IMG/VR virus record: IMGVR_UViG_3300023276_001246
Coordinates: 1-21,589 of that record
Origin: a virus
Direction: 5' to 3' (one strand)
Length of the DNA stretch: 21,589 nucleotides
Part shown: positions 1 to 21,589 of the stretch, piece after piece
How the letters are laid out: every line of letters starts with the position of its first letter
How positions within the stretch are numbered: position 1 is the first letter of the stretch
Notes under the pieces: generated by a model
Told to the model about the DNA's origin: nothing
What the model saw: only the letters and a program-made list of their open reading frames with translations
Databases searched by the model: none
Translations under genes and position numbers: made by a program

Positions 1-92
1 ACACTCACAAAATGAAGAAGTTCCCTTTCGAGGTAAACGGGGCGATGGTGTATAAAGTAGATATAATTCGAGGTAAACGAAAAAAAATGTAA
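1..92 (+). CDS. 3' end of a gene entering from the left edge, or a 26-residue ORF
   Basis: An open frame runs from the window edge (codons begin at base 3) to a TAA at 90-92. If it is a separate gene, the first ATG is at 12 and gives 26 residues. The visible tail (FEVNGAMVYKVDIIRGKRKKM) is basic and lysine/arginine-rich at its end. No family is recognisable. It shares the direction of the small plus-strand genes that follow. A 13-bp direct repeat lies within its DNA at 27-39 and 67-79, read in two different frames. Confidence 0.4.
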   Translation, partial: THKMKKFPFEVNGAMVYKVDIIRGKRKKM

Positions 93-173
93 AAATAATC
101 ACTATTATTATTATTTATTGTAACATAATAACTATATTTACGTATAATTAATTACAAACAAACAATAAACGAT

Positions 174-380
174 ATGAAAAGCATTAAAACACAAAAGCAC
201 CACAGAACGGAAAACGGTAGAACTACTTTATGCGGCATTAGAATTACAAGTTATTCAGATATAGTTAATAAGGATGGACTTGCAGTACCTCCAAGAGATG
301 CTCATTTTCAATTTACACCATATAAAATTGATGGACCAATATGTGAAAAGTGTAATAAAGCTTTTTACTCAAATAAATAA
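174..380 (+). CDS. Small CxxC protein, hypothetical (68 aa)
   Basis: This is the first complete gene of the plus-strand run. The protein is basic at its start (KTQKHHRTENGR) and ends in a CEKC motif, with another cysteine at residue 21 (TTLCGIR), so it could bind a metal through few ligands. No catalytic motif is visible. The ATG follows an AT-rich leader, as is normal in Bacteroidota, where Shine-Dalgarno sequences are often weak. A 15-nt gap separates it from the next ORF, which suggests one transcript. Function unknown. Confidence 0.65.
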   Translation: MKSIKTQKHHRTENGRTTLCGIRITSYSDIVNKDGLAVPPRDAHFQFTPYKIDGPICEKCNKAFYSNK

Positions 381-395
381 ACAACCACAAACAGC

Positions 396-509
396 ATGAA
401 AACGATTAGAAAAGCACACGATTATAAAATTCAGTTTAACGGATCAAACACTTATTTTATAGTTGACCAATTTGGAAATTGCCACGGGAGAGCAAACCAG
501 TTTCGGTGA
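396..509 (+). CDS. Very small ORF, hypothetical (37 aa)
   Basis: ATG at 396, TGA at 507-509. The peptide (MKTIRKAHDYKIQFNGSN...) has the alternating polar/hydrophobic pattern of a small beta-rich protein and ends in HGRANQFR. It is supported only by its position between two other small plus-strand ORFs with short gaps on each side (15 and 28 nt). No family is recognised. Confidence 0.45.
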   Translation: MKTIRKAHDYKIQFNGSNTYFIVDQFGNCHGRANQFR

Positions 510-537
510 TGAGGGATTAATTTAAAAATTAGAAATT

Positions 538-657
538 ATGACAGCAAAAAAAACCTTCACCCTAGATAGTGTAGTAGTATTTAAAAGAATACCGGTACAA
601 AGCAAAATCCAACGTATAGAAACAAAGAAATTCGCTTTTGATATAAGACTTAATTAA
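538..657 (+). CDS. Very small ORF, hypothetical (39 aa)
   Basis: ATG at 538, TAA at 655-657, only one base before the ATG of the next gene at 659, a spacing that suggests translational coupling. The peptide (MTAKKTFTLDSVVVFKR...) is basic, with a hydrophobic VVVF core. No motif or family is recognised. The call rests on the tight packing. Confidence 0.45.
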   Translation: MTAKKTFTLDSVVVFKRIPVQSKIQRIETKKFAFDIRLN

Positions 658-658
658 T

Positions 659-874
659 ATGGAAACAATACAACAAATTTTAGCAGATAGCGTGAGAGAT
701 GGTTTTTGGAAGTTTATAGGCTACTGGATATTGATAGCTTTAATACTTGTAACACCCTCGCAATTGATAATAATTATTATTAACAGATTTTTACGGCATT
801 GGAATATAAGAAAACACGGATACCCTCCTGAGCATTGTGACGCGGATGGGGATTTTAAGAATAAAAAAGAATAA
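659..874 (+). CDS. Small single-pass membrane protein, hypothetical (71 aa)
   Basis: A hydrophobic segment at about residues 19-44 (YWILIALILVTPSQLIIIIINRF) is long enough to cross the membrane. It is followed by a basic stretch (RHWNIRKHGY) and an acidic/basic tail. Under the positive-inside rule the C-terminus would be cytoplasmic. The gene starts one base after the preceding ORF and ends 8 nt before the next. Small phage membrane proteins can be holins, spanins or exclusion factors, but nothing here decides among these. Confidence 0.6.
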   Translation: METIQQILADSVRDGFWKFIGYWILIALILVTPSQLIIIIINRFLRHWNIRKHGYPPEHCDADGDFKNKKE

Positions 875-882
875 TTTTTAAT

Positions 883-1080
883 ATGGAACGAATAAAACTA
901 ACGCATAGATGGTTGATAATTGCCGGGTTCAATAACTACGGTAATTTTTACAAGCTTAATAGCTTGAAGCTATTTCACGATAAAAAAAGGGATTGTTTCT
1001 TTTATTCAAATAGTGGAGTAACTTGTCGACTTGATTATACCGACCAAGTTCAGAAGCTACACCAATTCCTCGAAGTCTAA
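883..1080 (+). CDS. Small conserved-looking phage protein (65 aa)
   Basis: The last gene of the plus-strand run. The sequence (MERIKLTHRWLIIAGF...CRLDYTDQVQKLHQFLEV) resembles small Bacteroidota phage proteins ending in a D/VQ-x-x-LHQ-type amphipathic helix, but no function is known to me. Its 3' end overlaps the 3' end of the convergent minus-strand gene at 1057 by 24 nt. The two transcription units therefore meet tail to tail with no room for a terminator between the stops. Confidence 0.65.
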   Translation: MERIKLTHRWLIIAGFNNYGNFYKLNSLKLFHDKKRDCFFYSNSGVTCRLDYTDQVQKLHQFLEV

Positions 1081-1668
1081 AGGATAATCCGAACTAGCAC
1101 TAAAGGAAAAAGGTATTTCATTGAATTTACCTTCAACTTGCGACATGGACCACGATTCAATTACTATGTCGAAAATATCAAAGATACTATTCAAATATTC
1201 ACTTACTATCGGAATTTGTTGCGGGGTTTCAAACGCCCTGCGCAAAAACTGAGCATCACTTTCAGGAATAACATTCGCTTTGCTTGAAAGAACACCCCGG
1301 CAGTTAATTTGAAAATCGTTATCAGAAACATATTCTTTCACCGTTCCGTTTCTTCCCTGTATTGGCGTTTTAACAATGTTTCTTGGTTTGGTTACTGTGA
1401 ATATAACTGTGTCAATTGATATTTCAGGGTAATCAACTTGACCACCTTCTAAATCTGTATAGCTAGATGCAGGCAATACCAGTCTATCAATAACAGGCGT
1501 ATTCAAATATGAATTACCTTCCTGTGTTGTTTGCTGCTCAATATCACCGGTTACTATATTGGCGATAGTCCCTTTAATTACTTGAACGGCTGCGCCTGTC
1601 ACTAAGAATTTAGCGTTTAAGCCTTGCGGCTGTATCGGGTCGGGTATTGTGAAGAATTTAATTGCCAT
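1057..1668 (-). CDS. DUF6046-like phage protein, probable virion or tail component
   Basis: 203 residues. The central block (VIDRLVLPASSYTD, FTVTKPRNIVKTPIQGRNGTVKEY, NDFQINCRGVL) and the C-terminal block (YLNSIFDIFDIVIESW...EGKFNEIPFSFSASSDYPLDFEEL) match my recollection of the DUF6046 family of Bacteroidota phages. The family assignment is from memory and the virion role is inferred from position downstream of the terminase. There is no signal peptide or membrane segment. ATG at 1668 lies four bases after a TATCTTTG promoter box, so the mRNA may be almost leaderless. A terminator just upstream (1682-1711) isolates it from the terminase transcript. Confidence 0.55.
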   Translation of the reverse strand: MAIKFFTIPDPIQPQGLNAKFLVTGAAVQVIKGTIANIVTGDIEQQTTQEGNSYLNTPVIDRLVLPASSYTDLEGGQVDYPEISIDTVIFTVTKPRNIVKTPIQGRNGTVKEYVSDNDFQINCRGVLSSKANVIPESDAQFLRRAFETPQQIPIVSEYLNSIFDIFDIVIESWSMSQVEGKFNEIPFSFSASSDYPLDFEELV

Positions 1669-1672
1669 GAAC

Positions 1673-1680
1673 CAAAGATA
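1673..1680 (-). promoter_or_regulatory. Candidate -7 promoter box (TATCTTTG)
   Basis: The minus strand reads TATCTTTG, an exact match to the Bacteroidota TAnnTTTG consensus, four bases before the ATG at 1668. No good -33 TTG lies at 19-20 nt; the best is TTG at 16 nt. If used, transcription would start at or next to the start codon. Confidence 0.5.
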
Positions 1681-1681
1681 T

Positions 1682-1711
1682 AAAAAAAACCGCCACCAAT
1701 AAAGGCAGCGG
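1682..1711 (-). terminator. Rho-independent terminator
   Basis: On the minus strand an 8-bp GC-rich stem (CCGCTGCC / GGTGGCGG, with two G-T pairs) encloses a six-base loop (TTTATT). Eight T residues follow at once. It lies between the small membrane-protein gene at 1784 and the gene at 1668 and would end transcripts coming from the terminase side. Confidence 0.8.
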
Positions 1712-1749
1712 TCAAAACAATTTTAAAACCTCACTCACGACATGAAAGG

Positions 1750-1757
1750 TAAAGATA
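1750..1757 (-). promoter_or_regulatory. Candidate promoter box (TATCTTTA) with no gene behind it
   Basis: The minus strand reads TATCTTTAC, the same box seen at 1990, 2820 and 5120. Downstream, before the terminator at 1682-1711, no ORF of useful length exists: the only ATG is followed one codon later by TGA. A transcript from here would be about 60 nt. No -33 element is visible. Confidence 0.3.
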
Positions 1758-1783
1758 GTAATCTATATTTAATATAATGTCAC

Positions 1784-1966
1784 TTAAAAAATTTTATATT
1801 TCGATAAATAAATAGAGGCTATAACAATACATGAAATACTAATCATCGCATCCTTTAATAAATAACCTACTATTGCCCCCGCTAATACAAACAAAGTACA
1901 AAGCACTACCATTGTATTTTTTTGCTTTCTCTTAGCCGCTTTTTTTAAACTCTTTTCATTATTCAT
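1784..1966 (-). CDS. Small membrane protein with two hydrophobic segments (60 aa)
   Basis: A strongly basic N-terminus (NNEKSLKKAAKRKQKN) precedes two hydrophobic stretches, about residues 19-37 (MVVLCTLFVLAGAIVGYLL) and 41-56 (MISISCIVIASIYLSK), arranged as a hairpin. Both ends would lie in the cytoplasm. Size, topology and position beside the terminase are compatible with a class II-type holin, but many phage membrane proteins look like this and no lysin is seen here. A TATCTTTA box (1990-1997) lies 23 nt before the ATG, and a terminator stands downstream. Confidence 0.6.
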   Translation of the reverse strand: MNNEKSLKKAAKRKQKNTMVVLCTLFVLAGAIVGYLLKDAMISISCIVIASIYLSKYKIF

Positions 1967-1989
1967 TTTTTTACATTTTTGGTTCTTTG

Positions 1990-1997
1990 TAAAGATA
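1990..1997 (-). promoter_or_regulatory. Candidate promoter box (TATCTTTA)
   Basis: The minus strand reads TACTATCTTTACA, sharing GTAAAGATAGTA (plus strand) with the box at 1750. It sits 23 nt upstream of the ATG at 1966 and just after the terminase stop codon. No clear -33 TTG at 19-20 nt. Confidence 0.4.
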
Positions 1998-2007
1998 GTA
2001 ATTTTTC

Positions 2008-4533
2008 TTAATATCCGACCACGTTTCGTCCAATAACCATTTTTGTTTCTTTTCCCCCACGCTGATACATTAAGAATTCCCGTTGGAAAGCTTGCGTTAT
2101 CATATAATCAAAAGTATCAGAGCAATTATGAACTAAAATATTATTCGCAAAAAATTCAGGCTGATCTTTAACCGTTAAATCATAAACATCTGCTCTCTTT
2201 TCTATATTTTGCAGCGCACTTTCTTGAACAATTCTTGGTTTTACTCCATTTATTTGCCTCAAAAGTTGCACCGCAAGAAACACAGATTCTCGATTCATTC
2301 CATTTACCCAATTTTCTGTCTCGCCTTGCGCCATATCTATTCTTGCACTTTGCTGAACAGAACTTTGTTTCCACTTTAGCTGTTTGAGTAAATTTCGAAC
2401 TACATTCAAGACATTCAATAACCCTTTCTTTCCCGAATAGAGATTCTTTAGCGTGTTTCTTGTGCCACTTTCTTCCTTCTTCTGATTTATGCCATTCAAT
2501 TGCTTTAGGTCGTGCGCATTCTTCAAGACACCGCTTTTTCCTTTGTTTTTCTTCTTCTGAAAGATTTTTGTAATGATCTGATAAATGCTTGCGCCCATCA
2601 ACACAAATAAGATTGGCAATATTATTATTGCTGATACTACCATCTTTATGATGGATATGATGTTTTTCGGGAATCGTGTCTTTTTCGCATTCCCAAATAT
2701 ATCTATGAAGATATTTTTTATCACCTCGAACCCACCCCCTGAAATACTTTTCATCATATCGATGAAACTTAAATCCATTATAGATAATCGTTTCTTTTTC
2801 CATACTCCCAATTTAGGGGTAAAGATACAAAAAGTATTCGAACCTATCAGAGTAGAGGCACTTTTAAAACCTTGATTATTAGTGAATATTTTATGGTCTG
2901 GTGTGCAAGTTATTTCGTTATTCCCTATTTTATATGTTCTAACTATTGCGTTTTTTCGCGTTAATCCAGATTTAAAAACGGGTTTATATCCTTTTCTTGT
3001 AAGAACATAATCGCCAAGTTTTACATCTTCAATGTTTTTATCTCCTAGAATAGTTTTAATCTTAGTTCCGGCAATAAAACAATGACCATATTGTTCATAG
3101 CTTATGCCAGTACGAATATCTTTGATTTTCTTTTTTGATTTCGTACCATCGGAATCTTCTTTTAAAAATTGAAAATCTGCTATTGAATTATGACACTTTT
3201 CCGAAATACGAATTTTTATGCTATCAGTTTCAAAGCAATCGTTTATCCAATTACCACGCATAGCAACGGAAGGATTACTTCTTCCAACTCTTAATGATGG
3301 GTAATAATGTTCAATATACTTACAAAACAGGGTGAAGAAGTTTTGCCCCTTTTCCAATTTTGTATCTGCTTTCTGTGAAGTAGCATCACCATAAATAAAT
3401 AAACCAGTTTTATGATTCGGGTATCGCATCATGAATTCCTCCGCAAGCATACGAACCGTATTCTTCGGGTGTGCCAAACAAAGTTCATCTATCTGAGTTA
3501 TGCAATTACCTTCAACTTGATATAAAGTTGCTGTAATGTACGGATTTACGTTTTCATCTAGTGATATATGGAGCGGTAAGTATTCATTATACTGGCATTC
3601 GGTAACGTGTATATCTTGATTAAATGCTTTGTAGAATTCTGACCCTGCCTCCATAATTTTGGGGTTCTGTTGCTGTAAGGCTTCAAACTTTACCGGATTG
3701 ATTTGCTTTGCCTCCATCGCTGATTCGTAACTGTGCATTTCTTCCCAAAGAACCTCGCCTATTTCTCGCGGGTCATTAGGGTTTGAGTTATCAATCTTAA
3801 TACGTGGAAAAGTAACTATCTCCCAATCTTTGGCGTGGCTGCTTTTCGAAGCTTCAATTATTTTTCCGGCAATATCTTCAACATTCCACCGTGTTAATGT
3901 TAAAAGAACCTGACTATTATTATTTAATCGAGTACTTAATTCGGTTGTGTACCATTCCCAAACTTTCTCACGATATGTTTGCGAGCCTGCTTCTTCTGCT
4001 CCTTTTATCGGGTCATCGATAAGCGCGATATCAACCGGGTTTCCTGTGATACCGCCACCAACGCCAACAGAAATAAAAGAGCCGCTTTTATTTACAACTT
4101 CGAATTCATCCGCAGTTTTTACGAAATCACTTGTTTTTGAATTTGATAATGTTGTTTCCGGAAACACTTCATTATATGAAGGCTCAGTCATAATTCTTTT
4201 TATCTGCCTGTTAAATTTACTGGCAAAAGTTGAATTATAGGCACAAAGGGCAATTCTAAGATTCGGGTTTAATCCTAACATGAAAGCAGGTAAACGTCTG
4301 GAAGTCAGCTCTGATTTACCATGCTGTGGCGGCATAAACACCATCATTCTTTTTATTTCGCCCCGAGCGAATTTGTTTAGCTTATCACATAAAATTTGAT
4401 GATGCCAGTTGGTAAGATAATCTTCTTTAGTATATTTCGTGAAAGCAAGTATGTCGGATTTAGCTCTATATCTTAACTCATCCTTTTTTAGTTTATATTT
4501 TGCTTCAAGTAATTCTAATTTATCAGCGTTCAA
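2008..4533 (-). CDS. terL: Terminase large subunit (TerL), intein-containing precursor
   Basis: The ATPase-nuclease that packages phage DNA into proheads. The precursor has 841 residues; removing the intein leaves a 522-residue TerL, a normal size. ATPase motifs: Walker A PPQHGKSE (68-75), Walker B DIALIDDP (168-175), coupling motif LLTLTRW (210-216). Nuclease aspartates: D326 (HISLDEN), D383 (IYGDATS), and the third in CSDTFDY after the intein. The intein (residues 485-803) splits the conserved YGH/CSDTFDY motif, so TerL cannot be an active nuclease until it is spliced out. The start codon is TTG at 4533: an in-frame TAA lies just upstream, and the first internal Met (residue 63) is too close to Walker A. 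It overlaps the small-subunit gene by 11 nt, which suggests translational coupling. Confidence 0.93.
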   Translation of the reverse strand: MNADKLELLEAKYKLKKDELRYRAKSDILAFTKYTKEDYLTNWHHQILCDKLNKFARGEIKRMMVFMPPQHGKSELTSRRLPAFMLGLNPNLRIALCAYNSTFASKFNRQIKRIMTEPSYNEVFPETTLSNSKTSDFVKTADEFEVVNKSGSFISVGVGGGITGNPVDIALIDDPIKGAEEAGSQTYREKVWEWYTTELSTRLNNNSQVLLTLTRWNVEDIAGKIIEASKSSHAKDWEIVTFPRIKIDNSNPNDPREIGEVLWEEMHSYESAMEAKQINPVKFEALQQQNPKIMEAGSEFYKAFNQDIHVTECQYNEYLPLHISLDENVNPYITATLYQVEGNCITQIDELCLAHPKNTVRMLAEEFMMRYPNHKTGLFIYGDATSQKADTKLEKGQNFFTLFCKYIEHYYPSLRVGRSNPSVAMRGNWINDCFETDSIKIRISEKCHNSIADFQFLKEDSDGTKSKKKIKDIRTGISYEQYGHCFIAGTKIKTILGDKNIEDVKLGDYVLTRKGYKPVFKSGLTRKNAIVRTYKIGNNEITCTPDHKIFTNNQGFKSASTLIGSNTFCIFTPKLGVWKKKRLSIMDLSFIDMMKSISGGGFEVIKNIFIDIFGNAKKTRFPKNIISIIKMVVSAIIILPILFVLMGASIYQIITKIFQKKKNKGKSGVLKNAHDLKQLNGINQKKEESGTRNTLKNLYSGKKGLLNVLNVVRNLLKQLKWKQSSVQQSARIDMAQGETENWVNGMNRESVFLAVQLLRQINGVKPRIVQESALQNIEKRADVYDLTVKDQPEFFANNILVHNCSDTFDYMITQAFQREFLMYQRGGKETKMVIGRNVVGY
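2180..2803 (-). CDS. HNH homing endonuclease, nested out of frame inside the terL intein
   Basis: 207 residues on the same strand as terL but in the -1 frame. The HNH core is clear: RYIWE, then HHIHHKDG and NNNIANL at about residues 48-66. Two zinc-finger-like units follow: CLECSSKF...FCSAKCKNRYG and CVSCGATF...NCSRKCAAKY. It begins at ATG 2803, with TAA nine bases upstream in its own frame, so it is not a readthrough from the intein frame. A GGGAG lies directly before the ATG, unusually close for a ribosome site. Its TGA falls inside intein block F, so it fills almost exactly the slot between blocks B and F. It probably cuts intein-free terL alleles to drive homing. Expression would need internal initiation or -1 frameshifting. 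Confidence 0.85.
   Translation of the reverse strand: MEKETIIYNGFKFHRYDEKYFRGWVRGDKKYLHRYIWECEKDTIPEKHHIHHKDGSISNNNIANLICVDGRKHLSDHYKNLSEEEKQRKKRCLEECARPKAIEWHKSEEGRKWHKKHAKESLFGKERVIECLECSSKFTQTAKVETKFCSAKCKNRYGARRDRKLGKWNESRICVSCGATFEANKWSKTKNCSRKCAAKYRKESRCL
2820..2827 (-). promoter_or_regulatory. Promoter-like box ahead of the nested HNH gene
   Basis: The minus strand reads TATCTTTAC, 16 nt upstream of the HNH ATG and inside intein coding sequence. The identical 8-mer stands before the starts at 1966 and 5113, and TATCTTTG stands before 9007 and 1668. No -33 TTG is found at 19-20 nt, so this may be chance. Confidence 0.3.
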
Positions 4534-4924
4534 GATTCTTTAATTTAGATTCTATGTCTTTAATTTTCGCCTCCCTTTCTTCTGGGGTAAGTGTAATATC
4601 CTCAGTTTTTTGATCTACTTTTTGGTAATTAGTTGATAAAGCCTCTCTTTCTTCATCAGTTGCAATAAGCTTAAACGCCGCTATTTGTAGGGCGGCGTTT
4701 TCTGAATCCTCCCATTTATTAACCATTTTATTTTTCGATGCAATTTTATTTAATCCTAATTCCCTTTTTATAGTATTAAATTCATCAGATTCTAAAGGGA
4801 AGAATTCATATAATGTAGGCGTTGTAGGTTCAATGAATCCTTCGATATAATAAAAGTGCTTTAGCTTATTATCTCTAATAACTTTTATAACCTCTTCAAA
4901 TACTTCCTCTTTATCGTATGCCAT
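4523..4924 (-). CDS. Terminase small subunit candidate (133 aa)
   Basis: This position directly before terL, with an 11-nt overlap, is the standard place for terS. The N-terminal half (EEVFEEVIKVIRDNKLKHFYYIEGFI...LYEFFP) reads as a helical DNA-recognition region. It is followed by NTIKRELGLNKIASKNKMVNKW, and then SENAALQIAAFKLIATDEEREALST, a helical block I associate with Bacteroidota TerS-like proteins. The C-terminus is highly charged (TPEEREAKIKDIESKLKNLER) and likely coiled coil. It should recognise pac/cos DNA and load TerL. Family assignment is from memory and context. Confidence 0.7.
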   Translation of the reverse strand: MAYDKEEVFEEVIKVIRDNKLKHFYYIEGFIEPTTPTLYEFFPLESDEFNTIKRELGLNKIASKNKMVNKWEDSENAALQIAAFKLIATDEEREALSTNYQKVDQKTEDITLTPEEREAKIKDIESKLKNLER

Positions 4925-4927
4925 AAT

Positions 4928-5113
4928 CTATACCTCCACTATTGTCATCGGCACCAATGATTCTTCCATTGCTGTTTGTGCTTCTGCTATTGTTTCGAAT
5001 TGTCTTGCGTTTGTTATAGGTGAAAAAGGGGTAATTAATACCCTTTTGCCGTCCAAAATTGCCCCGTTCATATAAAGGGTTGGGTCTGATTGTGATCTTA
5101 AAATGTATGCCAT
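4928..5113 (-). CDS. Hypothetical protein (61 aa)
   Basis: The longest open frame reaches a TTG at 5131, but the ATG at 5113 (MAYILRSQSD) is preferred. A promoter-like TATCTTTAC at 5120-5127 would put the transcription start after the TTG. The protein (DPTLYMNGAILDGKRVLITPF...ARQFETIAEAQTAMEES) looks like a compact alpha/beta fold; the helix after FETIAEAQ is amphipathic. No cysteines, signal or membrane segment. It ends 3 nt before the terS candidate starts. Function unknown. Confidence 0.55.
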   Translation of the reverse strand: MAYILRSQSDPTLYMNGAILDGKRVLITPFSPITNARQFETIAEAQTAMEESLVPMTIVEV

Positions 5114-5119
5114 AGTTTG

Positions 5120-5127
5120 TAAAGATA
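5120..5127 (-). promoter_or_regulatory. Candidate promoter box (TATCTTTA)
   Basis: The minus strand reads GCTATCTTTACA six bases before the ATG at 5113. It is the same box as at 1750, 1990 and 2820. If used, it would start a terS-terL transcript that is nearly leaderless. No clear -33 element. Confidence 0.4.
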
Positions 5128-5133
5128 GCAAAA

Positions 5134-5493
5134 TTAACTTAATTCCATTATCTGTTCAGCGAAAATATAGATTAGAAATGGCATAAGAATCCCGAAGAAA
5201 TATGCGACCCAATTTTTACGAAGATCGAATTTTACGCCCTTTCTTGCCCAAAACGCCATTGAATAATAATATAAATTAATAACTACTTCAATTCCCGCCC
5301 CAGTTAATGCTAAAGCGGGTTTTTCAATTAACACAAAACCAAAGATTGCTACTGAAAGAATGCCGCAAAACATTATTGCTTGAACTTCTTTTAGCCAACC
5401 TGTTAATCTTGAAAAAGATTGAAATGTGTAGTAAATGTGAGGTAGCTGTGAGATAATCGCGCTTGCCGTTAAAATAATAAATAAATACTTCAT
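5134..5493 (-). CDS. Polytopic membrane protein, hypothetical (119 aa)
   Basis: Four hydrophobic segments are visible: about residues 2-22 (KYLFIILTASAIISQLPHIYY), 39-57 (AIMFCGILSVAIFGFVLIE), 60-80 (ALALTGAGIEVVINLYYY) and 95-115 (WVAYFFGILMPFLIYIFAE). Basic loops (ARKGVKFDLRK) mark the cytoplasmic side. There are no catalytic motifs. The ATG overlaps the stop of the upstream gene in an ATGA arrangement. Four-helix phage membrane proteins near the terminase can be holins or superinfection-exclusion proteins, but the sequence does not say which. Confidence 0.65.
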   Translation of the reverse strand: MKYLFIILTASAIISQLPHIYYTFQSFSRLTGWLKEVQAIMFCGILSVAIFGFVLIEKPALALTGAGIEVVINLYYYSMAFWARKGVKFDLRKNWVAYFFGILMPFLIYIFAEQIMELS

Positions 5494-5663
5494 AATAATT
5501 GTTTGTTTTTAAGGTTAATATATTCTTGAATTAGTTCTGTTCTCTCTTCCGGGTGTGCATAACATATCAACGCACTTGTTTCCTTGTTATCTAGGTATTC
5601 GATTGTTAGCACTGAATTATATGCTATTGCCTGCCCTATTAATCGTTTTCTGAATTGCTCCAT
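5490..5663 (-). CDS. Hypothetical protein (57 aa)
   Basis: The open frame extends to 5744, but the ATG at 5663 (MEQFRKRLIGQAIAYN) is the better start because it overlaps the upstream gene by only 25 nt instead of more than 100. The upstream extension is arginine/asparagine-rich, as expected of an out-of-frame shadow. The protein continues TIEYLDNKETSALICYAHPEERTELIQEYINLKNKQ, with a charged C-terminal helix. Function unknown. It sits in a chain of overlapping genes leading to the terminase. Confidence 0.55.
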   Translation of the reverse strand: MEQFRKRLIGQAIAYNSVLTIEYLDNKETSALICYAHPEERTELIQEYINLKNKQLL

Positions 5664-5902
5664 GTTATATTTTTTTCTATTAGTTCGCGTATTTGGTCTG
5701 ATGTTTCCCCGAAATCTTCTGTTTCTAAAATAATAGAATCGCATTCTCGGATAAATTTACCAGTATGCAAGATACAATTATTTAGCATTTTTTTCATTCC
5801 GTGTCTCATTCGTGGGTTCAGTTCAATCATCAAGGCATGTTGGTAATCTTCTAATAGTGCAATTAAATTGATTCTGTTTTGATCTTCTTTTGTGTATTTC
5901 AT
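5639..5902 (-). CDS. Hypothetical helical protein (87 aa)
   Basis: Starts MKYTKEDQNRINLIALLEDYQHALMIELNPRMRHG. It is mostly helical by composition, with an acidic end (EDFGETSDQIRELIEKNI). One cysteine pair (NCILHTGKFIRECDS) is not a zinc motif. The ATG follows AAAAACACT, and the same AACACTATGAAA context recurs at about 6116, on the far side of the putative origin. It is the first gene of the overlapping small-gene set upstream of the terminase. No family recognised. Confidence 0.55.
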   Translation of the reverse strand: MKYTKEDQNRINLIALLEDYQHALMIELNPRMRHGMKKMLNNCILHTGKFIRECDSIILETEDFGETSDQIRELIEKNITWSNSEND

Positions 5903-5914
5903 AGTGTTTTTTTA

Positions 5915-6116
5915 GTGTTAGAACATAGAAACGCGTATTTCTGAACTTGCTATAAGTTAAAAGGTGTACACTTTTAAGGTTTTACTAATATTAGTTATTT
6001 AACTGTTCTATTGTTCTAAAGTAATATAATATACTAATATATAGTTAATTAGAGTAGAACAGTAATAGAACAGTTAGAACAAAGTTGATATTTTTAGAAC
6101 AAAGTTGCATTTTCAT
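5915..6116 (-). other. Iteron-like gene-free region, candidate replication origin
   Basis: The region between the helicase stop and the gene at 5902 has no convincing gene and is dense in repeats. Two tandem 20-bp units (6074-6093 and 6094-6113, 18/20 identical) each begin TTAGAACAAAGTTG. Further AGAACA copies lie at about 5920, 6057 and 6068, and TGTTCT copies at about 6004 and 6013. The segment 6001-6018 pairs with 6055-6075 as a near-perfect inverted repeat around a very AT-rich centre. A perfect 12-bp palindrome ACTAATATTAGT is at 5984-5995. Repeats plus AT-rich DNA beside the replicative helicase gene are typical of a phage origin. The origin role is inference; the repeats are seen directly. 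Confidence 0.5.
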
Positions 6117-6127
6117 AGTGTTTCTAA

Positions 6128-7669
6128 TTAAAACGGCGATTGTTCTTCGTGTTCTTCTAATTCAGTCCATTCAATATCTCGAAGCAAATCTTTACTGAAT
6201 AGATACGCACGACCTTTTTTCTTCTTATCAAATTCATGCGAGTGAATAGGTGTATAATATCTATTTAGGGGTTGTTCCAAGCTGAAATGGTCGATTAATA
6301 TTGTTTTTATATATGGAGTATTCACTTTATGATTATTTATGAACCAAGTGTCTTTAATATCTTTTAATGTCATTTCAACTTCCGGCAGTCCAGTTTCATC
6401 AAAATGATTCATTATATTTAAGACTAATTCCTTATAAAGTGTAGGCTTACTTTCCTTTTTCACTATATCAAGTGTATTGTTTGCGATTTCCTCTGGGGTG
6501 AAAACCATTCGCGATTTAATCTCTATATCCGGTAGTGATTTCAAATATTGAAGAAAAGCGGGGATTTCTTTTGCAAGATCAGTTTCAATATCTGGATTTT
6601 GAAACTTAATTTTTGGTATTTCACGCACCCAAAATCTGATTTCTTCGTCATCTATACGGGCAAAGTTTTCAACGTTATTAGTCGCGATAATTACTTTTCC
6701 GAAAAAAGGAATTTTATAATGATCGACATTCTTTCTATTAACTGAAATGTATTTCGCTGTTGTAATGCTTTTAAGCTTCTCTATTGACGTATTTTTGTCT
6801 AACATAGTTTCTTCTATAGCTATGACATTACAGCTTGCGTATGACCCGTTAAAATCGCTTGTGAGGTCTGTTGGGTTTATTATTGTAGCATTCGCCCCGA
6901 AAATTTGATTACACCAGTTAATAAAGGTCGTTTTTCCTGTTGTTCTTTCTCTTGATGCTAGAACCAAAATTGGTAATATCTGTTTCGGTATTAAATAAAG
7001 ACATTGCATATATTTAAGTCCTAATTCGTATTGTTCCCCAAAAACGTGGTCTAGTAGAATTTTAGTCCATTTCCATTCGCCAAGTTTTGCATCGTGGTCG
7101 AATTTAGAGTAAAGATTTCGATATACATTTGATCGGCTTTTTATTATCGGCTGATAGTTCAAGTTATCCGGCTCAATTGTAAAATCATCGCATTTAGGAA
7201 TAATATCTGTAATTTCTTTTCCGTAGTCGGTGATTAATTCAGTTTTGGACCACCGTTTTAGTTCTTGGCGTTCAATTCCGTATCGGTCAGGTTTTAGAAT
7301 CAATTTATAATAATCAACCCCTACTCTAATATATGGCATATCTGTTCTCATATACTTTCGTTCAAGATATAAAATCGCTGCTCTGATATTACCCTTGAAT
7401 TGAAGTATTAAAAGAACTTGAAAAGGTGTCAATTCAGTATTATTAGGTAGTTTTAAAGTATCTGAATATCCAACAATGAAAGAATTATTTTTTATTACAA
7501 TTTCTTTTCCCTTTGTTTTGTAATCTTTTATTTCAATAGATTTTCCTTTTTTGTTTCTTTTATGATATGCGTTAAAAACATTTATTGCGGCATCAAGTTT
7601 ATATTCATTATAATAACTCACCGCATCCATATAATCTTTGAACTCTGGCTTTAAAAATTCGTTTTTCAT
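6128..7669 (-). CDS. VirE/DUF5906-type replicative helicase (SF3-like)
   Basis: 513 residues. The C-terminal half is a P-loop ATPase of the phage/plasmid primase-helicase type: Walker A RERTTGKTT (about 240-248), Walker B NVIAIEE (281-287), and a sensor strand KVIIATNN (about 326-333) followed by an RFWVREIP stretch that could carry the arginine finger. The N-terminal 200 residues lack a primase motif I can identify. The gene overlaps the upstream primase by 4 nt (ATGA), so the two are co-translated and probably form a split primase-helicase. It should unwind the phage origin, which may be the iteron region directly downstream. Confidence 0.82.
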   Translation of the reverse strand: MKNEFLKPEFKDYMDAVSYYNEYKLDAAINVFNAYHKRNKKGKSIEIKDYKTKGKEIVIKNNSFIVGYSDTLKLPNNTELTPFQVLLILQFKGNIRAAILYLERKYMRTDMPYIRVGVDYYKLILKPDRYGIERQELKRWSKTELITDYGKEITDIIPKCDDFTIEPDNLNYQPIIKSRSNVYRNLYSKFDHDAKLGEWKWTKILLDHVFGEQYELGLKYMQCLYLIPKQILPILVLASRERTTGKTTFINWCNQIFGANATIINPTDLTSDFNGSYASCNVIAIEETMLDKNTSIEKLKSITTAKYISVNRKNVDHYKIPFFGKVIIATNNVENFARIDDEEIRFWVREIPKIKFQNPDIETDLAKEIPAFLQYLKSLPDIEIKSRMVFTPEEIANNTLDIVKKESKPTLYKELVLNIMNHFDETGLPEVEMTLKDIKDTWFINNHKVNTPYIKTILIDHFSLEQPLNRYYTPIHSHEFDKKKKGRAYLFSKDLLRDIEWTELEEHEEQSPF

Positions 7670-8544
7670 ACTAGATAAATAGGTTTTTTTGCTCCGGCAT
7701 CAATAGCCCAACGAGCGGTTTTTTTATATCCTTTCGTTCCTTTACATAAATAACTATTACTCTCTATCAGTCTATCAACGTGTGAAAGAAGAATAGTTTT
7801 ATTGATATACCCTGCAGCTACATAACCACCAAGAGCGCGACAAATACTTCTAAGTTGAGGGTGTCCGGGTGCTGATATTCTTATAATTCCAGTTTCAGCC
7901 ATCTTTAATATTAAACGTTCTTTATTATCGCTTCCGCTATATTTTACGGTATACTTTTTAACTGGGTCTGACTGCTGCTCTTTTATTCTATCCTTAAAAG
8001 TTTTCGCATTATCTCTCTGTAATAGATTCGGGTCGTATGATTGAAATAATGGCAATACGGCATTTTTATTTGTTCCATCCCAACCATCATATATTTCAAA
8101 AGTTTTTTCTATTGCTCTATAATAATCCCTAAAATCTTCAATTGTTTTTACAATAGGAATTTTTAAAAGTGCTTTTACGCCTCGTTTTGATGGGGAAAGC
8201 CATGCAGCGATAATAAATTTATATTCATTAAAGATATATTCTTTTAATTCTTCTGCATTATCAATATGATCGAAGTCAAGAACGGCAATACCATTAAAAG
8301 TACTTATATCTGAATATCTTCTATATTTTATAATAGTTATACATGGAGTAAAATAATATAGATTATTTTGCTTTAGTTCAGCTTTTAACTCTTGGTTGTT
8401 TTCTGCTTCTGCTTTAGCAATCTGTTCAAATATTTTAATCGTTTCGGGGCGTGGCTTTTTATGCGCTCGAATAAACTCATCTAAACTTACAAATCCGATA
8501 GGAGTATTTGATTTTACTTGTGCCGGATAGTATTGGAATTTCAT
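7666..8544 (-). CDS. VirE N-terminal (BT4734-like) primase-type protein
   Basis: 292 residues. FNGIAVLDFDHID (about 83-95) has the paired acidic residues D90 and D92 expected of an archaeo-eukaryotic primase-polymerase active site. AAWLSPSKRGVKALLKI (about 113-129) matches the SPSGxGxK-type nucleotide-binding element of the BT4734-like/VirE_N family. The C-terminal third (ISAPGHPQLRSICRALGGYVAAGYINK) is a helical module common in these proteins. It probably makes primers or short DNA for the adjacent helicase. It overlaps the HTH gene upstream and the helicase downstream through ATGA junctions, so all three are one translational unit. Confidence 0.8.
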   Translation of the reverse strand: MKFQYYPAQVKSNTPIGFVSLDEFIRAHKKPRPETIKIFEQIAKAEAENNQELKAELKQNNLYYFTPCITIIKYRRYSDISTFNGIAVLDFDHIDNAEELKEYIFNEYKFIIAAWLSPSKRGVKALLKIPIVKTIEDFRDYYRAIEKTFEIYDGWDGTNKNAVLPLFQSYDPNLLQRDNAKTFKDRIKEQQSDPVKKYTVKYSGSDNKERLILKMAETGIIRISAPGHPQLRSICRALGGYVAAGYINKTILLSHVDRLIESNSYLCKGTKGYKKTARWAIDAGAKKPIYLV

Positions 8545-8693
8545 ACTTCTACGAATTTAACTCCGTCAATTAATACTATATCTATTTCACCGGATTTTTC
8601 AAGCTGATAGATTCTTGTTGGTGTAACGCCCTTACTTTTAGCGTAGTTAGCCACCGTTTTTAATTTTGTAATGTCGTGTTTTAATTTTTTCAT
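8541..8693 (-). CDS. Small helix-turn-helix protein (50 aa)
   Basis: ATG at 8693, TGA overlapping the primase start (ATGA). The protein reads MKKLKHDITKLKTVANYAKSKGVTPTRIYQLEKSGEIDIVLIDGVKFVEV in segments: a lead-in helix, a TVANYAKSKGVTPTRIYQLEKSGEI helix-turn-helix of the MerR/excisionase type, and a short wing (IDIVLIDGVKFV). Proteins like this are common in Bacteroidota phages and may act as excisionase-like or origin-binding factors. Coupling to primase and helicase favours a replication role, but that is inference. Confidence 0.75.
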   Translation of the reverse strand: MKKLKHDITKLKTVANYAKSKGVTPTRIYQLEKSGEIDIVLIDGVKFVEV

Positions 8694-8730
8694 TGTGTTT
8701 TATTGTTTATAAGTTATAAATTATTAGGGG

Positions 8731-8760
8731 TAAAAAATCCGCTCCGTGTTTTGAAGCGGC
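8731..8760 (-). terminator. Rho-independent terminator
   Basis: On the minus strand GCCGCTTC, an eight-base loop, and GAGCGG form a six-pair stem (one G-T), followed by A and six T residues. It ends the single-gene transcript of the 72-residue regulator-like gene (8789-9007) before the primase operon. Confidence 0.75.
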
Positions 8761-8788
8761 ATTGTAAATATATATAAATTTTCTAGTA

Positions 8789-9007
8789 TTACAACTCTTT
8801 TACGTTTAAAACTTTTAAAACTTCGAACGTAAATCGTTCCCAGTTTAGCGAAGCATGTGAAACCTCGTTTTGAAATCCAACGAGCATATTGTGAAATTCT
8901 TGATCTGAAATCCCTATTTTTCTGGCGATGCTTCGCTGTGAAATAAAATTCAGTTTACAATATTGTTTCAGCTTGTGTTTAAATATACTCCTTTCCTCGT
9001 TTATCAT
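8789..9007 (-). CDS. Helix-turn-helix regulator-like protein (72 aa)
   Basis: A Cro/CI (XRE)-like helix-turn-helix is visible at about residues 23-43 (ISQRSIARKIGISDQEFHNML): the Q-R-S-I-A-R-K-I-G-I-S pattern with a recognition helix. The remaining C-terminal part (LNWERFTFEVLKVLNVKEL) packs like the usual fourth and fifth helices. The gene is transcriptionally isolated, with a TATCTTTG box 16 nt before the ATG and a terminator after the stop. That suits a regulator of the early operon rather than a replication protein. Confidence 0.7.
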   Translation of the reverse strand: MINEERSIFKHKLKQYCKLNFISQRSIARKIGISDQEFHNMLVGFQNEVSHASLNWERFTFEVLKVLNVKEL

Positions 9008-9023
9008 TTCATTTCGTTTTTTA

Positions 9024-9031
9024 CAAAGATA
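9024..9031 (-). promoter_or_regulatory. Promoter -7 box (TATCTTTG)
   Basis: The minus strand reads TATCTTTG, an exact TAnnTTTG match, 16 nt before the ATG at 9007. A TTG lies 23 nt upstream of it, slightly farther than the usual 19-20. It fits the monocistronic regulator gene, which has its own terminator. Confidence 0.6.
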
Positions 9032-9040
9032 ATAATTTAT

Positions 9041-10585
9041 TTAATATCTACTAACAACCCTTTTCACCCATGAATGGTGATACCCGTTCTTTTTTGCGTA
9101 TAGTTTCAAGGCTGTTTCCCCGTGTGCGGTGTAAATCTGTCGCCATAACCATGCTTTTTTATATCCTTTTTGCTTTGTGTATTCTATAAGTTCGGCAACG
9201 GTCATTTGTCGCGGTTTAATTTCTTTAGCGTTAAGGGTTGAATACTTCTTTTCTATTAGTTCAACAAACTGCTCTTTTTTACTTTTTGGGAATTCATATC
9301 CGCAATTCGGTGTCGTGCAATACTTAGCACCTGAAAGCAAAAGGGCGTGACATTTCGGGCATTCTTTAGAAACTGGAATGCCTGCGCTTTTTTCTTTTGT
9401 AGAGTGAAAAAGTGACCATTCAAAAACCTTATTATATTGCCCATCTGCTAATCGATCAACGTTACCTCCAAAATCGAGTAAATAAGCCGTTTTTTTGCCA
9501 TTGTAGGGTGTTGCAGGGCGTAGACCCATTTGAAGTAATAAAGCCGTTGAATTCGTTGCCCTATTAAGAATACCGCATATAAGTTGAGGGTGATCGAAGC
9601 CAAATGTAAAAATATCGCAGTTAACAAGGACAGAATAATCGCCCCGTTTCCAATCTTCGACATTCCCTGCCCAGCGGTTAGCCCCGTATTCGTAATAATC
9701 GTAAGCCTCTTTTTTTATTCTGTATTTTGTCTGCTGTGCTTTTGTTGCTCCGAGTTGTAATTCTTTCGGTTTACTAACTGCGGAGGTGATAAACCTTGCC
9801 TTGATTCCTTTTTGGTTAAACGCTTCACAAGTCTTGACAGCGTGAACAATATTAACGCAATAAACAATAGTGCAAACATTAGGACAAATTTTAAGCCAGT
9901 TATCAACAACGCCAGAATAAAGCGTAGGTGAATCAAATTTCTTATACGTTTCATAATTGTTGAATTCCCCTTGTGAATCTTTCTTTACATCATGCATATC
10001 TGGCGAAGGATAATCGAATACCCGAAGCGGTACGGAGTAACCAAGTTTTTCAAGTTCTTGCGTATTTGGACCACTGACTATTTGTTGATATTGATCACCT
10101 AACTGCAATTGTTTTCCTGTGCGAATTGGTGACCCGGTAAATCCAAGAATTAGTTTATTGTTGAATATAGGTTCATCAAAAATATAGTTAAATGACTGTC
10201 GGTGTGCTTCATCAATTATAATAATATCAATCTTTGATAGTTCTCTTCTCCAATCGGTTTTCTTTAATCTATTTTCAAGTGATACGGATGTAGCGATCAT
10301 TATCTGTTCACCGTTTTTTGGGGTGTGTTTAATCCCTGCCTTTATATCAAAGGGGTGAAGGTCAAACGCTCTTAGGCTTTCGCTTGTTTGCGTGAATAGA
10401 ACTTTTCTATCTGTTACTATTAACACCCGATTTCCTTTCTTTTTTGCTCCGGCTGCGATGTAGCAAAAAACAATCGTTTTTCCACATCGCATCGCTCCGT
10501 AAACAAGCAAGCGTTTCAACCCATGATTAAAATAGTGAGTAACACCATCAACCATTTTTTGCTGATAAGGGCGAAGGGTTATCAT
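9041..10585 (-). CDS. DEAH-box superfamily 2 helicase with C-terminal zinc ribbon
   Basis: 514 residues. SF2 motifs in order: Q-like RPYQQKMVDG (5-14), motif I AMRCGKT (31-37), motif II DEAH (125-128), motif III GFTGSP (148-153), a second RecA domain with DIFTFGFDHP (about 324-333), and motif VI LLQMGLRPA (350-358), which is shortened compared with QxxGRxxR. A zinc ribbon follows, with cysteines at 409, 412, 423 and 428 (CPKC...CTTPNCGYEFP), then a basic tail. It is related to the type III restriction (Res) helicase branch common in phages and probably helps replication fork or recombination steps. It lies 2 nt from the upstream ORF, within the early operon. Confidence 0.88.
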   Translation of the reverse strand: MITLRPYQQKMVDGVTHYFNHGLKRLLVYGAMRCGKTIVFCYIAAGAKKKGNRVLIVTDRKVLFTQTSESLRAFDLHPFDIKAGIKHTPKNGEQIMIATSVSLENRLKKTDWRRELSKIDIIIIDEAHRQSFNYIFDEPIFNNKLILGFTGSPIRTGKQLQLGDQYQQIVSGPNTQELEKLGYSVPLRVFDYPSPDMHDVKKDSQGEFNNYETYKKFDSPTLYSGVVDNWLKICPNVCTIVYCVNIVHAVKTCEAFNQKGIKARFITSAVSKPKELQLGATKAQQTKYRIKKEAYDYYEYGANRWAGNVEDWKRGDYSVLVNCDIFTFGFDHPQLICGILNRATNSTALLLQMGLRPATPYNGKKTAYLLDFGGNVDRLADGQYNKVFEWSLFHSTKEKSAGIPVSKECPKCHALLLSGAKYCTTPNCGYEFPKSKKEQFVELIEKKYSTLNAKEIKPRQMTVAELIEYTKQKGYKKAWLWRQIYTAHGETALKLYAKKNGYHHSWVKRVVSRY

Positions 10586-10587
10586 AA

Positions 10588-10755
10588 TTAATTCAATAAA
10601 TTATTCCAATCGCTTTGATCGAAAGGATTAAGTTTTAGATATATTGTAAGTCTATATTCGGGTTGAAACGGTATAATGAATTTACGAAGTTGTTTTTCAT
10701 CTTTTAGCTTTATTAGCTTTTCAACTATTTTTACATCTTGTTTTAAAGTAATCAT
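10588..10755 (-). CDS. Small hypothetical protein (55 aa)
   Basis: ATG at 10755 overlaps the stop of the upstream gene (ATGA) and TAA is at 10588-10590, two bases before the helicase start codon. The protein begins MITLKQDVKIVEKLIKLKDE, a charged helix, followed by a hydrophobic FIIPFQPEYRLTIYLKL stretch and an FDQSDWNNLL end. The double coupling to its neighbours is the main evidence that it is real. Function unknown. Confidence 0.6.
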   Translation of the reverse strand: MITLKQDVKIVEKLIKLKDEKQLRKFIIPFQPEYRLTIYLKLNPFDQSDWNNLLN

Positions 10756-11051
10756 AATTCCCAAGTAAGCTGATTGTTTTTTAAATCTATTTCTAACCTA
10801 TCCATGTCAAGCTTTGATCTTCGCATCTGCTGAATGATTTCTGTTGTCTGGTCTTCGCTTTTTAGGAAACAGAACCCAGTTTCAAAAAGATCGTTAAGCT
10901 CTTTTTTTAGTCCAAATGGTTTTGATTTAACAGCCAGTTCCGATTTCTTTTTTTCGATTGCCTGTTTTAAATCTGCTTTTGTGCTTGCTTTAAGCTTTAA
11001 ACCCGGAAGATTGTTTTCAATGTCTTCGATCTGTATTAATGTTATTTTCAT
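10752..11051 (-). CDS. Hypothetical coiled-coil-like protein (99 aa)
   Basis: The open frame extends upstream to a TTG at 11096, but that would run through the terminator at 11062-11087. The ATG at 11051 (MKITLIQIEDIENNLPG) is therefore chosen. The protein is charged and helical: ADLKQAIEKKKSELAVKSKP, LKKELNDLFETGF, TEIIQQMRRSKLDMDRLEIDL. No enzymatic motif. It begins just after the terminator hairpin that follows the SSB-like gene, so its expression relies on readthrough or an unseen promoter. Role unknown. Confidence 0.6.
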   Translation of the reverse strand: MKITLIQIEDIENNLPGLKLKASTKADLKQAIEKKKSELAVKSKPFGLKKELNDLFETGFCFLKSEDQTTEIIQQMRRSKLDMDRLEIDLKNNQLTWEL

Positions 11052-11061
11052 TTGTGTAGTA

Positions 11062-11087
11062 TATAAAAAGGGGGCTATTAACCCCCT
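11062..11087 (-). terminator. Rho-independent terminator after the SSB-like gene
   Basis: On the minus strand a perfect six-base-pair stem (AGGGGG / CCCCCT) encloses a seven-base loop (TTAATAG) and is followed by TTTTTAT. It starts 16 nt past the stop of the SSB-like gene and lies inside the operon, so it probably reduces expression of the downstream helicase genes. Confidence 0.8.
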
Positions 11088-11103
11088 GTTAATCAATTAG
11101 TTA

Positions 11104-11463
11104 TCAGAACGGTAAATCATCATCTATTTCTTCATCTTGAACCGGTGTTGGTTCCGAATACCCACTTCCACCGCCTACATTATCCCAATCAACAAGATTC
11201 CCGATAATAGGCATTTCTTTTTTCTGGTCATCGGTCATCTTTTCGAATACTTCTTTAGGTAGTGACTGTTTAACAATATGGGTATCTTTTGAATCTGTTT
11301 GTTTGTTCTTGATTTCCCACGCTGCAAGGTCAAGATATACACCTTTTTTTCCTTTGATTAGGTGGTTTGATTCGATACCGATTATTAAATAGTTTTTACC
11401 ATCTTTTTCAACCATTTTACTTTTTAATAGTTGAAGATTTACTTTTCCTGAAATTTTCCCCAT
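11104..11463 (-). CDS. Single-stranded DNA-binding (SSB-like) protein
   Basis: 119 residues. The clearest sign is the acidic tail ending DDDLPF, the C-terminal tip by which SSB proteins recruit partners. The N-terminal part (KVNLQLLKSKMVEKDGKNYLIIGIESN, GVYLDLAAWEIKN) is consistent with a beta-rich OB-like domain, though it does not match bacterial SSB closely. A glycine-rich, disordered linker (VGGGSGYSEPTPVQ) precedes the tip, as in SSBs. It sits directly downstream of the exonuclease and annealing-protein genes and would coat single strands for both replication and recombination. A terminator follows it. Confidence 0.75.
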   Translation of the reverse strand: MGKISGKVNLQLLKSKMVEKDGKNYLIIGIESNHLIKGKKGVYLDLAAWEIKNKQTDSKDTHIVKQSLPKEVFEKMTDDQKKEMPIIGNLVDWDNVGGGSGYSEPTPVQDEEIDDDLPF

Positions 11464-11467
11464 AATT

Positions 11468-11674
11468 TTAATTTGTTAAGTTATTAATTAATGCTTCTTT
11501 TGTTTCAAATAATTCGTGTTCTTTCCGGAAGTAAAATCCATCTTCGTTTCTTAGGAGGAATTTTATTTCATCCGGTTTTATTTCTATTTCTCTGACTTCC
11601 GCCTGAATAATTTTGCATTCGTTAATGGTAAACGCTTTGTCACCGGCTAAGAATTTCAATTTTAGTTCTTTCAT
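11468..11674 (-). CDS. Hypothetical protein (68 aa)
   Basis: ATG at 11674, overlapping the stop of the exonuclease gene by 4 nt; it ends 4 nt before the SSB-like gene. Sequence: MKELKLKFLAGDKAFTINEC, then VREIEIKPDEIKFLLRNEDGFYFRKEHELFETKEALINN. It looks like a small beta-sheet protein with one C-terminal helix. It lies between exonuclease and SSB, so it may be an accessory recombination factor, but nothing in the sequence shows that. Confidence 0.6.
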   Translation of the reverse strand: MKELKLKFLAGDKAFTINECKIIQAEVREIEIKPDEIKFLLRNEDGFYFRKEHELFETKEALINNLTN

Positions 11675-12372
11675 TTTAGTTCGTTTATTGGGTTATTACT
11701 ATTAATATATTCGTTCGCGAATTTTATTCTTTCAATACACTTTTCGATATTTTCTTCGTGTTCTTCACGCTTCATTTCTATTAAATGGGCGCTATCTGCA
11801 TAAGCATCGTATGAAACAAAAAGAAGTGTTTCAGCCTCTGGCATACCAATAAAGTGTCCGATAAACTGCCAATAGTTCTCATGTTTATGAGTAATTTCCG
11901 TCATTTCTCTATAGGCTTCGATTTTTCCTTGGTCCACATGGCATTTAATTTCTCCCGCCAATTTATCACCTATAAAATCGGGCGAATCTCCAAAACCATC
12001 AAAGGGAGTATTAAAGATTATATCTTCGCAATCGTCTGAGTGGGTTATTTTGTACCCGTTTCGTTTAAGCCATTCAATTGCTCTCGGTTCGTTTTCGTGT
12101 CCAAATTTAAAATTAAACACGCTGTTATTTGATTGGCGCAAAAGTTTTGTTCTTCGCTCGTATTTCACGGGGTAAAGAACTTTTTTTGCTGTTTCGCCCC
12201 AGTCCGTTCCACGACCTTTTTTCATTAAATCGGGTAGGGTGCTTGCGGTTATTCTTCCGAGGCGTTTCTGTAGCCACCGTTCTTCTTTTGCAAATTCATC
12301 AACTTCAATCTGATCGATTTCATTGGTGACAATTGCTTTTTCTTCTAGTTGTTTTTCTATATCGTCAAACAT
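11671..12372 (-). CDS. YqaJ/lambda-exonuclease-type recombination nuclease
   Basis: 233 residues. Family landmarks: W33...RLGRITAS (38-44, the conserved R-x-x-x-I-T-A-S entry), FGHENEPRA (90-98, with E95), then the PD-(D/E)xK core GDSPDFIG (D132) followed by GEIKC (E141, K143). A helix with Q168 follows (YWQFIGHF). It should degrade the 5' strand at double-strand ends and hand the 3' tail to the annealing protein encoded one base upstream. Together with the SSB-like protein this is a complete Red/RecT-style recombination set. The first 30 residues are acidic and look like a flexible extension. Confidence 0.85.
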   Translation of the reverse strand: MFDDIEKQLEEKAIVTNEIDQIEVDEFAKEERWLQKRLGRITASTLPDLMKKGRGTDWGETAKKVLYPVKYERRTKLLRQSNNSVFNFKFGHENEPRAIEWLKRNGYKITHSDDCEDIIFNTPFDGFGDSPDFIGDKLAGEIKCHVDQGKIEAYREMTEITHKHENYWQFIGHFIGMPEAETLLFVSYDAYADSAHLIEMKREEHEENIEKCIERIKFANEYINSNNPINELK

Positions 12373-12373
12373 A

Positions 12374-12916
12374 TTATACTAGTTCTTTAAGGGTTGACAT
12401 TGCTGTTTTAAAATCTTTATCCTCGTGCAATTCTTTGTTTAAGTTCCAAATTTGCGCAAGTAGTGCTTTTCCTTCAGACATTCCGTTTAGGTAGTTTGAA
12501 AGTTGATCACCAGTCCAAAGTTTAGCACCTTTTTTCGTTATAGGTGTTTTCCCTTCTGCGTTTAAAGCTTTAGTTCCTTTATTGTAAAGCTCACGCCCTA
12601 CGCCCCAAAGAACGGCAGCACGTTTAAAAGCATCAGAGGCTTTTCCTTTAATCTTTTCAACGTTGGATTCTGTTCCGACATCTGATTTCCATACCCAATC
12701 GTTATCTATTAGTATTCCGATTGAGGAAACTCCTGTTTCACTATCATACGTGTTTTGCCAGTTCTTAGCACCGCAAACATCATCGAAGCGTTCTTGCACT
12801 TGTCGCGCATCGAGGTAAGCCACACAAATGGCTTTTCCTTGTTTAATTGACTGTACTCTCCATTTTGGAAGAAACGGTTCTTTAAGTTTTTCTAAATCCA
12901 TAAATTTATAATTCAA
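12374..12916 (-). CDS. Rad52/Rad22-type single-strand annealing protein
   Basis: 180 residues. The core LKEPFLPKWRVQSIKQGKAICVAYLDARQVQERFDDVCGAKNW, then VSSIGILIDNDWVWKSDVGTES and KGKASDAFKRAAVLWGVGRELY matches the Rad52_Rad22 family: substrate-binding beta sheet plus the conserved A-F-K-R-A-A-x-x-x-G-x-G-R-x-L-Y helix. It anneals complementary single strands made by the adjacent exonuclease. Two starts are possible: ATG 12916 (11-nt overlap with the upstream gene) or ATG 12901 (MDLEKL, 4-nt gap); the second would give 175 residues and suits the family N-terminus better. Only one base separates it from the exonuclease gene. Confidence 0.82.
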   Translation of the reverse strand: MNYKFMDLEKLKEPFLPKWRVQSIKQGKAICVAYLDARQVQERFDDVCGAKNWQNTYDSETGVSSIGILIDNDWVWKSDVGTESNVEKIKGKASDAFKRAAVLWGVGRELYNKGTKALNAEGKTPITKKGAKLWTGDQLSNYLNGMSEGKALLAQIWNLNKELHEDKDFKTAMSTLKELV

Positions 12917-13205
12917 TTGTGAGTAATTCGTGTTCTAGTTCTATTAAATCGGTTGAAAACATATCTTGCGAGGTAACTATAAGAGTGGTGTTATTTGCCA
13001 TTTTCTTGTAGTGGTGCAAAATTTTGAATTTATAGTCGAAAAATATTTCCTCTAAAATAACTACATCTGAAATGCAGCTTAGCGATTCTATTTCTTCCGG
13101 CTTATCTGTTGAGTGGTGAACGCTTCTCGTTCTTTCTGCGAGGTCGTTTGCTAATTGTAATCGGGTTTTGGAGTCCGAATTTAAAATTAAAATCATTTCT
13201 TTCAT
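12906..13205 (-). CDS. Hypothetical Rossmann-like small protein (99 aa)
   Basis: Begins MKEMILILNSDSKTRLQLANDLAERT: a hydrophobic strand, a polar loop and a helix, reminiscent of a P-loop protein whose GKS/T is replaced by SKT. Later strands CISDVVILEEI and NNTTLIVTSQDM and a final helix complete an alpha/beta pattern. It is first in the recombination operon, with a promoter candidate upstream (13241-13270). It may be a degenerate NTPase or a regulatory partner. The function is not known to me. Confidence 0.6.
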   Translation of the reverse strand: MKEMILILNSDSKTRLQLANDLAERTRSVHHSTDKPEEIESLSCISDVVILEEIFFDYKFKILHHYKKMANNTTLIVTSQDMFSTDLIELEHELLTIEL

Positions 13206-13240
13206 TAGTTGAGTTAATTAGTTGCTTTTATAGTATGATG

Positions 13241-13270
13241 TAAAAGTAGTATAATTTTCTTAACTTACAA
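13241..13270 (-). promoter_or_regulatory. Promoter candidate for the recombination operon
   Basis: On the minus strand TTG (13268-13270), 19 nt, then TACTTTTA (13241-13248), a near match to TAnnTTTG with the preferred Bacteroidota spacing. It lies in the only gap of the region (13206-13271), about 35 nt before the ATG at 13205. Confidence 0.5.
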
Positions 13271-13271
13271 G

Positions 13272-13478
13272 TTATTTAAACATTTTTAATTCAATTTTAT
13301 CTGTTTTTTTTACTTGCATTTTAATTCCTTCTTCAACACCGAGCGCGAATGCTGCCCGTAAATATTGAATGTACGGTTTTAGTTCTAAATAATCCGCTTT
13401 ATGAACGTTTATAAAGTCCATAATTAAGCGATCTATGTTTTCTGATTCTCGTCCAGTTTTTGTTGATACTCCATCCAT
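13272..13478 (-). CDS. Hypothetical helical protein (up to 68 aa)
   Basis: MDGVSTKTGRESENIDRLIM, then DFINVHKADYLELKPYIQYLRAAFALGVEEGIKMQ: mostly helical, with a basic/acidic tail ending KMFK. From ATG 13478 it overlaps the upstream gene by 80 nt; from ATG 13421 (MDFINVHKADY) it overlaps by 23 nt and keeps the better-organised helical part. A real gene seems likely because otherwise this stretch would be empty in a tightly packed operon, but the start is uncertain. Confidence 0.45.
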   Translation of the reverse strand: MDGVSTKTGRESENIDRLIMDFINVHKADYLELKPYIQYLRAAFALGVEEGIKMQVKKTDKIELKMFK

Positions 13479-13617
13479 AATTTGTAATAAGTTTTAGTTC
13501 GTATAAATAATTAAGCGCACACAAGAATCGGTTCGGTTGTTTCATTTTAGTTATATCGAGAACCTTTCCTGGTGCTAGTTCATCTAAATAATTGTATACT
13601 TTAGTTAAGTAATCCAT
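13399..13617 (-). CDS. Hypothetical, possibly winged-helix protein (72 aa)
   Basis: MDYLTKVYNYLDELAPGKVLDITK, then FLCALNYLYELKLITNYGWSINKNWTRIRKHRSLNYGLY. The helix, short basic strand and helix followed by a YGWSINKNWTRIRK hairpin suggest a small winged helix, but this is a fold guess. The start overlaps the end of the VRR-NUC gene by 17 nt, as is usual in this operon. No cysteines or catalytic motif. Confidence 0.5.
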   Translation of the reverse strand: MDYLTKVYNYLDELAPGKVLDITKMKQPNRFLCALNYLYELKLITNYGWSINKNWTRIRKHRSLNYGLYKRS

Positions 13618-13930
13618 TTATAATTGTTTGAAATTGGGTTAAGCTTCTAACAATATGGTATTCAAACCCGTGTGATTCGACAATTTTTTGCCATTCTTTT
13701 TGAATTGGTTGTTGTCTACCTTTAGCATCTTTAAACTCGATAAAATAAGTTTTCGATTTCCAATGAAAGCAACAGTCAGAAACACCCGGAACCATCCCCA
13801 TTGATTTGCGAATTCCCCCTTGACGTTTATTTGCCGGGTTATTATTAACTTCATAGAATAGGCCGTATGTTTCCAGATGTGTATTTCTCAACCATTTTAC
13901 ACATTCATATTGAATTTGTGCTTCTGTCAT
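13601..13930 (-). CDS. VRR-NUC domain nuclease
   Basis: 109 residues, essentially one domain. Key features: an N-terminal helix with E9 (TEAQIQYECVKWL), EVNNNPANKRQGGIRKSMGMVPGVSD with D52, TYFIEFKDAKGRQQPIQKEW with E65 and K67 of the E-x-K active site and Q73, then a C-terminal YHIVRSLTQF helix. VRR-NUC proteins are Holliday-junction or flap nucleases, and stand-alone phage versions are common. It probably resolves branched DNA made by the recombination module downstream. It overlaps the HTH gene upstream by 4 nt. Confidence 0.85.
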   Translation of the reverse strand: MTEAQIQYECVKWLRNTHLETYGLFYEVNNNPANKRQGGIRKSMGMVPGVSDCCFHWKSKTYFIEFKDAKGRQQPIQKEWQKIVESHGFEYHIVRSLTQFQTIINGLLN

Positions 13931-14190
13931 TTTAAAATATCTTTATTTAGTTTCGCGGGGATAAATGTAGTACTAAAAATAGATAGTATTTCTATTTCTG
14001 CATTCTCAGTATCTTTAACCATATTATAAATAGTCCTTTCACTTTTGGTTGAAATCTTTGCAAAATCTCGGACTGACATTATTTTCAATTCCTTGCAAAA
14101 TTGCTCTAAAATCTTAAATGATTTGTATGGATTGGCTTTACAAGTTTTTGCAATGCGTTTCTTCTCCGCCTTTGTTAATAGGTTGTTCAT
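13927..14190 (-). CDS. Helix-turn-helix DNA-binding protein (87 aa)
   Basis: A helix-turn-helix is visible at about residues 38-58 (MSVRDFAKISTKSERTIYNM): R-D-F-A-K-I-S-x-x-S-x-R-T-I-Y pattern. It is preceded by a basic helical segment (KAEKKRIAKTCKANPYKSFKILEQFCKELK). The tail (FSTTFIPAKLNKDILK) is short. It is the first gene of the compact early operon, next to the boundary with the cassette-like region, so it may regulate the operon or bind replication sites. It overlaps the VRR-NUC gene by 4 nt. Confidence 0.65.
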   Translation of the reverse strand: MNNLLTKAEKKRIAKTCKANPYKSFKILEQFCKELKIMSVRDFAKISTKSERTIYNMVKDTENAEIEILSIFSTTFIPAKLNKDILK

Positions 14191-14224
14191 GATGTTTTAG
14201 TTTTTAAGGTGTTCATATATGTAG

Positions 14225-14251
14225 TTAGCGTGCATTAAAACGACACGCTAA
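14225..14251. repeat. Inverted repeat at the boundary of the accessory region
   Basis: TTAGCGTG (14225-14232) and CACGCTAA (14244-14251) form a perfect 8-bp stem with an 11-nt loop. A second perfect stem GGTTTT/AAAACC (14333-14347) touches the stop codon of the methyltransferase. The gap 14191-14348 holds no gene. These are the first of the hairpins that separate genes from here to 21.2 kb. Confidence 0.65.
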
Positions 14252-14348
14252 CACGTGGTATAAATAATTGCTTGGTTTCTACATTTAATCAACATTGTGC
14301 AAGTATTTTTATTTTTTTTGCCCACGCTCTTTGGTTTTTGCAAAACCA

Positions 14349-14918
14349 TTAAAATAAAGTCGGCATATCTTCAAACTGTTTTACTCTACTTTGTACCATC
14401 TTAAAATATTCAGGGTTTAATTCGCACCCGATAAAGTTTCTACCTTCTTTTATTGCAGCTATTGCAGTACTGCCGCTGCCCATAAAAGGGTCGAATATTG
14501 TATCACCTTCCTTTGTATTCTCTAATACCAACTTTCGCATCAATCCTATTGGTTTTTGGCTTGGGTGGTTATAAAATGTATCTCTTGCGTAACTGGCTGC
14601 AACCGTGCTATTAATTAAGTAATAGTTATAAACTTTATATGCCTTACCTCCATTCCGTTCATAAATTACTTCGTACATCGAACCAACACCGCACTTTTTA
14701 TCCCAAATATGCTTTGCTGTAAAATCCAATGGGAATTCAACTTTTGCGCTCCAAAATATTATTTGTCTGCATTCATAGTTTTTTACCCAATCCAACAACC
14801 CATCATAATAATGATATTCTTCTGGCATATAATCTGGGTAAGGTGGGTCTGTAATTATTGCATCAAATTTTATATTTGGCAATACGTTTTCAAACCTATC
14901 ATTAAATATTTGTATCAT
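14349..14918 (-). CDS. Orphan DNA methyltransferase (N6-adenine/N4-cytosine type)
   Basis: 189 residues. The catalytic motif IV ITDPPYPDY (DPPY at 24-27) comes first and the S-adenosylmethionine motif I FDPFMGSGST (142-151) comes last, followed by NFIGCELNPEYF. This order is that of the beta group (N6_N4_Mtase). The short middle leaves little room for a target-recognition domain. No restriction enzyme is nearby, so it probably modifies phage DNA to evade host restriction or alters regulation. Upstream of the ATG a purine-rich AGGGAGGGA is an unusually strong Shine-Dalgarno-like sequence for this genome. Confidence 0.88.
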   Translation of the reverse strand: MIQIFNDRFENVLPNIKFDAIITDPPYPDYMPEEYHYYDGLLDWVKNYECRQIIFWSAKVEFPLDFTAKHIWDKKCGVGSMYEVIYERNGGKAYKVYNYYLINSTVAASYARDTFYNHPSQKPIGLMRKLVLENTKEGDTIFDPFMGSGSTAIAAIKEGRNFIGCELNPEYFKMVQSRVKQFEDMPTLF

Positions 14919-14980
14919 AAAAAATCCCTCCCTAAAAAAAATAAAAATGTGACCATTCGTTCATTTATTAAACATTGTCG

Positions 14981-15027
14981 GTTATTGTCGCAACTATTCA
15001 TACCACCATACGTTGGAGAACAATAAC
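14981..15027. repeat. Intergenic inverted repeat of the cassette-boundary type
   Basis: GTTATTGT (14981-14988) and ACAATAAC (15020-15027) pair perfectly, and inside them CAAC (14991-14994) can pair with GTTG (15012-15015). The plus strand carries ACGTTGG just before the stop of the gene at 15031, as in other gaps. A wider arm pair TGTGACCATT / AATGGTCGCACA (14949-15050) reaches into that gene's 3' end. Confidence 0.55.
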
Positions 15028-15030
15028 TTG

Positions 15031-15267
15031 CTAAAAGTAATGGTCGCACATACTACAATAGTTGTCTCCTTTCGGTTTAGTTCCTTTTGTTACATTGCAT
15101 GTATAGCAAGTAACAGTTACCAACACCGGTTCATAAGTAATATTTTTAACTAATCTCATCCCTTCAATTAATAAATCTGGGAAACATAAGTTTGTCTTTC
15201 CTTTATTCTCTATAAGCCACTCATGTGCTATTTTAAACTCTTCTGTTGTATAATTTATATCGCTCAT
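15031..15267 (-). CDS. Small zinc-ribbon protein (78 aa)
   Basis: The N-terminal half (NYTTEEFKIAHEWLIENKGKTN) is helical. The C-terminus is a four-cysteine ribbon: TCYTCNVTKG...DNYCSMCDHYF. The segment before it, NITYEPVLVTVTC, recurs as NITYEPMLDTVKC in the larger protein at 18311, and the DNA is 28/29 identical over that stretch. The two proteins therefore share a recently exchanged C-terminal module. Partner and function unknown; ribbons of this kind usually support protein or nucleic-acid contacts. Confidence 0.65.
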   Translation of the reverse strand: MSDINYTTEEFKIAHEWLIENKGKTNLCFPDLLIEGMRLVKNITYEPVLVTVTCYTCNVTKGTKPKGDNYCSMCDHYF

Positions 15268-15315
15268 AATTCATCAATTTTAACCGTTAAAAATCCAACT
15301 CATAACCGCATACCA

Positions 15316-15684
15316 TTAGCAACCAATTCCCCCAAATTCCAAGTCGCAATCAGGACACCAATAGCACGCATTATCGTCAGTAGGGTGGCATTCGTTACAT
15401 TTGCAATTTGGGCAAATCATCACTCGTACCTCGTTGTTGCTAACAATGTGTTTATGTAATGCTGGTTCAGTTCTCGCATTATCATTGTTGCCATCGCACG
15501 CATCATTAGGTATTTCAGCTATTATTGCCCAAATTTCATTGCTATATTTATTTATGTTTTCAAGTTCTCTATCTAGTAATAGTGTACTTATGCTTTCACC
15601 TCGTTTGTTTGCGTTCACCATCGCAATGTAATTTTTCATCGGTGTAAGTAGGTTTCTTAGTCTTGTAATTTTAGTATCTGCCAT
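15316..15684 (-). CDS. Cysteine-rich zinc-binding protein (122 aa)
   Basis: The open frame includes a GTG at 15687, but ATG at 15684 (MADTKITRLRNLL) is the natural start. Residues 1-70 are helical (MKNYIAMVNANKRGESISTLLLDRELENINKYSNEIWAIIAE in part). The C-terminal third has CPNCKCNECH and CYWCPDCDLEF, eight or more cysteine/histidine ligands for one or two zinc ions. A LHKHIVSNNEV linker precedes it. Hairpin-type DNA stands upstream, and the stop overlaps an ACCATTAGC motif like those at other unit ends. No known function. Confidence 0.65.
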   Translation of the reverse strand: MADTKITRLRNLLTPMKNYIAMVNANKRGESISTLLLDRELENINKYSNEIWAIIAEIPNDACDGNNDNARTEPALHKHIVSNNEVRVMICPNCKCNECHPTDDNACYWCPDCDLEFGGIGC

Positions 15685-15724
15685 CACACTTGTATTTTAA
15701 AGTTTTGTTATCCGCATTATTTTC

Positions 15725-15761
15725 AGTGCTGTATTGTCGCACTACACAAACACTCAACGTT
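15725..15761. repeat. Cassette-boundary repeat (second subtype)
   Basis: AGTGC/GCACT (15725-15743) makes a short hairpin. It is followed by ACTACACAAAC...CAACGTT (15741-15761), which recurs with 18/21 identity at 18779-18799. It ends with CGTT shortly before the stop codon of the gene at 15775. Confidence 0.5.
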
Positions 15762-15774
15762 GTGGTTAAGTTTG

Positions 15775-16014
15775 CTATAATTCCTCGCCACAATTAGAGC
15801 AATACACCGGTTTGTGTACACCTTGAGAAATATGTTCATAGTCATGCTCGCAAACCTCCGCTTCGCTAACCACAACATCAGATGATAAATCATTTTTATT
15901 AACTACTTCTTGCAAGGCTTCAAAACCTGCAATAAATCCTGAACATTCCTCTTGTGTGTGCTTTTCAGTAATATAGCAAGTTAATGCTATTTCTAATTCT
16001 TTTTTAAAATCCAT
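15775..16014 (-). CDS. Small CxxC protein (79 aa)
   Basis: The N-terminal helix region (FKKELEIALTCYITEKHTQEECSGFIAGFEALQ) is followed by a linker VVNKNDLSSDVVVSEAE, then CEHDYEHISQGVHKPVYCSNCGEEL, with C/H ligands for zinc. The linker is encoded by a 34-bp DNA segment (15874-15907) that is identical at 17717-17750 in a different gene. Either recombination or a shared ancestry of linkers is indicated. Function unknown. Confidence 0.6.
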   Translation of the reverse strand: MDFKKELEIALTCYITEKHTQEECSGFIAGFEALQEVVNKNDLSSDVVVSEAEVCEHDYEHISQGVHKPVYCSNCGEEL

Positions 16015-16030
16015 AATAGTTTAGTTTTCC

Positions 16031-16069
16031 AATTCCGTTAATAAAACCGCTTCATATCTGCGTACCGTT
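16031..16069. repeat. Conserved 39-bp cassette-boundary unit, copy 1
   Basis: The unit runs AATTCCGTTAATAAAAC to CTGCGTACCGTT. It recurs at 17882-17919 with one missing base and two substitutions, and ends at CCGTT, where a hairpin arm specific to each gap begins. On the minus strand it is the leader just before the ATG of the following gene. Confidence 0.75.
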
Positions 16070-16150
16070 AGGCACAATGCCTGTATCATTAATTCTATTC
16101 GCTGTTATTTGTAGGTCTGTAATCCTATTGTAAAAGGCACAGTGCCTAAC
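16067..16150. repeat. Long inverted repeat GTTAGGCAC...GTGCCTAAC
   Basis: The left arm 16067-16082 and right arm 16135-16150 match at 14 of 16 positions, with 52 nt between them. The gap 16015-16172 has no ORF worth calling. Arms beginning GTTAGGC and ending GCCTAAC resemble integron attC end boxes, but in the opposite polarity (see findings). Confidence 0.7.
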
Positions 16151-16172
16151 AATAAATATAAACAATAAAAAA

Positions 16173-16397
16173 TTACTCCTTTAGTTCTATCGGTCGAACA
16201 GCCCACGCACAATGCGTTCCAAATTTAAAGTGCTGTTTACCATACAGTATACCTTCATCTCTCCAATCAGCATATCCAGTTTCTAAAAATTCTCTCATTG
16301 CCTTGTATGCACCCTTTTTGGTTCGGTGTAAGCTAATAGTTGCCATCGCACTTTCATAAATGCAATCGGTGTATATAAATTCAAATACTTGGGTCAT
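16173..16397 (-). CDS. Hypothetical protein (74 aa)
   Basis: MTQVFEFIYTDCIYESAMATISLHRTKKGAYKAMREFLE, then GYADWRDEGILYGKQHFKFGTHCAWAVRPIELKE. The layout is strand, helix (TKKGAYKAMREFLE), then two strands, so it is probably a small alpha/beta domain; the pattern of a helix after HRTKKGA is shared by small Bacteroidota phage proteins I have seen. It forms its own hairpin-bounded unit. No catalytic residues stand out. Confidence 0.6.
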   Translation of the reverse strand: MTQVFEFIYTDCIYESAMATISLHRTKKGAYKAMREFLETGYADWRDEGILYGKQHFKFGTHCAWAVRPIELKE

Positions 16398-16429
16398 TGC
16401 CGTAATTTTTTAAAGTTCATATTATTTCC

Positions 16430-16583
16430 GTTAGGCGTAATACCTCCTGTACATATGTATTATATCATTTACTGTTAATGCATTATCTTCCCACGGTTCA
16501 CCTTCACCATATATTTTAAACTCAATTACTCGCTTATGGCTTTTATCTAATCCATTCCACCACTTTAAAGCACTACGCCTAAC
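16430..16583. repeat. Perfect 10-bp inverted repeat around the 3' part of a small gene
   Basis: GTTAGGCGTA (16430-16439) and TACGCCTAAC (16574-16583) are exact reverse complements, 134 nt apart. The left arm forms the stop codon of the 66-residue ORF, and the right arm lies in its N-terminal coding part (GVRRS). Both arms share the core GTTAGGC/GCCTAAC with the repeat at 16067-16150. Confidence 0.6.
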
Positions 16584-16631
16584 ACCATGTAAAGTGCATT
16601 GTGTCGTAGTTTTATTGCTATTTTTACTCAT
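16431..16631 (-). CDS. Hypothetical small protein overlapping cassette-boundary DNA (66 aa)
   Basis: MSKNSNKTTTQCTLHGVRRSALKWWNGLDKSHKRVIEFKIYG, then EPWEDNALTVNDIIHMYRRYY. The TQCTLHGVRRSA stretch is read through the right arm of the inverted repeat, and the stop codon lies in the left arm. The N-terminal part may therefore be boundary DNA that happens to be open. The rest (KWWNGLDKSHKRVIEFKIYGE...VNDIIHMYRRY) looks like a genuine small helical protein. A shorter start is possible but no internal ATG serves. Function unknown. Confidence 0.45.
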   Translation of the reverse strand: MSKNSNKTTTQCTLHGVRRSALKWWNGLDKSHKRVIEFKIYGEGEPWEDNALTVNDIIHMYRRYYA

Positions 16632-16664
16632 AATTTTAAGTTTTGTATTTCAAATTAAGTTAGT

Positions 16665-16677
16665 GGTGCAACGCACC
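16665..16677. repeat. Short hairpin GGTGC/GCACC in an intergenic gap
   Basis: A five-base-pair GC-rich stem with a three-base loop (AAC), followed on the plus strand by TTCAACGTTATAAAC at about 16683-16697, the CGTT motif seen in other gaps. It lies in the gap 16632-16737, which carries no gene. Confidence 0.45.
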
Positions 16678-16737
16678 TTACATTCAACGTTATAAACAAG
16701 TGCTTTAATATTTGCGCTCGTATGTAACATTGTGCTG

Positions 16738-16914
16738 TTAAGTCTTTTTCTTTTCTTTTTCCCCTTCCTTAAAAAAAGAATAAATACGAATAAAACTTTC
16801 TTCGTATCTTTTTCGAGCAGAAGAATTATAATAATCTTTAGGTTTTAAACCGAAGAATATAGCAAGGTCTTTCTCCTTCAATCCGAGTTCTTTTATCAAA
16901 TCTTTAATCTTCAT
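16738..16914 (-). CDS. Small helix-turn-helix-like protein (58 aa), third gene of an operator-controlled operon
   Basis: ATG at 16914 overlaps the end of the preceding gene by 11 nt; TAA is at 16738-16740. MKIKDLIKELGLKEKDLAIFFGLKPKDYYNSSARKRYEESF reads as a helix-turn-helix of the XRE-like sort (LIKELGLKEKDLAIFFGLKPKDYYN), then an aromatic helix IRIYSFFK and a lysine-rich tail EGEKEKKKT. As a probable DNA-binding last gene under a palindromic operator it could be the autoregulator of the unit. The DNA-binding call rests on pattern only. Confidence 0.55.
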   Translation of the reverse strand: MKIKDLIKELGLKEKDLAIFFGLKPKDYYNSSARKRYEESFIRIYSFFKEGEKEKKKT

Positions 16915-17167
16915 TTTCCCACTCCTTCCAAATTGCGTTTATAATATCTTTTTTTTGTGGTTCTAATAATGCCAGTATATCCTCGCCGTTATATAATATT
17001 TCGCTTATTTCATCTATTTCCGCTTTAATACCATTGCAAGGTTCTGAAGGCTGAAAAGAGTATTCTATGTCTAAATCAAACCCATTGTAATTAAGGGTTA
17101 TTCTTTTTGCGCCTTTAGATTTTAAGGCTTTAGATATTAACTGGCTTCTGCTTTCTATTTTTATCAT
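16904..17167 (-). CDS. Hypothetical protein (87 aa), second gene of the operator-controlled operon
   Basis: MIKIESRSQLISKALKSKGAKRITLNYNGFDLDIEYSFQ, then EPCNGIKAEIDEISEILYNGEDILALLEPQKKDIINAIWKEWENED. An N-terminal alpha/beta part is followed by an acidic helical part. It lies 11 nt downstream of the first gene's stop and overlaps the third gene by 11 nt, so the three are co-expressed. It is not recognisable as a known toxin or antitoxin. Size and charge would suit either a partner or an inhibitor protein. Confidence 0.6.
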   Translation of the reverse strand: MIKIESRSQLISKALKSKGAKRITLNYNGFDLDIEYSFQPSEPCNGIKAEIDEISEILYNGEDILALLEPQKKDIINAIWKEWENED

Positions 17168-17178
17168 GGTTGTCGAGT

Positions 17179-17367
17179 TTAATAAATATTATTATCAGCT
17201 AAAAAACATTTAATAGCATCAAGTTTTCCTTTATCTTCTGTGTTTGAATTTAACTTACTCCAAGTTTTTAAGCTTTTAACTAATTCGTCTTTTTTAGCTT
17301 CGCTTTTACCCTTAAACATCTCGTTTAATTTGCTGCTTACTTCGTTAAATCTTGCTTCATTTTTCAT
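17179..17367 (-). CDS. Hypothetical helical protein (62 aa), first gene of the operator-controlled operon
   Basis: The open frame continues to 17400, but the promoter -7 box (17389-17396) lies within that extension, so the ATG at 17367 (MKNEARFNEVSSKLNEMFKG) is the start, about 20 nt downstream of the box. The protein is a run of charged helices: KSEAKKDELVKSLKTWSKLN and EDKGKLDAIKCFLADNNIY. Its expression is probably controlled by the 13-bp inverted repeats around the promoter. A small, highly charged, autoregulated protein would fit an antitoxin-like role, but no family match is visible. Confidence 0.6.
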   Translation of the reverse strand: MKNEARFNEVSSKLNEMFKGKSEAKKDELVKSLKTWSKLNSNTEDKGKLDAIKCFLADNNIY

Positions 17368-17388
17368 ATCTCTGATTGTTTTGTTAAA

Positions 17389-17420
17389 CAAATATACCAT
17401 ATATACGGTAATAAAACAAA
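17389..17420 (-). promoter_or_regulatory. Strong Bacteroidota promoter for the three-gene unit
   Basis: On the minus strand TTTG (17417-17420), exactly 20 nt, then TATATTTG (17389-17396): both elements match the Bacteroidota consensus. It drives the genes at 17367, 17167 and 16914. It is the best promoter in the window together with the one at 21497. Confidence 0.75.
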
Positions 17421-17443
17421 TAAAGATGCAGTATATATGGTAT
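17394..17443. promoter_or_regulatory. Operator-like 13-bp inverted repeats around the promoter
   Basis: ATACCATATATAC (17394-17406) and GTATATATGGTAT (17431-17443) are exact reverse complements with 24 nt between them. They bracket the -33 element, and the left copy overlaps the -7 box, so a bound dimeric repressor would block RNA polymerase. The left half-site is itself nearly palindromic (ACCATATATACGGT). Confidence 0.7.
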
Positions 17444-17554
17444 TTATTTCATTTTTATTTAAAAATGGTTTGCCACCGCTCAAAAAGAAAAGAAAAAGAT
17501 ACGGTTCTTTGTATGTGGTTTAGTGTGTTAAAAAAGCACCAGATTTATAACAAC

Positions 17555-17587
17555 GTATAAATGGCATAGAAAAAACGCCACTTATAC
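17555..17587. repeat. Intergenic hairpin followed by CAACGTTAGC
   Basis: GTATAAATGGC (17555-17565) and GCCACTTATAC (17577-17587) pair over 11 positions with one G-T, around an 11-nt loop. CAACGTTAGC follows just before the stop of the gene at 17600. The gap 17444-17599 holds no gene. Confidence 0.65.
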
Positions 17588-17599
17588 CAACGTTAGCAA

Positions 17600-17869
17600 C
17601 TATAATTTGGCTAGGTAATGTTTTATACTTGCATCTATGTCTATATCTAGCAGACTCTGAGTCACGTTACTTTGCAAGTACTTATAATAGCCAATTAACA
17701 GTTCGCGTTGCTTGCTAACATCAGATGATAAATCATTTTTATTAACTACTACATACTCGTTATTATTCTCTACTGTTGGTGGTGTATTGTCAATTTCTTT
17801 CGCAACTAAAGCCTTAAAATCGTGCAAATTCATTGCTTTAGCCCACATGTAAATATTTTCTAAATTCAT
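17600..17869 (-). CDS. Hypothetical protein (89 aa) sharing a linker with another cassette gene
   Basis: MNLENIYMWAKAMNLHDFKALVAKEID, then a linker NNEYVVVNKNDLSSDVSKQR, then LLIGYYKYLQSNVTQSLLDIDIDASIKHYLAKL. The linker VVNKNDLSSDV and its 34-bp DNA (17717-17750) are identical to those in the gene at 15775, while the flanking domains differ. The gene is preceded by copy 2 of the 39-bp boundary unit. Both halves are helical and no catalytic motif is seen. Function unknown. Confidence 0.6.
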   Translation of the reverse strand: MNLENIYMWAKAMNLHDFKALVAKEIDNTPPTVENNNEYVVVNKNDLSSDVSKQRELLIGYYKYLQSNVTQSLLDIDIDASIKHYLAKL

Positions 17870-17881
17870 ATCGTATCTTTT

Positions 17882-17951
17882 AATTCGTTAATAAAACAGC
17901 TTCATATCTGCGAACCGTTGTGGGTAATACAGAGTTATCTATATTACCCAC
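17882..17951. repeat. Cassette-boundary unit, copy 2, with perfect hairpin
   Basis: 17882-17919 repeats the 16031-16069 unit (one base fewer, two substitutions). It runs into GTGGGTAATA (17920-17929) and TATTACCCAC (17942-17951), a perfect 10-bp stem with a 12-nt loop. The hairpin begins 8 nt before the stop of the lipoprotein gene. Confidence 0.75.
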
Positions 17952-17958
17952 CAAATAG

Positions 17959-18237
17959 CTACTGCTTAGTTATAATTAATCTGCCAGTAACCTCAATCAA
18001 CTTACCACTTTTTTTATCTTTAAAGTAGTAACCATCGCTATTTGCCTCGCTACTCACTTTACCGCTACTTATCCACGTTCTAGCAACAGATCCGTCACAG
18101 TTTATCATTTCTACTTTAAATTGAGAACCTAGCCCCCCAACTTTAGACCTCTGAGCATCTGTACAAGAAGTACTACCCACAACAAAAGATAAAACTAATG
18201 CTGCTGCAAATCCTTTAATAAAATTTCTCTTCTTCAT
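17959..18237 (-). CDS. Small lipoprotein (92 aa)
   Basis: MKKRNFIKGFAAALVLSFVVGSTSC is a type II signal peptide: basic start, hydrophobic core, and a lipobox-like GSTSC with the lipid-bearing cysteine at residue 25. The mature part (TDAQRSKVGGLGSQFKVEMINCDGS, then VARTWISSGKVSSEANSDGYYFKD and LIEVTGRLIITKQ) reads as a small beta-barrel-like domain. A phage-borne lipoprotein expressed in the lysogen is often a receptor-masking or superinfection-exclusion factor, as with the Llp type of phage T5. That role is inference from context only. It occupies its own hairpin-bounded unit. Confidence 0.75.
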   Translation of the reverse strand: MKKRNFIKGFAAALVLSFVVGSTSCTDAQRSKVGGLGSQFKVEMINCDGSVARTWISSGKVSSEANSDGYYFKDKKSGKLIEVTGRLIITKQ

Positions 18238-18265
18238 TTTAATATGTATTTAATTATTAATATTC

Positions 18266-18281
18266 GTGCGGTTATACGCAC
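18266..18281. repeat. Short intergenic hairpin GTGCG/CGCAC
   Basis: A perfect five-base-pair stem with a six-base loop in the gap 18238-18310. ATACCGTTGTAAAC follows before the stop of the gene at 18311, in line with the CCGTT motif of other gaps. No gene in the gap. Confidence 0.45.
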
Positions 18282-18310
18282 TATTCTTATCTCTATACCG
18301 TTGTAAACAA

Positions 18311-18733
18311 TTAAGTGCTTAACCAACACAGGTCACAACAATTACTGTCTCCTACTTTTTCTTCTTCTGTTAATTCTTTATGGCAGATGATGCACTTAAC
18401 AGTGTCCAACATCGGTTCATAAGTAATATTTTTATCTTGCTCTCGTTGTAACTCTTCACATTTTACAACTAATTCATCTGTTTTATAATTATAGTGCTTT
18501 ACTCGAACTTTAGGCAAGGCACTTTCCATAACTAAAGGTTTATGTAATACTTCATCAGAGCTTTGTTCTGGCTCCTTCCCCTCGCACAGCTCATCTATTT
18601 TATACTTGAAGCTTTCTAAAAACACCTCAATATCTGCATCGTAATCAATACTGCCTTTTGTTGGGTTATATTGCATATTACCATCTTTCCATGCATCTAT
18701 AATAAGTTTTCTTAATTTATCCTTCGCACTCAT
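18311..18733 (-). CDS. Hypothetical protein with C-terminal zinc ribbon (140 aa)
   Basis: Helical N-terminal part (MSAKDKLRKLIIDAWKDGN, then DIEVFLESFKYKIDELCEG), a variable linker (EPEQSSDEVLHKPLVMESAL), then KNITYEPMLDTVKCIICHKELTEEEKVGDSNCCDLCWLST, a four-cysteine ribbon (CxxC and CxxC). The stretch NITYEPxLxTVxC is shared with the gene at 15031 and its DNA (18406-18434) is 28/29 identical to 15120-15148, so the C-terminal module appears exchangeable. Function unknown. Confidence 0.62.
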   Translation of the reverse strand: MSAKDKLRKLIIDAWKDGNMQYNPTKGSIDYDADIEVFLESFKYKIDELCEGKEPEQSSDEVLHKPLVMESALPKVRVKHYNYKTDELVVKCEELQREQDKNITYEPMLDTVKCIICHKELTEEEKVGDSNCCDLCWLST

Positions 18734-18778
18734 ATATTTAGTTTTTAAGCTCTAATTTATTTCATCAGTACTTAACGT

Positions 18779-18842
18779 ACTACACAAACCCCCACCGTTA
18801 CCTACAAGCACTACACCCGTTCATTTAATAAAGTGTAGTGCT
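18779..18842. repeat. Cassette-boundary repeat with perfect 10-bp hairpin
   Basis: 18779-18799 matches 15741-15761 at 18 of 21 positions and ends in CCGTT. AGCACTACAC (18807-18816) and GTGTAGTGCT (18833-18842) then form a perfect stem with a 16-nt loop. There is no T-run on either strand, so it is not a standard terminator. It separates the gene at 18311 from the integrase unit. Confidence 0.7.
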
Positions 18843-18855
18843 GTTTGGTCATAAT

Positions 18856-19272
18856 TTAAAAAGCCCCGCCCGCTTTTGTTTTTTCAAAACAATTGGGGTT
18901 TAAAAATACATGTGAAATTTTATCATACATTCCCATCTCTTTTAGTACAAATTTGTTATTTTTTTCATTTACGCTAAAAAAATAAGTCCCGTAATTCTTC
19001 AACTGATAACACTTTTTAAAATAATAACATAAATCATCATTAATCATTGATAATGAGTGTTTGTATTTGTCGTTAAAATAAAAACTATCTGCTTCATTTT
19101 CTTTAAAAATACTGCACTTTCGTGCTTTGAAATTGAATGTTAACATTATACCATCATTGTAATTAATTTTAATCAAATTAGCTGCAATGTTACTGATAGC
19201 TATCGTTTTTGCATTTATAACAATGCGAATTAGGCTATTATTACTTAGTGGGTTTTTTTTGTCTATTTCCAT
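18856..19272 (-). CDS. Hypothetical protein coupled to the integrase (138 aa)
   Basis: The start codon overlaps the integrase stop by one base (TAATG), so it is translationally coupled. MEIDKKNPLSNNSLIRIVINAKTIAISN, then NLIKINYNDGIMLTFNFKARKCSIFKEN, then a helix CYYFKKCYQLKNYGTYFFSVNEKNNKFVLKEMGMYDKIS. Beta-rich first half, then helix and strands. No known domain. Its position suggests a recombination-directionality or regulatory partner of the integrase, but it is larger than typical excisionases. Confidence 0.65.
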   Translation of the reverse strand: MEIDKKNPLSNNSLIRIVINAKTIAISNIAANLIKINYNDGIMLTFNFKARKCSIFKENEADSFYFNDKYKHSLSMINDDLCYYFKKCYQLKNYGTYFFSVNEKNNKFVLKEMGMYDKISHVFLNPNCFEKTKAGGAF

Positions 19273-20201
19273 TATCCAAATACTTTAGCTATTGCTTCAC
19301 TCTTGTCACTATCTGATGGATGTACGTATACATTTAAAGTTGTCGACACATCTGAGTGTCCAAGCAGCTTGCTTACCGTTGCGATATCAACACCAGATGT
19401 TATACATAGCGTGGCAAATGTATGTCTTAATGCATGAAATTTTAACATAGGCAATTCAAGTTCTTTAAAAAGCTTTTTGTGATAATTTCGATATGTGCGG
19501 GGTTCAATACATTTGTCGCTATTCGATAAAATATAATGATTTTTACTCACTATTTTATTACTAATCATCGGCTTTGCAATATTAATAATTGCTGAGCTTA
19601 GCGGTATTTCCCTGTGTGAACTCTTTGTTTTTGCAGATCCTTCTATTAGTTTGGTTTCCTTATTTCCTGTTATCAAATTAGCACTGTAAATACGCTGAGC
19701 AGTTTTATAGATATTGACTGTTTCCGAATTCACATCAATATCGCCCCATTTTAAAGCGGACATTTCACCTATTCTAATTCCAGTATTTAGGCAGAATAAT
19801 ATTCCAAAATTTTTAAATGAGAAATTTTCTATTAAATAGCTTTTCAACCTTTCTAATTCCCCTTGCGAAAGCCTTTCTATTTTTTTATATCCATCATTGT
19901 AAAATCTTGTCGGCCATTCTATTTCACTATTAAATTTTTTAAACATATTATTCTTATCGCCGTATTTTGTTATTTCTTTTATGGTAACAACCATATCTTT
20001 GATGTAGTTACGGCTTAATTTTTGTGTTTTTTTGTTTAAAATAAAATTCTGAACATCTTCTGTTAATATTTCGTTTTCATAATTCCCGAAAATTGGTAAA
20101 ATATGATTATACAAAATCTGATTATAAGTTGAAATACTGGATTCCTTTATGAAACTTTTTTTATACTCAATCCATTTTATGGCTACATAACTAAAATTCA
20201 T
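19272..20201 (-). CDS. int: Tyrosine recombinase (phage-type integrase)
   Basis: 309 residues. The N-terminal core-binding domain (SSISTYNQILYNHILPIFGNYENEILTEDVQNFI, about 21-54) is of the SAM-like type. Catalytic residues: R143 (LNTGIRIGEMSALKW), a lysine in SAKTKSSHREIPL (K191 or K193), H256 and R259 (FHALRHTFAT), H282 (LLGHSD) and the nucleophile Y292 (TTLNVYVH). All are intact. It lacks the extra helix block that marks integron integrases (IntI), and it has the same direction as the cassette genes. It should integrate and excise the element. It lies 13 nt after the upstream gene, with which it forms a three-gene unit. Confidence 0.93.
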   Translation of the reverse strand: MNFSYVAIKWIEYKKSFIKESSISTYNQILYNHILPIFGNYENEILTEDVQNFILNKKTQKLSRNYIKDMVVTIKEITKYGDKNNMFKKFNSEIEWPTRFYNDGYKKIERLSQGELERLKSYLIENFSFKNFGILFCLNTGIRIGEMSALKWGDIDVNSETVNIYKTAQRIYSANLITGNKETKLIEGSAKTKSSHREIPLSSAIINIAKPMISNKIVSKNHYILSNSDKCIEPRTYRNYHKKLFKELELPMLKFHALRHTFATLCITSGVDIATVSKLLGHSDVSTTLNVYVHPSDSDKSEAIAKVFG

Positions 20202-20214
20202 ATCTTTTTATTAT

Positions 20215-20718
20215 TTAATTCCAAAGTGGATGTTCACAATTACTACAAAAACCTACACGAGTCTCGCCATTATTGAATTTAAAATTTTCATATCCGCAAT
20301 CAGTACATTTGTATTTTTTAAATTCAATTTTATTAAACTTGCGATTAACTATATCAATTACAGCTAAGGCGTAATTATCCTTGTCGTATACAGCTTTATA
20401 AAAACCATTTTTGTCATAAATTTCCTTAATTTTTAAGAGTGTTTTTTTAAAACAATCTCTAATTAACTTATCATCAAAATTTATAGTAAAATCAACATCA
20501 TAACAATCATACACGCTATTTAAGTGTTCGATGAATTTATTATGATTATCCGTATACATAAGTTCTGCGAATAATCTTGTATCCATTTTATAGCAAAATA
20601 TAAAAGGGATAGCTATTCTAAGCTTATCTTCTAAATTATAAATACCTCTTGTTGTGTTATAAATTATGTCTTCAAAATTTGCCATTGCTTCGCTTTTTAA
20701 ATTATTAGTTTCGTTCAT
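20215..20718 (-). CDS. Hypothetical protein with C-terminal zinc ribbon, upstream of the integrase (167 aa)
   Basis: A long helical part (NFEDIIYNTTRGIYNLEDKLRIAIPFIFCYKMDTRLFAELMY and on to about residue 128) is followed by KKYKCTDCGYENFKFNNGETRVGFCSNCEHPLWN, a four-cysteine zinc ribbon. The stop lies 13 nt before the integrase start. Ribbon-tailed proteins recur in this accessory region, though this ribbon differs from the others. Possibly a regulator of integrase expression or a partner; no family recognised. Confidence 0.62.
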   Translation of the reverse strand: MNETNNLKSEAMANFEDIIYNTTRGIYNLEDKLRIAIPFIFCYKMDTRLFAELMYTDNHNKFIEHLNSVYDCYDVDFTINFDDKLIRDCFKKTLLKIKEIYDKNGFYKAVYDKDNYALAVIDIVNRKFNKIEFKKYKCTDCGYENFKFNNGETRVGFCSNCEHPLWN

Positions 20719-20761
20719 TTAATCAACATTCTGCTGTATTTACCGTGCCAGTAGGTAACAC

Positions 20762-20805
20762 GTTATAAAATTAACCCTACGGGTCGCTTCGCTTAATCTT
20801 ATAAC
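20762..20805. repeat. Intergenic inverted repeat upstream of the integrase unit
   Basis: GTTATAAAATTAA (20762-20774) and TTAATCTTATAAC (20793-20805) pair at 12 of 13 positions around an 18-nt GC-rich loop. CGTTATGCC follows, just before the stop of the gene at 20813. The gap 20719-20812 holds no gene. Confidence 0.65.
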
Positions 20806-20812
20806 CATCTCG

Positions 20813-21025
20813 TTATGCCTCATTTACTCTAAGTTCATATTGTTGGTCATCAGAACATTTGCAGTAGTTAATTTTATGGCATATATCCGAAGCCTTGCAT
20901 GTTATACATCTACCAAATTGTTTCTTTTGCACTTTTTTGAAAGTGATGTTAAATAACAAACGAGGCATAACAATAGATAAAATCCATTGCTTAAATTGTG
21001 CTAAAATGTTAGTTTTCTGTTTCAT
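20813..21025 (-). CDS. Cysteine-rich small protein (70 aa)
   Basis: MKQKTNILAQFKQWILSIVMPRLLFNITFKKVQKKQFGRCITC, then KASDICHKINYCKCSDDQQYELRVNEA. The first 30 residues include a hydrophobic stretch (WILSIVMPRLLFNITF) that could anchor or insert in a membrane, followed by a basic segment. The last 30 carry C-x-x-C and further cysteines (CITC, C, CKC) for zinc. No function known. Confidence 0.58.
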   Translation of the reverse strand: MKQKTNILAQFKQWILSIVMPRLLFNITFKKVQKKQFGRCITCKASDICHKINYCKCSDDQQYELRVNEA

Positions 21026-21080
21026 ATCAATGTTTATTTAATTTTAAAAGTATCATAATTTTTAAAAGTTTCTAACTAAA

Positions 21081-21188
21081 AATATAAATAATAGGGGTAG
21101 TATTGTAGTTGGCTATCCACTTTCGTAATTTCACCTATTTTAACGGGACTCATGCTAACCCGTACCTTACTCCCCTACTATTTATATT
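21081..21188. repeat. Long inverted repeat AATATAAATA...TATTTATATT with nested hairpin
   Basis: The left arm begins at 21081 (AATATAAATAATAGGGG) and the right arm ends at 21188; 16 of 17 positions pair, then continue past a one-base bulge. Inside lies ACGGG/CCCGT (21143-21163). Outside the right arm, AACCGTTA appears before the stop at 21198. The gap 21026-21197 holds no gene. Confidence 0.65.
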
Positions 21189-21197
21189 GCCAAACCG

Positions 21198-21482
21198 TTA
21201 TTTCTTATCCAATTCTTTTAATTGTTGCCTTTGAATAAATTTGTGGAATCTTCTTCTTTGTTCGAAATAGGTTTCATCGTCAAAGTGCATATAATCATCA
21301 ATATGATTACACTCTGTGCATTCACAAATAAAAGAGTTCTCAGATTTGAAATAGTCGTTAATTACCGCTTCTAGTTCAACTGTTTCGCAATCTATGTCCT
21401 CAAAGAATAAATCAATTTCTTTCGATTCACAAACAGGGCAATTTAATTCTTCTTTTAATAGGTCAAAATCTTTTTGGTTCAT
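21198..21482 (-). CDS. Zinc-ribbon-like acidic protein (94 aa)
   Basis: MNQKDFDLLKEELNCPVCESKEIDLFFEDIDCETVELEAVI, then NSFICECTECNHIDDYMHFDDETYFEQRRRFHKFIQRQ. CPVC near residue 15 and CECTEC near residue 53 can form a four-cysteine zinc ribbon separated by an acidic helical insert. The C-terminal helix is basic. It has its own consensus promoter (21497-21526). Unlike most genes of the region, no known neighbour suggests its role. Confidence 0.65.
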   Translation of the reverse strand: MNQKDFDLLKEELNCPVCESKEIDLFFEDIDCETVELEAVINDYFKSENSFICECTECNHIDDYMHFDDETYFEQRRRFHKFIQRQQLKELDKK

Positions 21483-21496
21483 ATTTTCTAATTTTA

Positions 21497-21526
21497 CAAA
21501 GTTAAAACAAAAAAAAGGTTTTACAA
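21497..21526 (-). promoter_or_regulatory. Bacteroidota promoter for the gene at 21482
   Basis: On the minus strand TTG (21524-21526), 19 nt, then TAACTTTG (21497-21504), a full TAnnTTTG match at the preferred spacing. The ATG follows 14 nt after the box. The -33 element begins just after the stop codon of the partial gene to the right. Confidence 0.75.
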
Positions 21527-21589
21527 TCCCTTTTTTTCAATAAATTTTTCAAGTTTTAGTAAGGTTCTATTTGATGGTACATTCCCTCG
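21521..21589 (-). CDS. 3' end of a gene entering from the right edge
   Basis: The last 22 codons and TAA (21521-21523) of a minus-strand gene. The visible peptide, RGNVPSNRTLLKLEKFIEKK and then GL, resembles the C-terminal end of small helix-turn-helix (XRE-like) phage proteins, where a TLxKLExFL helix closes the fold. Too little is visible to be firm about the family. Confidence 0.5.
   Translation of the reverse strand, partial: RGNVPSNRTLLKLEKFIEKKGL

Follow-up and report, generated by a model that had tools for sequence, protein, structure and literature searches.

The window analysed here is the whole 21,589-nucleotide stretch of virus record IMGVR_UViG_3300023276_001246. Its minus strand carries a large terminase gene (terL) that contains an intein, and a complete ORF for an HNH protein lies within the intein in a different reading frame (Table 1). 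The initial annotation had placed the HNH ORF wholly inside the terL-intein ORF, with the intein frame remaining open across it, and both ORFs were found as stated. The two frames also specify recognisable products, as had been claimed: Pfam Intein_splicing matches residues 492-803 of the terL-intein ORF, spanning the gap (E 5e-11), and HNH_3 matches the nested ORF (E 2e-10). The TAA codon closely preceding the HNH ATG and the termination of the HNH gene inside block F are both present. The residue limits proposed for the intein hold with a minor correction, the intein proper being the 319-residue segment of Table 1.

Elsewhere in the window, also on the minus strand, are ORFs resembling a tyrosine-recombinase integrase (19272-20201) and a DNA methylase (14349-14918), which suggest that the phage is temperate.

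Table 1. Features of the interrupted terL gene and the nested HNH gene (window coordinates).
Feature	Position	Strand	Evidence or remark
terL ORF with intein	2008-4533	minus	841 aa, TTG start as listed; PHROG phrog_38 (E 2e-64), Pfam Terminase_6N
TerL N-extein, ending ...GISYEQYGH	3082-4533	minus	alignable with intein-less TerL L001-L005
Intein CFIAG...LVHN, 319 aa (ORF residues 485-803)	2125-3081	minus	Pfam; empty site in L004
N-terminal splicing half (blocks A and B; C1 nucleophile, TxxH)	2812-3081	minus	pLDDT 92-98
HNH-frame TAA stop, nine bases 5' of the HNH ATG	2813-2815	minus	read from sequence
Putative HNH homing endonuclease ORF, 207 aa; intein frame = HNH frame +1	2180-2803	minus	HNH_3; model pLDDT 95.7
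HNH catalytic motif HHIHHKDG	2639-2662	minus	H49, H51, H52 and D54 invariant in 58 nested homologues
First zinc-finger-like unit	2345-2413	minus	C131, C134, C149 and C153 invariant
Second zinc-finger-like unit	2216-2284	minus	C174, C177, C192 and C196 at least 90% conserved
C-terminal splicing half (blocks F and G; last residue N, then C+1)	2125-2208	minus	pLDDT 87-98
HNH stop TGA, from block F TAT-GAT (Y-D; V-Y-D codons) read out of frame	2180-2182	minus	
TerL C-extein CSDTFDYM... (nuclease motif) and stop	2008-2124	minus	

The intein and its insertion site

The interrupting segment possesses splicing blocks A, B, F and G and a Hint fold, and an intein-free homologue with an intact site exists: locus L004 reads GISYEKYGH-CSDSADY across the junction, and L001-L003 align without an insert. 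Among 57 nested inteins C1, T60 and H63 are invariant and N319 is present in at least 90%, while a comparison of 51 nested ORFs shows C1, the threonine and histidine of block B and the terminal asparagine to be invariant, with C+1 retained in at least 90%. AlphaFold modelled the Hint fold with a pLDDT of about 97 in both halves (three rows from the phage collection were left out of the modelling input). The top fold match was the gp41-1 intein (E 2e-5), and the nearest solved inteins, by profile and fold, include gp41-1 and NrdJ-1. The conserved residues and the modelled fold lead us to predict that TerL is spliced.

In textbook inteins the endonuclease is a domain of the same chain, located between blocks B and F, so that the amount of nuclease is tied to the amount of host protein. 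Our element has in common with canonical inteins the TerL host, the four splicing blocks and a homing endonuclease between B and F; a same-frame endonuclease is found neither in the window nor in any of the 70 nested loci described below. The host gene was recognised as terL through Terminase_3 in 34 and Terminase_6N in 28 of the 51 nested ORFs. Insertion is at the C-terminal nuclease motif, DH^C...N^C(S)DAxRY, at times shifted by a few residues; in locus L137 the intein is apparently in the terminase ATPase domain. For mycobacteriophages, TerL inteins have been described in the ATPase domain alone (Kelley et al. 2016, PMC5050341); they differ from the present one both in site and in the frame of the endonuclease.

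The terL ORF of Vibrio phage 1.238.A (L030) contains two matches to the N-terminal type of splicing domain (476-715 and 2840-2983), after which come an HNH of divergent sequence and a separate Hint C-part; two inteins are possibly present.

The HNH protein and its translation

The AlphaFold model of the HNH protein is of high confidence throughout, and the conservation of H49, H51, H52, D54 and N60 together with the zinc cysteines indicates an HNH motif and a putative DNA-binding module. I-HmuI (PDB 1u3e) was the only solved structure returned by the HNH profile search (E 0.0013), with a sequence match limited to profile positions 27-101, outside the C-terminal zinc-finger units; it was also the top fold match, though a weak one (E 0.07). 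The two proteins share the HNH core and differ in that a group I intron harbours the I-HmuI gene. Since HNH genes of this type are often found in such introns, the gene might be housed by a self-splicing RNA intron within the intein, the open intein frame being incidental. This we regard as very improbable: an RNA intron would have no use for the stop-free frame that crosses HNH in 70 loci, and no Rfam intron family was detected at gathering thresholds in the window and 14 related loci, where hits in the region were at chance level.

A start codon lies near the expected beginning of HNH in 63 of 65 nested genes (ATG in 53), and the nearest in-frame stop upstream is at a median distance of 15 nt. 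Shine-Dalgarno pairing at the nested starts exceeds that at random positions (p 1e-6), yet is below that of the split genes discussed later. The window HNH has no Shine-Dalgarno-like site, which is also true for most genes of this phage. The prevalence of own starts close behind stops and the enrichment of Shine-Dalgarno-like sites favour the proposal of the initial annotation that the endonuclease is translated independently, and its dose would in that case be uncoupled from that of the terminase. Overlapping frames apparently achieve this in a gene essential to tailed phages, and the layout is common. The first residues of HNH, MEKETIIY, are identical in the window (2780-2803) and in L016 (3276-3299), where overall identity is only about 37%.

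Alternatively, HNH could be made as an intein fusion through programmed ribosomal frameshifting, and would then be an ordinary endonuclease domain; the window does possess a potentially slippery A-run (GGAAAAAG) right after the HNH ATG. The run is, however, missing from many relatives, while own start codons are almost universal. The upstream stop is moreover so near the HNH start that any shift would be confined to a tiny interval in each locus, and the fusion would stop at the end of HNH, lacking the C-terminal Hint half and TerL-C. Frameshifting is in our opinion improbable, and initiation at the HNH start codon is the reading followed here.

Recurrence of the layout and selection on the two frames

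A profile built from nested HNHs yielded 80 viral loci (out of roughly 525 HNH-positive stretches) and 22 genomic loci. The profile was needed, as a single-sequence HNH search of viral contigs recovered two loci; a blastn search of phage records with the whole terL ORF gave short ATPase matches only. Among 119 loci of the HNH family, 70, including the window, have an out-of-frame HNH nested between both splicing halves in one ORF; these represent 65 distinct HNH sequences. Sixteen others are split, each splicing half having an ORF of its own and HNH lying between them; no intein was detected at 24 loci, and nine are partial. Additional nested cases occur in phage-like regions of Halobacterium plasmid pGSL19_54.9 (L134) and Streptomyces plasmid pS1D4-14.2 (L137). 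The intein frame is HNH+1 in 70/70 nested loci, none having the +2 relation, and HNH is in frame with the intein in 0/119. The out-of-frame arrangement postulated for the window thus recurs in 69 further loci, and no homologue with HNH continuous with the intein frame, the finding that would have spoken against it, was encountered. With some 70 related loci sharing one layout, the nested out-of-frame HNH is, as judged by sequence comparison, an established and widespread mobile-element design in viruses of bacteria and archaea, neither an accident nor a one-off.

The number of stop codons expected by chance was calculated from recodings of the HNH protein that kept the codon usage of the sequence concerned. 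For the window about six intein-frame stops are expected, and only about 0.1% of recodings have none; the sequence itself contains 0 in the intein frame and 28 in the third frame. Taken together, the 65 distinct nested genes (13,150 codons) have 0 stops versus 308 expected in frame +1, and 1402 versus 1353 in frame +2. The nested class is defined by its open frame, hence its zero is partly by construction; the weight of the stop evidence is in how large a share of loci is open, in the lack of any in-frame or +2 case, and in the control classes. The latter carry about as many +1 stops as expected (split, 87 versus 78.5; free, 71 versus 71.8).

These counts bear on the suggestion that the +1 frame is open through a mere coincidence of codon usage or through an error of assembly. 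The +1 frame is indeed easier to open than the +2 frame: in the seven loci first examined the expected stops are about 2-6 and 9-29, respectively. Against this stand the chance of about 0.001 for the window and the expected stop numbers in free and split homologues. The suggestion is refuted by recurrence of the layout in about 65 distinct sequences, which makes coincidence negligible; their common +1 relation also rules out frame-correcting sequencing indels as the explanation. The earlier claim that the intein frame is open beyond chance is thereby borne out. The probability of a +2 frame without stops is at most 0.001 for every member, so that +1 is the only frame which mutation could plausibly clear. 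The constant +1 relation may be explained in this way or by common descent, the two being compatible.

Selection on amino acid sequence is evident in the HNH frame. In nested pairs whose HNHs are 50% or more identical, differences at codon positions 1, 2 and 3 number 2671, 2288 and 3927; third positions are the most variable in nested, split and free genes alike. Their share of the differences is 0.44 in nested genes versus 0.48 and 0.52 in split and free ones, a modest reduction that leaves room for weak constraint from the intein frame. Over HNH, no amino acid conservation belonging to the intein frame was detected in divergent pairs, mean identity being 0.205 for nested, 0.215 for split and 0.183 for free genes. 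The AlphaFold intein model is mostly of low confidence in the overlap (pLDDT 40-55), except for one helix (139-184). The initial annotation had spoken of about 200 dual-coding codons and proposed a test for codon-level constraint in both frames; the freedom from stops and the constraint on HNH stand, and the intein frame exhibits no detectable constraint of its own. With no conservation beyond that imposed by HNH and a low-confidence model, "dual-coding" amounts to a gene plus a stop-free linker, and the intein frame over HNH is best described as a tolerated linker. Two intein-frame residues considered as conserved glycines, G197 and G206, are opposite HNH W-H codons, where a shift of the reading by one base turns TGG CAY into GGC, and were for this reason left out as conservation.

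A strongly hydrophobic stretch (IISIIKMVVSAIIILPILFVLMG) occurs in the linker frame opposite the codons of the HNH motif (2530-2667, minus strand), and might influence precursor solubility or membrane contact. PHROG 35162, of unknown function, matches the linker frame at 2125-2724 (minus strand) and in 24 other nested inteins, so that the family probably derives from linker-frame sequence together with the C-terminal splicing half. Gene callers can overlook HNH or, as in this family, choose the wrong frame, and terL is mis-sized in phages with nested inteins. The nested loci provide about 65 natural replicates of a long overlap in which one frame is functional and the other seemingly only stop-free, and lend themselves to a clean study of the maintenance of overlapping genes.

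Mobility, split relatives and known systems

Loci L032 and L033, from two metagenomes, share an element that is 94% identical in its 5' part, 99% in HNH and 100% in its 3' part, compared with 70% for the upstream and 60% for the downstream flank. The drop in identity occurs near the element edges, and the 100 bases immediately before the element include a stretch of 92%, a profile expected of the remnant of a homing event with a short co-conversion tract. A similar mismatch is seen in L097 and L120 (HNH 68%, TerL 30%). The occurrence of near-identical intein and HNH in two divergent terL genes implies that the element moves as one unit, and L032/L033 point to mobility into homologous sites.

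These observations also bear on whether HNH might be a terminase-helping packaging nuclease of the HK97 type and not a homing enzyme. Members of the family do occur as free genes beside terL (L017, L019-L021, L025 and L027), and a part in packaging is ascribed to HNH proteins adjoining the terminase (Kala et al. 2014, as cited in PMC12613952; discussed also in PMC10448857). Close TerL relatives (L001-L004), on the other hand, have no HNH at the site, and terL genes that are otherwise divergent exchange the element as one unit. I-HmuI, the closest relative of solved structure, is a homing endonuclease, and a gene lodged in an intein at its target site has the arrangement of a homing element. 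A packaging role is thus unlikely, if somewhat less so than frameshifting.

We are rather confident that the locus is a mobile mini-intein in the TerL nuclease motif, with the homing endonuclease encoded apart from it by a gene nested out of frame. Ribosomes translating terL would read through TerL-N, Hint-N, a largely unstructured linker of about 200 residues, Hint-C and TerL-C, and protein splicing, as predicted by the conserved residues and fold, would restore TerL. Other ribosomes would begin at the internal ATG and produce free HNH, which may cut intein-less terL alleles of co-infecting phages; repair would copy intein and nested gene together, in keeping with the unit transfer seen in sequence comparison. 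Selection on TerL would purge stops from the intein frame, while amino acid selection would act on the HNH frame. That such elements form a widespread and old intein class of bacterial and archaeal viruses, in which splicing protein and endonuclease are separate products of overlapping frames, stops are purged, movement is as a unit and breakage of the frame converts the element to a split form, appears to us somewhat more probable than the opposite.

In the 16 split loci the order is TerL-N plus Int-N, a free HNH, and Int-C plus TerL-C; they are found in phages and proviruses. Several are from Bacillota, namely Lactobacillus phage CL2, Brochothrix phage BL3, a Fructilactobacillus plasmid and Clostridia contigs. 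A quick, unrooted tree, used only for the clustering of states, places most of them in a single clade that also contains many free HNHs. In 15 of the 16 the frame of the C-half is still HNH+1, which fits descent from nested forms, although the loci are related and the tree is unrooted. The nested layout suggests a route between cis-splicing and split inteins.

Dassa and colleagues are said to have described, in 2009, fractured genes in which split inteins of the gp41-1 and NrdJ-1 group have a free-standing endonuclease between their halves. Our loci share with these the gp41-1/NrdJ-1-type halves and the separate endonuclease, and the 16 split loci are of the same anatomy, with the intein halves on separate polypeptides. 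Unlike in fractured genes, the window intein frame runs through the endonuclease gene as one open frame, so that splicing would be in cis. The endonuclease here is of the HNH_3 type, and that of the fractured genes presumably belongs to a different family.

The closest published relative is ShiLan, in which an HNH lies within a mycobacteriophage DNA methylase gene, with a sporadic distribution suggesting homing, and is thought to stay unspliced (Arsenault et al. 2025, PMC11855218). Both systems have a zinc-finger HNH out of frame in a stop-free phage host gene; ShiLan has another host gene and no splicing domain, whereas the HNH of the window is enclosed by a complete Hint domain that could excise the linker. 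Overlapping-frame inteins may in part already have been described in a 2025 preprint on non-canonical inteins of actinobacteriophages (bioRxiv 10.1101/2025.01.02.630785), to judge from its title and its citation in PMC11855218; most of the present loci have no known actinobacteriophage origin.

A putative split-intein TerL with a free HNH between the parts is seen in L024, L135, L136, L046, L052, L057, L078, L082 and L083, and further in L100, L109, L111, L115, L117 and L118. The C-part of split TerL appears in the records as a small unknown gene or is unannotated, and the HNH of Brochothrix phage BL3 is apparently truncated.
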